DNA from: Geomonas silvestris
GTDB taxonomy: Bacteria > Desulfobacterota > Desulfuromonadia > Geobacterales > Geobacteraceae
Assembly (NCBI RefSeq): GCF_014193515.1
Contig: NZ_BLXX01000016.1
Span: 1-64,000, forward strand
Direction of reading: 5' to 3'
DNA length: 64,000 nucleotides
Numbering within the stretch: position 1 is the first letter of the stretch; each line of letters opens with the position of its first letter. A program made the translations under genes and the position numbers. The notes beneath the pieces are model-generated. The model was not told the origin of the DNA, did no database searches, and saw only the letters and a list, made by a program, of their open reading frames with translations. Of the stretch, positions 1-64,000 are shown piece after piece.

Positions 1-115
1 CTGTGGCAATGCCGAGAGGGTCACACCTGTTCCCATCCCGAACACAGAAGTTAAGCCTCTCTGGGCCGATGGTACTGCACGGGTAACTGTGTGGGAGAGT
101 AGGTCGCCGCAGGGA
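1..115 (+). rRNA. rrf: 5S ribosomal RNA, 3' end of an rRNA operon (first few bases outside the window)
   Basis: The sequence carries the conserved 5S core (CCGAACACAGAAGTTAAGCC around 38-57) and the late GGGAGAGTAGG element near 93-103. The first bases pair with the GCCGCAG region near 106-112 to form the terminal helix I. The complementary bases expected just before position 1 are missing, so the mature 5' end lies two or three bases outside. No tRNA follows; a terminator comes directly after. Confidence 0.95.
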
Positions 116-124
116 ATTTAATTG

Positions 125-158
125 AAAAGCCCCACCGTTAAAAAACGGTGGGGCTTTT
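125..158 (+). terminator. Rho-independent terminator of the rRNA operon
   Basis: A perfect 15-bp stem (125-139 with 144-158) has an AAAA loop and a GC-rich core, and ends in a TTTT run. It lies ten bases after the 5S gene. The A-rich left arm makes it potentially bidirectional. From here to the next gene at 322 I see no other feature apart from a TTGACA at 253-258 without a convincing -10 box. Confidence 0.95.
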
Positions 159-321
159 CGCTGTCTGCGTTAACAACCTACGTTTTCTTGAAAACCTGCC
201 TCTACAAACCCTTCGTGGTCCGTGGGTAATTCTCTTTCTTCTTTGTTCCAGGTTGACAACGCGTACTTCGATGTACCAAACTGTGCTGAGTTTCTTTCTG
301 AAGTACTTTCGGGAGTCATCT

Positions 322-1797
322 TTGTCACAGATCAGCTTCGACAACGTTACTGCAGTCATCAATGATTATATCCGCCTGGAAAACGTCACCCTTACGCTAC
401 GACCTGACGAGCAGTGGGCTATTGTCGGCGCCAACGGTTCCGGCAAATCTACTTTCGGCAAGTTGCTCTGCAACAACCTTAAGGTAGTTACAGGTTCTTG
501 CCAGACGGCACTACGTCCCGCTTTTGTTTCCTTTGAAAAGTTGAACGAAGTTCTCGAAGAGGAACGCTATAACGACGACTCGGACTTTATCGGCAAAGTG
601 GATGAGGGCACCATCGTCACCGATTTCATTCTCGGGGTACATCCCTTGGCCTGTGACCGGGAGAAACTCCAGGTTCTCGCGCAGGATCTCGCCTTTACCA
701 CGATTCTTCCCCGTGGCCTTAAATACCTCTCCACCGGCGAGATGCGGAAAGTGCTTATCTGCAAAGCGCTCATGCAGGATCCTGATCTGCTCGTGCTCGA
801 TGAACCGTTCGATGGTCTGGACCGGCAATCGGTCCTGGTACTCAATGAGCTGATCTCGAAATCGATCGGCAACGGGCTGAGAGTGATTCTGCTTCTGAAC
901 CGCTTCAGTGAAATTGTCCCAGAGACCACCCACATCGCGTACGTGAAGGACTGCCGGATTCTGATGTCAGGTCCCAAGGACGAACTGCTTAACTCCGAGG
1001 CCTTGCGGCGCTTTCATGCCTTCCATTACACCCTGCCGCCGCAGTTGCCCGAAATTGATCCGTCCACGGAGATTGCTCCCCTGCCGGAAATTTTGCCGCT
1101 CATCGAGATGCGTGATGTCGTGGTCCGCTACGATGAGAAGTATGTCCTCAATGGTCTGAGCTGGACCGTAAGCCGCGGAGAGCATTGGAAGATCTCGGGC
1201 CCCAACGGTGCCGGCAAGTCCACGTTGCTCAACCTTATCGGCGGGGACAATCCCCAGGCGTATGCCAACGACATCACCCTCTTTGGAATCAGAAAAGGTT
1301 CAGGCGAGAGTGTCTGGGATATCAAGAGACGGATCGGTCTGGTCTCCACCGGGTTCCAGCAGGATTACCGGGTCGGCGTCACGGTGAAGATCGTCGTTAT
1401 CTCCGGCATTTTCGATTCGATCGGCGTCTACCACGACTACTCGAAACGCCAGCAGGAGATCGCGCTCGAGTGGCTCAAAATGCTGCACATGGAGAAGCAT
1501 CTCGACACCCCGTTCCGCAACCTGTCCTATGGTGAACAGCGACTGGTCCTCTTGGCGAGGGCCATGGTTAAACAACCGGATCTGCTGATTCTGGATGAGC
1601 CGTGCCAGGGGCTTGATGATGTGAACCGGGAAATGGTACTGAAGCTGGTCGATCACCTCGGTAAAACCGGTCGCAGCCAGATCCTCTACGTGACCCATCA
1701 CCAGGAAGACAAGATACCCTGCATCCTGAATCACCTTGAACTGGTTCCGGCGCAAGGTGGAGGATTTACCTCGAACATCTCTGTTGAGGAACTATGA
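322..1797 (+). CDS. ModF/PhrA-like protein with two fused ABC ATPase domains
   Basis: This 491-residue protein contains two ABC ATPase domains and no membrane segment. Walker A motifs lie near residues 36-43 (GANGSGKST) and 293-300 (GPNGAGKST). Signature motifs are LSTGEMRK (near 137) and LSYGEQR (near 402), and the Walker B motifs are [12 protein letters not shown] and [12 protein letters not shown]. Length and layout match E. coli ModF (490 aa), a cytosolic protein of unclear role once linked to molybdate transport or photorepair. I chose the TTG at 322 because GGGAG at 311-315 sits 6 bp upstream and the resulting N terminus matches the family; an in-frame extension to 148 would begin inside the rRNA terminator. 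Its stop overlaps the ung start. Confidence 0.85.
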
Positions 1798-2510
1798 CTG
1801 TCGGTGACTGTGAGGGGGCTATGACTGAGACACAGGTCCAGATGGAGCCGGGCTGGAAAGAGCGGCTGATCGGCGAATTTGCCAAACCGTACATGCAAGA
1901 GCTGAAGGCTTTCCTGCGAGATGAGCTGGCCCATCGAAAGATCATCTATCCCAAAGGGAACGAGTACTTCAACGCCTTCAATTCCACGCCGTTTGACCGG
2001 GTAAAGGTGGTGATCCTCGGTCAGGACCCGTACCACGGACCGAACCAGGCCCATGGCCTCTGTTTTTCCGTGCAGCAGGGTGTTGAGCCGCCACCGTCCT
2101 TGATCAACATCTTCAAGGAGATTCAGGCGGACCTCGGGCTCACCCCCGCCGACTTCCGGCATGGCAACCTGAAGAGCTGGGCCGATCAGGGAGTCTTGTT
2201 GCTTAACAGCGTGCTGACCGTGGAGCAGGGACGTGCCGCCGCGCACCAGGGGAAAGGGTGGGAAACGTTCACCGACCAGGCGATCGCCGAGCTTAACGAG
2301 AAAAGGACCGGCCTCGTCTTCATGTTGTGGGGATCGTATGCTCACAAGAAAGGTGAGGTCATCGACAGCAGGAAGCACCTGGTGCTGAAGGCCCCGCATC
2401 CCTCTCCGCTGTCGGCGCACCGGGGGTTCCTCGGCTGCCGCCACTTCTCGAAGGCAAACGCGTACCTGGTTCAGCAGGGGGCTACGCCCATTGATTGGCG
2501 GCTCCCCTGA
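1794..2510 (+). CDS. ung: Uracil-DNA glycosylase, family 1
   Basis: It removes uracil from DNA as the first step of base excision repair in the cytoplasm. The water-activating motif GQDPYHGP lies at about residues 76-83 (catalytic Asp78), and the DNA-intercalation motif [11 protein letters not shown] starts near 202. The length of 238 residues is normal for the family. The ATG at 1794 overlaps the upstream stop (ATGA), suggesting coupling to the ModF-like gene. An internal ATG at 1821 preceded by GAGGGGG is an alternative start. A bidirectional terminator follows. Confidence 0.95.
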
Positions 2511-2570
2511 TTCTGGCTAGTGGCCGTGTGCCGCCCCAGCCGGGGATAGGTCCCGGCATCTACCAACAAA

Positions 2571-2605
2571 AAAACGCCCCGCCGGGACTGCCCGCGGGGC
2601 GTTTT
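2571..2605. terminator. Bidirectional intrinsic terminator between convergent genes
   Basis: A 12-bp stem (2571-2582 with 2594-2605), GC-rich in the middle, is bounded by A and T runs and has an 11-base loop. It separates ung (+) from the M16 peptidase (-), so it can serve both. Confidence 0.9.
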
Positions 2606-2624
2606 CGTTACCTGCACCTTCCGG

Positions 2625-3905
2625 TCAGGAGGGGAGGGTGAGTTCCATGTCCGGACCGATCGACTCGAGCCGGGGGAGTTGCGGGGTGAACAGCTCCTCC
2701 GCAAGGGCGATGATGCTCTCCGGCGATACCGCCTCGAGCTGTTCGAGCTCTTCAGCCATGGTACGTGCCCTACCGAAATAGCCGACCTCTTTGGAGAGCG
2801 GGATCAGCCAGTCAGAAGGATCGTCCAGGCTCAAGAGCAGCTTGCCGCGCGCCTGGCGTTTGGCGTCGTCCAGGCTGAGCGGGGTGAGCTTTTCCTTGGC
2901 AAGTTTCAGCACCTCACGGTGGCAGACATCAATCGCCTCTTGGGCGCGGCTGCTGTTGCACCCGGCAACCACGACGAACGCGGGGCGGTCGCTGTACTCC
3001 AAGAGGTATGCGCCAACCGAATAGGCCAGGCCGCGCTCCTCGCGCACCTCCCGGAACAGGCGCGAACTCATGCCACCGCCGAGCACCAGACGCAGCAGCT
3101 GCATCGACCAGTAGCGTGAGTCGGTGGGCGGCAAGGAGGGGTAACCAAGGTAGAACTGGACCTGTTGCATGTCGCGTTGGTTATGGCGCGCGCAACCGAC
3201 GCCGATCTCGGCAGAGGGTGGGAATGAGGGCTTGGGAGCCGGTTCCCGGGCGGCGCCGCTCCCAAGGTAGCTATCGACTAGGGAAACGATACTGTCGTGA
3301 TCGATGTTCCCGGCGGCCGAAACCACGGTGGATTTCGGTACGTACCGCTGCCGCATGTGCTGCATGAGTTGTTCTCGGGTGATGGAGCCGATCACCTCCG
3401 GGGTCCCCAGGACCGGTCGCCCTAAGGGGTGCCCGGCCCAGAACCCAGACGCGAACCGGTTGTGCAGGAAGCGGTCCGGGTTGTCCTCGGCGCGCTTGAT
3501 CTCCTCGAGAACGACACCGCGCTCCATCTCGATCTCCTTCTCGGGGAAATTGCTGTTCAGGAACATGTCGCTCAAAACATCGAATGCCTGGGGGAGATCG
3601 CTGCTCAAGGCCTTGAGATAATAGGTCACCCCTTCTTGGCTCGTGCAGGCGTTGGGCTGGGCCCCGATTGCATCGAGTTCGGTGGTGATCTGGTAAGAAC
3701 TCCGCTTCTCGGTCCCTTTGAAAAGCAGATGCTCTAAGAAATGCGAGGCGCCTCCGATGCTGGTATCCTCGTCGCGGGAACCGCTCAACACGTGGATCGC
3801 GATGGCGGCACCCTGCAGTCCGGGTGTCGGCTGGGTGATGATGCGGGTTCCGTTGGCGAGTTCGCTCTGGTGGATCTTCGGTAGGTTGGAAAGTTTATCG
3901 GGCAT
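2625..3905 (-). CDS. M16 family zinc peptidase (processing peptidase-like)
   Basis: This 426-residue protein carries the inverted zinc motif HxxEH (HFLEH, residues 55-59) within the typical GASHFLEHLLFKGT context, and the downstream ERGVVLEEIKR stretch that supplies the third metal ligand. The C-terminal half has the second M16 repeat (GGGMSSRLFREVREERGLAYSV). Such single-chain, about 45-kDa members degrade or process peptides. No export signal is obvious, so it is probably cytosolic. The start has AAGGAG upstream. It is transcribed alone from a promoter at 4007-4036. In Geobacter relatives a homologue often follows pnp, but that context is not seen here. Confidence 0.92.
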   Translation of the reverse strand: MPDKLSNLPKIHQSELANGTRIITQPTPGLQGAAIAIHVLSGSRDEDTSIGGASHFLEHLLFKGTEKRSSYQITTELDAIGAQPNACTSQEGVTYYLKALSSDLPQAFDVLSDMFLNSNFPEKEIEMERGVVLEEIKRAEDNPDRFLHNRFASGFWAGHPLGRPVLGTPEVIGSITREQLMQHMRQRYVPKSTVVSAAGNIDHDSIVSLVDSYLGSGAAREPAPKPSFPPSAEIGVGCARHNQRDMQQVQFYLGYPSLPPTDSRYWSMQLLRLVLGGGMSSRLFREVREERGLAYSVGAYLLEYSDRPAFVVVAGCNSSRAQEAIDVCHREVLKLAKEKLTPLSLDDAKRQARGKLLLSLDDPSDWLIPLSKEVGYFGRARTMAEELEQLEAVSPESIIALAEELFTPQLPRLESIGPDMELTLPS

Positions 3906-4006
3906 GCCATTGACTCCTTCGGCAACAAGTCAGGCTGGAGTGGTCTGCTCCCCATGACGAGAAAACCTTAGCCAGTTTTAAGATCATCTGTATTTTCAAT
4001 GGTTTA

Positions 4007-4036
4007 ATTGTACCCTCTTGGATCCTGGTTCGTCAA
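4007..4036 (-). promoter_or_regulatory. Sigma-70-type promoter for the M16 peptidase gene
   Basis: On the minus strand, TTGACG (4031-4036) and TACAAT (4007-4012) are separated by 18 bp. They point at the peptidase start about 100 bp downstream. The rest of the divergent gap (3906-4217) shows no gene; a possible TACACT at 4127-4132 facing the plus-strand gene lacks a good -35. Confidence 0.7.
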
Positions 4037-4217
4037 AGGCCACGGAGAATTAAATTTCCCTCCAAGAATTCCCGGGTTCCAGAGGGCGGTTGCTGCGCCG
4101 GGCATTTCCTTTCAGCCCAAATCCGCTACACTATCCACGGATAATTTGAAGGTGTTAATGCTGATGGAGCATGGCAGTTGCCTGTTCGGTGCCGGGCGGG
4201 TAGGCGAGGAGGAACCA

Positions 4218-4742
4218 ATGATGGGGAGATTGGTCTGGTTCGGTATGGTCGTACTCGTGCTGCTGGGGGTTTTCTGCCATGAGGTGCTGGCACAGGAAAC
4301 GCTGACCCCGCAAGGAAAGCGTTTTCTCAAGGAAGCAGCGAGCATCAATGTGATGGAGATGCAGATGGGCCGGTTGGCGCGCGATCGGGCCGAGAACCCG
4401 GAGGTGAAGGAGTTCGGCGAGCGACTGGAACTGGACCATGGCACCGCCTACGATGACCTGCAACGGATCGCTGCCGCAAACAACGTCAAGCTGCCCCGCC
4501 AGGTGGAACGCAAGCACAACGTGCTGATGGCTCGGCTTACCCGGCTCTCGGGACGGGAGTTCGATCGGAACTTCGTGTACGCGATGATGCGAAGCCATAC
4601 GAAGAGTGTGGCCCGTTTCAAGAAGGCGAACCGCAGGCTCGATGACGATGACCTCCGGGCCTGGAGCGTGCGCTATTTGCCGGTTTTCGAGGAGCACCTG
4701 AGTTACGCAAAGGGTTTGGCACAGAAGCTCGGCAGTCACTAA
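4218..4742 (+). CDS. DUF4142-type exported protein
   Basis: This 174-residue protein begins with a hydrophobic signal sequence (MVVLVLLGVFC) and a likely cleavage after VLAQ. The mature part is an alpha-helical ferritin-like DUF4142 domain, with repeated patterns such as FLKEAASINVMEMQMGRLA and the DHGTAYDDLQ segment. DUF4142 proteins are periplasmic or membrane-associated and of unknown function. The start at 4218 has GAGGAGGA (4206-4213) upstream; in-frame extensions to 4158 or 4008 lack such support. It appears monocistronic. Confidence 0.75.
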   Translation: MMGRLVWFGMVVLVLLGVFCHEVLAQETLTPQGKRFLKEAASINVMEMQMGRLARDRAENPEVKEFGERLELDHGTAYDDLQRIAAANNVKLPRQVERKHNVLMARLTRLSGREFDRNFVYAMMRSHTKSVARFKKANRRLDDDDLRAWSVRYLPVFEEHLSYAKGLAQKLGSH

Positions 4743-4860
4743 ACCCGCCTCAACGACTCACCCCCTTGCCACCGTTTCTTGACTTTCCAGCGAAAACCGA
4801 CGAGACTACCCCGCTGTGCCTTTACGTCCCAGGGCAATATCAGGAAAGTCAGGAACCTTC

Positions 4861-5778
4861 ATGCAGGCGAAAACCCTCAAGTCAGACCTTTTACTCCTCC
4901 TAATCGCCGCCATCTGGGGTGGCGGATTCGTGGCCCAGCGCAACGGGCTGGAATTCCTGGGGCCTTTCACCTACAACGGGGTCCGTTTCGCCCTGGGAAG
5001 CCTCTCGCTTTCACCGCTGGTCTTGCTGAACCGCAGGCGCCAGGCCCCGTACCACGGAGCCCTGCCGCAGGGGGGAACCCGCGCCCTGGTGTACGGCGGC
5101 CTCCTGGCAGGCGGCGCGCTCTTCGTGGGCGCTTCCCTGCAACAGGTCGGCATCGCCTACACTACCGCCGGCAACGCGGGGTTCATCACCGGCCTCTACG
5201 TGGTGATCGTACCGATCCTCGGCATGTTCTGGGGGCAGCGCCCCTCGACCGGCACCTGGCTCGGGGCCATCCTGGCGGCCTCGGGGCTTTTCCTTTTGAG
5301 CGTTACTGAGCATTTCACCATCGGTTTTGGGGACCTGCTGGAGCTGATCGGCGCCTTCTTTTGGGCCGGGCACGTGCTGCTGATCGGCTGGTTGTCGCCG
5401 CGCCTGGACGCCTTCAAGCTCTCCGCCGCCCAGTTCGCGGTTTGCTCGGTGTTAAGCCTGATCACCGCCTTTGCCATCGAACACATCACCCTCTCCGCCA
5501 TCCTCGCCGCCTGGCGCCCCATCGGTTACGGGGGGCTCATCTCCGTCGGTTTCGCCTACACGATGCAGGTGGTGGCGCAACGCGATGCACACCCCGCCCA
5601 CACCGCGGTCATCCTGAGCGCCGAAGGGGTTTTCGCCGCCATCTGGGGGTGGCTGTTCCTGAACGAGGTGCTCGGAACCCGCGGCCTGCTCGGTTGCTGC
5701 CTGATGCTCACCGGGATGCTCTGCTCGGAGCTTTGGACCCTGGTGCTGCGGCTCAAGGGGCGACCGAGCGCGGCCTGA
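4861..5778 (+). CDS. DMT superfamily transporter (EamA domains)
   Basis: This inner-membrane protein of 305 residues has about ten hydrophobic segments and two EamA repeats. The first begins with LLLLIAAIWGGGFVAQRNGLEFLGPF, split here as the WGGGF motif near residue 15 and the SLSPLVL segment. The second ends in the conserved EGVFAAIWGWLFLNEVLG pattern. The family exports metabolites or amino acids; the substrate cannot be read from sequence. ATG 4861 is preferred over GTG 4816 because it gives the usual short N terminus before TM1 and has AGGAAC upstream. Confidence 0.88.
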   Translation: MQAKTLKSDLLLLLIAAIWGGGFVAQRNGLEFLGPFTYNGVRFALGSLSLSPLVLLNRRRQAPYHGALPQGGTRALVYGGLLAGGALFVGASLQQVGIAYTTAGNAGFITGLYVVIVPILGMFWGQRPSTGTWLGAILAASGLFLLSVTEHFTIGFGDLLELIGAFFWAGHVLLIGWLSPRLDAFKLSAAQFAVCSVLSLITAFAIEHITLSAILAAWRPIGYGGLISVGFAYTMQVVAQRDAHPAHTAVILSAEGVFAAIWGWLFLNEVLGTRGLLGCCLMLTGMLCSELWTLVLRLKGRPSAA

Positions 5779-5795
5779 TCCTGCCTTTTTAGTCT

Positions 5796-5825
5796 TTGCG
5801 CTGTCCCCCCGCCGACTGGTAAAAT
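5796..5825 (+). promoter_or_regulatory. Probable sigma-70 promoter for the 5863-6862 gene pair
   Basis: TTGCGC (5796-5801) and TAAAAT (5820-5825) are separated by 18 bp, about 37 bp before the ATG at 5863. The -10 is good and the -35 is moderate. Confidence 0.5.
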
Positions 5826-5862
5826 AGCGATAGAAGTAAGAAAATCGGCAAAGGGGGGAGCC

Positions 5863-6321
5863 ATGAAAAAGCTCGTGAGCATAGCCCTTGCAGCCGCCTT
5901 CCTGCAGGCCGGCGGCTGGATCCTCGATGTGGTGCAGGTCGCAGAGGCTGCACCGCACGGTGTGCACACCGGCGTCGGAAGGGGGGGCGCTGGCTGGAGC
6001 GGCCGTGGTGAGGGATGGCACGGAGGCGGCGGCTGGCATGGAGGGTACCGCGGGCACGGCGGTGGAAGCTTCAACGTCTGGCTCGGACCGAGCTGGTGGT
6101 GGGATCCCTTCTACTACCCGTACTATTCGAACTACCCCTACTACAGCCAGCCCCCGGTAGTGATCCAGCAGCCTCAGGAGTACGTGGTTCCTGAGACGAG
6201 ATCCCAGGACACCGGTTACTGGTTCTACTGCCAGGATGCCAAGGCTTACTACCCCTACGTGAGACGCTGCCCGGGTGGGTGGATTAAGGTCGTCCCCACG
6301 CCGCCAGCGGGGGAGGAATGA
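5863..6321 (+). CDS. Exported Gly/His/Tyr-rich protein with C-terminal Tyr-Pro-Cys domain
   Basis: This 152-residue protein has a signal peptide (MKKLVSIALAAAFLQAGG, probable cleavage after VAEA). A Gly/Trp/His-rich low-complexity stretch (about 35-70) follows, then a Tyr/Pro-rich segment. The C-terminal motif YWFYCQDAKAYYPYVRRCPGGW is seen in many proteobacterial hypothetical envelope proteins; its two cysteines probably form a disulfide. The role is unknown. A GGGGGGAG ribosome site precedes the start. The next gene, a lipoprotein, begins 4 bp after the stop, so the two are probably cotranscribed. Confidence 0.7.
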   Translation: MKKLVSIALAAAFLQAGGWILDVVQVAEAAPHGVHTGVGRGGAGWSGRGEGWHGGGGWHGGYRGHGGGSFNVWLGPSWWWDPFYYPYYSNYPYYSQPPVVIQQPQEYVVPETRSQDTGYWFYCQDAKAYYPYVRRCPGGWIKVVPTPPAGEE

Positions 6322-6325
6322 GACC

Positions 6326-6862
6326 ATGAGGAGACGTTCTCTTTCAATAGGGTTGCTGGGTGCCCTGCTCTTGGCGGCAGGGTGTGCCACCATGCCCACA
6401 GGGCCGACAGTCCGGGTCTTGCCGGCTCCCGGCAAGACCTTCGAGCAGTTCCAGGCGGAAGATGCCATCTGCCGGCAATGGGCTGAACGCCAGGTCGGCA
6501 TGAAGCCGCAGGAACGGGCCGACCAGAACACCGCAACCGGTGCGGTAGCCGGTACCGCCATAGGCGGCGGGCTCGGTGCAGCGCTCGGGGCGGCGGGGGG
6601 GCATGCCGGAGCCGGTGCCGCCATCGGTGCCGGAACCGGGCTTTTATTCGGAACCGCGGCGGGCGCCAGCTCGGGTGAGGCCTCGGGGTACGAGGCACAG
6701 CGCCGCTACGACAACACCTACGTACAGTGCATGTACGCCAAGGGGAACCAGGTTCCAGGTGTGGTGCGCCGCACGCCGCGCAGGACCATGGCACCACCGC
6801 CGCCTCCGCCCGACTACGACTATTCGGTCCCCTCGGATTACTACCCCACACCGGAACGGTGA
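6326..6862 (+). CDS. Glycine-zipper lipoprotein
   Basis: This 178-residue protein has a lipobox (L16-A-A-G-C20) after a short hydrophobic segment, so the mature protein should be acylated at Cys20. The central region (about 70-120) is a glycine zipper with repeated GxxxG/A spacing (AVAGTAIGGGLGAALGAAGG), a pattern that packs in or against membranes. The C terminus has Arg- and Pro-rich stretches (APPPPPP). The start at 6326 has GGGGGAGG upstream. It is related in architecture to outer-membrane 'YMGG/glycine zipper' proteins; function unknown. The lipoprotein acyltransferase lnt follows. Confidence 0.75.
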   Translation: MRRRSLSIGLLGALLLAAGCATMPTGPTVRVLPAPGKTFEQFQAEDAICRQWAERQVGMKPQERADQNTATGAVAGTAIGGGLGAALGAAGGHAGAGAAIGAGTGLLFGTAAGASSGEASGYEAQRRYDNTYVQCMYAKGNQVPGVVRRTPRRTMAPPPPPPDYDYSVPSDYYPTPER

Positions 6863-6980
6863 TGGGGAATTAGTTTGAACTCAGAAAGGTGTTGTGCTAG
6901 GTTCGCTGCTGGCTGCACCGCGAGGTACGGCGCAGAGCTTCTGCGGCATCAAAGGATTTGGAAAAGGGGATCGTGCCGTT

Positions 6981-8582
6981 GTGCGTATGACTATTGGTAA
7001 AGCGCTGCCGTTATGTGCCGCCGTTTTGGGCGGCATCTTGCTTTTTCTGGGGTACGCGGGATTCGACCAGTTCTACCTGGAGTGGATCTTTTTGCTGCCG
7101 CTGTTTTGGGCGATTCGCGACCAGCGCCCCAAGCACGCCTTCCAGCTGGGGTGGTGCGCCGGCATCGTGGGACACGCCGGAGGCTTTTACTGGGTGATCG
7201 GGATGTTCCAGGTCTTCGCCGGCCTCCCGTGGCCGCTGGCCGCCCTGGGGCTGCTGTTTCTGGCGGCGGCTAACGGCCTGCTCATGGGGGTCTGGGCCTG
7301 GGCGGTCCGCGTCGCTGCCCTTAAAACGCGCTGGAGCCTGGTCTGGGTGGCACCGGTGGTCTGGACCGCCCTCGAGAAGTTCTGGCCCGAGGTTTTTCCC
7401 AACTACCTGGGAGCGAGCCAGTACCAGTTGCCGCTCTTGACCCAGATCGCCGACCTGGTCGGTATCCTCGGGGTGAGCTTCCTGGTGGTCTTCATCAATG
7501 CCGTGCTCTGGAGCGTCTTGAGCGGCTGGCTGGAACGGCGCAGCTTCACCTGGCGGCCGCTTGCGGTACTGGCCGCCGTCCTCGTCGCGGTTTTGGGTTA
7601 CGGCGCCTACCGGATAGCTGCGGTGGAGCGCCAGGTAGCCTCTGCCGAGCAGTTGAGCGTCGGGCTGATCCAGACCAACCAGGGAGGGACCGCCAAGTAC
7701 TACGATCCCGACGCCATCTTCCGGGAGCACCAGGCGATGACCGTGGCACTGGCCCAGGTTCAGCCGCTGGACCTCACGGTCTGGCCGGAAGGGATCTGCG
7801 AGATCGCCCTCGCCTCGTCCCGCGAGGGACAAGTGCCCGCCTTCGCCGGCATGAAGACGCCGGTCCTTTGGGGGGCGGTGCTGAAGGAGATGGGGCCCGG
7901 CTCCGGAAAGGTCTGCAATACCGCGCTGCTCACCGATCCCTCGGGGCGGATCTTGGGGACCTACGACAAGAGCGTCTTGGTCCCCTTCGGGGAGTACATC
8001 CCCTTTGGCGACATCTTCCCGCGCCTTTACTCCTGGTCCCCCTACACCAGCAGATTCTGGCCCGGCGAGAGCGAAGAACCGCTCACCCTGGGGAAACACC
8101 GGCTCTCGGTGAGCATCTGCTATGAGGACATCTTCCCGGAGAAGATCCGCGCCCTGATGCGCGGCGGCCGGGAGGGGCGCCGGCCCGACGTGATGTTCAA
8201 CCTGACCAACGACTCCTGGTACGGCAAGTCCACTGAGCCGATGGAGCACCTGGCACTGGCGAGCTTCCGCTCCATCGAGAACCGCCGGGCCCTGGTGCGG
8301 GTAACCAACACCGGCATCTCTGCTATCGTCGACCCGGTCGGCCGGATCGTGAGCCGCACCGGCATCTGGACCAAGGAGACACTGGTGAATCGGGTCCCCA
8401 TACTGCAGGGGACGACGGTCTACGCGCGTTACGGCGACCTGCTCGGCTGGCTCTGCATCCTGCTTACCGCCTGGTGCATCGGGCAGGCGCTGGGGATGGC
8501 GGGCAAGGGGCGCAGTGGCGACGGCGCGGAGGAGACACGGGAAGAACACGCCGGCGCGCACTCTTCCAGGAAATGGCACTGA
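6981..8582 (+). CDS. lnt: Apolipoprotein N-acyltransferase
   Basis: Lnt adds the third acyl chain to the N-terminal cysteine of lipoproteins at the periplasmic face of the inner membrane. The N-terminal half has several TM helices, and the C-terminal half is a nitrilase-like domain. The catalytic triad is visible as Glu270 (VWPEG), Lys330 (TYDKSVLVPFGEY) and Cys380 (SICYED). The product is about 533 residues. The start is uncertain: GTG 6981 has AAGGGGA about 10 bp upstream and ATG 6987 is two codons later; a GTG at 6894 would add an unsupported extension. Confidence 0.92.
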   Translation: MRMTIGKALPLCAAVLGGILLFLGYAGFDQFYLEWIFLLPLFWAIRDQRPKHAFQLGWCAGIVGHAGGFYWVIGMFQVFAGLPWPLAALGLLFLAAANGLLMGVWAWAVRVAALKTRWSLVWVAPVVWTALEKFWPEVFPNYLGASQYQLPLLTQIADLVGILGVSFLVVFINAVLWSVLSGWLERRSFTWRPLAVLAAVLVAVLGYGAYRIAAVERQVASAEQLSVGLIQTNQGGTAKYYDPDAIFREHQAMTVALAQVQPLDLTVWPEGICEIALASSREGQVPAFAGMKTPVLWGAVLKEMGPGSGKVCNTALLTDPSGRILGTYDKSVLVPFGEYIPFGDIFPRLYSWSPYTSRFWPGESEEPLTLGKHRLSVSICYEDIFPEKIRALMRGGREGRRPDVMFNLTNDSWYGKSTEPMEHLALASFRSIENRRALVRVTNTGISAIVDPVGRIVSRTGIWTKETLVNRVPILQGTTVYARYGDLLGWLCILLTAWCIGQALGMAGKGRSGDGAEETREEHAGAHSSRKWH

Positions 8583-8635
8583 GTCAGAAGGGGCGCTGAC
8601 TGGTCCTTCATGGGGGGCTCAGGGTTCTCTCAGGT

Positions 8636-8663
8636 TTGACAGCGGGGGATATTCGACTATAGT
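8636..8663 (+). promoter_or_regulatory. Strong sigma-70-type promoter upstream of glgX
   Basis: TTGACA (8636-8641) and TATAGT (8658-8663) are separated by 16 bp. The leader to the ATG at 8790 is about 120 bases and shows no other clear element. Confidence 0.75.
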
Positions 8664-8789
8664 TCCTGACTCAGCGGACCGCGCTCTTTCAGGATCAAGA
8701 AAAGCTTCTATCACTCGAGGCGCTGCTCCTGAAAATCAGGGACAGAGACTTAAGCGGATCGGACTCGGTTCAGCCCCAAAAGGGATGCG

Positions 8790-10883
<2,094 letters not shown>

Positions 10884-11018
10884 CGGTTCCGATTCCGGTT
10901 CCAGGACACGTTCGGGGCGGTGCCGGGGCCGGCAGATTCCCCGGAACGCGCGGCGCTCGGCGAGAGGGGAGAGCGGGTGTCCGCCACGTTAGCTGCAATC
11001 TCAACACAAGGAGTAGGC

Positions 11019-12101
11019 ATGTCTTCAAGCTTCGGGACCCTTTTCAAAGTGACCACCTTCGGAGAGAGCCACTGCGCGGCGGTGGGGGCCATCGTGGACG
11101 GTTGCCCTGCCGGGCTTTTCCTCTGCGAAGCCGATATCCAGGTGCAGCTGGACCGGCGCCGGCCGGGGCAGAGTGCCCTCTCGACACCGCGCAGCGAGGC
11201 CGACCCGGTCTCAATCCTCTCGGGTGTGGAAAACGGCGTCACCCTGGGGACCTCGATCGGGCTCATGGTCCCAAACGCAGACCAGCACCCCGAGGATTAC
11301 CAGGAGATGGCCGAGGTGCCGCGCCCGTCGCATGCCGACTACACCTACCAGGTGAAATACGGGGTGCGGGCGCAAAGCGGCGGCGGCCGGGCCAGTGCCC
11401 GGGAGACCATCGGCCGGGTGGCGGCAGGGGCGATTGCCGAGAAATATCTGGCCCAAAAGCATGGCATCGAGATCGTTGCCTGGGTGGAGAGTGTCGGAGG
11501 ACTTTCGGCGGGGCGGGTGGACCTGGAGACCCTGACCCGGCAGGAGGTGGACTCAAGCCCGGTGCGCTGCCCGGACCGGGAGACGGCCCAGGCCATGATC
11601 GAGCTGATCGGCGAGGTGAAGGACAACAAGGACTCGATCGGCGGCGTGGTCGCCTGCGTCTGCCGCAACGTGCCGGCTGGGTTGGGTGAGCCGGTCTTCG
11701 ACAAGCTGGAAGCGCTTCTGGCCCACGCCATGCTCTCGCTGCCCGCCTCCAAGGGGTTCGAGATCGGCTCCGGTTTTACCGGCAGCCGGATGCTGGGGAG
11801 CGAGCACAACGACCCGTTCGTTGCCAAGGGGGGGCGGCTGGGGACCCTCACCAACCACAGCGGCGGGATCCAGGGTGGGATCTCCAACGGGGAGACCATC
11901 TACTTCCGGGTCGGCTTCAAGCCACCGGCCACCATCGGACTCAAGCAGCGCACCGCCGGCTTCGACGGCGTCCAGACCGATCTCGAGGCCAAGGGGCGCC
12001 ACGACCCGTGCATCGTGCCGCGGGCGGTGCCGGTGGTCGAGAGCATGGCCGCCCTGGTGCTGATGGATCTCCTGCTCAGGCAGGAATTCCGCAGGGGGTA
12101 A
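11019..12101 (+). CDS. aroC: Chorismate synthase, long (GESHC) type
   Basis: It converts EPSP to chorismate in the shikimate pathway and needs reduced FMN. The protein has 360 residues. Conserved blocks include [21 protein letters not shown] (begins near residue 9), [17 protein letters not shown], and [25 protein letters not shown] further on. The first signature reads GESHC rather than GESHG, the spelling I associate with eukaryote-like enzymes. The ATG at 11019 has AAGGAG (11008-11013) upstream. A terminator follows. Confidence 0.95.
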
Positions 12102-12104
12102 CAC

Positions 12105-12139
12105 AAAAAAACCTCTCCGTAGATTGGAGAGGTTTTTTT
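12105..12139. terminator. Bidirectional intrinsic terminator between aroC and the convergent gene
   Basis: A 14-bp perfect stem (12105-12118 with 12126-12139) has a 7-base loop and A7/T7 flanks. It serves aroC (+) and the minus-strand gene ending at 12162. Confidence 0.95.
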
Positions 12140-12161
12140 CGCGCCGAGATCCACCGCGCGC

Positions 12162-12620
12162 TCATCTCTTGCCGGGGGCCGGTGCAGTGCAGACCTTCTC
12201 CAGCACCAGGGACATGCGCTCTCCGGCGGGGACCTCTTCCCAGTTGGTCACCCCGGAGAGGTCGCTGCGGTTCAGTACCGCTCCCTGCTCGTCTAAGTGG
12301 GTCGCCTCAACAAGCCGGGTGCGCCCCTCGGTGCAGTCCACCTGGTGCTGATAGTGCGACTCGAAGAGCCCCTGGTACTTCTTCTGGTTCCCCAGGATCT
12401 TGAGCGCATCGGCCTTCCCCTCGTCGCTGTAGACCACCCGGGTCCGCACCTGCGCCATCCCCTCGTGCGGCCTCGGTCCGCTCTGGTCATAGTAAAAGCG
12501 CGAGTCCTGGTTCTCGTCGAGAAGCACCCAGTCAGGCGCCGCGCCCCAGGCAAAGCCCGCTGCCAGGATTGCTGCCGCTGCCACTACGCCATTTAACAGC
12601 TTTCTTACCGCGTTCCCCAT
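12162..12620 (-). CDS. Exported surface-adhesin E-like protein
   Basis: This 152-residue protein has a signal sequence (LLNGVVAAAAILAAGFAWGA). The mature domain begins WVLLDENQDSRFYYD and contains VRTRVVYSDEGKADALKILGNQK plus two cysteines (VDCTEG and EKVCTA). The pattern, a short secreted protein reporting a response to a 'WxxL..N.....YYD' start, resembles the surface-adhesin protein E family of uncertain role. The start at 12620 has GAGGAGGG upstream; an in-frame ATG at 12641 is less supported. It is transcribed behind the 13109-12660 gene and 39 bp after it, so the two are probably one operon. Confidence 0.6.
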   Translation of the reverse strand: MGNAVRKLLNGVVAAAAILAAGFAWGAAPDWVLLDENQDSRFYYDQSGPRPHEGMAQVRTRVVYSDEGKADALKILGNQKKYQGLFESHYQHQVDCTEGRTRLVEATHLDEQGAVLNRSDLSGVTNWEEVPAGERMSLVLEKVCTAPAPGKR

Positions 12621-12659
12621 GACTCCCTCCTCTAGGCGCACCGGCCCCGGCGTGTTGGT

Positions 12660-13109
12660 TCAGGCCCGCGACTCGATCTCTTCGGCCTGCAACTTCAGGC
12701 GCTGCATCTCGGTTTCCAGGTCGGCCACGATCTCGGCCTCGCCGTAGAGCACCCCCTTGATGATGCGCGCTTTCGGGCTCACGTCGACGTCGTACTCGAG
12801 GTTCTGGGGGGCGACGGGGCTCTGCCGGGCGGTGCGCACCACCTTGGTCACGATGGTTCCGGTGAACTGGGGATGCTCCAGCAACTCGTGGTGGATCTGG
12901 CTCTCGTAGGGGTGCACGGTGATCTTCTCACGCACCCGCTCGCCGTGCAGCATGAGCTCCCTGATGCAGACGTTGCCGGCCTTCTCGACAATCCTCGACT
13001 CGGTGACCCCCGGGATGAAGCGCTCCGGGTTTTGCAGCCGATCCAAAAGCAGGTTCCACAGCGTGTCGTGCTCGGCATGAACCAGCGTGGTCAGCGTCTT
13101 GATGAACAT
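12660..13109 (-). CDS. SRPBCC-fold protein (DUF1857/AtaL-like)
   Basis: This 149-residue cytosolic protein has no signal or TM segment. The order (strand, helix WNLLLDRLQNPERFIPGV, beta strands with IRELMLHGERVREKITVHPYE, C-terminal helix EIVADLETEMQRLKLQAEEIES) fits a START/SRPBCC hydrophobic-ligand fold, and the early segment resembles the DUF1857/AtaL group. The ligand is unknown. AGGAGGG precedes the ATG. It is first in a two-gene operon from a strong promoter at 13197-13224. Confidence 0.6.
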   Translation of the reverse strand: MFIKTLTTLVHAEHDTLWNLLLDRLQNPERFIPGVTESRIVEKAGNVCIRELMLHGERVREKITVHPYESQIHHELLEHPQFTGTIVTKVVRTARQSPVAPQNLEYDVDVSPKARIIKGVLYGEAEIVADLETEMQRLKLQAEEIESRA

Positions 13110-13196
13110 GGTCGCCCTCCTTGTGCTCTTCCATAAAGGTAACTGCCTCGCCGGCAGCTTGTCAGTGTGATTGCTTTGAGCGATGACAGAAACCTA

Positions 13197-13224
13197 ATTA
13201 TATTGTTCTATTGTTACGGGTCAA
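13197..13224 (-). promoter_or_regulatory. Strong sigma-70-type promoter for the minus-strand SRPBCC/adhesin pair
   Basis: On the minus strand, TTGACC (13219-13224) and a perfect TATAAT (13197-13202) are separated by 16 bp. The box lies in an AT-rich patch unlike the surrounding GC-rich DNA. The gap 13110-13401 holds this promoter and a divergent one, and no gene. Confidence 0.8.
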
Positions 13225-13314
13225 GTGCAGCGGTGAAACAGTGGCGGTCCCGCTGTGAGTTCAGAAGGGAGCCGGCGGCACGGTGAACGCCCGCCGCATC
13301 AGTGTTAGAAAAAT

Positions 13315-13342
13315 TTGACACACCCGGGGGCGCAGCTACAAT
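13315..13342 (+). promoter_or_regulatory. Strong sigma-70-type promoter for the 13402-14821 gene pair
   Basis: TTGACA (13315-13320) and TACAAT (13337-13342) are separated by 16 bp, about 60 bp before the ATG at 13402. It faces away from the promoter at 13197-13224. Confidence 0.78.
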
Positions 13343-13401
13343 GTGGAGCGGCAGACGCTGCCGGTAGCTTGGCAGCAGGCTCTCAGCCAAAGGAGGCGGC
13401 C

Positions 13402-13911
13402 ATGTCAGTTGCAGAGAAGGGTTCCCTAGTAACGAGACATCCCCTTCTGGTGGGGGCTGCGGCGGGGCTTATCGCCGGGATGGTCACCGGGAGGGCCGAC
13501 CGGTTGCTTGGCCTTTTGGTGAGCGACGCCCAGAAGCGGCGGGAGCGCACGGTCCGCAAAGGGTCGCCGCATGAGATCGCCGGGCCCTACTTCGCGGAGA
13601 AGCTATTGGGCCGCAGCCTCGGCAGGCGCGGCGAGAAGCGGGCCAAGCTCGCCTTCAGCGTCGCCTATGGCCTGGGGTGGGGCTTGCTGCACGGCCGTCT
13701 CAGGCGCCGTTTCCCCCGGCTCACTCGCCTGGCAGGGCTTCCCTTCGCCGTCCCCTTCTTCTTCGCCTGCGACGGCTGCATCGCGCCGCTTTTCGGGATC
13801 TCGCCGCGGCTCACCCGGATCCCGTGGCAACCAAGCCTCAAGGAATTGGGGAACCACATCACCTGGACCGCAGTCTCCGAGATGGTGCACCGGCTGGCGG
13901 AGAAACGCTGA
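13402..13911 (+). CDS. YagU-like (DUF1440) membrane protein
   Basis: This 169-residue protein has three or four hydrophobic segments: LLVGAAAGLIAGMVTG near 14-29, the FSVAYGLGWGLLHG stretch near 85, LPFAVPFFFACDGCIAPLFG near 115, and a C-terminal amphipathic helix. The C-terminal pattern (Pro-Trp, then GNHITWTAVSEMVHRL) resembles E. coli YagU, an inner-membrane protein linked to acid resistance. AAAGGAGG precedes the ATG at 13402. A sterol desaturase-type gene follows after 40 bp, probably in the same operon. Confidence 0.55.
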   Translation: MSVAEKGSLVTRHPLLVGAAAGLIAGMVTGRADRLLGLLVSDAQKRRERTVRKGSPHEIAGPYFAEKLLGRSLGRRGEKRAKLAFSVAYGLGWGLLHGRLRRRFPRLTRLAGLPFAVPFFFACDGCIAPLFGISPRLTRIPWQPSLKELGNHITWTAVSEMVHRLAEKR

Positions 13912-13951
13912 CGGGGGAAGGCCTCCGGCCTCGGTGCCAAAGGAGTCGGCA

Positions 13952-14821
13952 ATGGGCTCACGATCACGGACACTCTCTGGGGAACTCCCGTCCTGGCTCA
14001 GCAAGCTACTCATCGTGGGGACGATAACGGCGGTAGCGCTTGCCGAGCTCAGGCGTCCGCTGCGGGTGCCGCGGCAGAGCAAGCTGAACCGGGACCGCAG
14101 GAACCTTGTCGTGGCACTATTGGCGGCGGGGACCGTAGCACTCGCCGAGCGGCCGGTGGTGGGCCCCCTTGCCCGGAGGGTGCAGCGGCACAACCTCGGG
14201 CTCTTGAAGCTGGTCCGGCTCCCGGTAACGCTCGAGGTGCTCCTCGCGGTGCTGCTGCTTGACTACACCCTCTACATCTGGCACTACCTTACCCACAAGG
14301 TCCCATTCCTGTGGCGTTTCCACCTGGCCCATCACGTCGATCTGGACCTGGACGCCTCCACCGCGCTCCGCTTTCATCCCGGAGAGCTGCTCCTGTCGGT
14401 CCCCTGGCGCGCGGCCCAGGTGCGCCTGCTCGGGATCGCCCCGTTCTCGCTCGCCCTGTGGCAGACGCTCACCCTCCTGGAGATCCTGTTTCACCACTCG
14501 AACCTCCGGCTCCCTCTCGGCCTGGAGCGCCGGCTGTGCCGTATCATCGTGACCCCGCGCATGCACGGCATCCACCACTCGATCGTGCGCCGCGAAACCG
14601 AATCGAACTGGTCCACCATCCTCTCCTGGCCCGACTACCTGCACGGCACCCTGCGCCTCAACGTACCGCAGCAGGCGGTAACCATCGGCGTGGCGTCGTA
14701 CCAGAACGCGGCCGAACTCACCTTGGGCAAGATCCTTCTGCTTCCTTTCCAAAAGATGCGCAGCACACGGGCGCCCCTGCGCGGCCCGCTCGCCATTCCC
14801 CGCAACACGCTTGCCGGCTAA
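13952..14821 (+). CDS. Fatty acid hydroxylase/sterol desaturase-family membrane protein
   Basis: This 289-residue integral membrane protein carries the diiron histidine clusters of the superfamily: HxxxH (WHYLTHK), HxxHH (HLAHHVDLD) and HxxHH (HGIHHS), in the usual order. These enzymes use O2 to hydroxylate or desaturate lipid substrates; the substrate here is unknown. AAAGGAG precedes the ATG. Its TAA stop (14819-14821) overlaps the TAG stop of the convergent 4Fe-4S gene (14818-14820), so there is no room for a terminator between them. Confidence 0.82.
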   Translation: MGSRSRTLSGELPSWLSKLLIVGTITAVALAELRRPLRVPRQSKLNRDRRNLVVALLAAGTVALAERPVVGPLARRVQRHNLGLLKLVRLPVTLEVLLAVLLLDYTLYIWHYLTHKVPFLWRFHLAHHVDLDLDASTALRFHPGELLLSVPWRAAQVRLLGIAPFSLALWQTLTLLEILFHHSNLRLPLGLERRLCRIIVTPRMHGIHHSIVRRETESNWSTILSWPDYLHGTLRLNVPQQAVTIGVASYQNAAELTLGKILLLPFQKMRSTRAPLRGPLAIPRNTLAG

Positions 14822-16152
14822 TCCCGCAGCCTCGCCGCCCGCTCCACCATCGTGAGTTCCCGCTCGACCCGGGTCGCCTGCCTGCGGACCAGCGCGTCGA
14901 CGTAGCGCGAACCGAGCTGGCTGTTGGCCAGGGTGCGCTGGAGCGCGGGGAGCCTGAGAATGACCCCGAGGATGGCCGCGAGGGCCCGGTGGCTGGTGAG
15001 CGCCTGGTTGTCCCAGACCAGGTTCTGCAGCTTCCCCTCCTCGACGGCCATCTGTACCACCCGGTGTGCGCCGTCCACCGGGGTGACGAGCCGCTCGGGG
15101 CGCGGTACCAGGATAAGCGCCGTCTCGCTGCAGGCTCGCACGCAGACCCCGCACCCCAGGCAACGCGCCGGCGCCAGCACCGCGCGGCGCTGCCAGCGGT
15201 GCAGCGGGTCGTGGGCGGAGACAAGCCCGATGGCATCGACCGGGCAGGCGTTCACGCATTTGCCGCAGCCGCTGCACCGGTCGCGCTTGATGCGGACCAG
15301 GTAGTTGCTGGTGAGCACCGGGTGCAGGTTGCAGAACTTGCGGGCCGCGGCGAGCTGGTCGCAGCAGCAGCTGCAGCAGTTGCACAAAAAGCTGATGCCG
15401 CTTTGCGCGTTCTCGGCAAACTGCACCAGCCCCTGCTCGCGCGACCTCTGCAGGATATCCAGGCATTCCGCCGCGTCGATCTGCCGGGCGCTGCCGTGCC
15501 GGACCAAGGATTCGGCAACACTATCGAAGACGAGGCAGGTTTCCAGGTCGGCACTGCAGCCGCGTCCTAGGTTGATCTGCGTATGGCGGCAGGCGCAGGT
15601 CCCGACGGCGATGGCGCGCGCGGCGCGGATGGCTGCACTGGCGCGCTCGTAGTCGAGGACCCGGCTCACCTGCTGCGGCTGGATGCTTTCCTCGTCCACC
15701 AGGATGCGCCCCAGGCGGGTGGTCCCCTCCCCGAGCAGTGAGCTCACGAAGTCGTCCTCCACGTTCAGGTACTGCTTGAGCAACTCGCTCAGCGCCTCCT
15801 GCGGGGCGTCCCCTTTGACCCGCATCAGCGCGTACTTGAGAAAGCCGGAGATTGGCGGCGGGAGCAGGTAGAGCTTTTCCCCGTTTTCCTGCTCCAGGTC
15901 CAGCATCAGGGCGCGGTCCGCCAGCCCTTCCAGGATGCGCGCCGCCTCCACCTCGCGCAGCTGCCACAAGAGCGCCGCCCGGGCCGAGGAAAACGGGCCG
16001 AAAGGGACCTGGCTCACCAGGCGCGCCTCCTTCTCGCTGAAGAGCAGCGCGAGTATCTTCATGAACAACTCGGAGTGTGGAGCGCCCTGCGGATATTTGT
16101 GCAGACGGTCGATCAGTAACTGGTAGCCGTGGTGCGCAGAGAGGTACGACAT
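14818..16152 (-). CDS. 4Fe-4S ferredoxin-type protein with additional Cys clusters
   Basis: This 444-residue protein starts with a winged-helix-like segment (ALLWQLREVEAARILEGLADRA). It then has CACRHTQ and a CxxxxxxxC pair, a very Cys-rich FLCNCCSCCC motif, and two 4Fe-4S sites (CSGCGKCVNACP and CLGCGVCVRACS). It resembles '4Fe-4S dicluster domain' proteins of anaerobes that combine a regulatory-looking N terminus with ferredoxin clusters; the electron partner is unknown. The ATG at 16152 has a GGAGATC site; an in-frame ATG at 16197 is possible. It stands alone, divergent from the phosphoesterase gene. Confidence 0.8.
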   Translation of the reverse strand: MSYLSAHHGYQLLIDRLHKYPQGAPHSELFMKILALLFSEKEARLVSQVPFGPFSSARAALLWQLREVEAARILEGLADRALMLDLEQENGEKLYLLPPPISGFLKYALMRVKGDAPQEALSELLKQYLNVEDDFVSSLLGEGTTRLGRILVDEESIQPQQVSRVLDYERASAAIRAARAIAVGTCACRHTQINLGRGCSADLETCLVFDSVAESLVRHGSARQIDAAECLDILQRSREQGLVQFAENAQSGISFLCNCCSCCCDQLAAARKFCNLHPVLTSNYLVRIKRDRCSGCGKCVNACPVDAIGLVSAHDPLHRWQRRAVLAPARCLGCGVCVRACSETALILVPRPERLVTPVDGAHRVVQMAVEEGKLQNLVWDNQALTSHRALAAILGVILRLPALQRTLANSQLGSRYVDALVRRQATRVERELTMVERAARLRD

Positions 16153-16387
16153 AGATGATCTCCAACGCTGTGACAGGTTGACAAACGGCAGTTTCAAGGG
16201 GAAACATAGGGAAGGCCGGTCTCTAGGAGCTAAATAGCGGAAGTCTTGGCTGGCTCTCCCGCTGACATGCCAGATGCACTTCCGCCTGTTTTGACTCTTG
16301 GTGAAAAATTTTTAACAGTATAGCGGCCTTTGTCGGGGCCGCAACAGCGGATGAAACAGAGTAACGAACATTTCGGTTGGAGGAGCT

Positions 16388-17515
16388 ATGTTTTTGTTTC
16401 TGCTTTGCTATCTTGCCATTTACGGCGGAGCTCATGCCTGGTTGCTGCTGCGGGTGGTGCGCTGCTTCGGGCTGTCGCAGCCGGTTCCCGCGGCCCTCGC
16501 CGCACTGGGTGTCTTCATGGTGTCGGCCCCCATACTGGTGCGCCTTCTGGAGCGCCAGCACCTGGAAGTGCCGGCGAAGGTGGTCGGGTATCTCGGATAT
16601 CTGTGGATGGGCTTTTTCTTCCTCTTTTTGAGTGCCAGCATCGGACTCGACGTGCTGCGCCTGCTGCTTGCCGGGATGGGATGGTTGACCGGGCGCGACC
16701 TCGCCCCCTCCGAACCGCAGCTTCTCGGGGTAGCCATGGTGCTCGCGCTGGCCAGCTCGCTGTACGGCTACTTCGAGGCGCGCCGGATCAGGGTAGAGCG
16801 GGTTACGCTGGTGAGCGTCAAGCTGCCGGCGGGCGTGCGGCTGCGCATCGCCCAGGTCTCCGACGTGCACCTGGGGCTGATGGTCGGCAAGGAGCGCCTC
16901 GCGCAGATCCTGGCCCTGGTGCGGGCCGAGAAACCCGACCTGCTGGTTTCGACCGGTGACCTGGTGGACGGCCAGCGTGACGGTTTGCAGGACCGGGACC
17001 GGGAGCTCACTGCTCTGCGGCCCGGTTTGGGCAAGTTCGCGGTGCTGGGGAACCACGAGGTGATCGCCGGCCTGGCTCCTTCGGTCGCCTTTACCGAACA
17101 GGCCGGTTTCCGACTGCTGCGGGGCGAGTGGCTGCCGGTCGGCGACCACCTGGTCGTGGCAGGCGTGGACGATCCGGCACTCCCGGGAGGGGCGGACAAG
17201 GGTGCCGAGGAGCGCCTGCTAGGTGCGATCCCGACCGGGCGTTTCGTCTTGTTGCTCAAGCACCGCCCCAAGGTAGCAACCGCCTCGCGGGGGCGCTTCG
17301 ATCTGCAGCTTTCGGGGCACGTGCACAAGGGGCAGATCTTCCCCTTCAACCTGATCACCCATTTCGTCTACCCGGCACCTCTGGGGCTCTCCGAGGCCGG
17401 ATCCGGGTCGCACCTCTATGTGAGCCGGGGTACCGGAACCTGGGGGCCGCCGATTCGGGTCTTTGCTCCGCCGGAGATCACCGTCTTCGACATCGTGCCG
17501 TCTCAGAAGACCTAG
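16388..17515 (+). CDS. Membrane-anchored calcineurin-like metallophosphoesterase
   Basis: This 375-residue protein has about four TM helices in residues 1-128. A cytosolic metallophosphoesterase domain follows, with motifs Asp159/His161 (SDVHLG), GDLVDGQ (Asp191), GNHEV (Asn222, His223) and LSGHVHKGQ. It is similar in layout to the YkuE/YaeI group. Members of that broad group can hydrolyse nucleotide-lipid pyrophosphates (for example LpxG of Chlamydia), but the substrate here is not shown by sequence. A GGAGGAG site precedes the ATG. It is divergent from the 4Fe-4S gene and 312 bp upstream of bioF. Confidence 0.85.
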   Translation: MFLFLLCYLAIYGGAHAWLLLRVVRCFGLSQPVPAALAALGVFMVSAPILVRLLERQHLEVPAKVVGYLGYLWMGFFFLFLSASIGLDVLRLLLAGMGWLTGRDLAPSEPQLLGVAMVLALASSLYGYFEARRIRVERVTLVSVKLPAGVRLRIAQVSDVHLGLMVGKERLAQILALVRAEKPDLLVSTGDLVDGQRDGLQDRDRELTALRPGLGKFAVLGNHEVIAGLAPSVAFTEQAGFRLLRGEWLPVGDHLVVAGVDDPALPGGADKGAEERLLGAIPTGRFVLLLKHRPKVATASRGRFDLQLSGHVHKGQIFPFNLITHFVYPAPLGLSEAGSGSHLYVSRGTGTWGPPIRVFAPPEITVFDIVPSQKT

Positions 17516-17722
17516 TCCGCGCTCTGCGTCCTGCCGCGGCGCTCTCTCTCCCTGGCCCTGCGGCCCGTCCCGGGGTGCCGGCCATAGAGTCCCACCCAGA
17601 AACGTCTTCGACACGTCTCACCTGCTCAGCGCGTTCCCCATCCCACAACACAGGGTGGCGCGATCGACGCCCCGCGCCTTTCGGTATCGAGCGCACCTTT
17701 GGTCGCGACCGGCACGCCGCTG

Positions 17723-17754
17723 TTGTTAACCGAACAGTTCTCCTTGGTTGACGA
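17723..17754 (+). promoter_or_regulatory. BirA (biotin repressor) operator upstream of bioF
   Basis: TTGTTAACC (17723-17731), 14 bp, then GGTTGACGA (17746-17754). This matches the BirA consensus TTGTAAACC-N14/15-GGTTTACAA with one mismatch in the left half and two in the right. The right half overlaps the -35 box of the promoter at 17748-17776, so bound BirA-biotinyl-AMP would block RNA polymerase. The rest of the 17516-17722 gap shows no gene or clear structure. Confidence 0.8.
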
Positions 17755-17776
17755 GTGGCGGCGCCTGTGCTAAGAA
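17748..17776 (+). promoter_or_regulatory. Promoter of the bioF-bioH-bioC operon (extended -10)
   Basis: TTGACG (17748-17753), a 17-bp spacer, then TAAGAA (17771-17776) preceded by TGC, giving an extended -10. The weak hexamer is compensated by the TGn element. It overlaps the BirA operator. Confidence 0.65.
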
Positions 17777-17827
17777 GGTGACTTCCGGATTTCCCCCTCC
17801 TTTCGCGGGGCAATCGGAGGAGGCAGC

Positions 17828-18997
17828 GTGCAGAGTTTCGCGGAAGAACTGGAACAGCTCCGTGCTCAAGGCCTGTACCGGAGCATGCGGGTGATACAGG
17901 GCGCCATGGGGAGCCGGGTGGAGCTCGACGGCCGGCCGGTGCTCCTTTTGTGCTCCAACAACTACCTGGGGCTGGCGGACCACCCGGAGCTGAAGAGGGC
18001 TGCAGTCCAGGGGGCCGAGCTGGGAACCGGCAGTGGGGCCTCGCGGCTGGTCTCCGGGACCATGGAGCTGCACCAGCGCCTGGAGGCGCGCCTCGCCCGC
18101 TTCAAGGGGACCGAGCGGGCGCTCCTTTTCAACTCCGGGTACGCCGCGAACACCGGCATCATCTCCGCCTTGGTCGGCCGGGGTGACGCCATCTTCTCGG
18201 ATCGACTCAACCACGCGAGCATCGTAGACGGTGCGCTGCTTTCCCGGGCGAACCTCCATCGCTACCCGCACCTTGACTTCGATGCGCTCGAGAAGCTGCT
18301 CCAGGAGAAGGGGGGCAAGGGGAGGCGCCTCATCGTCACCGACGGCGTGTTCAGCATGGACGGCGACATCGCCCCGCTGGACCGGTTGGTGGGGCTGGCA
18401 CGCCGCTACGATGCGCTCTTGATGGTGGACGACGCCCACGGCTGCGGTGTCCTGGGGGCTACCGGCCGCGGTTGCGCCGAACTCTTCGGCGTCCAGAAAG
18501 GGATCGATATCCAGATGGGAACGCTGGGAAAGGGCTTCGGCAGCTTCGGTGCCTACGCTGCGGCATCGGGCGAGATCTGCGAGTATCTGGTGAACACCTC
18601 GCGCAGTTTCATCTTTTCCACCTCGCTTCCGCCTGCGGTTCTGGCGGCGTCGCTGGCGGCGGTCGACCTGGTGGACTCGCCCGAAGGGGCCCGTCTGCGC
18701 GAAAGGCTGAGCAGCAACACCGCCCTCTTCAAGAAGCGACTCGCCGATGCCGGATTCGATACCATGGGGAGCGAGACGCAGATCGTCCCGGTTTTCGTGG
18801 GGCCTGCCGAGACGACCATGGAATTCAGCCGGGCCTTGCTGGAGCGCGGGATTTTCGTGCAGGGGATCCGGCCGCCCACCGTCCCCGCGGGGAGCTGCCG
18901 GCTGCGCTGCACCGTGATGGCGACGCATGAGGCTGCCGACCTGGTGGAGGCGGCGGATACCATAGCCTCGGTGGGGCGGCAGCTCGGGGTTATCTAG
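17828..18997 (+). CDS. bioF: 8-amino-7-oxononanoate synthase
   Basis: This PLP enzyme condenses pimeloyl-ACP (or CoA) with alanine to form KAPA in biotin synthesis. The 389 residues contain the fold-type I motifs: [20 protein letters not shown], the [10 protein letters not shown] cofactor-binding aspartate and the Schiff-base lysine Lys235 in [11 protein letters not shown]. The GTG start at 17828 is preceded by GGAGGAGG. It is first gene of the biotin-precursor operon behind the BirA operator. Confidence 0.95.
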
Positions 18998-19044
18998 AGA
19001 TTGGCCGCAGCGCGGAAGCGGGAACTTCCGGTGCTGCTGCGGTT

Positions 19045-19124
19045 GGGACGCTGGAGCGTCCCTGTCCGCATTCTCACGCCGGAGCGTGGGAACGAAGGGC
19101 GTAGGAACGAGGGGCGGTACGAGG
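19045..19124. repeat. REP-like palindromes plus short heptamer array between bioF and bioH
   Basis: Two small palindromes appear: GGGACGC-TGGA-GCGTCCC (19045-19062), and CACGC-CGGA-GCGTG nearby (about 19077-19088). They are followed by 7-bp units of the type AGGGCGT/AGGAACG/AGGGGCG (19096-19116). The palindrome with a GGAGCGTGGGAACG edge resembles widespread bacterial REP sequences mobilised by RAYT transposases. It is non-coding. Confidence 0.6.
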
Positions 19125-19132
19125 AATAATAG

Positions 19133-19942
19133 ATGCCTGACGTGGGAATCGATAGCGGCGTGAGCCTTCACTACGATGAGATCGGCAGCGGGCGGCCGGT
19201 GGTCTTCGTGCACGGCTGGGCCATGTCCGGGCGCGTCTGGCGCTTCCAGCACTCCCTTGCCCAAAGCTTCCGGCTGGTCTTACTGGACCAGCGGGGACAC
19301 GGGCACTCGAGTGCCGGTAGCGGGTACGGTCTCGCGGACTTCTCCGGGGACCTGGTCTCGTTCGTCGAACAGTTGGACCTCCGGGACGTCGTGCTCGTCG
19401 GCTGGTCGATGGGGGTGCAGGTGGCGCTGGAAGCGTTCCCCAAGCTGCGCGACCGGTTGGCCGGGGTGGTGCTGGTCGGCGGAACCCCGCGCTTTACCTC
19501 CTGCGATGGTTATCCGCACGGCAAGCCCCCGGTTGAGGTAAAGGGGCTGGGGCTGCGCCTGCGTCGCGACTACCAGAAGACCATGGGCGATTTTTTCCGC
19601 GGCATGTTTGCCGAAGCGGAGATGGATGCGGCGCAGTATCAGCGGATCGTGCACGAGATCGTGATGGGCGGGAAATCCCCGGACCACGAGGCGGCCCAGC
19701 TGGCGCTGCAGATCCTCTCCTCCGCCGACCTGCGCGAGGGGCTATGTGGGATCGACCGCCCGGTGCTGCTGGTGCACGGCGCCGAAGACGGCATCTGTCC
19801 GGTGGGGGCTTCGCAGTACATGGCGGAACGGCTGCCGCAGGCTGAGCTGAAGGTCATGGAAGGGTGCGGCCATGCACCGTTCATGACGCGGCCGCAGGAG
19901 TTCAACCGGGTCTTGCAGGATTTTCTGGCGCGGCTGGGGTAG
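19133..19942 (+). CDS. bioH: Pimeloyl-ACP methyl ester esterase BioH-like alpha/beta hydrolase
   Basis: It releases methanol from pimeloyl-ACP methyl ester, giving BioF its substrate. This 269-residue alpha/beta hydrolase shows the nucleophile Ser92 (GWSMG), acid Asp219 (HGAEDGICP) and His247 (GCGHAPF), and the HGW oxyanion motif near 28. By fold alone it is only a hydrolase; the placement between bioF and bioC supports BioH. It is transcribed from the bioF promoter, 135 bp downstream with a repeat in the gap. Confidence 0.85.
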   Translation: MPDVGIDSGVSLHYDEIGSGRPVVFVHGWAMSGRVWRFQHSLAQSFRLVLLDQRGHGHSSAGSGYGLADFSGDLVSFVEQLDLRDVVLVGWSMGVQVALEAFPKLRDRLAGVVLVGGTPRFTSCDGYPHGKPPVEVKGLGLRLRRDYQKTMGDFFRGMFAEAEMDAAQYQRIVHEIVMGGKSPDHEAAQLALQILSSADLREGLCGIDRPVLLVHGAEDGICPVGASQYMAERLPQAELKVMEGCGHAPFMTRPQEFNRVLQDFLARLG

Positions 19943-19968
19943 GGGGAGGAGATAGAGGGTTCCCCCAA

Positions 19969-19997
19969 GGGGACAGTCATCTGCGGAGCCAGTCCCC
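19969..19997. repeat. REP-like inverted repeat between bioH and bioC
   Basis: GGGGAC (19969-19974) is inverted as GTCCCC (19992-19997). It is bordered outside by an additional GGGGGAGG/CCCCTCCCC-type inversion (about 19941-19949 with 19995-20002). This gap element has no coding potential and is likely a dispersed repeat. Confidence 0.5.
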
Positions 19998-20028
19998 CTC
20001 CCCGCAAATCGAGAATGACAGGATTTAG

Positions 20029-20832
20029 ATGGTTACCACTATAGACAGACGCAAGGTGCAGAGCTCGTTCCACCGGCAGGCGGGCGATTACGACAGCCAC
20101 GCCGTGGTGCAACGCCGGGTGGTGGAGCGGCTGACCCGCGGGCTCGCCTCCCAGAATCTGCAGCCCGCGCGGCTTCTCGATGTCGGTGCCGGCACGGGGA
20201 AGCTGCTGGGCGCGCTCTGCCGCCTCTATCCCACTGCGCTCGCTGTAGGAGCCGACCTTGCGCTCGGCATGTGCCAGACCGCGGCGGTGAATCTCTCCGA
20301 CTCTCAGGTGGTGCTGGTCAATGCCGACGCCGAACGGCTTCCCTTTGCGGACGGCGCCTTCGACCTGGTGCTCTCTTCTTCGACCTTCCAGTGGCTCCCC
20401 GCGCTGGACCAGGCTTTCGCTGAGGTGTTGCGGGTGCTCGCGCCCGGTGGGACCTTCCGCTTCGCCCTCTTTGGCGCCCTGACGCTCTTCGAGCTGCGCG
20501 AGTCGTACCGGAAGGTGTTGAGGGGCGGCCCCGACCGCACCCACAACTTCCTGCCGCAAGAGGAGGTGCTGGCCGCATTGCAGCGGGTCGGTTTTCGGGA
20601 CGCGTCGGTTCAGGCCGAACTGGAGGTGGAGCGGCACGCGGACGTTCCCGACCTGCTCCGCTCGCTGAAACGGATCGGGGCGGGAAGTACCGCGCCGGCC
20701 GCCTCGCGGGGGCTCTCGGAACGCCGCATCATGCTCAACATGATGGACGAGTACCGGCGGGAGTATGGGGACGCTGACGGCATCCCGGCGACGTATGAAG
20801 TCGTGTACGGCTGGGGAGTGAAGGCGGGATAG
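20029..20832 (+). CDS. bioC: Malonyl-ACP O-methyltransferase BioC
   Basis: It methylates malonyl-ACP with S-adenosylmethionine, starting pimelate synthesis for biotin. The 267-residue class I methyltransferase has motif I at DVGAGTGKL, then NADAERLPFADGAFDLV and SSSTFQWLP, and the typical early VQSSFHRQAGDYDSHAVVQ segment of BioC. It is the last gene of the operon, and a terminator follows. bioA, bioB and bioD are not in the window. Confidence 0.93.
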   Translation: MVTTIDRRKVQSSFHRQAGDYDSHAVVQRRVVERLTRGLASQNLQPARLLDVGAGTGKLLGALCRLYPTALAVGADLALGMCQTAAVNLSDSQVVLVNADAERLPFADGAFDLVLSSSTFQWLPALDQAFAEVLRVLAPGGTFRFALFGALTLFELRESYRKVLRGGPDRTHNFLPQEEVLAALQRVGFRDASVQAELEVERHADVPDLLRSLKRIGAGSTAPAASRGLSERRIMLNMMDEYRREYGDADGIPATYEVVYGWGVKAG

Positions 20833-20842
20833 ACGAAGGAAA

Positions 20843-20875
20843 AAAAGGGGCACCCTCATCGAAGGTGCCCCTTTT
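20843..20875. terminator. Bidirectional intrinsic terminator after bioC
   Basis: A 12-bp stem (20843-20854 with 20864-20875) has a 9-base loop and A/T flanks. It lies between bioC (+) and ettA (-). Confidence 0.92.
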
Positions 20876-20905
20876 GCGTTACGGTGCGGGATCCCGAAAT
20901 CTCGC

Positions 20906-22591
20906 TTAGGCGCGGGTCAGCTGGCGGTAGTGGATGCGGTGCGGTTGGTCGGCCGCGGTGCCCAGACGGGCGTGGCGGTCTTCCTCGTACTCGGAGTAGT
21001 TCCCCTCGAACCAGACCACCTTGCTGTCGCCCTCGAAGGCGAGGATGTGGGTGGCTATGCGGTCCAGGAACCAGCGGTCGTGGGAGATGACCACGGCGCA
21101 ACCCGCGAAGTTCTCCAAGGCCTCCTCCAGCGCACGCATGGTGTTCACGTCGAGGTCGTTGGTCGGTTCGTCGAGGAGGATGACGTTGCCGCCCTCTTTC
21201 AGCATCTTCGCCAGGTGCACGCGGTTTCTCTCGCCCCCGGAGAGCATCCCCACCTTCTTCTGCTGGTCGGAACCGGAGAAGTTGAAGCGGGCCACGTAGG
21301 CGCGGGAGTTGACCAGCTGCTTGCCGAGCTGGATCTGCTCCTGGCCTTCGGAGATGACTTCCCAGATGCTCTTCTCGGAATCGAGCGAGTCCCTGCTCTG
21401 GTCCACGTAGGCGAGCTTCACGGTCTCGCCGACCTTGAAGGTGCCGGAGTCCGGCTGCTCTTGTCCGGTGATCATTCGGAACAGGGTGGTCTTGCCGGCG
21501 CCGTTGGGGCCTATCACCCCGACGATGCCGCCCGGCGGCAGGCGGAACTCCATCCCTTCCATGAGGAGCTTGTCGCCGTAGGCCTTGTCGACGCCGGCGG
21601 CCTCGACGACCACGCCACCCAGGCGCGGGCCGGCGGGGATGAAGATCTCCAGCTCGCGGGCCAGCTTATCGCTGGTGTCGTTGAGCATGTCCTCGTAGGC
21701 GGTGATACGCGCCTTACCCTTGGCGTGGCGACCCTTGGGCGACATCCGGATCCACTCCAGCTCGCGCTTGAGGGTCTTCTGGCGGTCGCTCTCGGTCTTC
21801 TCTTCCTGGGCCAGGCGCTTCTCCTTCTGCTCGAGCCAGGAGGAGTAGTTCCCCTGCCAGGGGATCCCCTGGCCGCGGTCCAGTTCGAGGATCCAGCCGG
21901 CCACGTTGTCCAGGAAGTAGCGGTCGTGGGTGACGGCGATGATGGTGCCGGCGTAGCGCTGCAGGTGCTGCTCGAGCCAGGCGACGGATTCGGCGTCCAG
22001 GTGGTTGGTCGGCTCGTCCAGGAGCAGGATGTCAGGCTTCTGCAAAAGGAGGCGGCAGAGCGCGACGCGGCGCTTCTCGCCGCCGGAGAGGTTCGCCACG
22101 TTGGTCTCGGGGGGCGGGCAGCGCAGGGCGTCCATGGCGAGTTCGAGGCGGCTGTCCAGGTCCCAGGCGTCCAGGTGGTCCAGCTTCTCCTGCACCTTCG
22201 CCTGGCGGTCGCAGAGCTTCTCCATCTCGGCGTCGCTCATCTCCTCGCCGAATTTCAGGTTGATCTCGTTGAATTCGTTAACCAGGTCAACGACTTCCTG
22301 CACCCCTTCCTCGACGCACTGGCGCACGGTCTTGGACGGGTCGAGCTGCGGCTCCTGCTCCAGGTAGCCCACGGTGTAGCCCGGGGAGAGGATGGTCTTG
22401 CCGTTGAACTCCTTGTCCACGCCGGCCAGGATGCGCAATAGCGAACTCTTACCGGAGCCGTTCAGGCCCAACACGCCGATCTTGGCGCCGTAGAAGTAGG
22501 AGAGGTAGATGTCTTTAAGGACCGGTTTCTTGTCGTAGAACTTGCTCACTCCAATCATGGAGTAGATAACCTTGTTCGGATCTATGGCCAT
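20906..22591 (-). CDS. ettA: Energy-dependent translational throttle protein EttA (ABC-F)
   Basis: This cytosolic ribosome-associated ATPase gates entry into the elongation cycle according to energy status. The 561 residues contain two ABC domains: Walker A1 at 42-50 (GLNGSGKSS), signatures [15 protein letters not shown] and [15 protein letters not shown], and Walker B motifs DEPTNHLD and DEPTNDLD. The linker (P-site tRNA-interaction motif region) contains [21 protein letters not shown]. Length and linker match EttA (YjjK). It is transcribed alone from the promoter at 22630-22659. Confidence 0.95.
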
Positions 22592-22629
22592 GCAGTCTCG
22601 TCGCCTCCGTTTTTAATTTAATTTTCCCA

Positions 22630-22659
22630 TTCTTACATGGTTGCAGCCCGCTGTGTCAA
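22630..22659 (-). promoter_or_regulatory. Sigma-70-type promoter for ettA
   Basis: On the minus strand, TTGACA (22654-22659) and TAAGAA (22630-22635) are 18 bp apart, about 40 bp before the ettA ATG. Confidence 0.6.
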
Positions 22660-22684
22660 CAGGGGAATCTTAACAAGTCGATCC

Positions 22685-22713
22685 TTGACTTTCTTTACTA
22701 GGTATAGTTAAAT
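22685..22713 (+). promoter_or_regulatory. Possible promoter for the RCC1-repeat lipoprotein
   Basis: TTGACT (22685-22690) and TTAAAT (22708-22713) are separated by 17 bp; a TATAGT at 22703-22708 is nearer but at poor spacing. It lies about 40 bp before the ATG. Confidence 0.4.
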
Positions 22714-22750
22714 CCGCAGGTTCAAATACTCTGACGGGGGGACTCCCTAC

Positions 22751-24121
22751 ATGAAACCAGGTAATGTTGCAGGGCTTTTTTGCAGTACGGTAGTGCTGGT
22801 AGTGGCCCTTATTTCCGGATGCGGTTCCTCCTCCAACAAGACCATTCCTTCCTCTACTACTATCTGGTATGGACACAGCCTCGTTTTCAGGGGGTACACC
22901 ACCCTGACCGCCGGGTACAACGGCTTCGGGCAGCTTGGAGTCGGCAACCTCGACAACCAGGCCGCCTTGGTCAAGGTTGCCGGGCTCGGGCGGGTAGATG
23001 GGGCCGCCCTGGGGGCGGATCATACCGTCGCCTTCTCCTTTGCCAACATCAGCACGGTCTACGCCTGGGGTTCCAACTACCATGGCCAACTCGGCAGCGC
23101 GGTAACCACCTCCGGCACCCAGGCGTACAGTCCGACGCCGGTCAAGGTGCACGGCTTCGGCGGCGGAACCGTCAGTGCCGTGGCGGCAGGTGCGTTCCAC
23201 TCCCTCGCGCTGGTAAACGGCAACGTCTATACCTGGGGCTACAACGGCAACGGGCAGTTGGGCAACGGCAACTATAGCGACACCAGCATCCCCTCCCCGG
23301 TGATCGTGGCAGGAAGCACCTCGATACCCATCAACAACATCGTGCAGGTAGTGGCCGGCGGTACCTTCTCGGCCGCCCTGACCGCCGACGGCAAGGTCTA
23401 CACCTGGGGAAACAACGACAAAGGACAGCTGGGGCGGATTCCCACCAGCCCCTTTGCCAGCGATAATACCGCGGATCTGGTTCAGCTTGACGGTGGCTCC
23501 GGCCATGCCAACACGTTGACCAACATAAAGAAGATCGCTGCCGGCGGCAGCACCTGCTACGCCCTCAGTAACGACAACACGACGGTGTATGCCTGGGGGT
23601 ACAACGGCTCCGGCCAGATAGGGAGAAACCCCTTTAGCAACATAACGACTGCCCAGAATACCATTGTGCCCGGCACCTCCAGCGTGGTTCCGTTTACCAT
23701 CAACCTCAGCGCATTTCTGGGCGGGACCAACAATGTCACCATCACCGATATCTCCGCAGGTCTCGAACATGTTCTCGTGTTGCTGAGCGACGGTTCGGTC
23801 GTATCTTGGGGGTTCAACGGCTTCGCGCAGGCGGGCCGCAACGTAACCCCGTCCAGCACTGATCCCCAGGGCCTTGGCGTAGTGAGGTTCCCCACTCCCG
23901 GCTACGTACGCTTCGATAACACCACTAACGTCCAGGGGTCGGGCGATCCTGCCCACGACGTGACCAAGATCCTGGCAGTCGGAAACCATTCGCTCGCCTT
24001 CCGGTCCACCACCGGCAAATGGTACGGTTGGGGCGACAACGGGTACGGCCAGTTGGGAAACCCGATCGCCACCAGTTCGGCCGGCTATATCCAGGTTCCG
24101 AGCCTGGTGGCCGGGTACTGA
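22751..24121 (+). CDS. RCC1-repeat lipoprotein
   Basis: This 456-residue protein has a lipobox (VALISGC near residue 24), so it is membrane-anchored. The mature part contains seven or so repeats of the RCC1 blade, recognisable by motifs such as YAWGSNYHGQLG, YTWGYNGNGQLGNG, YTWGNNDKGQLG, YAWGYNGSGQIG and YGWGDNGYGQLG, with spacers rich in AAGAFHSLAL-type patterns. The fold should be a seven-bladed propeller, usually a protein interaction surface; the partner is unknown. It stands alone between ettA and lysS. Confidence 0.85.
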   Translation: MKPGNVAGLFCSTVVLVVALISGCGSSSNKTIPSSTTIWYGHSLVFRGYTTLTAGYNGFGQLGVGNLDNQAALVKVAGLGRVDGAALGADHTVAFSFANISTVYAWGSNYHGQLGSAVTTSGTQAYSPTPVKVHGFGGGTVSAVAAGAFHSLALVNGNVYTWGYNGNGQLGNGNYSDTSIPSPVIVAGSTSIPINNIVQVVAGGTFSAALTADGKVYTWGNNDKGQLGRIPTSPFASDNTADLVQLDGGSGHANTLTNIKKIAAGGSTCYALSNDNTTVYAWGYNGSGQIGRNPFSNITTAQNTIVPGTSSVVPFTINLSAFLGGTNNVTITDISAGLEHVLVLLSDGSVVSWGFNGFAQAGRNVTPSSTDPQGLGVVRFPTPGYVRFDNTTNVQGSGDPAHDVTKILAVGNHSLAFRSTTGKWYGWGDNGYGQLGNPIATSSAGYIQVPSLVAGY

Positions 24122-24130
24122 CCTGCTTGC

Positions 24131-24178
24131 GGCGGAGCCGGCCCCGAGCTGGCTCCACCGCCGGTAAGTTCCCCTTTT
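24131..24178 (+). terminator. Possible intrinsic terminator after the RCC1 gene
   Basis: GGAGCC (24134-24139) pairs with GGCTCC (24151-24156), extended by GGCGG/CCGCC on the outside. A short TTTT stretch lies at about 24175. The structure is imperfect and the T-run is short. The remainder of this gap (to 24257) holds a TTGACT/TAGTTT pair (24182-24210, 17-bp spacing) that could be a weak lysS promoter. Confidence 0.4.
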
Positions 24179-24257
24179 CCCTTGACTTGCATTTGGGAAA
24201 TAGTTAGTTTGACAGATTGCTTTTTCAGCTTCGGTTTTCAGAAAGGTTACCCACGAT

Positions 24258-25736
24258 ATGGAAGAGTTGAGCGAACTGCTGTTGCAGAGAAGACGTAAGG
24301 TTGATGCTTTGTGGGAGGCGGGGATCAACCCGTACCCCAACGATTTCAAACCGCAGCACACCTCCGCGGACGTACGCGCCGCCTACGGTGATGTCGAGGT
24401 CATAGAGGAAAACCCGCAGACCTTCGTGGTGGCCGGCCGCATCCTGATGCGCCGCTCCTTCGGCAAGGCAGCCTTCGTGCAGATGCAGGACCGCAAGGGC
24501 CGCATCCAGCTCTACCTGAAAAAGGACGTCCTGGGCGACGAGCTCTTCGCCGAGTTCGAAGACTACGACCTGGGCGACATCGTCGGCGCCGTCGGCACTC
24601 CGTTTCGGACCAAGACCGGCGAGCTCTCCCTCGCGGTCAGCGAGATCCGCCTCTTAACCAAGGCGCTCTTGCCGCTCCCCGAGAAGTTCCACGGTCTTAC
24701 CGACGTGGAAACCCGCTACCGCCAGCGCTACGTCGACCTGATCGTCTCCCCGGAGGTGCGTGAGGTCTTCTTCAAGCGCTCCCGCATCGTCTCCCTGATC
24801 CGCGAGTTCATGACCAGCCGCGACTTCCTCGAGGTGGAGACCCCGATGATGCAGCCGATCCCCGGCGGCGCCACCGCGAAGCCGTTCATCACCCACCACA
24901 ACGCGCTGGACATGGACCTCTTCCTGCGCATCGCGCCGGAGCTCTACCTGAAGCGCCTGGTGGTGGGCGGTCTGGACCGCGTCTTCGAGATCAACCGCAA
25001 CTTCAGAAACGAGGGGATCTCGGTACGCCACAACCCCGAGTTCACCATGATGGAGTTCTACCAGGCCTACGCAACCTTCGAGGACCTGATGAACTTCACC
25101 GAGGAGCTCCTCTGCCACGTGGCCCAGGAGGTCCTGGGGACCCTCGACTTCAGCTACGGCGGCCAGCCGATCAGCTTCCAGCGCCCCTGGCAGCGCTTCA
25201 CCGTTAAAGAGGCGATCCTGCACTACGGCGACATCGACGCGAAGAGCCTCGAGGACCGCGACTTGGCCTACGCCTACGCTCAGCGCCTGGGGCTCGAACT
25301 CCCCGAGGACGTGGGGTACGGTCGCCTGATCACCGAGATCTTCGAGGAGGTCGCCGAGACCAAGCTGATCCAGCCGACCTTCATCACCAGCTACCCGACC
25401 GAAGTCTCGCCGCTCTCCCGCAAGAACGACCACGATCCCGACTACGTCGACCGCTTCGAGTTCTTCTGCGCCGGCCGCGAGATGGCCAACGCCTTCTCCG
25501 AGCTGAACGACCCGCGCGACCAGAAGGAGCGCTTCCTGGCCCAGGTGGCCGCCAAGGCCAAGGGTGACGAAGAGGCGCACTACATGGACGAGGATTACAT
25601 CCGCGCCCTGGAGTACGGGCTCCCCCCGACCGCCGGCGAGGGTATCGGCATCGACCGCCTGGTCATGCTCCTGACCGACTCCCCGTCGATCCGCGACGTC
25701 ATCCTGTTCCCGCAACTGAGAAAAGAGGCGAAGTAG
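24258..25736 (+). CDS. lysS: Lysyl-tRNA synthetase, class II
   Basis: It charges tRNA-Lys in the cytoplasm. The 492 residues contain an N-terminal OB-fold anticodon-binding domain (near residues 50-145, [22 protein letters not shown]) and a class II core. Motif 2 is [23 protein letters not shown] and motif 3 is [26 protein letters not shown]. The lolC/E start codon follows its stop directly, so it heads the outer-membrane lipoprotein-release cluster. Confidence 0.97.
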
Positions 25737-26984
25737 ATGCCTTTCGAGCTCCTGATCGGGCTGCGCTACCTGAAGGCCAAGCGCAAGTCGACCTTCATCT
25801 CGCTGATTACGCTCATCTCGGTCGCCGGCGTGGCGCTCGGGGTGATGGCGCTCATCATCGTACTCGCGGTGATGACCGGCTTCGAGGAAGATCTCAAGGA
25901 CAAGATCCTGGGGACCAACGCGCACATCGTGGTGTTGAGCGGCGGCGGCCCCATGGAGAACTACCCGGAGATCATCAAGCGCCTGGAGAGCATGGACGGC
26001 GTGGTCGCCGCGACCCCCTTCATCTACAACCAGGTGATGCTCTCCAGCGGCCGTAACGTCTCCGGCGTGGTCTTGCGCGGCATCGACGTGGAGAGCGACA
26101 TCAAGGTAACCAACCTGAAGAAGTCGATGGTGCAGGGGAGCCTCACTGACCTGGACGTAAAGGGGGACAAGCCGGGGCTCGTGATCGGCAAGGAACTCGC
26201 CAAGAACCTCGGCGTGATCGACGGCGATACCCTGGACGTGATCTCCCCGATGGGGAACATCACCCCGCTCGGGATGATGCCCAAGCTGCGCCGCTTCCAG
26301 GTGGTCGGCATCTTCAATACCGGGATGTTCGAGTACGACTCGACGCTTGCCTACGTGAACCTGAAAGAGGCCCAGCAGTTCCTCGACCTGGGGGATGCGG
26401 TCACCGGGATCCAGCTCAAGGTGCGCGACGTCTACAAGACCGGGGAACTCGCCAGCAAGATCGACCGGTCGCTCGGGGTGCGCTACCACGCCCGCGACTG
26501 GATGCAGATGAACAAGAACATCCTCTTCGCGCTTAAGACCGAGAAGAGCGTCATGTTCATCATCCTGACCCTCATCGTCCTGGTGGCCGCCTTCGGCATC
26601 GCCTCGACGCTCTTCATGGTGGTCATGGAGAAGACCCGCGACATCGCCATCCTGAAGTCCATGGGGGCGACCAGTCGCTCCATCATGAAGATCTTCGTCT
26701 TCGAAGGGGTGATTATCGGCGTGCTCGGTACCGTGATCGGCGTATTGAGCGGGCTTTTGATCGCGCTCAACCTGGAGCCGATCGTCGGCGCGGTCCAGAA
26801 GGTCACCGGCTTCGAGCTCTTCAGCAAGGACGTCTACTACCTGGACCACTTCCCGTCCCTGGTGATCCCCTCGGACGTCATCCTGATCAGCGTCACGGCG
26901 GTGGTGATCTCGTTCGTCGCCACTCTGTACCCGTCCTGGGCCGCCTCGCGGCTCTCCCCTGCGGAGGCCCTGCGCTATGAGTAG
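25737..26984 (+). CDS. Lipoprotein-releasing system membrane subunit LolC/E
   Basis: With LolD it extracts outer-membrane lipoproteins from the inner membrane. This 415-residue protein has an N-terminal TM (about 20-45), a large periplasmic domain, and three C-terminal TM segments in the MacB/FtsX arrangement; the last carries the conserved [12 protein letters not shown] tail. Only one such permease gene is present before lolD, so the complex is probably a homodimer (LolF-like) unless a second lies elsewhere. It starts immediately after lysS and overlaps lolD by 8 bp. Confidence 0.92.
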
Positions 26985-27648
26985 CCTGCTCGAAGTCCGC
27001 AACTTGCACAAAAGCTACGGCAGCGGCTCCCAGGCCGTCGACGTTTTGAAGGGGATCGACCTCACCATCGAAGCCGGCGACACGGTGGCCTTGGTGGGGC
27101 CTTCCGGTGCCGGCAAGAGTACCCTTTTGCACATGCTGGGGACCATCGACCGCCCCACCAAGGGGGAGGTGCTCTTCGACGGCCAGAACATCTTCACCCT
27201 GGCGGAGCAGTCCCTGGCCTCCTTCCGCAACCGCTCCATCGGTTTCGTCTTCCAGTTCCACCACCTGCTCCCCGAGTTCACCGCAATGGAGAACGTCATG
27301 ATGCCGCTTTTGATCGGCGGCACGCGGCGCAGCGTGGCTGAGGTCCCGGCACGCCGGCTTTTGGACGACGTGGGGCTGTCGCACCGGATCACGCACCGCC
27401 CGGGGGAACTCTCCGGCGGCGAGCAGCAGCGGGTGGCCATCGCCCGTGCACTGGTGCGCGAGCCGCGCCTGCTGCTGGCCGACGAGCCGACCGGCAACCT
27501 CGACATGAAGACCAGCGACGAGATTCACCTCTTGCTCGACACCATCCAGCGCTCCACCGGCATCTCGCTGGTCATCGTGACCCACAACGAGAAGCTGGCG
27601 GCGGGGATGGGGCGCACCATCCGGATCGTGGACGGGCGCATCGTCTAG
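26977..27648 (+). CDS. lolD: Lipoprotein-releasing system ATP-binding protein LolD
   Basis: This cytosolic ATPase powers the LolC/E permease. The 223 residues have Walker A at 41-49 (GPSGAGKST), the Q-loop [16 protein letters not shown] (typical of the MacB/LolD family), the signature [15 protein letters not shown], and Walker [13 protein letters not shown]. It overlaps the permease gene, so the two are translationally coupled. Confidence 0.95.
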
Positions 27649-27763
27649 CTCCAGCCCGGGGCGCAAGGTTTGTCGCGCCGACGGCACATCGGGGCCGACG
27701 CGGCAGTACGAGCACCGAGCTTACTTTTGATTTTTATCCGCGCACTGCGCTCTTGGGGGAAAT

Positions 27764-30190
27764 TTGCTCCGCAAAAACGTCTCTGCCATCATCGTAGCCC
27801 AGCTCACCGTCAGTTCCGCACTGGCTTTTGCCGAAACCGACGGCGCGACAGTCGGCAAGACGGCGCCTCCCGCAGCGGCAGCCGTCGAAAAGGCCGCCGA
27901 GAAGGGGGCGGCCCCCAAGGCCGCGGAAGCCGTGAACATCGACTACGCCGGCGCCAAGATCGCCTCGGTGCAGATCAAGGGGAACCGGCGCATCGAGACG
28001 GCAGCCATCCTGCCGGCGGTGCACGTGAAGCCGGGGGAACTCCTGGACCCGGCTCAAGTCGACGCCGACCTGCGCGCCATCTACAAGCTCGGCCATTTCC
28101 GCGACGTGCGCGCCGAGGTTGAGAAGGTCGACGGGGCGGTGGCGCTTTTCTACGTGGTGCAGGAAAAACCGGTGGTCCGCGAGGTGAAGTTCGAGGGAAC
28201 CAAGGAGATCAGTACCGACAAGGTGCGCGACGCCCTGGGGATCAAGCCGAACACCATCTTCTCCCCCAAGGAGCTGCAGCAAGGGGTAAAGAAGGTCAAG
28301 AAGCTCTACTCCGACGACGGCTACTACTTGGCCGAGGTCGAGACCAGCACCACCCCGCGCTCGGAGAGCGAACTGAACCTCCTGGTCAAGGTGAAGGAAG
28401 GGGACAAGGTACTGATCCGCACCATCAACTTCACGGGTAACCACGCCTTCAGCGCCCGGAAGCTGAAAAAGAGCATGGAGACCGGCGAGAAGTGGATGTT
28501 CTCCTGGCTGACCGGTGCTGGCACCTACAAAGAGGAGATGCTCAAAAACGACGTGCAGCTTTTAACCGAGTTCTACATGAACAACGGCTACGTCAACGTG
28601 AAGGTCGGCGAGCCGAAGGTTGATCTCCTGCCGGACAAGACGGGCCTTACCGTCAGCATCGGGATCTCCGAGGGGGAGCAGTACAAGATCGGCAAGCTCG
28701 CCTTCAGCGGCGACCTCCTGGAGAGCCGCGATGTCCTCATGAAGAAGCTCACCACCAAGACCGGGCAGCTCTTCAGCCGCAGCGCGCTCAGGACCGACGT
28801 GGTCGGACTCACTGACCTCTACGCCGACAAAGGGTTCGCCTTCGCCAACGCCTCGCCGGGGCTGCACATCAACCCCGAGGACCGCACCGTCGACATCACC
28901 TTCGAGATGGAGAAGGGGCAGCTGGTGCACATCGACCGGATCAACATCGCCGGCAACGCCAAGAGCCGCGACAAGGTGCTGCGCCGCGAGCTACGCCTCG
29001 AGGAGGGCGAGCTCTACTCCGCCACTGGGCTCAAGCGCAGCAAGCAGAACCTGATGAACACCGGTTTCTTCGAGGACGCAAGCCTCACCACCGTGAAGGG
29101 GAGCCGGTCGGACCTGCTCGACCTCAACGTCGAGGTGAAGGAGAAACCGACCGGGACCTTCAGTGTGGGGGCGGGTTACAGCTCGTTGGACGGCGTCATC
29201 GGCCAGGGTTCCGTGCAGCAGGCAAACTTCCTTGGGCTGGGTCTTAAGGCCACTGCGGCCGTATCCTTTGGGAGCAAGTCGCAGACCTACAACCTGGGGC
29301 TCACCGATCCCTACTTCATGGACACCAAGTGGACCGTGGGTGCCGACGTCTACCGGACCGAGCGCCAGTACCTGGACTACACCCGGCGCGCCACCGGCGG
29401 CGATATCAAGGCGGGCTACAGCCTTTCGGATAACCTGAGCACCTTCTGGCTCTACAAGTACGAGCAGAAGGAGATCAGGGACGAGTCGGTCGGTCTGTTG
29501 CAGAGCATTCACCTGGGGACCATCGTCGCGCCGGACCGCTCCTCGTCGACGAGCTCGATTACGGCGAGCCTCACCAACAACACGACCGACTACCGGATCG
29601 ACCCGTCGCTTGGCTTCATCAACACGCTGTCGATCGAGTTTGCCGGCCTGGGCGGCTCGAACCGTTTCCTGCGCTACGTCACGGAGCACACCTATTTCCA
29701 TCCGGTCGCCTTCGGCTCGGTAGCCTCGGTGCGCGGCACTTTGGGGTACATCCAAGGGTTGGGCAAAGGGGTGCCGATCGACGAACGGTTCTACCTCGGG
29801 GGGATCAGCTCGCTGCGCGGCTATGCAGGCCGCACCGTTTCGCCGTACCTCGCCCCGTGGGTAACCACCAACGATTACAACGGTAACGAGACGACCGCCC
29901 AGAACCACGTCTACCTCGGGGGGCTGATGGAGGCGGTGGCTAACGTCGAGTACACCTTCCCGCTCCTTAAGGATGCGGGGCTCAAAGGGGTGGTTTTCTT
30001 CGATGCCGGCAACTGCGACAACACCTTCAAGAGCACCTTCGGCAGTGTCCTGACCAGCTACGGATTCGGCTTCCGCTGGTTCTCTCCGATCGGGCCGCTC
30101 CGGTTGGAGTACGGTATCCCGCTCAACCCCCGCCAGGGGGTCGACAGCTCAAGCGGAAAACTCGAATTCTCGATTGGCAGTATTTTCTAA
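27764..30190 (+). CDS. bamA: Outer-membrane protein assembly factor BamA
   Basis: BamA inserts beta-barrel proteins in the outer membrane. The 808 residues comprise an N-terminal signal-like segment, POTRA repeats (for example IASVQIKGNRRIETAAIL and REVKFEGTKEISTDKVRDAL) and a C-terminal barrel that starts near GTFSVGAGYSSLDGVIGQG and ends with the aromatic LEFSIGSIF. The loop-6-type motif LRGY is seen in the barrel (SSLRGYAG). The TTG start at 27764 has GGGGGA just upstream; no better start is available that keeps a signal peptide. It is followed at once by skp/ompH. Confidence 0.95.
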   Translation: MLRKNVSAIIVAQLTVSSALAFAETDGATVGKTAPPAAAAVEKAAEKGAAPKAAEAVNIDYAGAKIASVQIKGNRRIETAAILPAVHVKPGELLDPAQVDADLRAIYKLGHFRDVRAEVEKVDGAVALFYVVQEKPVVREVKFEGTKEISTDKVRDALGIKPNTIFSPKELQQGVKKVKKLYSDDGYYLAEVETSTTPRSESELNLLVKVKEGDKVLIRTINFTGNHAFSARKLKKSMETGEKWMFSWLTGAGTYKEEMLKNDVQLLTEFYMNNGYVNVKVGEPKVDLLPDKTGLTVSIGISEGEQYKIGKLAFSGDLLESRDVLMKKLTTKTGQLFSRSALRTDVVGLTDLYADKGFAFANASPGLHINPEDRTVDITFEMEKGQLVHIDRINIAGNAKSRDKVLRRELRLEEGELYSATGLKRSKQNLMNTGFFEDASLTTVKGSRSDLLDLNVEVKEKPTGTFSVGAGYSSLDGVIGQGSVQQANFLGLGLKATAAVSFGSKSQTYNLGLTDPYFMDTKWTVGADVYRTERQYLDYTRRATGGDIKAGYSLSDNLSTFWLYKYEQKEIRDESVGLLQSIHLGTIVAPDRSSSTSSITASLTNNTTDYRIDPSLGFINTLSIEFAGLGGSNRFLRYVTEHTYFHPVAFGSVASVRGTLGYIQGLGKGVPIDERFYLGGISSLRGYAGRTVSPYLAPWVTTNDYNGNETTAQNHVYLGGLMEAVANVEYTFPLLKDAGLKGVVFFDAGNCDNTFKSTFGSVLTSYGFGFRWFSPIGPLRLEYGIPLNPRQGVDSSSGKLEFSIGSIF

Positions 30191-30217
30191 ATTCTTAGGA
30201 ACGATAAGGAGCACGAC

Positions 30218-30733
30218 ATGAAACGTTTCATTCTCGCTTTTTTCCTGATGGCAGCCGTTCCCTTTGCCGCTTCGGCAGCCGAGGCGGCAAAGGTAGGTTC
30301 CGTTGATATCCAGAAGGTCCTCTTGATGTCGGAGGCCGGCAAGGAGGCCAAGGAGCAGCTGAGCCAGAAGGCCGCCAAGTACGAGTCCGAGAAAACCACC
30401 AGGGAAGACGAACTGAAAAAGCTCAAGGGCGAACTGGAGAAGCAGGGTCTGGTCCTCTCCGAGAGCGCCCGCAGCGCCAAAGAGCGCGACTACCAGCAGC
30501 GTCTCAAGGAGTACCAGCGCTTCTTGAAAGATGCCCAGGACGACCTGCAGGCTAAAAACGACGAGTTCACCGGTAAGATCGTGGACGAGGTGGTGAAGGT
30601 AGCCCAGGCCTACGGCCGCCAGAACGGCTACACCGCCATCTTCGTGAAGAGCGAGAGCATCGTCTACCTGGATCCCAGCGCCGATGTGACCGAGGAAGTC
30701 CTCAAGTCCTTCAACGCGTCGCGTAAGAAGTAA
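30218..30733 (+). CDS. OmpH/Skp family periplasmic chaperone
   Basis: Skp-like proteins hold unfolded outer-membrane proteins on the way to BamA. The 171 residues begin with a signal peptide (ILAFFLMAAVPFAASA) and then VGSVDIQKVLLMSEAGKEAKEQLS, a typical OmpH start. The middle is a long charged coiled coil (KTTREDELKKLKGELEKQG), and the C-terminal helix returns to the trimer base. It is 27 bp behind bamA and before lpxD, the usual order. Confidence 0.92.
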   Translation: MKRFILAFFLMAAVPFAASAAEAAKVGSVDIQKVLLMSEAGKEAKEQLSQKAAKYESEKTTREDELKKLKGELEKQGLVLSESARSAKERDYQQRLKEYQRFLKDAQDDLQAKNDEFTGKIVDEVVKVAQAYGRQNGYTAIFVKSESIVYLDPSADVTEEVLKSFNASRKK

Positions 30734-30744
30734 ACCTAAGGGCC

Positions 30745-30869
30745 GTTCCAGGTTCTATGTGCTACGTTCTAGGTTGACGGCGAAACGAGAATCAGAAGCG
30801 CCAGAAATGGGTCGCGGATTTTCGGCCTTTGCTTTTCAACGTAGAACATAGAACGTAGAACCTGAGAAC
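30745..30869. repeat. Heptamer inverted-repeat element A (skp-lpxD gap)
   Basis: Left arm 30745-30779 is five consecutive 7-bp units of the GTTCTAN type. Right arm 30834-30869 is the same unit inverted (GTAGAAC, ATAGAAC, GTAGAAC). About 22 of 28 positions can pair, with a loop of about 54 bases. It lies inside the transcription unit with no promoter or terminator seen, and ends 26 bp before the lpxD start codon. Confidence 0.85.
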
Positions 30870-30895
30870 CGCCTTTTTCGCCTTTTGGGGTTTTT

Positions 30896-31954
30896 ATGAA
30901 AAAATCGCTCAACGAAATTGCCCAGTACCTGGGCGGCAGGGTGTCCGGCGACGGCGAGGTGCTGATCGGCGGACTGGCCACGCTGGACGACGCCGGCGAA
31001 GGGCAACTCACCTTCCTGGCCAACCCGAAGTACGCGGCCAAGGTGGCTACCACTCGCGCTTCCGGGGTGCTGCTCCCGGAGGGGGCGGAGCCGCACGGGC
31101 GCAACGCCATCTTCCACGCCAACCCTTACCTGGCCTTTGCGAAGCTGCTCACCCTCTTCTACGTGAGCACCCCGGCGCCGGCCGGCATTCTCCCCGGTGC
31201 CCAGGTGGCCGAAGGGGTCAAGATGGGGACCGACTGCACCATCCACCCCGGCGCCTCGGTGGCCCCCGGGGTTACCCTCGGCAGCCGCGTGGTGCTCTAT
31301 CCCGGCGTGGTGCTCTACCCCGGGGTCACCTTGGGCGACGACGTCACCCTGCACGCCAACGTGAGCGTGCGCTCGGGGTGCCGCATCGGCAACCGGGTCA
31401 CCATCCACGACGGCACGGTGGTCGGCTCGGACGGCTTCGGCTACGCGCCCGACGGCAAGAACTGGTACAAGATCCCGCAGATCGGCATCGTGGTCATCGA
31501 AGACGACGTGGAGATCGGCTCCAACACCGTCATCGACCGCGCCGCACTCGAGGTCACCCGCATCCGCCGCGGCACCAAGATCGACAACCTGGTCCAGATC
31601 GCCCACAACTGCATCATCGGCGAGGACTGCATGATCGTCTCCCAGGTGGGGATCTCCGGTAGCACCCAGGTGGGCAACCATGTTATCATGGGCGGCCAGG
31701 TCGGGGTGGCGGGGCACCTGAAGATCGGCGACAACGTCATGCTCGGCGCCAAGGCCGGCGTGCCGGGGAACGTCGCCCCGAACCAGACGGTTAGCGGCAC
31801 CCCCTGCATCCCGCACCGGGACTGGCTCAAGGCCTCCGGCGTCTTCCCGAAACTGCCGGAGATGAAGAAGAGCCTCGGAACCCTGGAAAGGCGGGTAGCC
31901 GAGTTGGAGGTCCTGGTGGCAAAGCTTGCCCCTGGCGAGACCGAGGTGCAGTAA
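30896..31954 (+). CDS. lpxD: UDP-3-O-acylglucosamine N-acyltransferase
   Basis: It adds the second acyl chain (from acyl-ACP) to UDP-acyl-glucosamine in lipid A synthesis. The 352 residues contain an N-terminal uridine-binding domain and a left-handed beta helix of hexapeptide repeats (for example [22 protein letters not shown]). The catalytic histidine is in [12 protein letters not shown]. The start has GGGG 5 bp upstream. Confidence 0.96.
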
Positions 31955-32010
31955 ACCGGCGGGGGCACCTATTAAACGTCCCCCTCTCTAGCCGTTCCGA
32001 TTTTTGATCG

Positions 32011-32033
32011 CGCGCCGGGTAGCTCACGGCGCG
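32011..32033. repeat. GC-rich hairpin upstream of fabZ
   Basis: CGCGCCG (32011-32017) can pair with CGGCGCG (32027-32033) across a 9-base loop. It lies in the 110-bp lpxD-fabZ gap and has no T-run, so it is not a typical terminator; it may be an mRNA processing structure. Confidence 0.5.
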
Positions 32034-32064
32034 AAATTCTTATTTGCAGTACGAGGAGTCGGCA

Positions 32065-32499
32065 ATGCTTGATATTAATCAGATCATGGAAATTCTGCCG
32101 CACCGCTACCCGTTTCTCATGGTAGACAAGGTGCTCGAGATCGAACCGGGCAAGCGGGTCGTCGCCATCAAGAACGTCACCATGAACGAGCCCTTTTTCC
32201 AGGGGCACTTCCCGGGGCATCCGGTCATGCCGGGAGTCCTCATCATCGAGGCCATGGCCCAGGTGGCGGCGATCATGGCGTACCTTGCCACCGACGACAA
32301 CGAGAAGGACAAGGTGAGCTACTTCATGGCCATCGACAACGCGCGCTTCCGCAAACCGGTGAAACCCGGCGACACCCTGCGCATCGAGATCGAGACCATC
32401 TTTTACAAACGCGGCATCTGGAGCGTGGCCGGCAAGACCTACGTCGGCGACACCCTGGTGACCGAGGCGGAACTCAAGGCAACCCTGGCGGACAAGTAG
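32065..32499 (+). CDS. fabZ: 3-hydroxyacyl-ACP dehydratase FabZ
   Basis: It dehydrates 3-hydroxyacyl-ACP in fatty acid elongation and competes with LpxA/LpxD for substrate. The 144 residues form a hot-dog fold, with [13 protein letters not shown] at 11-23, catalytic His48 in [13 protein letters not shown] and Glu62 in LIIEAMAQ. I chose ATG 32065, which has GAGGAG upstream and gives the usual length, over a TTG at 32044. Confidence 0.96.
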
Positions 32500-32507
32500 C
32501 GAGAGGC

Positions 32508-32589
32508 AGGGACGAGGGATGAGGGACTCGGTATATCGGTCCGCAGTCCGATATTTCGGCCCCAGTCCCCAGCCCAGTCCCTAGTCCCT
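32508..32589. repeat. Heptamer inverted-repeat element B (fabZ-lpxA gap)
   Basis: Three 7-bp units of type AGGGACG/T (32508-32528) are inverted as AGTCCCT-type units (32564-32570 and 32576-32589). Between them is a separate hairpin, ATATCGG (32533-32539) against CCGATAT (32548-32554). It ends 18 bp before the lpxA ATG, and the lpxA ribosome site GGAG (32598-32601) follows directly. Confidence 0.8.
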
Positions 32590-32607
32590 GTAGTACTGGA
32601 GAACCAC

Positions 32608-33384
32608 ATGATCCACCCAAGCGCAATCATTTATCCCGGCGCGCAGATTCACCCGGAAGTAGAGATCGGCCCGTACGCCGTGATCGGAGAGCACGTCAAG
32701 ATCGGCCGTGGCACCAAGGTCGGGCCGCACGCAGTGATCGACGGCTGGACCGAGATCGGGGAGAACAACACCATCTTCCACATGGCGTCGGTGGGAGCTG
32801 TCCCGCAGGACCTCAAGTACCGCGGCGAAGAGACCTACCTGCGCATCGGCAACGGCAACACCATCCGGGAGTTCGCCAGCCTGCACCTGGGTACGGTCAC
32901 CGGCGACGGCGAGACCACGGTGGGCGACGGCAACCTCTTCATGGCTTACTCGCACGTGGCCCACGACTGCCACATCGGCAACCACGTGGTGATGGCGAAC
33001 GCCGCCACGCTGGCTGGCCACGTCAGGGTCGAGGACTTCGCGATCCTTGGGGGGCTTTGCTGCGTGCTGCAGTTCTGCCGCATCGGGGCCCACGTCATGG
33101 TCGGGGGCGCCACGCCGGTCGGCATGGACGTTCCTCCCTACACCATCGTCACCGGCGACAACCGCGAGGCGCGCCTGAGGGGGTTGAACCTGGTGGGGCT
33201 CAAGCGCCGCAACTTCCCGCCCGAGACCGTAGCCGGGCTCAAGAAGGCCTACAAGCTTTTGACCATGTCCGGCCTCAGGCAGACCGAGGCCATCGAGCGG
33301 ATGAAGGCGGAGATCCCGTCCTGTCCGGAGGTCGACCACTTCATCTCCTTCATCGAGTCCTCCCAGCGCGGGGTGTGCAAGTAA
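32608..33384 (+). CDS. lpxA: UDP-N-acetylglucosamine acyltransferase
   Basis: It performs the first step of lipid A synthesis, the 3-O-acylation of UDP-GlcNAc. The 258 residues have hexapeptide repeats (IGPYAVIGEHVKIGRGTKVGPHAV, near 19-43) and the catalytic base His119 (AHDCHIGN), followed by the C-terminal helical region (KKAYKLLTMSGLRQTEAIERM). It lies downstream of fabZ with element B in the gap. Confidence 0.96.
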   Translation: MIHPSAIIYPGAQIHPEVEIGPYAVIGEHVKIGRGTKVGPHAVIDGWTEIGENNTIFHMASVGAVPQDLKYRGEETYLRIGNGNTIREFASLHLGTVTGDGETTVGDGNLFMAYSHVAHDCHIGNHVVMANAATLAGHVRVEDFAILGGLCCVLQFCRIGAHVMVGGATPVGMDVPPYTIVTGDNREARLRGLNLVGLKRRNFPPETVAGLKKAYKLLTMSGLRQTEAIERMKAEIPSCPEVDHFISFIESSQRGVCK

Positions 33385-33389
33385 CTGCA

Positions 33390-33452
33390 GGTTGAGGTTA
33401 AGGTCGAGGATGAGAAACGGCGTGTGCCGTCTTCCGCCTCGGCCTTGACCTC
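33390..33452. repeat. Inverted-repeat element C with 6-bp period (lpxA-lpxB gap)
   Basis: A 16-base arm (33394-33409) pairs with 33437-33452 with 14 of 16 matches. The left arm has a 6-bp rhythm (GGTTGA, GGTTAA, GGTCGA). An inner hairpin, ACGGC-GTGT-GCCGT, spans about 33417-33430. It occupies the place where some relatives carry lpxI between lpxA and lpxB. Confidence 0.75.
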
Positions 33453-33509
33453 GTGCTGTTTCTGAGGGAGCCTGCTCTTCCCGTACTCCACTTTTTCGAG
33501 GTTCACCCG

Positions 33510-34664
33510 TTGTCCCAAAGAAGTGACTCAGTCATGATCGTAGCCGGCGAGGCGTCCGGCGACCTGTACGGGGCAGAGCTCGCACGCGAGCTGCGCACCC
33601 TGGCGCCCGGAACCCGGCTTATCGGGATGGGGGGCGACCGGATGCGGGAAGCCGGGGTCGAGACGCTGGTTGACGCGAACGACATGGCGGTCATGGGGCT
33701 GGTCGAGGTGGTCGGCCACCTTCCCACCATCGTGAAGGGGTTCTCGGTCCTCAAAAAGCGACTTTTGAGCGATCCGCCTCGGCTTTTGGTCCTCATCGAC
33801 TACCAGGATTTCAACCAGCGGCTGGCCAAGGTCGCCAAAAAGGCCGGCATCACGGTGCTCTTCTTCATAAGCCCCACGGTCTGGGCCTGGCGCAGCGGCA
33901 GGGTGCACGAAATCAGGAAGGTCGTCGACATGATGGCGGTCCTCTTCCCCTTCGAGGTCCCCTTCTACGAGAAGGCCCACGTTCCGGTGAGTTTCGTCGG
34001 GCACCCGCTGGTCGACATGGTGCCGCCCGCCCTTAACCGGCGCGAGGCGAGAACGGCCCTGGGGATCGATCCCGCGCGGCGCACCGTCGGGCTCTTCCCG
34101 GGGAGCCGCAAGGGGGTCCTGAAGCGGCTTCTGCCGACCGTCCTCGAGTCGGCGGTGCTCCTCAAAAAGAGCATGCCCGAGCTGCAGTTCGTGCTCCCCT
34201 TGGCGGCCACCCTGCGCCCGGCCGACCTGGAGCCGGAACTCTCCGCCTCGGGGCTCGAGGTCGCCGTCATCTCCGGCAAGAACCACGAGCTCATGTCCGC
34301 CTGCGACGCCGCCATCTCGGTCTCCGGGACGGTGATCATGGAGCTCGCACTGGTCGGCGTGCCCACCGTGCTCATCTACAAGGTCTCTCCCCTTACCTAC
34401 CAGATAGGGAAGCGGGTGATCAACGTGCCGCACATCGGGATCTGCAACATCGTCGCCGGGAAGCGGATCATCAAGGAACTGATTCAGCACGAGGCGAACC
34501 CGCAGGCGATTGCCGGCGAGGCCGACGCGCTGTTAAACGACGCATCCTACAGGGCGCAGGTCGTCAGCGACCTGGCCGGGGTGCGCGAAAAGCTGGGAAG
34601 CGGCGGCGCGCTGAAGCGCCTGGCGCTGCTTGCCCGGCAGATGATGGAAAAGGATGCAGGTTAA
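33510..34664 (+). CDS. lpxB: Lipid A disaccharide synthase
   Basis: It condenses UDP-diacyl-GlcN with lipid X to form the lipid A disaccharide. The 384 residues (E. coli 382) match GT19: VMIVAGEASGDLYGAEL near the N terminus, GMGGDRMREAG, the SPTVWAWRSGR motif, and VGHPLVDMV. The TTG at 33510 is preferred because GAGG at 33498-33501 lies 8 bp upstream and it gives family length; a GTG at 33453 or ATG at 33534 are alternatives. The msbA start follows directly. Confidence 0.93.
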   Translation: MSQRSDSVMIVAGEASGDLYGAELARELRTLAPGTRLIGMGGDRMREAGVETLVDANDMAVMGLVEVVGHLPTIVKGFSVLKKRLLSDPPRLLVLIDYQDFNQRLAKVAKKAGITVLFFISPTVWAWRSGRVHEIRKVVDMMAVLFPFEVPFYEKAHVPVSFVGHPLVDMVPPALNRREARTALGIDPARRTVGLFPGSRKGVLKRLLPTVLESAVLLKKSMPELQFVLPLAATLRPADLEPELSASGLEVAVISGKNHELMSACDAAISVSGTVIMELALVGVPTVLIYKVSPLTYQIGKRVINVPHIGICNIVAGKRIIKELIQHEANPQAIAGEADALLNDASYRAQVVSDLAGVREKLGSGGALKRLALLARQMMEKDAG

Positions 34665-36398
34665 ATGAACGCCTTTGCACGACTTATCAGCTATTGCCGC
34701 CCCTACTGGTGGCGCATCGCCCTCGCTGCGCTGGGTTCCCTCGCGGTGGGCGGGATGGACGGTGCTCTCGCCTACCTGGTGGAGCCGGTGTTGAAACGGA
34801 TCTTCTCCGGCAAGGACATGCAGATCTTCGTGTTCCTCCCGCTGGGGATCATGGTGCTCTACGCCGTGCGCGGCGGGTGCCGCTTCATGAACGACTACTT
34901 CCTGCGCACCGCTGGCCAGCTCGCGGTCCAGGATGTGCGCAACGCCATCTACCGCAAAAACATCCGGCTCAGCATGGGGTTCTTCAACCAGCATCCAACC
35001 GGATCGCTCATGTCCCGCATCCTCAACGATGTCGGCATGATGCAGGAGGGGATGGGGAACGTCATCACCGGCCTGTTTCGCGACGGGATCTCGGCGGCCT
35101 CGCTTTTGGGGCTCATCTTTTACCGCAACTGGGAGCTGGCCATCATCTCCTTCACGGTGATCCCGCTGTCGGTGTTCCCGGCGCAGAAGATCGGCCGGCG
35201 CATCAAGAACCTGGCGCGCCAGGGGCAGGGGAAGATGGGGGACATCTCCTCCATCCTGCAGGAGACCTTCTCCGGCATCAAGGTGATCAAGGCCTTCGGG
35301 CTGGAGTCGCGCGAGATCGAGCGCTTCGAGGAGACCAACCTCGAGCTCTACTCGTTCTCCCGGCGCAACATCAAGTACGAGGCGATCTCCACCCCGCTCA
35401 TGGAGTCGATCACCTCGATCGGCATCGCTGTGGTGATCTGGGTGGGCGGCCGTTCGGTCATGAAGGGGGCGATGAGCGCCCCGGAGTTCTTCTCCTTCAT
35501 CACCGCGATGTTGCTGGTCTACACCCCGGTCAAGCGCCTGGTCGCCTCCTACAACACGCTGCAGCGTGCCATGGGTGCCGCCGAGCGGGTCTTCGAGGTG
35601 ATCGACCAGGTTCCCCAGATTGCCGACGCACCCGATGCCCACGAGCTGGGACGCTCCAAGGGGGAGGTGGAGTTCCGCGGGGTCTCCTTCCGCTACGAGG
35701 AGGAGAACGTGCTGAACCGGGTGAGCCTTACGGCGAACCGCGGCGAGGTGCTGGCCCTGGTAGGCCCCTCCGGCGGCGGCAAGACCACCCTGGTCTCGCT
35801 GATCAGCCGCTTCTACGACCCGACCGAGGGGGCGATCCTCATCGACGGGCACGATATCCGGCAGCTCACGCTGAAAAGCCTGATGGCCCAGGTCGCCCTG
35901 GTGGACCAGGAGACCATCCTGTTCAACGACACCATCGCGAACAACATCCGCTACGGGAAGACCGACGCGAGCGAGGAAGAGGTGCAGCGTGCCGCCCAGG
36001 CCGCCTTCGCCCACGACTTCATCAGCCAGCTCCCCGAGGGGTACGAGACCAACATCGGGGACCGTGGCGTACGTCTCTCCGGCGGGCAGCGCCAGCGGAT
36101 CTGCATCGCGCGCGCCATCCTGAAGGACGCGCCGATCCTGATCCTGGACGAGGCGACCAGTGCGCTCGACACCGAAAGCGAGCAGATGGTGCAGGCGGCA
36201 CTCAACAACCTGATGGCCAACCGCACCACCTTCGTGATCGCCCACCGGCTCTCCACCATCACCCACGCCGACCGGATCCTGGTGCTTGAGAAGGGGGAGA
36301 TCGTCGAGACCGGCAACCACGACGCGCTCATCGCCCGCGGCGGGACCTACAGCAGGCTGCATGCGCTGCAGTTCGGCGAACAGCCGGCCGCGGAGTAA
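34665..36398 (+). CDS. msbA: Lipid A export ATP-binding/permease MsbA
   Basis: It flips lipid A-core across the inner membrane. The 577 residues form a half-transporter with six TM helices (about 15-310) and an ABC domain. Walker A is GPSGGGKTT near 367-375, the signature LSGGQRQR near 471, and Walker B is ILILDEATSALDTESE. It begins with no gap after lpxB, so the two are probably coupled. Confidence 0.93.
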   Translation: MNAFARLISYCRPYWWRIALAALGSLAVGGMDGALAYLVEPVLKRIFSGKDMQIFVFLPLGIMVLYAVRGGCRFMNDYFLRTAGQLAVQDVRNAIYRKNIRLSMGFFNQHPTGSLMSRILNDVGMMQEGMGNVITGLFRDGISAASLLGLIFYRNWELAIISFTVIPLSVFPAQKIGRRIKNLARQGQGKMGDISSILQETFSGIKVIKAFGLESREIERFEETNLELYSFSRRNIKYEAISTPLMESITSIGIAVVIWVGGRSVMKGAMSAPEFFSFITAMLLVYTPVKRLVASYNTLQRAMGAAERVFEVIDQVPQIADAPDAHELGRSKGEVEFRGVSFRYEEENVLNRVSLTANRGEVLALVGPSGGGKTTLVSLISRFYDPTEGAILIDGHDIRQLTLKSLMAQVALVDQETILFNDTIANNIRYGKTDASEEEVQRAAQAAFAHDFISQLPEGYETNIGDRGVRLSGGQRQRICIARAILKDAPILILDEATSALDTESEQMVQAALNNLMANRTTFVIAHRLSTITHADRILVLEKGEIVETGNHDALIARGGTYSRLHALQFGEQPAAE

Positions 36399-36521
36399 AA
36401 AACCGAGGACTCCCCAGCCAGCTATCCCGGAGCGCGAGGGAGCTGTCGCAGGGGTGAATAATCAAACTGGTCCTACCTGGGTGAAGCTGCCACGAAGCAA
36501 CGTCGACCGTTGTTTCGGCTT

Positions 36522-36556
36522 CCCCCTCACCCCGACCCTCCCCCGCGGGGGGGGAG
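36522..36556 (+). repeat. C/G-rich palindromic repeat (CCCTCACCC family), upstream of lpxL
   Basis: A stretch of CCCCCTCACCCCGACCC followed by CCCCCGCGGGGGGGGAGG can fold as a hairpin. It is nearly the reverse complement of the sequence at 40685-40721, so both belong to one dispersed family. It lies in the 208-bp gap after msbA, which otherwise holds only a GACCCA/TGGGTC palindrome about 36580-36591. Confidence 0.65.
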
Positions 36557-36606
36557 GCAGGTCTACGATCTTTACCGACCCACCTGGGTCAATTGTTGGA
36601 GAGCAG

Positions 36607-37548
36607 GTGCTGAAAGAGATTCGTTGGTATTCGGAGCTGGCGCTGTTTCTGGTGCTCTCGCTGGTCATCTCCTGGCTTCCCGGCCGGAGCGCGGACTGGG
36701 TGGGAAGCCGGCTGGGGCGCCTTTTCTTTTATGTCCTGAAGGAGCGCCGCCAGGTGGCGCTGGAAAACATCGAGCGCGCCCTCCCGTTCCTGGAGGCCCA
36801 GCCCGGCTGGGTGCTCCGCACCCCGCGCGAACTCGCCCGGGAGACCTTCGAGAACCTGGGGCGCTCGCTGGTGGAGGACTGCAAGGTCTACCACGGCCAC
36901 GGCCGCCGGTTGATCGACGCAGCCGAGATCCGTGGCCTGGAGAACTTCGACGCGGCCCGGAAGAAGGGGAAAGGGGTCGCCTTCATCACCGCGCACTGCG
37001 GCAACTGGGACCTTCTCGCGCTTGGCTTCGGAGCCCGGGTCCAGGAGATCACCGTGGTGGCCCGGCGCCAGGACAACCCGCACTTAAACGAGGTGCTGGA
37101 GCGGATCCGCAAGGCCTACGGCAACCGGGTCTTCTACAAGAGCAGCGCGCTGCGCGCCATGCTGGGGGCCTTCAAACGCCAGGAGGTCGTCGGGATGCTG
37201 ATCGACCAGGCGGTGGGGGCCGACGAAGGGATCCTCATCGAGTTCCTGGGGCGGCCGGCCTGGGCCACCAAGCTCCCGGCCTACATCGCCAAGAAGGCCG
37301 GCACCCCCATGGTTCCTGCCTTCATCCACCGCGAGGGGGACCGCCAGGTGATGGACTTCTACCCGGAGCTCATGCCCTCGACGGCGGCCGATCCGGATCA
37401 GGCGGCGGCCGAAGACGTCCAGGCGCTGAACCGCTGCATCGAGCGCTACATCGTGGCCCATCCCACCGAGTGGTACTGGATCCACAAACGCTGGAAGAAC
37501 ACCGGCGGCCTCACGGTCCCGGTCCTCGGAGGACGCGATGCGCAGTAA
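36607..37548 (+). CDS. LpxL/HtrB-family lysophospholipid (lipid A) acyltransferase
   Basis: This 313-residue inner-membrane-associated protein has one N-terminal hydrophobic segment (residues 11-25) and the HxxxxD acyltransferase motif (His130-CGNWD135). FENLGRSLVED and IDQAVGADEGILIEFLGRPAW-type segments occur further on. It probably adds a secondary acyl chain to Kdo-lipid A. The GTG at 36607 has GGAG 5 bp upstream. It overlaps the next gene by 11 bp. It is the only such acyltransferase in the window. Confidence 0.88.
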   Translation: MLKEIRWYSELALFLVLSLVISWLPGRSADWVGSRLGRLFFYVLKERRQVALENIERALPFLEAQPGWVLRTPRELARETFENLGRSLVEDCKVYHGHGRRLIDAAEIRGLENFDAARKKGKGVAFITAHCGNWDLLALGFGARVQEITVVARRQDNPHLNEVLERIRKAYGNRVFYKSSALRAMLGAFKRQEVVGMLIDQAVGADEGILIEFLGRPAWATKLPAYIAKKAGTPMVPAFIHREGDRQVMDFYPELMPSTAADPDQAAAEDVQALNRCIERYIVAHPTEWYWIHKRWKNTGGLTVPVLGGRDAQ

Positions 37549-38263
37549 GACCATTACCCGCGAGTTCCTGCTGGCCCTGGCCGTCCTGGTCGGCGCGACC
37601 GCGCTTTGCGCCGCCACCGGGTTCGACCTCGCCGTGGAACAGCGCTTCTACCTGGCCGCCCCGGACTGGGGGATCGGCAACCTCGACCCGTGGCGCGCTC
37701 TCTACCGCTTCGGCGTCTGGCCTGCCTACCTCTTAAGCGGGGGGGCTCTCCTGCTCCTGGTGGCGGGGTTCTTCTCGGCGAAGGCCCTTTTGTACCGCAA
37801 GAGCGCGCTCCTCATGGTGCTGCTCATGCTGATCGGGCCCGGGCTTTTGGTGAACGCAATCTTCAAAGATCACTGGGGGAGGCCGCGGCCGCGCCAGATG
37901 CAGGTTTTCGGCGGCGACCGGCAGTTCCACCAGCCCTGGGAGCGCGGCATCGACGGGGCGGGGCGCTCGTTTCCGTCGGGGCACGCCTCGGCGGCCTTCT
38001 ACCTGATCGCCCCCTACTTCGTGCTGCGGGCGCGCGATAGGCGCCGGGCCCGTTTGGCGCTGGCGGCCGGTCTGGCCTACGGCGCCCTCATGGGGATAGC
38101 CCGGATGGCCCAGGGGGGACATTTCCCCACCGACGTCCTTTGGGCCGGCGGCATCGACTACCTGGTGGGGCTTGCCCTGTACTACCTGCTGCGCCTGGAT
38201 CTAGCGGGTGCGGAGACAGGGGAACCGGCAGCCGCGGTTCCCGTCCCCGGAGGGACGACGTGA
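37538..38263 (+). CDS. PAP2 superfamily phosphatase (LpxE-like candidate)
   Basis: This 241-residue membrane protein with about six TM segments contains the three PAP2 motifs: KDHWGRPRP (110-118), PSGH (146-149) and RMAQGGHFPTD (189-199, His195 and Asp199). Because it lies between an LpxL-type acyltransferase and waaA, it may be a lipid A phosphatase (LpxE-like) or undecaprenyl-pyrophosphate phosphatase; the sequence cannot decide. It overlaps both neighbours, and its stop overlaps the waaA GTG. Confidence 0.85.
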   Translation: MRSKTITREFLLALAVLVGATALCAATGFDLAVEQRFYLAAPDWGIGNLDPWRALYRFGVWPAYLLSGGALLLLVAGFFSAKALLYRKSALLMVLLMLIGPGLLVNAIFKDHWGRPRPRQMQVFGGDRQFHQPWERGIDGAGRSFPSGHASAAFYLIAPYFVLRARDRRRARLALAAGLAYGALMGIARMAQGGHFPTDVLWAGGIDYLVGLALYYLLRLDLAGAETGEPAAAVPVPGGTT

Positions 38264-39585
38264 TCCACCTGCTCTACAACCTGATCCTGCTCCTGGCGCT
38301 TCCGGGGATTGTCGCCTACCACTGGTACCGCTCCAAGAGCCGCGGCCGGCGCACGGCCCTGCGCGAGCGCTTCGGCACCATCCCCGAGGATGACCTGGCG
38401 GTCCTGCGCGGCGAGCGGGTCATCCTGGTGCACGCGGTCTCGGTGGGGGAGACCATCGCCTCCTTCCCGCTTTTGAAAGGGTTGCGCTCCCGTTACCCCG
38501 GGCACAGGCTGGTGCTCACCAACGTGACCGAGACCGGGCGCGCGGTGGCCCTCAAAAGCAACCTCGCCGATCGCTGCCTCTACCTCCCCTTCGACTATCT
38601 CTTCGCGGTCCGCTCCCTTTTGCGCCAGGTGAACCCCGAGCTGATTATCCTCATGGAGACCGAGCTCTGGCCCAACTTCATCAGGGCTGCCGCCGAACTG
38701 AACATGCCGGTGCTGCTGGCCAACGGGCGCATCTCGGACCGCTCCTTCGGCCGCTACCTGCGCCTGGCCTGGTTCTTCGGCCCGGTGCTGCGCCAGCTCT
38801 CCGCCTTGGGGATGCAGACCGCCGTCGACGCGGAACGGATCGCGGCCATCGGCGCCTATCCGCAGACCGTGCGGGTGACCGGCAACCTGAAGTACGACAT
38901 CCCGCTGCAGCGCCCGAGCGCCGAGGAGCTCTTGGAGCTCAAGGGGCGCTACGGCATTCCCGCCGGCGCCTTCGTCCTCACCGTTGCCAGCACCCACGAA
39001 GGGGAAGATGAACCGGCGCTGGAGGCCTACCAGCAGCTCCTGCAACTGGACGCCGGGGCTTTCCTGATCCTGGCTCCGCGCCACCCCGAGCGTGCGGCTG
39101 CGGTCGCCGAACTGGTGGCCCGGCGCGGCATCGGCTGCACGCTGCGCTCGCGGCTTTCCGAACATCCCGATGCGCTTCCGGCGGGGTCGGTGCTGCTGCT
39201 CGACACGGTGGGAGAACTGGCCCGGCTCTACAGCGTGAGCGACCTGGTCTTCGTGGGGGGGAGCCTGGTCCCGACCGGCGGGCACAACCCGCTGGAGCCT
39301 GCCGCCTGCGGGGTGCCCGTACTCTTCGGGCCGCACATGGAGAACTTCCGGGAGATTGCCGCGTTCTTCCTGAACGCCGGTGCCGGCCTGCAGGTGGCCG
39401 ACGGCGCCGATCTCGCAACCGAGGTGCTGCGCCTGGCCGGCGACCGGGGGGCGCGTCTTGCCATCGGCGAGCAGGGGAGGGCGCTTTTGGAAGAGTGCTC
39501 CGGAGCGACCGGAAGGACGCTCGACCTCGCGGCGGGGTTACTTCCCGAGCCCCCAGATGCTGCCGCGGCGCGGGGTGCCAGGTGA
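38260..39585 (+). CDS. waaA: 3-deoxy-D-manno-octulosonic acid (Kdo) transferase
   Basis: It transfers Kdo to lipid IVA from CMP-Kdo on the cytosolic face. The 441-residue GT30 enzyme shows an N-terminal membrane anchor (LLYNLILLLALPGIVAY), the catalytic Glu64 (HAVSVGETIAS) and the METELWPN motif. The C-terminal half has FVGGSLVPTGGHNPLEPAA, typical for WaaA. The GTG at 38260 overlaps the PAP2 stop (GTGA), with GGAGGGA upstream. lpxK overlaps its end in the same way. Confidence 0.95.
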   Translation: MIHLLYNLILLLALPGIVAYHWYRSKSRGRRTALRERFGTIPEDDLAVLRGERVILVHAVSVGETIASFPLLKGLRSRYPGHRLVLTNVTETGRAVALKSNLADRCLYLPFDYLFAVRSLLRQVNPELIILMETELWPNFIRAAAELNMPVLLANGRISDRSFGRYLRLAWFFGPVLRQLSALGMQTAVDAERIAAIGAYPQTVRVTGNLKYDIPLQRPSAEELLELKGRYGIPAGAFVLTVASTHEGEDEPALEAYQQLLQLDAGAFLILAPRHPERAAAVAELVARRGIGCTLRSRLSEHPDALPAGSVLLLDTVGELARLYSVSDLVFVGGSLVPTGGHNPLEPAACGVPVLFGPHMENFREIAAFFLNAGAGLQVADGADLATEVLRLAGDRGARLAIGEQGRALLEECSGATGRTLDLAAGLLPEPPDAAAARGAR

Positions 39586-40652
39586 GCGGGCTGGCGCTCT
39601 ACTTCACCGAGCTGGTCGAGGGGAAGCGCGAAAGCCTCGGCGACCGGCTGCTGCTCGGCGCACTCAAGACGGTTTCGCACCCCTATCGCCACCTGCTGGC
39701 CCTGCGCGCCTTCGCTTACCGCCAGGGCCTTTTGCGTTCCTACCGGCTTCCCCGCCCGGTCGTTTCCGTGGGGAACATCGGGCTGGGGGGCACCGGCAAG
39801 ACCCCGACCGTCGCCTGGATCGCCGGGTACCTCATGAGCCGCGGTAAGCGGGTCGCCGTCCTTTCCCGCGGTTACGGAGGTTCCGCCATGGGGGAGCCGC
39901 TCATCGTCTCGGACGGGAGCTCCCTGTTGGCTGCTCCGGAGCAGTGCGGGGACGAGCCGTACCTCCTCGCGCAGCAACTGCCGGGGCTCATGGTGGTCAT
40001 CGGCTCCGACCGCTACCGGGCCGGAGAGCTGGCGCTGAAGGAGCTCAACCCCGATATCTTCATCCTGGACGACGGCTACCAGCACCTGCGCCTAAAGCGC
40101 GACCTCAATGTGCTCCTTTTGGACGCGGCGCGCCCCTTTGCGACCGGTTACACCCTGCCGGCCGGCATGCTGCGCGAAGGGAAAGAGGCGGCGCGGCGCG
40201 CGGACCTGGTGCTCTACACCCGCTCTGCAACGCCGGGGGTGCCGGACCTCTTTCCCGAGCTCCCCAGCTGTTGGTCCGACCACCGGCTGACCGGGGTGCG
40301 CCCGCTTAGCGGCGGGAGCCTGCTCGGGTTCCAGATCTTCAAGGGGGAGCGGGTCACCGCCTTTTCCGGGATCGCCTCGCCGGCCTCCTTTTTCAAGCTA
40401 CTCGAGGGGGAGGGAGTTACCCTTGCCGCGACGCTCGGCCTTCCGGACCACGTGAAGTACGGGGCCGAGGAGATCGACGCGGTGTGCCGGTTGAAGGAAG
40501 CCTCCGGCTCGGACTCTTTGATCACCACCGCGAAGGATGCCGTGAAGCTCGCGTCGTGTGCCGGCCGGCTGGGTCCCTGCTACGTCGCCCAGCTCGAGCT
40601 CGACCTCCTCGAGGGGAGCGCCCTGCGCCAGGCCCTGGACCGGTTCATCTAA
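39582..40652 (+). CDS. lpxK: Tetraacyldisaccharide 4'-kinase
   Basis: It phosphorylates the lipid A disaccharide at the 4' position. The 356 residues contain the P-loop GNIGLGGTGKT at 64-74, ILDDGYQHLRLKRDL (which continues as the LpxK DDGFQH-type signature), and the ITTAKDAVKL motif. A GTG start overlaps the waaA stop (GTGA). An intrinsic terminator lies 120 bp downstream. Confidence 0.95.
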   Translation: MSGLALYFTELVEGKRESLGDRLLLGALKTVSHPYRHLLALRAFAYRQGLLRSYRLPRPVVSVGNIGLGGTGKTPTVAWIAGYLMSRGKRVAVLSRGYGGSAMGEPLIVSDGSSLLAAPEQCGDEPYLLAQQLPGLMVVIGSDRYRAGELALKELNPDIFILDDGYQHLRLKRDLNVLLLDAARPFATGYTLPAGMLREGKEAARRADLVLYTRSATPGVPDLFPELPSCWSDHRLTGVRPLSGGSLLGFQIFKGERVTAFSGIASPASFFKLLEGEGVTLAATLGLPDHVKYGAEEIDAVCRLKEASGSDSLITTAKDAVKLASCAGRLGPCYVAQLELDLLEGSALRQALDRFI

Positions 40653-40684
40653 CTCCGGCTACCAGTTGATGCACCTGAAGGATT

Positions 40685-40721
40685 CCCTCTCCCCTTGCGG
40701 GAGAGGGTTAGGGTGAGGGGG
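40685..40721 (-). repeat. C/G-rich palindromic repeat (CCCTCACCC family), after lpxK
   Basis: CCCTCTCCCCTTGCGGGAGAGGG with GTTAGGGTGAGGGGG following. This is the reverse-complement form of the repeat at 36522-36556. Such GAGGGTTAGGGTGAGGG-type sequences are dispersed in many proteobacterial genomes. It lies in the 320-bp gap between lpxK and the Trm112-like gene. Confidence 0.75.
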
Positions 40722-40773
40722 AAGGTACCACCTCATCTCAGTTGGCAGCTTCGGGGGGGGGCGAGCATCTTCC

Positions 40774-40797
40774 CGGTTCTAACTGAACCGCTTTTTT
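40774..40797 (+). terminator. Intrinsic terminator after lpxK
   Basis: CGGTTC (40774-40779) pairs with GAACCG (40785-40790) around a 5-base loop, followed by TTTTTT (40792-40797). It closes the lpx/waaA/lpxK transcription unit. Confidence 0.75.
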
Positions 40798-40926
40798 GTC
40801 TTTAAGATGAAAAAACGTGGTTAAGCTTTCTCATTTGTGGCAGAATGCTGCCTGCTGCCGGTCTCTGCAGCGAGTCTGGCGGCGACCGCGGTCGCGGCGG
40901 CTTGCGGCGCGGAGCCTGCAGGTTAA

Positions 40927-40958
40927 CCGGACCACCACGGTGGCACCGGCGTTTTTTT
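40927..40958 (+). terminator. Possible terminator or attenuator upstream of the Trm112-like gene
   Basis: A GC-rich stem centred on CCACC/GGTGG (about 40932-40943, flanked by CCGG pairs) is followed by T7 (40952-40958), 14 bp before the ATG of the next gene. Because of its position it could act as an attenuator of the waaF operon. The loop is short, which weakens the call. No clear promoter was found in this gap. Confidence 0.35.
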
Positions 40959-40972
40959 GTGTGGAGCAGTCG

Positions 40973-41134
40973 ATGTCGAACCTGGAGAAGATCTTGCCGA
41001 TTCTGGCCTGCCCGTCCTGCCACGGTCCCCTGGACCAGGCGCCGGATGCCCTGTGCTGTCCGGCCTGCCGGCTCAGGTTCCCGGTGCGTGACGGGATCCC
41101 GGTCCTGCTGGTGGAGGCGGCGCAACCCCTATGA
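40973..41134 (+). CDS. Trm112-family zinc-ribbon protein (UPF0434/YcaR-like)
   Basis: This small protein of 53 residues has CPSCHGPL and CCPAC cysteine pairs and ends with FPVRDGIPVLL. Homologues such as YcaR lie next to lpxK in other bacteria, so the link with lipid A genes is conserved; function unknown. The ATG has GGAGC upstream, and the stop overlaps the waaF ATG (ATGA). Confidence 0.8.
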   Translation: MSNLEKILPILACPSCHGPLDQAPDALCCPACRLRFPVRDGIPVLLVEAAQPL

Positions 41135-42192
41135 GTGCTCCCCTCGATCCGAACCGGGTGCGTAACATCCTGGTGCGCGGCACCAATTGGCTGGGGGACG
41201 CGGTGATGAACACCCCGGCCCTGGGCGCCATCCGCGAGACCTTTCCCAAGGCCCGGATCACCCTCTTGGTGATCCCCACGGTTGCCGAACTCTTCACCCC
41301 GCACCAGTGGGTGGACGAGGTCGTGGTCTACGACCGCAAGGGGCGCCACCAGGGGATCCGCGGGCGGCTGCGCCTGGCCGGCGAGCTGCGCCGGCGCCGC
41401 TTCGACCTGGCCATCCTGCTGCAAAACGCCATCGATGCTGCGATCATCGCCACGCTGGCGGGGATCCCGCGCCGCATGGGGACCCGCACCGACGGGCGCG
41501 GCTTCCTTTTGACCCACGGTTTCAACCAGAAGAGCCTCGACCCCCGGCTGCACCACGTGGACTACTACCTCGAGATGCTGGGTCACTTCGGGATCCGCGC
41601 GGCGCAGAAACGCCAGCTCCTCTGCCTGGCGGAGGAAGAGCGCGCGGCGGTCAGGCGGCGTTTCGAGGAAGGGGGGATCGTCCCCGGCGATTTCGTGATC
41701 GGAATCAATCCCGGGGCCGCCTACGGTTCCGCAAAACGCTGGTATCCCGAACGCTTCGCGGCCGCCGGGGCCGAGCTGGCGCGGCGCTGGGGAGCCAAAC
41801 TCGTGGTGTTCGGCGGGCCGGGCGAGGTCGCCATCGCCCGCGACATCGAGGCCTCCCTCGAGGGACCCTGCCTGAACCTGGCGGGAACCCTCACGGTGCG
41901 GGAGCTGATGGCCAGCATCGAGCGCTGCAACTTCTTCATCAGCAACGACTCCGGCCCCATGCACATCGCGGCCGCCTTCGGGGTGCCGCTGGTCGCCGTC
42001 TTCGGCTCGACCGACCACCGCACCACCTACCCCTGGTCCGATAAAGCCGTGGTGGTGCGCAAAGAGGTGGACTGCGCCCCCTGTCTCAAGCGCGAGTGCC
42101 CCACCGACCATCGTTGCATGAAACAGGTGACGGCTGAGGACGTGGTGCAGGCCGCGGTAGAACTGCAGAAGCAATTGACGATTGAAAATTGA
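41131..42192 (+). CDS. waaF: Lipopolysaccharide heptosyltransferase II
   Basis: It adds the second L,D-heptose to the inner core, using ADP-heptose. The 353 residues fit GT9: ILVRGTNWLGDAVMNTPAL near the start, GINPGAAYGSAKRWYPERFA, and NDSGPMHIAAAFGVPLVAVFGSTD near the end; a C-x2-C-like tail (CAPCLKRECPTDHRC) is present. It overlaps the Trm112 gene. The left arm of element G reaches into its last codons. Confidence 0.93.
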   Translation: MSAPLDPNRVRNILVRGTNWLGDAVMNTPALGAIRETFPKARITLLVIPTVAELFTPHQWVDEVVVYDRKGRHQGIRGRLRLAGELRRRRFDLAILLQNAIDAAIIATLAGIPRRMGTRTDGRGFLLTHGFNQKSLDPRLHHVDYYLEMLGHFGIRAAQKRQLLCLAEEERAAVRRRFEEGGIVPGDFVIGINPGAAYGSAKRWYPERFAAAGAELARRWGAKLVVFGGPGEVAIARDIEASLEGPCLNLAGTLTVRELMASIERCNFFISNDSGPMHIAAAFGVPLVAVFGSTDHRTTYPWSDKAVVVRKEVDCAPCLKRECPTDHRCMKQVTAEDVVQAAVELQKQLTIEN

Positions 42193-42333
42193 CAATGAAG
42201 TGCAGGTCACCTGAAACAGCCGCCGAACGTTGTTGGTTCAGGCGCTTCCTCGCAAAGGAAAATCTTTAATAGTAACCAATGCCAGTGGGCAACTGACCCT
42301 TAATCGTCAATTGTCCATTGTTCATTGCTAATC
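42173..42333. repeat. Heptamer inverted-repeat element G (waaF-waaC gap)
   Basis: Left arm 42173-42200 is four 7-bp units of the AATTGAC type, starting inside the 3' end of waaF. Right arm 42299-42333 is five inverted units (GTCAATT-type). The left and right arms can pair (about 21 of 28). Inside, CCTGAA and TTCAGG form another hairpin. The right arm ends 10 bp before the waaC ATG. The unit differs from that of elements A, D/E and F although the 7-bp rhythm is the same. Confidence 0.8.
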
Positions 42334-42343
42334 GGTTCTCACT

Positions 42344-43390
42344 ATGCGCGTACTCATCATAAAAGCATCCGCCTTGGGCGACATCATCCATGCTCTCCCG
42401 GCCCTCGATTACCTGCACCAGGTGGTGCCGGGGATCGAGGTCGACTGGGTGGTCGAGGAACCCTTCCGCCAGATCCTGGAAGGAAACCCGCTCTTGAGCA
42501 TGCTGCACACCGTGCGCACCAAGGTCTGGCGCAAACGCCCCTTCGCGGCCGAAACCTGGCGCGAGATCGGTGCCCTGCGCGACGCCTTGTGCGGGCGGGA
42601 CTACGACTTCGTCTTCGACATCCAGGGTAACCTGAAGAGCGGCCTGATCACCTGGGCAACCGGCGCGGAACAGCGCTTCGGGTTCACCAAGGACGCGGTG
42701 CGCGAGTGGCCCAACCTCTTGTTCACCACCCGCCAGGTGCCGCTGCGCCAGCTCGACTATCACGTCACCGACAAGTACCTACGCCTCATCAGCGTCCCGT
42801 TCGGCAAGGACTTCCGCACCATGCGGCTCACCTCGACGATCTCGACCTCACCGGAGGACGACGCCAACGCGGAGGCGCTTCTCGCCACGCTCTCGGACGG
42901 GCTCGTGTTCCTGTTCCACTGCGGCACCTCGTGGCAGACCAAGCTCTGGTCCGCGAAGTGCTGGGCCGAGCTCGGGCGCCAGGTGCTGGAGCGCTACCCG
43001 GACGCCTCGATCCTTTTGACCTGGGGCGACCAGGGAGAGCGCGAGCGCTCCTCGGAGATCGCCCGGGGGATCGGCCCCGGCGCCCGCGTGGTGGACCGCT
43101 ACCCACTGAAGGCCCTCACCGCGCTCCTGAAGAAAGTCGACCTGGTGGTCGCCGGCGACACCGGCCCGGTACACATCGCCGCGGCGGTCGGGACCCCGAC
43201 CATCTCGCTGTTCCGCGTCACCGACGGCAAGCTCACCGGCCCGAGGGGCGAGGGTAACCTCACCATCCAATCACCCATGCATTGCACCAAGTGCAAGCGC
43301 AAACAGTGCGACCAGGACGGTCCCTGCTCCGAAAGCATCAAGGCGGAGCAGGTGCTCGCCGCGATCGCGAACATCCTCACCGCACCGTGA
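42344..43390 (+). CDS. waaC: Lipopolysaccharide heptosyltransferase I
   Basis: It adds the first L,D-heptose to Kdo2-lipid A. The 348 residues fit GT9: ILIIKASALGDIIHALPAL-type start (MRVLIIKASALGDIIHALPA), DFVFDIQGNLKSG, HCGTSWQTKLW (nucleotide-sugar binding) and VAGDTGPVHIAAAVGTPTI. A Cys-rich tail (CTKCKRKQCDQDGPC) follows. There is no strong ribosome site; the right arm of element G lies in its place. Confidence 0.93.
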   Translation: MRVLIIKASALGDIIHALPALDYLHQVVPGIEVDWVVEEPFRQILEGNPLLSMLHTVRTKVWRKRPFAAETWREIGALRDALCGRDYDFVFDIQGNLKSGLITWATGAEQRFGFTKDAVREWPNLLFTTRQVPLRQLDYHVTDKYLRLISVPFGKDFRTMRLTSTISTSPEDDANAEALLATLSDGLVFLFHCGTSWQTKLWSAKCWAELGRQVLERYPDASILLTWGDQGERERSSEIARGIGPGARVVDRYPLKALTALLKKVDLVVAGDTGPVHIAAAVGTPTISLFRVTDGKLTGPRGEGNLTIQSPMHCTKCKRKQCDQDGPCSESIKAEQVLAAIANILTAP

Positions 43391-44148
43391 CCAAGATCAG
43401 CGCCACCATCATCACCCTGAACGAAGAGGCCAACATCGGCCAGTGTCTCGCGAGCCTCGACTTTGCCGACGAGATCGTCGTAGTCGACTCCGGCAGCACG
43501 GACCGCACCGCCGAGATCTGCCGCGCCCACGACCGCGTCCGTTTCGTGGAGCACCCCTGGCTCGGCTTCGGCAAACAGAAGAACCTGGCCGCCTCGCTCG
43601 CCGCAAACGACTGGGTCTTCAACATCGACTCCGACGAGCGGGTCACCCCGCGCTTGCAGGAGTCGATCCTCGCGGCCGACACCGGTAAAATCGCCTGCTT
43701 CAAGGTCGCGCGCGAGAACTACTTCGGGGAGCGCTGGATCAGGCGCTGCGGCTGGTATCCCGACTACAACATGCGCCTGTACGACCGCACCCGCTGCGCC
43801 TTCAGCGAGCGCCAGGTGCACGAGGCGCTGGTCTGCCAGGGGGAGGTGGGGATCCTTACCGGGAACCTGGTGCACCGCACCTATTCCGGGATCGCCGATT
43901 ACCTGAAACGCATGGACCGCTACTCGAGCCTCGCCGCCCAGGAGCTGGTGCAGGCGGGGAAGCGTCCCGGTGTGGCGCAGCTCTTCTACAAGCCGGCGTT
44001 CACCTTCTTCAAGATGTACGTCCTGCGCCTGGGCTTTCTCGAGGGGTACACCGGTTTCATCCTCTCCAAGCTCTACTCCCACTACACCTTCTACAAGTAC
44101 AGCAAGGCGATCGAGCTGAACCGGGCCGCCAAGGGGGAGCATGACTGA
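43387..44148 (+). CDS. Family 2 glycosyltransferase, WaaE/KdtX-like
   Basis: This 253-residue cytosolic-face GT2 enzyme has SATIITLNEEANIGQCLASL, the DSGSTDRT motif, and a metal-binding DSDE (NIDSDERV). The VHEALV region and the following membrane-interacting helices resemble LPS core beta-1,4-glucosyltransferase WaaE. It probably extends the heptose region, but the donor is unproven. The GTG start overlaps the waaC stop. Confidence 0.82.
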   Translation: MTKISATIITLNEEANIGQCLASLDFADEIVVVDSGSTDRTAEICRAHDRVRFVEHPWLGFGKQKNLAASLAANDWVFNIDSDERVTPRLQESILAADTGKIACFKVARENYFGERWIRRCGWYPDYNMRLYDRTRCAFSERQVHEALVCQGEVGILTGNLVHRTYSGIADYLKRMDRYSSLAAQELVQAGKRPGVAQLFYKPAFTFFKMYVLRLGFLEGYTGFILSKLYSHYTFYKYSKAIELNRAAKGEHD

Positions 44149-44899
44149 TTCCAGTTTTGAGGTAAGCATCGTAACCGTGGTGCGTAACGACGCCGAGCGG
44201 CTCCTGCGCACCTTCGAGAGCGTGGCGCGCCACAAAGGCGACCGGGTCGAGTACCTCGTGGTGGACGGCGCCTCCAGCGACGGCACCCTTCAGACCATCG
44301 AGGCGCACCGGGGGCTGGTCGACCGCTTCATCAGCGAGCCGGACCGCGGCATCTACGACGCCATGAACAAGGGAACGGGGCTGGGACGCGGCCGCTACCT
44401 CATGTTCCTCAACGCCGGCGACGAGCTTTTGGCCGACGTGGCGGGGCTCGCCGCGGCCGGTAACGGCGAGGCGCTCCTCTACGGCAGGGCAAACATGCTG
44501 AACCCGGACGGCACGCTCAGCTACGTGAAAGGGAAGCGGCTTAAGTCGGTGCGGCGCTTTTTGAAGGGAATGCCGCTTTGCCACCAGGCGATCCTGTACC
44601 GCCGCGACCTGATGCCCGACTACGACATCAGCTACCGCATCATGAGCGACCGGCTGCTCACCTACCGCCTGGTGCGCGAGCGCGGCCTGGGCGATACCCG
44701 CTTTCTCGGCGCCACCCTGGTTAACTACTACGAGGACGGCTTCAGCATCCAGGCATCCCCCGCCCAGTGGCAGGCCGAGCAGGACCGCATGTACCGAGAG
44801 GTCGGCCAAGCGCACTACATCCTGATCAAGCGGGTGAACGCGCTCTTCAAGCGCTACGTGAAGCAGCCGCTGCAAAGGCTCTTCGGGGGGCGCCGATGA
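44141..44899 (+). CDS. Family 2 glycosyltransferase (WcaA-like group)
   Basis: This 252-residue GT-A protein shows VSIVTVVRNDAERLLRTFESV, VVDGASSDGT, and the characteristic SEPDRGIYDAMNKG motif of colanic acid/LPS GT2 enzymes with a metal-binding NAGDE (FLNAGDELL). It is short and lacks a TM. It overlaps the previous gene by 8 bp and the next by 4 bp, so the three make one block with waaC. Confidence 0.85.
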   Translation: MTDSSFEVSIVTVVRNDAERLLRTFESVARHKGDRVEYLVVDGASSDGTLQTIEAHRGLVDRFISEPDRGIYDAMNKGTGLGRGRYLMFLNAGDELLADVAGLAAAGNGEALLYGRANMLNPDGTLSYVKGKRLKSVRRFLKGMPLCHQAILYRRDLMPDYDISYRIMSDRLLTYRLVRERGLGDTRFLGATLVNYYEDGFSIQASPAQWQAEQDRMYREVGQAHYILIKRVNALFKRYVKQPLQRLFGGRR

Positions 44900-46065
44900 G
44901 GATCGGGATCAGCCTGGTGAACTTCAACCCGGGGCGCATGGGGGGGGTGGAGAGCTACTTTCGCAGCCTCCTGGAGGCGCTGCAGCGGGTGGATGCGGAG
45001 AACGAGTACCTCCTTTTGTGCGACGAGCGCAGCCTCGGGCACTTCCCGCTCACCGCCCCCAATTTCCGGCAGCAGCTGATCCGTTCCCGGCAGCCGCTCC
45101 CCTACCGCTGGAGCGTGAGCCTGGTGCGGCGGCTTTGCGGGATCGATATCCGCAGGTACGCGATCGACGCCTTGAAGCTCGACCTGATCCACCACCCCTT
45201 CAACATCATGAGCCCGAAACAGTCGGGGACGCCGGTGCTCCTTACCGTGCACGACGTGCAGCACGAGTACTACCCCGAGTTCTTCGGTGAGCGCGGCTAC
45301 CGCAAGCGCCACGACGGTACCGTCGCCTCTCTTAAGGTCGCCAAGGGGGTGATCGCCATCTCCAGTTTCACCAAGGAGAGCCTCGTCGAGCGCTACCAGG
45401 TCGAACCGGACCGGGTGAGCGTGGTGCTTTTGGGGCGCGACCCGCGTTTCGTCCGGGTGGAGGATCCCGAGGAACTGGCGCAGGTCCGGGCGAAGTACCG
45501 CCTGGAGCGTCCCTTCATCTATTTCCCCGCCGCCTCCTGGCCCCATAAGAACCACGCGGGGCTTCTGCGGGCGCTGCGCCTGTTGCTGGACCGCGGCGAG
45601 TTCGACGGCGAGCTGGTCATGTCCGGCATCGCCGAGAAGGCCCAGGGGAGCATCGACGCACTGGTCGCCGAGCTGGGCCTTGAGGAGCGGGTGAGGGTGC
45701 TCGGCTACCTGGAGCACCGGGAGCTCCCCGTGCTCTACAGCCTGGCCCGGATGCTCGCGTTCCCTTCGCTTTTCGAGGGATTCGGCCTGCCGGTGGTCGA
45801 GGCCATGGGGTGCGGTTGCCCGGTCGCCTGCTCCAACACGACCTCCCTTCCCGAGGTGGCAGGTGATGCCGCGGTCTTCTTCGACCCCGCCAATCCCGAG
45901 GCGATCGCCCAAGCCGTCGGCTCGCTCTGGTCGGATGCCGAGCTGCGCGGCCGGCTGCGCGAGTTGGGAGAACGGCGAGTCGCGAGCTTCGACTGGGACC
46001 GCGTGGCGCGTGAGCATCTGGATGTCTTTGCAAGGGTTGCTGCGGGAAAGCTGACGGGGAAGTAG
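44896..46065 (+). CDS. Family 4 glycosyltransferase
   Basis: This 389-residue GT-B enzyme has N-terminal GRMGGVESYFRSLLEAL, FFGERGYRKRHDGT, and C-terminal donor motifs SWPHKNHAGLLRAL and SLFEGFGLPVVEAMGCGCPVACSN (EX7E-type region). This suits a retaining transferase of mannose-type sugars. It starts at ATG 44896 overlapping the previous stop. A 90-bp gap with a run of ten G follows. Confidence 0.87.
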   Translation: MRIGISLVNFNPGRMGGVESYFRSLLEALQRVDAENEYLLLCDERSLGHFPLTAPNFRQQLIRSRQPLPYRWSVSLVRRLCGIDIRRYAIDALKLDLIHHPFNIMSPKQSGTPVLLTVHDVQHEYYPEFFGERGYRKRHDGTVASLKVAKGVIAISSFTKESLVERYQVEPDRVSVVLLGRDPRFVRVEDPEELAQVRAKYRLERPFIYFPAASWPHKNHAGLLRALRLLLDRGEFDGELVMSGIAEKAQGSIDALVAELGLEERVRVLGYLEHRELPVLYSLARMLAFPSLFEGFGLPVVEAMGCGCPVACSNTTSLPEVAGDAAVFFDPANPEAIAQAVGSLWSDAELRGRLRELGERRVASFDWDRVAREHLDVFARVAAGKLTGK

Positions 46066-46155
46066 CGAGACCTTGACGCCCGGTTCCGGGGGGGGGGTGA
46101 TCGGTCAACCAGGTCCTCTGCCTATTTGTGGATGAGAACGAGGGAATACGACGCA

Positions 46156-47076
46156 ATGAACACGCCGCTGGTTTTCATCATATTCAACAGGCCCGATACC
46201 ACCAAGGTGGTCTTCGAGGCGATCCGCCAGGCCCGGCCGCGCCAGTTGCTGGTGGTGGCCGACGGTCCGAGGGACCACGTGCCGGGAGAGGAAGAACGCT
46301 GCCTGGCAGCCCGCCAAGTGCTGGAAGGGGTGGACTGGCCGTGCGAGGTGAAGACCAACTTCTCGCCGGTAAACCTCGGGTGCAAGAAACGCATCATCTC
46401 GGGGCTGCAGTGGGTTTTCGACGAGGTTGAGGAGGCGATCGTCCTCGAGGACGACGTGGTGCCGGACCCGAGCTTCTTCGGCTACTGCGAGGAACTCCTG
46501 GAGCGCTACCGGGACGACCACCGGGTCGGGATGATCAACGGCGGCAACTTCCTGCGCAGCCGCTTCGAGGCCGAGGGGAGTTACTACTTCACCCGTTTCG
46601 GCCACGTCTGGGGCTGGGCAAGCTGGCGGCGGGTCTGGCGCCAGTACGACGGAGACCTCACCTCCTGGCCCGAAAAACGGCAAACCGGCTGGCTCTCCGA
46701 ACACTTCGGGCAGGAGCGCCTGGCGCAGGTCTGGAGCCGCATCTTCGATGACGTGCAGCAGCACCGGGTGAACACCTGGGACTACCAGATGGACTACTGC
46801 CTCTGGGCCCACGGCATGCTCGCGGTGGCCCCCGCGGTGAACCTGGTCTCCAACATAGGCTTCGGGGCGGATTCCACCCACACCAAGGAACCCTCGGTCT
46901 GGAGCGAGATGCCCCGCCAGCCGCTCTCCTTGCCGCTTAAGCACCCGGACCGGGTCGAGCTGTGCGAGCCGGCCGACCGCATCGAGTACCACAACTATCT
47001 GCCGCTTCCCTGGCTCGAGCGCAAAAAACGCCGGCTCGCGAAGCTCGTGAAGGCAGTCAAAGGAGTTTTCGGGTGA
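46156..47076 (+). CDS. GNT-I-like glycosyltransferase (hemolytic-protein HlpA-like)
   Basis: This 306-residue protein starts with LVFIIFNRPDTTKVVFEAIRQ. It has a DDVV metal motif (EEAIVLEDDVVPDPSFF) and the conserved WGWASWRRVW segment followed by DYQMDYCLWAHG near 225. That pattern is of a family annotated as glycosyltransferase/HlpA; the sugar is unknown. ATG 46156 is chosen with GAGGG upstream; ATG 46132 is possible. Its stop overlaps the next GTG. Confidence 0.75.
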   Translation: MNTPLVFIIFNRPDTTKVVFEAIRQARPRQLLVVADGPRDHVPGEEERCLAARQVLEGVDWPCEVKTNFSPVNLGCKKRIISGLQWVFDEVEEAIVLEDDVVPDPSFFGYCEELLERYRDDHRVGMINGGNFLRSRFEAEGSYYFTRFGHVWGWASWRRVWRQYDGDLTSWPEKRQTGWLSEHFGQERLAQVWSRIFDDVQQHRVNTWDYQMDYCLWAHGMLAVAPAVNLVSNIGFGADSTHTKEPSVWSEMPRQPLSLPLKHPDRVELCEPADRIEYHNYLPLPWLERKKRRLAKLVKAVKGVFG

Positions 47077-47867
47077 CCACCTGTAACATCTGTGCGGCAG
47101 AGACCGTCCTCCAGTTCACCGTGCCGGTGCTGCGCAAGCACCAGGTGAGCTTCCACCGCTGCCTGGGCTGCGGCTTCCTGCAGGCCGAGGAGCCCTACTG
47201 GCTGGAGGAGGCCTACGCCCGCCCGATCAACATCTACGATACCGGGATCCTGGCGCGCAACCGGGACCTCTCCCGGGCGATGTCCGCTCTGCTCTACGTG
47301 TTCTTCGATAAACGGGGGCATTTCCTGGACTACGGGGGAGGGTACGGGATCTTCACCCGGATGATGCGGGACATCGGCTTCGATTTCTCCTGGAGCGATC
47401 CCTACTGCCAGAACCTCTTCGCCGAGGGGTTCGAGTACCGGCCGGGGCAGGCGCTGGAGGCGGTGACCTCCCTGGAGAACTTCGAGCACTTCGTGAAACC
47501 TCTGGACGAGGTGGCCAAGATGCTGGCCTATTCGGAGAACATCATGTTCACCACCCAGCTGCTCCCCAACCCGGTGCCGGGGCCGCAACAGTGGTGGTAC
47601 TACGCCTTCGAGCACGGCCAGCACGTGTCGTTCTACACGCCGGAGGCGCTGCGCCGGCTGGCGGCACACTTCGGCCTCAACGTGGTGTCAGACGGGCGCA
47701 GCCTGCACCTTTTGACCAGGAAGAGCGTGAGCCAGCGCTCCTTCCGCCTGGCGGTGAAGGCGGTCAAGAAGCTCCGCCTGGACCGCTTCGTCGCCCGCCG
47801 GATGTCAAGCCGCATCAACACCGACATGGCGCAGCTCATCGCCTCCGGGGGCGGGGAGCCGCGCTAG
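47073..47867 (+). CDS. SAM-dependent methyltransferase with N-terminal Zn-ribbon
   Basis: The 264 residues begin with a C4-type zinc site (Cys4, Cys7, Cys30, Cys33), as in C-methyltransferase-like proteins of polysaccharide loci. The SAM motif I is DYGGGYGIF near 86-94. The VSFYTPEALRRLAAHFGL C-terminal motif is common in class I methyltransferases. It probably modifies a sugar of the outer core. The GTG start overlaps the upstream stop. Its end overlaps the convergent GT11-like gene by 4 bp. Confidence 0.75.
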   Translation: MTTCNICAAETVLQFTVPVLRKHQVSFHRCLGCGFLQAEEPYWLEEAYARPINIYDTGILARNRDLSRAMSALLYVFFDKRGHFLDYGGGYGIFTRMMRDIGFDFSWSDPYCQNLFAEGFEYRPGQALEAVTSLENFEHFVKPLDEVAKMLAYSENIMFTTQLLPNPVPGPQQWWYYAFEHGQHVSFYTPEALRRLAAHFGLNVVSDGRSLHLLTRKSVSQRSFRLAVKAVKKLRLDRFVARRMSSRINTDMAQLIASGGGEPR

Positions 47868-48763
47868 CCCTGGCAGACCTCGAAGCTCTCGCTGAGGCTT
47901 AAGGGGAGTTCGGGGTCCTCGATGATGTACATCGGGGTGCGGCCGTAGAAGGAGGGCCACATGCCGAAGGTGCTCGGCGGGGTGATGAGGTAATCGCAGC
48001 CGGCCAGGGAGTAGAGGTTCTGCATCATGTGCCCGCTGCGGAAGAAGAAGCTGAGCCCCGCCTCCTTAAAGACCGCGGTATCCTGCTCCTCGTCCGAGCA
48101 GATCAGGAACCACACCTTTTTCCCGGGGTTCAGGGCGCACATCTGCTGCATGAGGTCGCAGTAGGTCTCCCGCGAATAGAAGTAGCGCCCCTCCTGCCAC
48201 CTGCGGTAATCGCCGTGCCGGATCACCACCCCGACCAAAAGGTCGTGCTCCCGGCGCTTTTCGGCCAGAAAGACGTCGACCTCCTCCTGATAGTGCCTAG
48301 CCGGCCGGAAGTACTCCCGGATCTCTGCCCCGTGCTTGATGACCAGGTCGAAGGCGCGCAGGTTCCACCCCTGCAGCATGACGATGCGCCGGGGGTCGGA
48401 AAGGTCGAGCTTAAGCGCGCTCAGGTCGATCTGCGGGTTGGTCCGCTTGTTACCCGGGCGCAGCGAGGTGATGCCGCAGATGCGTTCGAGCCCCGTGAAC
48501 CGTGAGAGCTGCAGGCAGAGGTTCGCGGCGTAGTTGACGAGCCGGTACTGGACCAGGCGCCTGAACCGGGAGGGTTGGGCCCCTTGCGGCTTTTCCGGGT
48601 AGCGACACCACGGGTCGTGGGCGGTCGCCTCGAAGTGCTCGGCGTAGTCGTAGAAGGCCGGATTCACGAAGGTGTGTTTGTGCTCGATGGCGAAGGCGAG
48701 GATGTGGACGGCGTTGAAGAGCCGGTTGCACAGCCTGCCGTATTTCTTGGCAAGAATAAGCAT
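47864..48763 (-). CDS. GT11-like (alpha-1,2-fucosyltransferase-type) protein 1
   Basis: This 299-residue protein has the N-terminal GRLCNRLF (9-16) and the sugar-nucleotide motif IRHGDY at 181-186, plus FLICSDEEQD and the final TFGMWPSFYGRTPMY (in place of the usual SSFSWW region). The family includes fucosyl- and related transferases; in the canonical motif HxRRGD both flanking residues differ here (V-I-R-H-G-D). It is transcribed opposite to its neighbours from a promoter at 48839-48868. Confidence 0.6.
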   Translation of the reverse strand: MLILAKKYGRLCNRLFNAVHILAFAIEHKHTFVNPAFYDYAEHFEATAHDPWCRYPEKPQGAQPSRFRRLVQYRLVNYAANLCLQLSRFTGLERICGITSLRPGNKRTNPQIDLSALKLDLSDPRRIVMLQGWNLRAFDLVIKHGAEIREYFRPARHYQEEVDVFLAEKRREHDLLVGVVIRHGDYRRWQEGRYFYSRETYCDLMQQMCALNPGKKVWFLICSDEEQDTAVFKEAGLSFFFRSGHMMQNLYSLAGCDYLITPPSTFGMWPSFYGRTPMYIIEDPELPLSLSESFEVCQG

Positions 48764-48838
48764 GACGTTCCTGGCGAGGGGGGTGGCAGGTCCCGGTGGG
48801 ACCGGCGTGGCGGCCGGGGTTCCGGAAGCGCGTCCGCG

Positions 48839-48868
48839 ACTATATGCCGCGGGTGCCGCTCTTGTCAA
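48839..48868 (-). promoter_or_regulatory. Sigma-70-type promoter for the minus-strand GT11-like gene
   Basis: On the minus strand, TTGACA (48863-48868) and TATAGT (48839-48844) are 18 bp apart, about 75 bp before the start codon. Confidence 0.75.
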
Positions 48869-48900
48869 GGTCGCCGCTTGGCTGCGCTACCGCAGTTTCG

Positions 48901-48929
48901 TTGCAAAATCGCGTCGGATTCCGTATAGT
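48901..48929 (+). promoter_or_regulatory. Sigma-70-type promoter for the UDP-glucuronate epimerase operon
   Basis: TTGCAA (48901-48906) and TATAGT (48924-48929) are 17 bp apart, about 80 bp before the ATG at 49010. The -35 boxes of this and the divergent promoter are 32 bp apart. Confidence 0.72.
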
Positions 48930-49009
48930 GGCTCGTTCGGCTGGGACCGGAAGCTGATCCGGCAACCGGTCGGCGGATGGGTTCCCGATGCGGCCCAAAA
49001 GGGGGAAAG

Positions 49010-50020
49010 ATGGCAAAGATCCTGGTTACCGGTGCCGCCGGCTTCATCGGCTTCCACCTGGCCACCCGGCTCTTGAACCTGGGTGCCGAAGTCGTCGGGC
49101 TGGACGACCTGAACGAATACTACGACGTGAACCTGAAGATGGCCCGGCTGGAGCTTTTGCAGGCCCACCCCGGTTTTCGCTTCGTGCGCCTGAACCTCGC
49201 CGACCGCACCGGTATGGAGGCGCTGTTCGCCGAGGAGCGCTTCGACCGGGTGGCGCATCTGGCGGCCCAGGCCGGGGTGCGCTACTCGCTGGTGAACCCG
49301 CACGCCTACACCGACAGTAACCTGAGCGGCTTTTTGAACATCCTGGAGGGGTGCCGGCACACCCGGGTCGGCCACCTGGTCTACGCCTCCTCCAGCTCGG
49401 TGTACGGTGCGAACACCACGATGCCGTTTTCGGTGCACCACAACGTGGATCACCCGGTGTCGCTCTACGCCGCGACCAAGAAGGCCAACGAGCTGATGGC
49501 CCACAGCTATGCCGCGCTCTACGGCATCCCGACCACCGGACTGCGCTTTTTCACCGTGTACGGACCCTGGGGGAGACCGGACATGGCGCTGTTCCTGTTC
49601 ACCCGGGCGATTCTCGAGGGGCGCCCCATCGACGTCTTCAACTACGGCAAGATGCAGCGCGACTTCACCTACGTGGACGACATCGTCGAGGGGGTCTGCC
49701 AGGTGCTGGACCGGCCGCCGGCAGGAGATCCGACCTGGAACGGCGCCGACCCGGACCCCGGAATCAGCTTCGCCCCCTACCGTCTCTACAACATCGGCAA
49801 CAACCAGCCGGTGGAACTTCTGCACATGATCGAGGTGCTCGAAAAGGCGCTCGGCAAGACGGCCTTAAAGAACCTGCTCCCGATCCAGTCCGGCGACGTC
49901 CCGGTGACCTGCGCCGACGTCGACGACCTGATGCGGGACACGGGGTTCCGCCCGGCCACCAGCATCGAAGAGGGGATTCCCCGCTTCGTTGAGTGGTACC
50001 GCACCTACTATCAAGCCTGA
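49010..50020 (+). CDS. UDP-glucuronate 4-epimerase-type NAD-dependent epimerase
   Basis: The 336-residue extended SDR has the Rossmann motif [10 protein letters not shown] and the active-site pair in SSSVYG and SLYAATKK (YxxxK). [17 protein letters not shown] is the signature of UDP-glucuronate 4-epimerases (LspL/CapI type). It would make UDP-galacturonate for core or O-chain. GGGGGAAAG precedes the ATG. It heads a plus-strand block behind its own promoter. Confidence 0.85.
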
Positions 50021-50030
50021 AGGGTTGGAC

Positions 50031-50864
50031 ATGAAAGTCAGTGGTTTTACCTTTTTGAACGGGGCGGTCTCCCTGGGCTACCCCTTCCGCGAGTCGATCC
50101 GCTCGGCACTCCCCTTGTGCGACGAGTTCATCGTCGTGGTGGGGGACACCGAGGACGGCACCGCCGAGGCCGTGGCGGCGATGGGGGATCCCAGGATCAA
50201 GGTCTACCGGAGCAGCTGGAACCGCCTGGTGGGGAACTTCGTGCTCGCCCAGCAGACCAACGTCGCCTACTACAGCTGCACCGGCGACTGGGCCTTCTAC
50301 ATCCAGGGGGACGAGATCCTGCACGAGGAAGACCAGCAGCTCGTCATGGACCAGATGCGCAAGCACCTGGACAACCCCAAGGTGGAAGGGCTCGCCTTCG
50401 ACTACGTCCATTTCTACGGCAACCACAACACCCAGGCCTGGAGCCCGCGCTGGTACCGCCGCGAGGTGCGCGTCTTCAAGAACAGCCTGCGGCTGGTCTT
50501 CCCGTCCGACGGGCTCTTCGCGGTCCTTTTGAAGACCAGCCGGCGCGCCCGCTACCTCAACGCGGTGGTGACCGGCGCCAAGATGTACCACTACGGCTGG
50601 GTGCGCAGCGATTCGCTCCAGCAGGGGGGGCAGACCAAGAAGGACGTCTACGAAAAGGTCGATCCCACTTCGCTGCGCCTTTTCACCGGGACCCACCCGA
50701 AGATCATCCAGCCCCTCTTGAAAAAAGAGGTAACCGGTCTCTTCGCGACCCAGCCGGGGTACCGGCTCACCTGGCGCGAGCGGCGCCACAAGTTACTCAT
50801 GGTGCTGGAGGGGATCTTCGGCCTTGATTTCGCCAAGAACCATTTCCGCCGGGTGAAGGGGTGA
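50031..50864 (+). CDS. Family 2-like glycosyltransferase
   Basis: The 277-residue protein begins VSGFTFLNGAVSLGYPFRESIRSAL and has VVVGDTEDGT and YIQGDEILHEED, a metal-binding DxD replaced by GDE. The C-terminal half contains WYRREVRVFKNS and MYHYGWVRS. It resembles small GT2-type enzymes without TM in LPS loci; acceptor and donor unknown. It overlaps the next gene by 4 bp. Confidence 0.75.
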   Translation: MKVSGFTFLNGAVSLGYPFRESIRSALPLCDEFIVVVGDTEDGTAEAVAAMGDPRIKVYRSSWNRLVGNFVLAQQTNVAYYSCTGDWAFYIQGDEILHEEDQQLVMDQMRKHLDNPKVEGLAFDYVHFYGNHNTQAWSPRWYRREVRVFKNSLRLVFPSDGLFAVLLKTSRRARYLNAVVTGAKMYHYGWVRSDSLQQGGQTKKDVYEKVDPTSLRLFTGTHPKIIQPLLKKEVTGLFATQPGYRLTWRERRHKLLMVLEGIFGLDFAKNHFRRVKG

Positions 50865-51790
50865 ACGTGACCGGTGACTCCAAGCTCTTCGTGATCGCCT
50901 CGCGCAGCGGGCGGATGGCCAACCGGCTGGTGCTCTTCGCGAACTTCCTCGCCTTTGCCGAGGAAAAGGGGCACCGGGTGGTGAACTTCAGCTTCCACTC
51001 CTATGCCGACTTTTTCGAGAGCACCCGCAAGGACGTCTTCTGCCAGTACCCGCCCCCCCGCGGCTCGAGCCTGCTGGATCTCCCCCCGGTGGCCGGGTTC
51101 CTCAAGAAGACCCGGCTCCCCTACCAGGCGGTGCGCGGGCTCACCTGGCTGAACCGAAAACTCCCGCTCGCGTCGGGAAGGGTGGCGACGCTCAAGGAAG
51201 AAGAGGGGGCCGAGGTCACCTGGCTCGATTCCCCCGCGGTCGGCGCGGCCTGCGGCGCGGCGCGCCTGGTGCTGGTGCAGGGGTGGCGCTTCCGCGCCCC
51301 GGAGTGGGTAGAGCGCCACGCCGGGGTGGTCCGGGACTACTTCCGGCCGGTCGCCGCCTTCGCGGAGGCCGCGGCACGCTCGGTCCAGGCGCTCAAGCGC
51401 GAGGCCGACCTGGTGGTCGGGGTGCACGTGCGCCACGGCGACTACCCGACCCTGAACGGCGGCCAGTTCTACTACCCCACCGCCCGCTATGCACAGTGGA
51501 TGCACGAACTTGCCGAGCAGTTCCCGGGACAGCGGGTGGCCTTCCTGATCTGCAGCGACGAGCAGAGAAGCGCCGAGGAGTTCCCCGGCCTCGCGGTCGG
51601 TTTCGGACCCGGCACGCCGGTGGGGGATATGACGGCACTTTCCCAGTGCGACCTGATCCTGGGCCCCATGAGCACCTTCTCGCAGTGGAGCTCGTTTTAC
51701 GGCAACAAGCCGCTTTTCCACCTCATGTCCCGCGACGACCGCGTCGAGCGGGAGCGCTTCACCGTCTCGTACCTGGCCGAGATCCCCTGA
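50861..51790 (+). CDS. GT11-like (alpha-1,2-fucosyltransferase-type) protein 2
   Basis: This 309-residue paralogue of the 47864-48763 product has GRMANRL at 17-23, GVHVRHGDY (189-195), FLICSDEQRS and GPMSTFSQWSSFYGNKPLFH. The HxR part of the motif is kept here (HVRHGD), unlike in its paralogue. The GTG start overlaps the upstream stop (GTGA). The substrate is not identifiable. Confidence 0.62.
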   Translation: MNVTGDSKLFVIASRSGRMANRLVLFANFLAFAEEKGHRVVNFSFHSYADFFESTRKDVFCQYPPPRGSSLLDLPPVAGFLKKTRLPYQAVRGLTWLNRKLPLASGRVATLKEEEGAEVTWLDSPAVGAACGAARLVLVQGWRFRAPEWVERHAGVVRDYFRPVAAFAEAAARSVQALKREADLVVGVHVRHGDYPTLNGGQFYYPTARYAQWMHELAEQFPGQRVAFLICSDEQRSAEEFPGLAVGFGPGTPVGDMTALSQCDLILGPMSTFSQWSSFYGNKPLFHLMSRDDRVERERFTVSYLAEIP

Positions 51791-51914
51791 TCCGGAACCG
51801 GGACGAGGCCCCTGTAACTCCGGGCCGGCACGCCCTTTAGGCCGCCCGTACACCGCCGGCGGCAGCCTCCTTTAAGGCTTCCGGCCGGACTCGAGCAATT
51901 GGAACCAACTACGC

Positions 51915-53840
51915 ATGAACGATTTCTCCAAGGCGTCGACCGCGCCTGAAGGATGCCTCCCCGAAATAAAGGCCGTTGCCGGATTCCTGCTGCGCTACGG
52001 CGTCACCTGGCTGGTCTTCTTCCTGCTCTGCCGGATCGCCTTCGTGGGCTACCACTTCGACAAGCTGCACGGCCTGGACGCCGCGACGCTCGCCGGCATC
52101 TTCGGCTACGGCCTCTACATCGATCTCTCCAGCTCCTGCTACCTGGTGGCCGTCCCCTACCTGCTCTGGCTGGCGAACCGCTACTACCCGATCCCCAAAG
52201 CTGCGGCGGTGGCGAAGGTCTTCACCTGGTGCTGCTTCGTCTTGGCCGCCCTCATCACCGGCGGCGACCTGCAGTCCTACCAGGAGTACGGCGCCAAGCT
52301 AAACGCCATGACGGTCGCCTACCTGCGCTACCCCAAAGAGGCGCTCGCCTCGATCTCCTCGTCCCCCTTGCTGCTCCTCTTCGGCCTGGCCGGGCTCTTG
52401 GTAGTGGCAGGGGTACTTTTGCAGCGCGCCCTCTGCTCCGGCCTCTACGCCGAGCGCGGCGCCCGCGGCGTGCGCGCCGGCCTTTTCAGGGCCCTTTTCG
52501 GGATCCTCGGCGCCGGGTTCATCTTCCTCGGGATCCGCGGCAGCGTGGGGGTCGCCCCGATGAACCCGAGCTTCGTCTACTTCTCGAGCCACCAGTTCGC
52601 CAACCACGCGGCTTTGAACGCGAGCTGGAACCTTCTCTACGACTTCAAGTACTACCTGCGCCACAAGGGGAACAGCTTCGTCTACCTCCCCGAGGACGAG
52701 GTGAAGAGCCGGGTGGAACGGATACTGGGGCGCGGGGGCCCCAACGACACCGAAGAGGTACTCACCACCAAGCGCCCCAACATCGTCCTGTTCATCCTGG
52801 AGAGCTGGACCGCCGACCTGATCGGCTCCCTGGGGGGTGAGAAGGGGGTAACCCCGTTCTTCGACGAGCTCTCCCAAAACGGGGTGCTCTTCACCGATTT
52901 CTACGCCAACGGCTACCGCAGCTCCTACGGCATCGCCGCCGTGCTCTCCGGGTTCCCCTCTACCCCCGAGGGGAGCGTCTTGAACCACCCGCTCAAGATG
53001 GAGAGGCTCCCGACCCTGGGGGGGAGCCTGGCCCAGGCCGGCTACGCCACCCAGTTCCACTACGGCGGCGACGACCGCTTCGACGACATGCACGCCTTCT
53101 TCGTGCACTCCGGGTTCAAGAAGATCGTGAACCGCGACTCCTTCCGCAAGGAGGACATGAACTCGAAGTGGGGCGCCCAGGACCACGTGCTGTTCAAGCG
53201 GGTGATCGACGACCTCAGCGGCGAGCGGACCCCGTTTTTCAGCGCCATGTTCACCTTGAGCAGCCACGAACCGTTCGAGGTGCCGATGCAGCCGGTCTTC
53301 CCGGGGCGCGACGAGGCTTCCCTGTTCAAGAACGCCGTGCACTACACCGACCGCAGCCTGAAAGGGTTCTTCGAGATGGCGCGCAAGCAGAGCTGGTACG
53401 CCAACACCCTGTTCGTCTTCGTGGCCGACCACGGACACTCGCTCCCCTTGCACCGCAGCGACATCGTGCCGGAGCGCTACCACATCCCGCTGCTTTTGTA
53501 CGGCGAGGTGGTGAAGCCCGCCTACCGCGGCGCGCGCCGCTCCGAGATCGGGGCGCAGTCCGACATCTCGGCAACCGTCCTGGCCCAGCTGGGGCTTGCG
53601 CACGACGGCTTTACCTGGAGTAACAACCTGTTCAACCGGCACCGCAACAACTACGCGTTCTACAACTCCTATACCGGGTTCGCCCTGCGCACCCCGGAGC
53701 AGACCACGGTCTTCGACAACGTCTCGCGCAAGGTGGTGCTCAGGGCCGGGGCCGAGCTTTCCGAAGCCCGCCAGGCCGAGACGCTCAAGGACGCGCAGGC
53801 CTACATGCAGTACCTCTACAGCCGCTACGCGGGGCTTTGA
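51915..53840 (+). CDS. LTA synthase/phosphoethanolamine transferase-type sulfatase-fold membrane protein
   Basis: This 641-residue protein has five or so N-terminal TM helices (about 20-220) and a periplasmic alkaline-phosphatase-like domain. RPNIVLFILESW starts at 287 (metal ligand Glu296), the nucleophile region is YRSSYG (334-339, Ser rather than the usual Thr), and VADHGHS carries Asp505-His506. Such proteins move phosphoglycerol or phosphoethanolamine to lipids or glycans. Upstream of it lies a 124-bp gap with no clear promoter. Confidence 0.82.
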   Translation: MNDFSKASTAPEGCLPEIKAVAGFLLRYGVTWLVFFLLCRIAFVGYHFDKLHGLDAATLAGIFGYGLYIDLSSSCYLVAVPYLLWLANRYYPIPKAAAVAKVFTWCCFVLAALITGGDLQSYQEYGAKLNAMTVAYLRYPKEALASISSSPLLLLFGLAGLLVVAGVLLQRALCSGLYAERGARGVRAGLFRALFGILGAGFIFLGIRGSVGVAPMNPSFVYFSSHQFANHAALNASWNLLYDFKYYLRHKGNSFVYLPEDEVKSRVERILGRGGPNDTEEVLTTKRPNIVLFILESWTADLIGSLGGEKGVTPFFDELSQNGVLFTDFYANGYRSSYGIAAVLSGFPSTPEGSVLNHPLKMERLPTLGGSLAQAGYATQFHYGGDDRFDDMHAFFVHSGFKKIVNRDSFRKEDMNSKWGAQDHVLFKRVIDDLSGERTPFFSAMFTLSSHEPFEVPMQPVFPGRDEASLFKNAVHYTDRSLKGFFEMARKQSWYANTLFVFVADHGHSLPLHRSDIVPERYHIPLLLYGEVVKPAYRGARRSEIGAQSDISATVLAQLGLAHDGFTWSNNLFNRHRNNYAFYNSYTGFALRTPEQTTVFDNVSRKVVLRAGAELSEARQAETLKDAQAYMQYLYSRYAGL

Positions 53841-53889
53841 GAGCATCCGGGAAGCGCCGGCCGCACCCCGCACCGAAAGGACCGAACCG

Positions 53890-54840
53890 ATGAAGAAAAG
53901 ATACGAGCCGTTGGACATCTCGGGTGTCAGCACCTACCCCATCGCCGAGCGCAAGAACAAGGTCTCGGTGGCCCACGATTTCGCCAAGCCGGTCAAGGCC
54001 GGGATGAGTGTCGCGGACCTTTTGGCCGCGCTCCCCAAGCAGCTCGGCTCCCAGGCCCTCAACAAGGTGATCGACGCGGTGGTCGCCGCGCGGCGCAAGG
54101 GGAAACCGGTGGTGCTCGCCATGGGGGGGCACGTGATCAAGTGCGGGCTGCAGCCGGTGTTGCGCTCGCTCATCGAGGCGGACGTCATCACCGCGGTGGC
54201 CTTGAACGGCGCCGGCTCCATCCACGATTTCGAGATCGCCCTCATCGGTGCGACCAGCGAGGACGTGGGTGCCGTCCTGCACGCCGGCACCTTCGGCATG
54301 GCCGAGGAGACCGGCTTCCAGATCAACGCGGCCATCAAGGCGGGGGTCGAAAAGGGGCTGGGCTACGGCGAATCCATCGGCCGGATGATCAACGAGCGCG
54401 AGCTCCCCTTCAGAGGCGAAAGCCTCCAGGCGCTCTGCGCCGAGCGCGGCATCCCGGTGACCGTGCACGTCGCGGTCGGGACCGACATCACCCATCAGCA
54501 TCCCACGGCGGACGGTGCCGTCATCGGCCAGGCGAGCTACACCGATTTCCGGATCCTCACCTCCGTGGTCTCCGAGTTGGGCGACGGCGGGGTGTACCTG
54601 AACATCGGCAGCGCCGTGCTGCTTCCCGAGGTGTTTTTGAAGGCGCTCTCCATCGCCCAGAACCTGGGGCACCACGTCGATCACTTCACCACCGCGAACT
54701 TCGATATGCAGCAGCACTACCGGCCGCTCACCAACGTGGTGAAGCGCCCGACCTCCGGGAAGAGCCACGGTTACACGATAACCGGCCACCACGAGATCAT
54801 GCTGCCGTTTTTGGCAGCTGGGGTGCTGGACAGGCTTTGA
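53890..54840 (+). CDS. Deoxyhypusine-synthase-like protein of unknown function
   Basis: The 316 residues are cytosolic, with glycine-rich Rossmann-like motifs: VVLAMGGHVIKCGLQPVL, ALNGAGSIHDFEIAL, and TITHQHPTADGA-type His-rich turn (DITHQHPTADGAVIG). The overall pattern reminds me of deoxyhypusine synthase, but I see no counterpart of its active-site Lys region and no eIF5A substrate is expected in a bacterium. It starts at ATG 53890 with AAAGGA upstream, 49 bp after the sulfatase-fold gene, and lies before hldE. Confidence 0.5.
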   Translation: MKKRYEPLDISGVSTYPIAERKNKVSVAHDFAKPVKAGMSVADLLAALPKQLGSQALNKVIDAVVAARRKGKPVVLAMGGHVIKCGLQPVLRSLIEADVITAVALNGAGSIHDFEIALIGATSEDVGAVLHAGTFGMAEETGFQINAAIKAGVEKGLGYGESIGRMINERELPFRGESLQALCAERGIPVTVHVAVGTDITHQHPTADGAVIGQASYTDFRILTSVVSELGDGGVYLNIGSAVLLPEVFLKALSIAQNLGHHVDHFTTANFDMQQHYRPLTNVVKRPTSGKSHGYTITGHHEIMLPFLAAGVLDRL

Positions 54841-54846
54841 GCGGCC

Positions 54847-54881
54847 GTTCTAGGTTCTCCGTTCTAGGTTCTATGTTAGAA
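54847..54881 (+). repeat. Heptamer array, left arm (element D) flanking the IVP-family gene
   Basis: Five 7-bp units (GTTCTAG, GTTCTCC, GTTCTAG and so on) lie directly after the 53890-54840 gene. Units 1-4 (54847-54874) pair with 55324-55351 at 26 of 28 positions. The array ends 28 bp before the TTG of the IVP-family gene. Confidence 0.85.
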
Positions 54882-54909
54882 TCGAGGCACTTCTCTTTGG
54901 GAGGGTGTT

Positions 54910-55302
54910 TTGAAGATAACCCGGTTCGAAGACGTGGAATCTTGGAAAGAGGCAAGGCTCCTGGTGCGCGATGTTTATAAGGTGCTCTCCCGGTGCCATG
55001 ACTTTGGCTATCGCGACCAAATGCAGCGTGCGGCTGTATCTGTCATGTCCAATATTGCTGAAGGATTTGACAGGGGGAGCAATAAGGAGTTCGTGCAGTT
55101 TCTCGTGATATCTCGAGGATCCCTTTCTGAAGTAACGAGCTTGATCTACGCAGGGCTCGATGTCGGGCATGTGGACCAAACTGCTTTCAATACGATCATA
55201 ACCCGTTGCACGAAGATAACGAACCTTCTGGATGGCTTTATCCGTTACCTAAAGCACCCGGGTAACCCTAAACCTAGAGCCTACCCAGAAGGAAGGGTCT
55301 GA
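54910..55302 (+). CDS. Four-helix-bundle protein, 23S rRNA intervening-sequence protein (IVP/S23) family
   Basis: The 130 residues form four amphipathic helices: FEDVESWKEARLLVRDVYKVL, YRDQMQRAAVSVMSNIAEGF, EFVQFLVISRGSLSEVTSLIYAG and the last helix around TRCTKITNLLDGFIRYL. RAAVSVMSNIAEGFDRG is the family hallmark. Homologues are encoded inside intervening sequences of 23S rRNA in some bacteria and are also known as Avd-type proteins near diversity-generating retroelements; molecular function unsettled. The TTG start has GGGAGGG 4 bp upstream. Codon use is more AT-rich than the neighbours, suggesting transfer. Inverted heptamer arrays flank it. Confidence 0.85.
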   Translation: MKITRFEDVESWKEARLLVRDVYKVLSRCHDFGYRDQMQRAAVSVMSNIAEGFDRGSNKEFVQFLVISRGSLSEVTSLIYAGLDVGHVDQTAFNTIITRCTKITNLLDGFIRYLKHPGNPKPRAYPEGRV

Positions 55303-55323
55303 AGGGTTCTTTTTGGTTACAAC

Positions 55324-55351
55324 ATAGAACCTAGAACGTAGAACATAGAAC
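55324..55351 (-). repeat. Heptamer array, right arm (element E) flanking the IVP-family gene
   Basis: Four inverted 7-bp units (ATAGAAC, CTAGAAC, GTAGAAC, ATAGAAC) complement 54847-54874. They end 17 bp before the hldE GTG. In RNA the two arms could pair as a 28-bp stem with the whole gene in the loop. Confidence 0.85.
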
Positions 55352-55368
55352 GATTTTCCGAGGTTTCC

Positions 55369-56832
55369 GTGGAACGCAGAGAAGTAGAATCATTTTTCGA
55401 AAGAGCGGCGCAGGTGCGCGTCCTGGTTTTGGGCGACCTGATGCTGGACGAGTACCTGTGGGGGAGGGCGGAGCGCATCTCGCCGGAGGCCCCGGTCCAG
55501 GTGGTCGAGGTGGTGCGCGAGGACCTGCGCCTGGGAGGCGCCGGAAACGTGGTGCACAACCTGGTGGCCTTGGGGGCTAGGGTCTCCATCTGCTCGGTCA
55601 TCGGCGCCGACCCAAACGGTGCGGTGCTGCGCCAGGCCCTCCAGGAACAGGGGGTGGAATTGGCGGGCCTGTTCGAGGAGGCCGAGCGCAAGACCAGCAA
55701 GAAGACCCGGGTCATCGCCGCCAACCAGCAGATCGTCAGGATCGACCGGGAAAGCCGCAGCGAGGTGACCGAGCACAGCCAAAAGGCGATGCTCGCCTAT
55801 CTCGAGGCGAACGCCCCCGGCTTCAACGTCATCGTGGTCTCGGACTACCTCAAAGGCGTGCTCACCCCGGAGGTCCTGGCTGCGGTCTGCCGGACCGGGC
55901 GAGAGCTCGGGACCCCGGTGGTGGTCGACCCGAAGGGGAGCGACTACGTAAAGTACCGCGGCGCCACCCTGCTCACCCCGAACCGCAAGGAGGCGGAGAT
56001 CGCCTCGGGAGTCGCCATCGTGGACCAGCAGAGCCTGGAAACCGCCGCGGCGCGGCTTTTGGGCTCCCTGGAACTGGACGCGCTCCTTATCACCCGCTCC
56101 GAGGCGGGGATGTCGCTGTTCCGCAGCGAGCTTCCCGCCGTGCACATCCCGACGGTGGCGCGCGAGGTCTACGACGTGACCGGGGCCGGCGACACGGTGA
56201 TCTCGGTCCTCTCGCTGGGGCTCGCCTGCGGCCTCAAACTCCCGGAAGCCGCCTGGGTCGCCAACGTGGCGGCGGGGATCGCGGTGGGGAAACTGGGGAC
56301 CTCGGTGGTGCTCCCCCAGGAGATCGTGGCCGAGGTCGGGCACAGCCAGAAGGACGCCGACGCCAAGATCAAGAACCTCGACGTCCTGTCCCACCTGGTC
56401 GCCGGCGAACGTGCCCGGGGCAAGAGGGTGGTCTTCACCAACGGCTGTTTCGACCTTTTGCACGTGGGGCACGTGAAGTACCTGCAGAAGGCCCGCCAGT
56501 TCGGGGACCTGCTGGTGGTGGGGCTCAACTCCGACGCCTCGGTCAGGCGACTCAAGGGTGAGCGCCGGCCGCTCATCGAGGAGTCCGAGCGGGCGCACAT
56601 CTTGGCCGCGCTCGACTGCATCGACTTCGTGGTCCTCTTCGACGAGGACACCCCGGTGCGGGTGATCGAGGCGGTCCAGCCCGACGTCCTGGTAAAGGGG
56701 GGCGATTATTCCCTCGACCAGGTGGTCGGGCGCGAGATCGTCGAGGCCCGCGGCGGGAGGGTCGAGCTGGTCCAGTTCGTGGACGGCAGGTCCACCAGCC
56801 GCATCATCGAGAAAATTTTGGCCTCTTACTGA
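55369..56832 (+). CDS. hldE: Bifunctional heptose-7-phosphate kinase/heptose-1-phosphate adenylyltransferase
   Basis: It makes ADP-heptose for WaaC and WaaF. The 487 residues combine a PfkB-type kinase (about 1-325, with the DVTGAGDTVISVLSL motif near 265) and a cytidylyltransferase-type domain with GCFDLLHVGHVKYLQ (359 onwards). The GTG start at 55369 has CCGAGG upstream. It lies right after element E and before gmd. Confidence 0.95.
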   Translation: MERREVESFFERAAQVRVLVLGDLMLDEYLWGRAERISPEAPVQVVEVVREDLRLGGAGNVVHNLVALGARVSICSVIGADPNGAVLRQALQEQGVELAGLFEEAERKTSKKTRVIAANQQIVRIDRESRSEVTEHSQKAMLAYLEANAPGFNVIVVSDYLKGVLTPEVLAAVCRTGRELGTPVVVDPKGSDYVKYRGATLLTPNRKEAEIASGVAIVDQQSLETAAARLLGSLELDALLITRSEAGMSLFRSELPAVHIPTVAREVYDVTGAGDTVISVLSLGLACGLKLPEAAWVANVAAGIAVGKLGTSVVLPQEIVAEVGHSQKDADAKIKNLDVLSHLVAGERARGKRVVFTNGCFDLLHVGHVKYLQKARQFGDLLVVGLNSDASVRRLKGERRPLIEESERAHILAALDCIDFVVLFDEDTPVRVIEAVQPDVLVKGGDYSLDQVVGREIVEARGGRVELVQFVDGRSTSRIIEKILASY

Positions 56833-56914
56833 GGCTTGTCTCCCGATCCGGCTTGCGTTGGAGGCCCCGGTCGGGTAGTTTATTAATTTGAAAATTCCAG
56901 TTTTTGGAGGACCC

Positions 56915-57964
56915 ATGAAAAAGGCATTTATTACCGGCATCACCGGACAGGACGGATCCTACCTCACGGAACTGCTCCTCTCGAAGGGGTACGAGGTCCA
57001 CGGCATGATCCGCCGCTCCTCGTCCTTCAACACGGGCCGGATCAACCACATCTACCGCGACCCGCACGAGGCGGACACCAGGCTCTTCCTGCACTACGGC
57101 GACCTTAACGACGCAAGCTCCATCAACCGCCTGCTGCGCGAGATCCGCCCGGAGGAGATCTACAACCTGGGCGCCCAGAGCCACGTCCGCGTCTCGTTCG
57201 ACGTCCCGGAGTACACCGCCGAGATCGACGCTCTGGGTGCGGTGCGCATCCTCGAGGGGATCCAGGAGACCGGTCTCGATACCCGTTTCTACCAGGCCTC
57301 CTCCTCGGAGCTCTACGGCAAGGTGGTGGAGACCCCCCAGAAGGAGACCACCCCCTTCTACCCGCGCTCCCCGTACGCCTGCGCCAAGGCCTACGCCTTT
57401 TACATCACGCTCAACTACCGCGAGAGCTACAACATGTTCGCCTGCAACGGGATCCTCTTCAACCACGAGTCCCCCCGCCGCGGCGAGACCTTCGTGACCC
57501 GCAAGATCACCCGAGCCGCCGCCCGCATCAAGCTGGGGCTGCAGGACTGCCTCTACCTGGGGAACCTGGACGCCAAGCGCGACTGGGGTTTCGCCGGCGA
57601 CTACGTGGAGGCGATGTGGCGCATGCTGCAGGCCGACAAGGCCGACGACTACGTGGTGGCCACCGGCGAGACCCACAGTGTGCGCGAGTTTGCCGAGCTG
57701 GTCTTCGCACGTCTTGGGATGCCGCTTGAGTGGCAGGGGCACGGCGAGGCCGAGAAGGGGATCGACAGCGCCTCCGGGAAGACCGTCATCGAGATCGACC
57801 CGCGCTACTTCCGTCCGGCCGAGGTGGACCTCCTCTTGGGTGACCCCGCCAAGGCGCGCCGCGAGCTGGGCTGGGAGGTGAAGACCAGTTTTCCTCAACT
57901 GGTCGAGATGATGACCGACGCCGACTTCAAACTTGCCGAGCGCGAACTGCGCGCCAAGGGTTAA
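56915..57964 (+). CDS. gmd: GDP-mannose 4,6-dehydratase
   Basis: It converts GDP-mannose to GDP-4-keto-6-deoxymannose. The 349 residues contain [15 protein letters not shown] at the N terminus, GDLNDASS, and the active site motifs QASSSELYG and [12 protein letters not shown] (YxxxK). [18 protein letters not shown] is typical for Gmd. GGAGG precedes the ATG at 56915. No GDP-fucose synthase or reductase follows, and a terminator closes the unit. Confidence 0.95.
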
Positions 57965-57971
57965 CCGACGC

Positions 57972-58009
57972 GGGCGGGCTGCCACCTTGGCAGCCCGCCC
58001 CTTTTTTTT
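57972..58009 (+). terminator. Strong intrinsic terminator after gmd
   Basis: A 13-bp perfect stem (57972-57984 with 57988-58000), very GC-rich with a 3-base loop, is followed by T8 (58002-58009). Confidence 0.95.
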
Positions 58010-58148
58010 CGGCGCCTCCCCGGCCGCTACTCCTCCCTCCCGGACCCCCTCTTTTTTCGCAACTCACTGTTTTAAACCGTAAAACAATGCTGTGTTTACG
58101 CCCTTTTACAATCTCTGTGCCAAACTCCCCCATTTTAATAAAATAGGC

Positions 58149-58177
58149 TTTACACCCATTTTTTATGATGCTATACT
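58149..58177 (+). promoter_or_regulatory. Sigma-70-type promoter for lptC-lptA-lptB
   Basis: TTTACA (58149-58154) and TATACT (58172-58177) are 17 bp apart in an AT-rich region. The predicted start of transcription is only about 7 bases before the lptC ATG. A 7-bp inverted repeat, TGTTTTA (58068-58074) against TAAAACA (58080-58086), lies upstream and could be an operator. Confidence 0.75.
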
Positions 58178-58190
58178 TTGGTCCGAAATC

Positions 58191-58766
58191 ATGCATAAAC
58201 TCAATAATATCAGGCGATTTCTCGTCACACTGGCATCAATTGTCACCCTTTGCGTGGTAGGCACCATCGCGTACCGGATGCACCAGGAAGGAGCGCCCTC
58301 ACGCAAGGTCCCCAAACTTCCTCTCAAGGTAGATGTTTCCCTGCAGCGGGTCCATTACACCGAGACGAAAAAAGGGGTCAAGCGTTGGGACCTCTCGGCA
58401 GACCGGGCGGAATACAACAAGGAAAGCGACTCCACCACCCTGACCGGGGTGAAGCTGGTGGTGGCGGGGAGCCGTTCCACCGGCGATCTCGAGGTGACCG
58501 CGGAGCGGGCCGAGTACCGCAACGCCACCCGCGACGTCACCCTCTCCGGCAAGGTGCTCGGGCGCAGCGCCTCGGGGCTCGAGTTCTCCACCTCGCGGAT
58601 CACCTACCTCGCGGCCAAGTCGCAGCTGGAGACGGACCAGCCGGTGCAATTCAAGGATGGCGGTTTTGAACTCAAGGGGATCGGGATGGAGTTTCAGACC
58701 CAGACACGGAGGTTGAAGGTGATGAAGGACGTAAGCGCGGTGTACCGGCCGCAGGGGGTACGCTGA
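58191..58766 (+). CDS. lptC: LPS export system protein LptC
   Basis: LptC links the inner-membrane LptBFG transporter to the LptA bridge. The 191 residues have an N-terminal TM (residues 10-25, RRFLVTLASIVTLCVVG), then a beta-jellyroll-type periplasmic domain (WDLSADRAEYNKESDSTTLTG). The ATG at 58191 is chosen since the TM would be lost with a later start. It has no clear ribosome site, fitting a short or leaderless mRNA from the promoter at 58149-58177. Its stop overlaps the lptA start (TGATG). Confidence 0.88.
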   Translation: MHKLNNIRRFLVTLASIVTLCVVGTIAYRMHQEGAPSRKVPKLPLKVDVSLQRVHYTETKKGVKRWDLSADRAEYNKESDSTTLTGVKLVVAGSRSTGDLEVTAERAEYRNATRDVTLSGKVLGRSASGLEFSTSRITYLAAKSQLETDQPVQFKDGGFELKGIGMEFQTQTRRLKVMKDVSAVYRPQGVR

Positions 58767-59248
58767 TGCGCGGGTTCCTTCCGCTTTTCCTGCTTCTTTT
58801 CCTGGTTGCCACGGTGCAGGCCGCGCCGGTTGCCAGCCGGGAGCCATTAACAATCAAGTCGGACACGCTGCGCGCCGATAACGACAAGAAGAATGCGACC
58901 TTCGAAGGGAAGGTGGTGGCGCGCCAGGGGGATCTCACCCTGTACGCCGACCGCCTGGTGATCAGCTACTCGGGGGACGGCAAGGACCTAAGCCGCGCCG
59001 AGGCCTTCGGCAACGTCCGGATCCTGCAGGGGGCCCGGCAGGCGAGCGGCGCCCACGCGGTGTACGAGCCCAAGCAGGCGCGTATCATCCTGGACGGTGC
59101 GCCCAAGGTGACCCAGGGCGGCGACGTCATCACCGGCAAGGTGATCACCTACTACGTCAACGAACAGCGCAGCGAGGTGACCGGCGGTCCCGGCGAGCGC
59201 GTGAACGCCGTGATCCATCCCGGCGGGGGGAAAGATGTCAAACCGTAG
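58766..59248 (+). CDS. lptA: LPS transport periplasmic protein LptA
   Basis: LptA forms the periplasmic bridge that carries LPS to the outer membrane. The 160 residues have a signal peptide ([17 protein letters not shown]) and an OstA-type domain ([35 protein letters not shown]). It overlaps lptC by 1 bp and lptB by 14 bp. Confidence 0.92.
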
Positions 59249-59966
59249 CACCCTGAGCACCAGGGGGCTCGCCAAGGGGTTCAACCGGCGCATGGTGGTA
59301 AACGGGGTGGACATCTCCGTGAGCTCCGGCGAGGTGGTGGGGCTCTTGGGGCCCAACGGCGCCGGCAAGACCACCACCTTCTACATGGTGGTTGGGCTCG
59401 CCAGGCCGGACCGGGGGGAGGTCTTCCTGGACGGCGACCCGATCACCGAACTCCCGATGTACCTGAGGGCCCGGCGCGGCATCAGCTACCTGCCGCAGGA
59501 ACCCTCGGTGTTTAGGCGCCTCACGGTGCGGGAGAACCTTCTGGCGGTGCTGGAGACCATGCCGCTGCCGCAGATGAGAAGGCGCGAGCGGGTCGAGGAG
59601 CTCTTGAGCGAGTTCCGCATCGAGCACATCGCGGGAAGCCGCGGCTTCGCCCTCTCCGGTGGGGAGAGGCGCCGCGTGGAGATCGCCCGGGCGCTCGCCA
59701 CGGACCCCGCCTTCATCCTCCTGGACGAGCCCTTCGCGGGGATCGACCCGATCGCGGTGATCGACATCCAGAACATCATCACCGAGTTGAAGGAGCGCGG
59801 TCTCGGGGTTTTGATCTCGGACCACAACGTGAGGGAGACCCTGGGGGTCTGCGACAAGGCCTACATCATGAGTGCCGGCGAGGTACTCGAGTGCGGCGAC
59901 CCGGTGCAGATCTCCCAGAGCAAGAAGGCCCGCGAGATCTACCTGGGGGACAAGTTCCGCCTCTAG
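59235..59966 (+). CDS. lptB: LPS export ABC transporter ATPase LptB
   Basis: It powers LPS extraction from the inner membrane together with LptF and LptG, which are not in the window. The 243 residues have Walker A at 39-46 (GPNGAGKT), signature [15 protein letters not shown], and Walker [35 protein letters not shown] is the Q-loop region typical of LptB. It is overlapped by lptA. Confidence 0.95.
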
Positions 59967-60063
59967 AAAAACCGGCAGCCGCAGCGGTTGCCGAATAAAG
60001 CACCAGCGTTTCCGTGCACATGAACCCCTTTCGGTGTATTCTTGGCTTGAGGGGGACATTCCA

Positions 60064-60141
60064 ATGAGACTGCCTAGCCAGGCAGTTGCAGAGTTCACCG
60101 CAGAATTCAGTAGGGTTTCGAAGAGGATTTATGGCTATTGA
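60064..60141 (+). CDS. Possible 25-codon leader peptide overlapping the rpoN start
   Basis: ATG 60064 to TGA 60139-60141 encodes a 25-residue peptide ending RVSKRIYGY. A strong GAGGGGGA site (60049-60056) sits 7 bp upstream. It ends 11 bp inside rpoN, a different frame, so ribosomes finishing it would be placed at the rpoN start. It may be a coupling leader, or a chance small ORF. No clear promoter was seen in the lptB-rpoN gap. Confidence 0.4.
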   Translation: MRLPSQAVAEFTAEFSRVSKRIYGY

Positions 60142-61678
60142 GATGCGCCAGCAGATGAAGATGAGTCAGCAACTGGTGATGACCCCCCAGTTGCAGCAGG
60201 CGATAAAGCTTCTCCAGCTCTCCCGCTTGGAGCTGCAAGACGTCGTGCGCCAGGAACTGGAAGAGAACCCGATCCTGGACGAGGTGATCGAGCAGGAAGA
60301 GGTCCGGGAGCCCGAACAGCTGGAACTGCGGGAGCGGGAGGTGGAGCCCGAGAGCCCGACCTCCGATTTCCAGGAGGTGCGCACCGGTGAGGAGACCCGG
60401 GAGGCCGACTGGGATTCCTACATCGACGGCTACAACTACAGCTCCGGCGAGCAGTACTACGACGACGAAGACCGCCCCTCGTTCGAAAACCTGTTGACCA
60501 AAAAATCCACCCTGGGCGACCACCTGCTCTGGCAGCTGAGCCTCACCCGGTTCACCGAGCAGGAGATGGTGCTCGGGGCCGAGATCATCGGCAACATCGA
60601 CGAGGACGGCTACCTGCGCGCCACCCTCTCGGACGTGGCCGACGCCTGCGTGCAGACGTCCCCCTTCCAGGAAGAAGCCCTGGAGTGGGCGGGGCTCTCC
60701 GCCGAGGCCGATGCCGCCCAGAAGGAGGAGGCGAGCCACGGCTTCGCCGAGACCGTGCTGGTCCCCTTGGCCGAGCAGGTGCTGAAGCGCATCCAGGAGT
60801 TCGACCCGGTGGGCGTCGCCGCGCGCGACCTGCGCGAATGCCTGCTTTTGCAGGTGGCGAGCCTGGGGATGGGCGGGAGCATCGTCGAGGCGCTTTTGCG
60901 CGACCACCTGAAGGATCTCGAGGGGCGCCGCTACAAGCAGGCCGCCAAGGTGCTCGGTGTCGAGGTGGAGGACATCCTGGCCGCCTCGAAGATCATCGCC
61001 GAGCTCGATCCCAAGCCGGGGCGGGTCTACGGCTCCGACGACGTGCAGTACATCTCCGCGGACATCTTCGTTCACAAGGTGGGCGACGAGTACGTGGTGA
61101 TGCTGAACGACGAGGGGATGCCCAACCTGAGGATCAACCCGCTCTACGCGCCGGACACCAAGGCGAGCCGCCCGGTCGACAAGAAGTGCGAGGAGTACAT
61201 CGGCGAGAAGATGCGCTCGGCGATCTGGCTTATCAAGAGCATCCAGCAGCGCCAGCGCACCATCTTCAAGGTGGCGAAAAGCCTCGTTAAGTTCCAGCGC
61301 GACTTTTTGGACCGCGGCATCGAGTACCTAAAGCCCCTGGTCCTGCGCGACATCGCCGAGGACATCGGCATGCACGAGTCGACCATCAGCCGCGTCACCA
61401 CCGCGAAGTACATGCAGACCCCGCAGGGGCTCTTCGAGCTCAAGTACTTCTTCAACTCGGGGATCTCCACCGGCGAGGGCGATTTCATCGCCTCGGAGAG
61501 CGTGAAGAGCAAGATCAAGGAGCTGGTCGACGCGGAGGACCCCAAGCGTCCCTACTCGGACCAGCGCCTGGCCGAGATGCTCTCCACCCACAACATCGTC
61601 ATCGCGCGGCGCACCGTCACCAAGTACCGCGAAATGCTCCGCATCGGTTCGTCCTCGGAGCGCAAGAAGCATTTCTAA
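60131..61678 (+). CDS. rpoN: RNA polymerase sigma-54 factor
   Basis: Sigma-54 recognises -24/-12 promoters and needs enhancer-binding ATPases. The 515 residues show the Gln-rich region I (MSQQLVMTPQLQQAIKLLQ), an acidic region II (EQEEVREPEQLELREREVEPE near 55-75), the core-binding domain, a helix-turn-helix region (IAEDIGMHESTISRVTTAKY), and the RpoN box ARRTVTKYRE (492-501). The ATG at 60131 has GAGGA upstream. It follows lptB as in many proteobacteria. Confidence 0.96.
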   Translation: MAIEMRQQMKMSQQLVMTPQLQQAIKLLQLSRLELQDVVRQELEENPILDEVIEQEEVREPEQLELREREVEPESPTSDFQEVRTGEETREADWDSYIDGYNYSSGEQYYDDEDRPSFENLLTKKSTLGDHLLWQLSLTRFTEQEMVLGAEIIGNIDEDGYLRATLSDVADACVQTSPFQEEALEWAGLSAEADAAQKEEASHGFAETVLVPLAEQVLKRIQEFDPVGVAARDLRECLLLQVASLGMGGSIVEALLRDHLKDLEGRRYKQAAKVLGVEVEDILAASKIIAELDPKPGRVYGSDDVQYISADIFVHKVGDEYVVMLNDEGMPNLRINPLYAPDTKASRPVDKKCEEYIGEKMRSAIWLIKSIQQRQRTIFKVAKSLVKFQRDFLDRGIEYLKPLVLRDIAEDIGMHESTISRVTTAKYMQTPQGLFELKYFFNSGISTGEGDFIASESVKSKIKELVDAEDPKRPYSDQRLAEMLSTHNIVIARRTVTKYREMLRIGSSSERKKHF

Positions 61679-61744
61679 ACGTCCGTCCCCGCCTGGCCAT
61701 GGGCGGAAGCCGGCGTGTATTACAATAAAGGGAGGTACCAAGTC

Positions 61745-62293
61745 ATGCAGATAACGACGACATTTAGGCACATGGAAGCAAGCGAGGCCCTGAAGAGCTA
61801 CGCTGAAGAGAAGCTGGAGAAAGTCAAGAAGTACATCGACGAGCCGATTGTCGTCCAGGTTTTCCTTACCGTCGAGAAGATCCGTCACATGGCCGAGGTG
61901 ACTATCACCGCTAAGGGGATCACCATCAAGGCCGCCGAGGAAACCAACGACATGTACGCCTCGCTGGACGCGGTTTCCGACAAGATCGAGCGTCAGCTGC
62001 GCCGTTTCAAGGAGCGCATCAAAGCCCACAAACCTGCCTCGGATGCACGCGAGCGCCAGGTGCAGAAATCGATCGTGGAGGCCCAGAGCATCGAGGAGGC
62101 GAGCGCCGCCCCGGTGGTCATCAAGACCAAGAGCTTCTCGATGAAGCCGATGAGCGTGGAAGAGGCCGTCATGCAGATGGAACTGCTGCACAAGGACTTC
62201 CTGGTCTACACCGAGTCTTCGACCGAAACCATCAACGTGGTGTACCGTCGCAAAGACGGCAACTACGGCCTGATCGCACCGGAAAACGTATAA
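61745..62293 (+). CDS. hpf: Ribosome hibernation promoting factor, long form
   Basis: It dimerises ribosomes (100S) in stationary phase. The 182 residues comprise an N-terminal beta-alpha domain (residues 1-100: FRHMEASEALKSYAEEKLEKVKKYI) and a C-terminal dimerisation domain (KSFSMKPMSVEEAVMQMELLHKDFLVYT), which defines the long form. GGAGG precedes the ATG by 9 bp. It lies directly behind rpoN, the usual order. Confidence 0.95.
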   Translation: MQITTTFRHMEASEALKSYAEEKLEKVKKYIDEPIVVQVFLTVEKIRHMAEVTITAKGITIKAAEETNDMYASLDAVSDKIERQLRRFKERIKAHKPASDARERQVQKSIVEAQSIEEASAAPVVIKTKSFSMKPMSVEEAVMQMELLHKDFLVYTESSTETINVVYRRKDGNYGLIAPENV

Positions 62294-62315
62294 AGGCAAC
62301 AGACGTTTAACACCA

Positions 62316-62464
62316 GTTCTACGTTCTACGTTCTACGTTGAAACCCAATGGGTCACGCGTAGGGCGTAGGGCGTAGAGCCGCTAACCTACAACCCGTTCT
62401 ACGTTCTGTGATCTACGTTAGCTACCACCGAGTCGGGGTTAACGTAGAACCTAGAACGTAGAAC
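62316..62464. repeat. Heptamer inverted-repeat element F (hpf-hprK gap)
   Basis: Left arm 62316-62343 has three GTTCTAC units plus GTTGAAA; right arm 62444-62464 has GTAGAAC, CTAGAAC, GTAGAAC and pairs with the left units at 20 of 21 positions. In the loop are three direct GCGTAGG-type units (62357-62377) and a further GTTCTAC array (62396-62416). The right arm ends 32 bp before the chosen hprK start. Confidence 0.87.
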
Positions 62465-62496
62465 CGCTTCTTGTGCGGGGAAAGGTCGGTAGTGCA

Positions 62497-63456
62497 GTGA
62501 ACAGCATGAGCCTCAGCATCAAGGACCTTCTCGAGGACAAGGCCTACGGGCTTGACCTCAAGCTCATCGGCGGGACGGCCGGTCTCTCCAACCGCCTCTA
62601 CAGTTCCCGTATCCAGAAACCGGGCCTCGCGCTCACCGGGTACACCGAGCACCTGCATCCGGACCGGGTCCAGGTACTGGGCAACACCGAGATCTCCTAC
62701 CTACGACAGATTCCCGACGCGCTCGGGCGCAAGCACATCGAGACCCTGTGCAGTTTCCCGATCGCCTGCTTCATCGTCACCAAGGGGCTTGATCCTCCCG
62801 AGTTTCTGAAGACCTCGGCAGAAGGGGCGGGGATTCCTCTTTTGGTGTCGCACCACCAGTCGTCCACCTTCATCTCCCTCGTCACCAAGTTCCTGGAAGA
62901 GAGCCTGCTCCCCTCGACCCACATCCACGGCGTGCTGGTGGACGTCTTGGGCGTGGGGGTGTTGCTGCTCGGCAAAAGCGGCATCGGCAAGAGCGAGTGC
63001 GCCCTGGACCTGGTGATCCGCGGGCACCGGCTGGTGGCGGACGACATCATCCACATCAAGAAGAAGATGCCCGCGGCCCTGGTAGGGCAGGCGGGAGAAT
63101 CGATCCAGCACCACATGGAGATCCGCGGGCTGGGGATCATCAACATCAAGGACCTCTACGGGGTCTCCTCGATCCGAGAGAAGAAGATCATCGACCTGGT
63201 GCTGGAACTCATGGAGTGGGACGCGAACCAGGAGTACGACCGCCTGGGGATCGACGAGCAGGTGAAGACCATCCTGGGCGTGGACCTGCCGCACCTCCAG
63301 GTGCCGGTGCGCCCGGGGAGAAACCTCACCTCCATCATCGAGGTGGCCGCCCGCAACTTCCTGTTGAAGGGGATGGGGTACCACTCTGCGAAGGAGTTCC
63401 ACGAAAAGCTTCTGGCGCGCCTCGAGGTGCGGCCCCTGGGCAACGAGGTGGAGTGA
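62497..63456 (+). CDS. hprK: HPr kinase/phosphorylase
   Basis: It phosphorylates HPr on serine and reverses it, linking PTS signals to metabolism. The 319 residues contain an N-terminal regulatory domain and the kinase core: HGVLVDVLG (active-site His144), Walker A GKSGIGKS at 159-166, and the signature GVSSIREKKIIDLVLELMEW. The GTG at 62497 is chosen on spacing to GGGGAAAGG (62477-62485); ATG 62506 is an alternative. rapZ begins 2 bp after its stop. Confidence 0.94.
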   Translation: MNSMSLSIKDLLEDKAYGLDLKLIGGTAGLSNRLYSSRIQKPGLALTGYTEHLHPDRVQVLGNTEISYLRQIPDALGRKHIETLCSFPIACFIVTKGLDPPEFLKTSAEGAGIPLLVSHHQSSTFISLVTKFLEESLLPSTHIHGVLVDVLGVGVLLLGKSGIGKSECALDLVIRGHRLVADDIIHIKKKMPAALVGQAGESIQHHMEIRGLGIINIKDLYGVSSIREKKIIDLVLELMEWDANQEYDRLGIDEQVKTILGVDLPHLQVPVRPGRNLTSIIEVAARNFLLKGMGYHSAKEFHEKLLARLEVRPLGNEVE

Positions 63457-63457
63457 G

Positions 63458-64000
63458 ATGCGCATCGTGATCATCACCGGGCTCTCCGGCTCGGGCAAGT
63501 CGACCGCGGTACGCGCCCTGGAGGACGAAGGGTTCTTCTGCCTGGACAACCTCCCGGTCTCGCTGGTCTCCACCTTCATCGACCTGGTGGAACACTCGCG
63601 CGAGGACATAAAGGACGTGGCGCTCGTCATGGACATTCGCGGCCGCGACTTCATGAAAGGGTACGACGAGGTGTTCAGGAACCTGACCCAGACCGGCCAC
63701 ATCCTGAAGATCTTCTTCTTCGACGCGAGCGACGAGGTGTTGATCCGCCGCTTCTCGGAGACCAGGCGCCGGCACCCGGCCCTGGACGGCGGCACGGTCC
63801 CCGAGGGGATCAGCTTCGAGCGCGACCAGCTGGCGGGGCTGCGGCGCATCGCCACCGCGATCATCGACACCTCGGAGATGAACGTGCACCGGCTGAAGGA
63901 GGTGGTGATCTCCAGCATCAAGGGGAGCGAGAGCGCCCTCGAGATGCAGGTGAACCTGCAGTCCTTCGGCTTTCGCTACGGGATCCCCCTGGAGAGCGAC
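63458..64000 (+). CDS. rapZ: RNase adapter protein RapZ, N-terminal part (cut by window end)
   Basis: The visible 181 residues show the P-loop GLSGSGKST at 8-16 (ITGLSGSGKSTAVRALEDEGFFCLDNLP) and the conserved MDIRGRDFMKG, RRRHPAL and FGFRYGIP segments near the end of the fragment. RapZ binds nucleotides and, in enteric bacteria, guides small-RNA processing of glmS control; the order hprK-rapZ and a likely PTS gene after it is common. The gene continues past the window. Confidence 0.95.
   Translation, partial: MRIVIITGLSGSGKSTAVRALEDEGFFCLDNLPVSLVSTFIDLVEHSREDIKDVALVMDIRGRDFMKGYDEVFRNLTQTGHILKIFFFDASDEVLIRRFSETRRRHPALDGGTVPEGISFERDQLAGLRRIATAIIDTSEMNVHRLKEVVISSIKGSESALEMQVNLQSFGFRYGIPLESD

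Follow-up and report, generated by a model that had tools for sequence, protein, structure and literature searches.

The window, i.e. the whole stretch of DNA that was analysed, comprises 64,000 nucleotides of a Geomonas silvestris contig; the genome (5.1 Mb) is assembled in 36 contigs. Within the window, a short gene enclosed by two inverted arrays of heptamers lies between two protein-coding genes. The features of the locus are:

53890..54840, + strand: upstream flanking gene of the GSU2086 family, intact
54846..54877, + strand: left arm, tandem inward-reading heptamers of the GTTCTAN type, one unit being GTTCTCC
54900..54905, + strand: GGAGGG, ribosome-binding-site-like, read from the sequence
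54910..55302, + strand: IVP / four helix bundle gene, TTG start, 130 aa
55321..55352, + strand: right arm, inverted heptamers NTAGAAC, complementary to the left arm at 30 of 32 positions
55369..56832, + strand: downstream flanking gene, hldE-like, intact

An earlier note had described a TTG-initiated, relatively AT-rich gene of the 23S rRNA intervening sequence (IVS) protein family in the loop of two inverted arms made of 7-bp units, placed between the 53890 gene and hldE without breaking either. Recomputation bore out all of these points. The arm cores 54847-54874 and 55324-55351 are complementary at 26 of 28 positions, and no other centre in the 64-kb window reaches 26/28 complementarity within 600 bp. 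Period-7 arrays make up both arms, and their score of 27 compares with at most 12 in 30 shuffles of the flanks. In profile searches, the product of the ORF was identified as PF05635 (23S_rRNA_IVP, 103 bits, cut-off 33.8) and TIGR02436 (four helix bundle, 97.5 bits, cut-off 24). The GC content of the gene is 50%, compared with 65-67% in the neighbouring genes, and several orthologues have GGAGG sites ahead of TTG or GTG starts. The downstream gene encodes PfkB and cytidylyltransferase domains, as expected of hldE, which we take it to be. The predicted RNA fold of the unit pairs the arms with each other (z -4.1), and an Rfam scan of 54500-55700 detected no family at the gathering score. PF05635 was the sole domain match of the ORF; the unit contains no transposase ORF, the protein lacks a Y1 (HUH) transposase domain, and no Avd model in NCBIfam matched it. 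Two relatives of the protein gave weak, sub-cut-off matches to the accessory protein Avd (bAvd) of DGRs, namely L001 (NF033474, 29.9 bits) and L311 (PF22296, 33.2 bits).

The locus was also said to show the architecture of a 23S rRNA IVS outside rRNA, and this comparison proved sound: as in IVSs, inverted ends form a long terminal stem around an IVP-family ORF. In Coxiella burnetii, the 23S rRNA IVS is described as a unit of ~430 nt with an S23p/IVP ORF and a 28-bp terminal stem; tandem heptamers (GACAGAT), in a copy number that differs among strains, lie ahead of the ORF, and mobility of IVSs had been proposed earlier (PMC4990558). The window unit differs in lying outside any 23S rRNA gene, between the GSU2086 gene and hldE, in having arrays on both sides, and in having dispersed gene-less relatives. 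Scanning the loci collected before the plasmid loci for seven short 23S words yielded two isolated matches, in L129 and L182. The earlier reading was too narrow, as IVS-like anatomy is usual among the sampled IVP genes and the window unit is no special case.

For the survey, 191 distinct IVP genes with at least 40 bits were gathered from PF05635 matches in 147 relatives (mainly the high-scoring end), from genus searches, and from 562 confirmed loci, of which the best 80 were taken; 189 were tested and two were excluded for short flanks. Because loci were fetched mainly from high-scoring or best matches, the sample is biased to strong family members. Flanking inverted repeats (score of at least 11) were found for 171 of the 189 genes, compared with 104 of 960 random segments. 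Both arms were periodic in 143 (85/108 from relatives and 58/81 from named loci) compared with 21 of the random segments, and 46 genes fell below the periodic threshold. The periods among the 143 were 7 (114), 8 (14), 9 (7), 6 (7), and 11 (1). In a fairer control, periodic arms enclosed 120 of 175 IVP genes and three of 326 other ORFs of 80-200 aa in similar loci. By record title, the named loci come from many phyla and one Methanophagales archaeal MAG. Seven cyanobacterial plasmid loci, some of them close relatives of one another, were fetched of 19 records matched; six pass both thresholds, and the seventh (L304) has a score of 15 but a lag identity of 0.44. As judged from these loci, an IVP gene inside inverted periodic arrays is a general and widespread design.

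None of 16 weak IVP matches (24-36 bits, two just over the cut-off) had GTTCTA or GTTCAA arrays in the locus. By eye, 13 of them are longer, four-helix-suffix-like proteins, and TIGR04258 was found in both that were scanned (L003 and L148). Eleven of these 13 (L145, L146, L148, L150-L156, and L159) contain, again by eye, in-frame short tandem repeats (e.g. DRS, STG, APT, and DSH runs).

Array and protein vary together. A clear unit length could be assigned in 158 of the 171 cases, i.e. 7 (126), 8 (17), 9 (8), and 6 (7). On a quick protein tree, unit length required 20 changes, whereas 1,000 shuffles gave a mean of 31.1 and a minimum of 26. The hexamer IVPs (n = 7) form one clade with a single change; octamers (14 changes vs 16.5 when shuffled) and nonamers (6 vs 7.9) showed no clear clustering. 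On average, the heptamers of close proteins differed at 0.85 of 7 positions and those of distant proteins at ~3.4-3.5, compared with 3.63 between random units. Heptamer mismatch was correlated with protein distance (Mantel r = 0.23, permuted maximum 0.07), also when close pairs were left out (r = 0.16, permuted maximum 0.08). Unit length and unit sequence thus track the IVP protein tree. The inward strand of the arms is G-rich (37% G vs 15% C).

Genus g11 and a genome from another family (G066) share the order GSU2086-IVP-hldE, and genus g7 shares the order GSU2086-IVP. Within the genus of the window genome, presence of the unit at the orthologous gap is patchy: 11 of the 19 genomes of the genus have it (three copies look frameshifted or truncated), three have a REP/Y1-transposase-like unit instead, and five have neither. 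The refuting outcome named in the earlier note, that relatives would all keep the gene without such arms, did not occur. Orthologues in other genera keep both stem and period. The arms at this locus differ by species and are of three types (GTTCTA, GTTCAA, and GTTCGA). Left and right arm agree in 16 of 16 cases, in that the commonest base of the right arm is the commonest or, in G003, G005, and G011, tied in the left arm. This concerted change could result from local slippage combined with hairpin template switching, or from recognition by a changing protein. dS was saturated in 25 of 28 orthologue pairs; the remaining three, which do not include the window copy, gave a dN/dS of 0.05-0.18. In the close relative G008 the unit is absent, but the gap has diverged and offers no clean empty site. 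As far as can be judged from these comparisons, the window copy is an old resident of its locus with both arms rewritten together, and no recent insertion.

Other sequences occupy the same gap in some relatives. In L074, L076, and L078 (G014, G007, and G013), it contains a Y1-transposase-like (RAYT-like) ORF with REP palindromes of the TAGGGGCGAATAATCATTCGCCC type; the L076 stretch reached 21.7 bits against a Y1_Tnp cut-off of 23, and the Y1-like identity was otherwise read by eye. Inverted arrays of other kinds (CACAGAGG-like and related), with no IVP gene, were seen in the hldE gap of G009 (L069) and also at L253 in G008. Direct 9-mer repeats of the GGACCAGTC type take the place of the IVP unit in G016 (L067).

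The window genome has two further PF05635 matches, a full one (C11) and a weak one (C13). The second refuting outcome of the earlier note, that other IVP genes of the genome would lack inverted arrays, did not occur either. The C11 gene has inverted arrays of a different heptamer, of the GGGRCTA type (score 28.5, shuffles at most 10.5); a classification as armless, based on a count of the window's heptamer alone, was overturned by a unit-free test that found these arrays. The C13 match (26 bits, under the cut-off) has no inverted arms, and its product is a TIGR04258 four helix bundle suffix protein. The C11 IVP was the sole query against phage records and had no match there.

The pattern GTTCTANGTTCTANGTTCTA had 112 matches in the window genome, with overlapping matches counting a long array several times and the IVP's own arms included, and the reversed-pattern control had none. 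Thirty loci were fetched for 30 of the 35 sites of a stricter array search; these loci overlap, so that distinct hairpins are fewer. In 24 of them, opposite arrays face each other over gene-less loops of ~40-170 nt, and five have a single array only. The window arms are thus members of a dispersed hairpin family. The loops look unrelated by eye. When ten hairpins were queried against G008, nine were located on both sides and none had a clean empty site; some are common to both genomes and decaying, and others lie in diverged gaps. An interpretation of the gene-less hairpins as simple recent insertions in the window genome was therefore rejected. In one hairpin common to G000 and G008 (L244 vs L022), the loop is ~60% identical and the arms are 82-88% identical, i.e. 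the loop diverged faster than the arms.

Dispersed arrays were compared with IVP arm types by counting overlapping pattern matches across the genus (19 genomes), the IVP's own arms included; comparisons among species are phylogenetically dependent. Hexamer matches numbered 20-79 in all five genomes with a hexamer IVP and 0-5 in all 14 without; four of four independent pairs agree, too few for significance. GTTCAA matches numbered 9-76 in ten genomes with a GTTCAA IVP, among them G009, a loose assignment made after the counts were known, and 0-3 in eight of the nine without. The exception, G018, has 79 matches although its IVP arms at the hldE locus are GTTCTA. For GTTCTA, the unit of the window, 112 and 116 matches were found in genomes with such an IVP and 1-122 in those without. 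The upper end of this range is G010, and G013 has 84 matches with only partial IVP-domain matches (best 36.4 bits, just over the cut-off, profile positions 8-73). GGGRCTR matches numbered 20-67 with such an IVP and 0-183 without (reversed-pattern control: three in G008, none in the other genomes). The 183 matches were observed in G008, the close relative without any IVP match. Dispersed arrays are thus common where an IVP carries their unit; their absence where a matching IVP is missing is clear for hexamers, near-clear for GTTCAA, and poor for GTTCTA and GGGRCTR. Two units fit well and two weakly; therefore arrays and IVP are matched for some units only.

In the wider family (48 genomes), GTTCTA matches occurred in genera g1, g9, and g11, and the other 23 genomes had none. 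Within g11, G043 and G033 carry GTTCTA-armed IVPs. Matches were also counted in G037 (64), G026 (93), G028 (16), and G041 (13), and no GTTCTA-armed IVP was found among those examined in these genomes (6 of 8, 3 of 7, 1 of 2, and 1 of 1, respectively), the single IVP of G041 having other arms. A strict requirement of a matched IVP for arrays is contradicted by G008, G010, G013, and G041.

Direct comparisons of insertion sites came from cyanobacterial plasmids. Site BC is filled by a 503-bp IVP unit in L300, and the sequences on either side of it adjoin each other in L312, no more than three bases being ambiguous. At site AB, a different unit of 417-418 bp is present in L311, L312, and L316, and the sequence is contiguous in L300, L313, L314, and L315. 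Comparison of L312 with L313 showed no target duplication at site AB; a candidate duplication of TTCTA was rejected, as other loci show that ATTCT belongs to the end of the unit. The AB unit also occurs at two other, unrelated loci (L323/L325 and L324) with 78-82% identity and homology ending at the arms, which brings the total for this 417-bp unit to three unrelated loci. At two further plasmid sites the picture is less clean, some 15-50 bp having been replaced as judged by eye. Loci L323 and L325 are 97% identical but have a left-arm difference of 14 nt, equivalent to two repeat units. Three plasmid unit ORFs that were scanned gave PF05635 only, plus one sub-threshold bAvd match.

Gene-less forms were found as well. 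L317 contains an internal-deletion derivative of the AB unit (~174 bp) with both arms present, and L305 carries a hairpin without a gene at the position that an IVP unit occupies in L301. In L316, a 183-bp gene-less hairpin made of the same heptamers lies inside the IVP gene, which is uninterrupted in L311. Matches to this hairpin lie at 99 places, distributed over 43 plasmid records; in 28 of these records a place covers at least 80% of it. GATAA follows in six of six copies examined (L316 included), without a clear target duplication. Whole IVP units behave as a mobile element in these plasmids and have gene-less relatives.

Taken together, the window unit (54846-55352) is one representative of a small-element class with a very wide distribution, in which an IVP gene lies within arrays of 6-9 bp units, usually 7. 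We think it rather probable that the IVP is a sequence-specific partner of its own arrays and that these arrays, with or without a gene, are the unit that spreads. The IVP would recognise or bind the tandem units of the folded stem, as DNA or RNA, and would drive the spread or upkeep of the arrays; the stem would be the unit that is moved or copied. Gene-less hairpins with the same unit could be non-autonomous satellites, as REPs are to RAYT transposases. Because the IVP has no recognised nuclease or recombinase domain, cutting and joining would presumably be carried out by another enzyme; the missing recombinase domain and the lack of any clear target duplication suggest a borrowed enzyme or events at the replication fork. 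Of the two activities once suggested for the protein, action on the stem gains from the co-variation of protein and unit and from the matching dispersed arrays of two of the four units. Mobility of the unit is borne out by the sequence comparisons of the plasmids; the window copy is an apparently ancient resident of a fixed locus and no recent insertion.

RAYT (TnpA_REP) is a Y1/HUH transposase whose chromosomal gene is accompanied by inverted repeats, with many gene-less REP palindromes elsewhere. The likeness lies in a protein gene with inverted repeats and many matching gene-less repeats genome-wide. In contrast, the scanned IVPs have no recognised nuclease domain, and their repeats are tandem 6-9-mers, not a REP palindrome.

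Alternatively, the arrays might be binding or RNA-processing sites of a regulatory network, with the IVP as a nucleic-acid-binding regulator, also of its own transcript, the stem of the mRNA as a putative RNase III site, and spread as an incidental matter. Tandem hepta- and octanucleotides of Geobacter metallireducens, occurring as opposite-strand pairs at variable distance, have been called putative binding sites of a global regulator, possibly IHF/HU (PMC2700814), and multicopy intergenic palindromic families as well as direct repeats of 6-42 nt are described for G. bemidjiensis (PMC2996986). These repeats resemble the IVP arrays, and the parts of both papers covered here draw no link to an IVP. 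A regulatory role would also agree with the fold of the window RNA, the purifying selection in the three measurable pairs, and the retention of one locus across genera. Against it stand the plasmids, where discrete segments, namely whole units and the gene-less hairpin, are either present or missing, and the patchy presence in the window's genus. We regard this explanation as unlikely, though it is the strongest competitor of an IVP acting on its own spreading arrays.

Still less probable, in our judgement, is that replication slippage and template switching in the host generate and homogenise the arrays, or that unrelated transposases (IS200/IS605-type) move them, with the IVP only as cargo or as an indicator of permissive gaps. 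Genomes rich in arrays but lacking a full IVP (G008 and G013) are in line with this, as are the 14-nt difference between the left arms of L323 and L325, which slippage would give, and the Y1-transposase-like/REP unit in the hldE gap of G007, G013, and G014. The GATAA next to the 183-bp hairpins, in the absence of a clear target duplication, recalls HUH transposition. Such hitch-hiking leaves unexplained why IVP genes in particular are enclosed (120/175 vs 3/326), why the unit follows the protein, and the hexamer pattern. That the window stem arose by chance, or is an inverted repeat of purely local origin beside an ordinary gene, has a negligible probability and is refuted by the IVP survey, the concerted arms at the hldE locus, and the control with ORFs of 80-200 aa, besides the uniqueness of the arm pair in the window and the stem and period kept in other genera.

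Returning to the IVP as partner of spreading arrays, a broader version can be put forward tentatively, at somewhat less than even chances. IVPs throughout bacteria and in one archaeal MAG might be recombinase-less mobile elements whose array ends are read unit by unit; they might explain many dispersed repeats of the heptamer type, and rRNA IVSs would be the members of this class that inserted into 23S genes. Even after decades of work on IVS elements and their protein, there is no consensus on their function, and several bacterial groups have heptamer repeats without a partner protein. A specific pairing of protein and repeat would link the two puzzles and, if true, suggest an origin of rRNA intervening sequences and mobility without an encoded transposase. 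Arrays of the heptanucleotide TAACTGA in Beggiatoaceae and cyanobacteria are dispersed, intergenic, and often located just upstream of start codons, and their author calls for an unknown repeat-binding protein (PMC4679880). Unlike the inverted IVP arms, they are direct repeats, with one inverted case, and the main text of that paper contains no occurrence of 'four helix', 'S23', or 'intervening' (PMC4679880). No report of an association between IVPs and arrays was found in a partial search of the open-access literature, with subscription papers and preprints outside its scope. Among solved structures, the IVP relatives 2gsc and 2rld contain five chains each.
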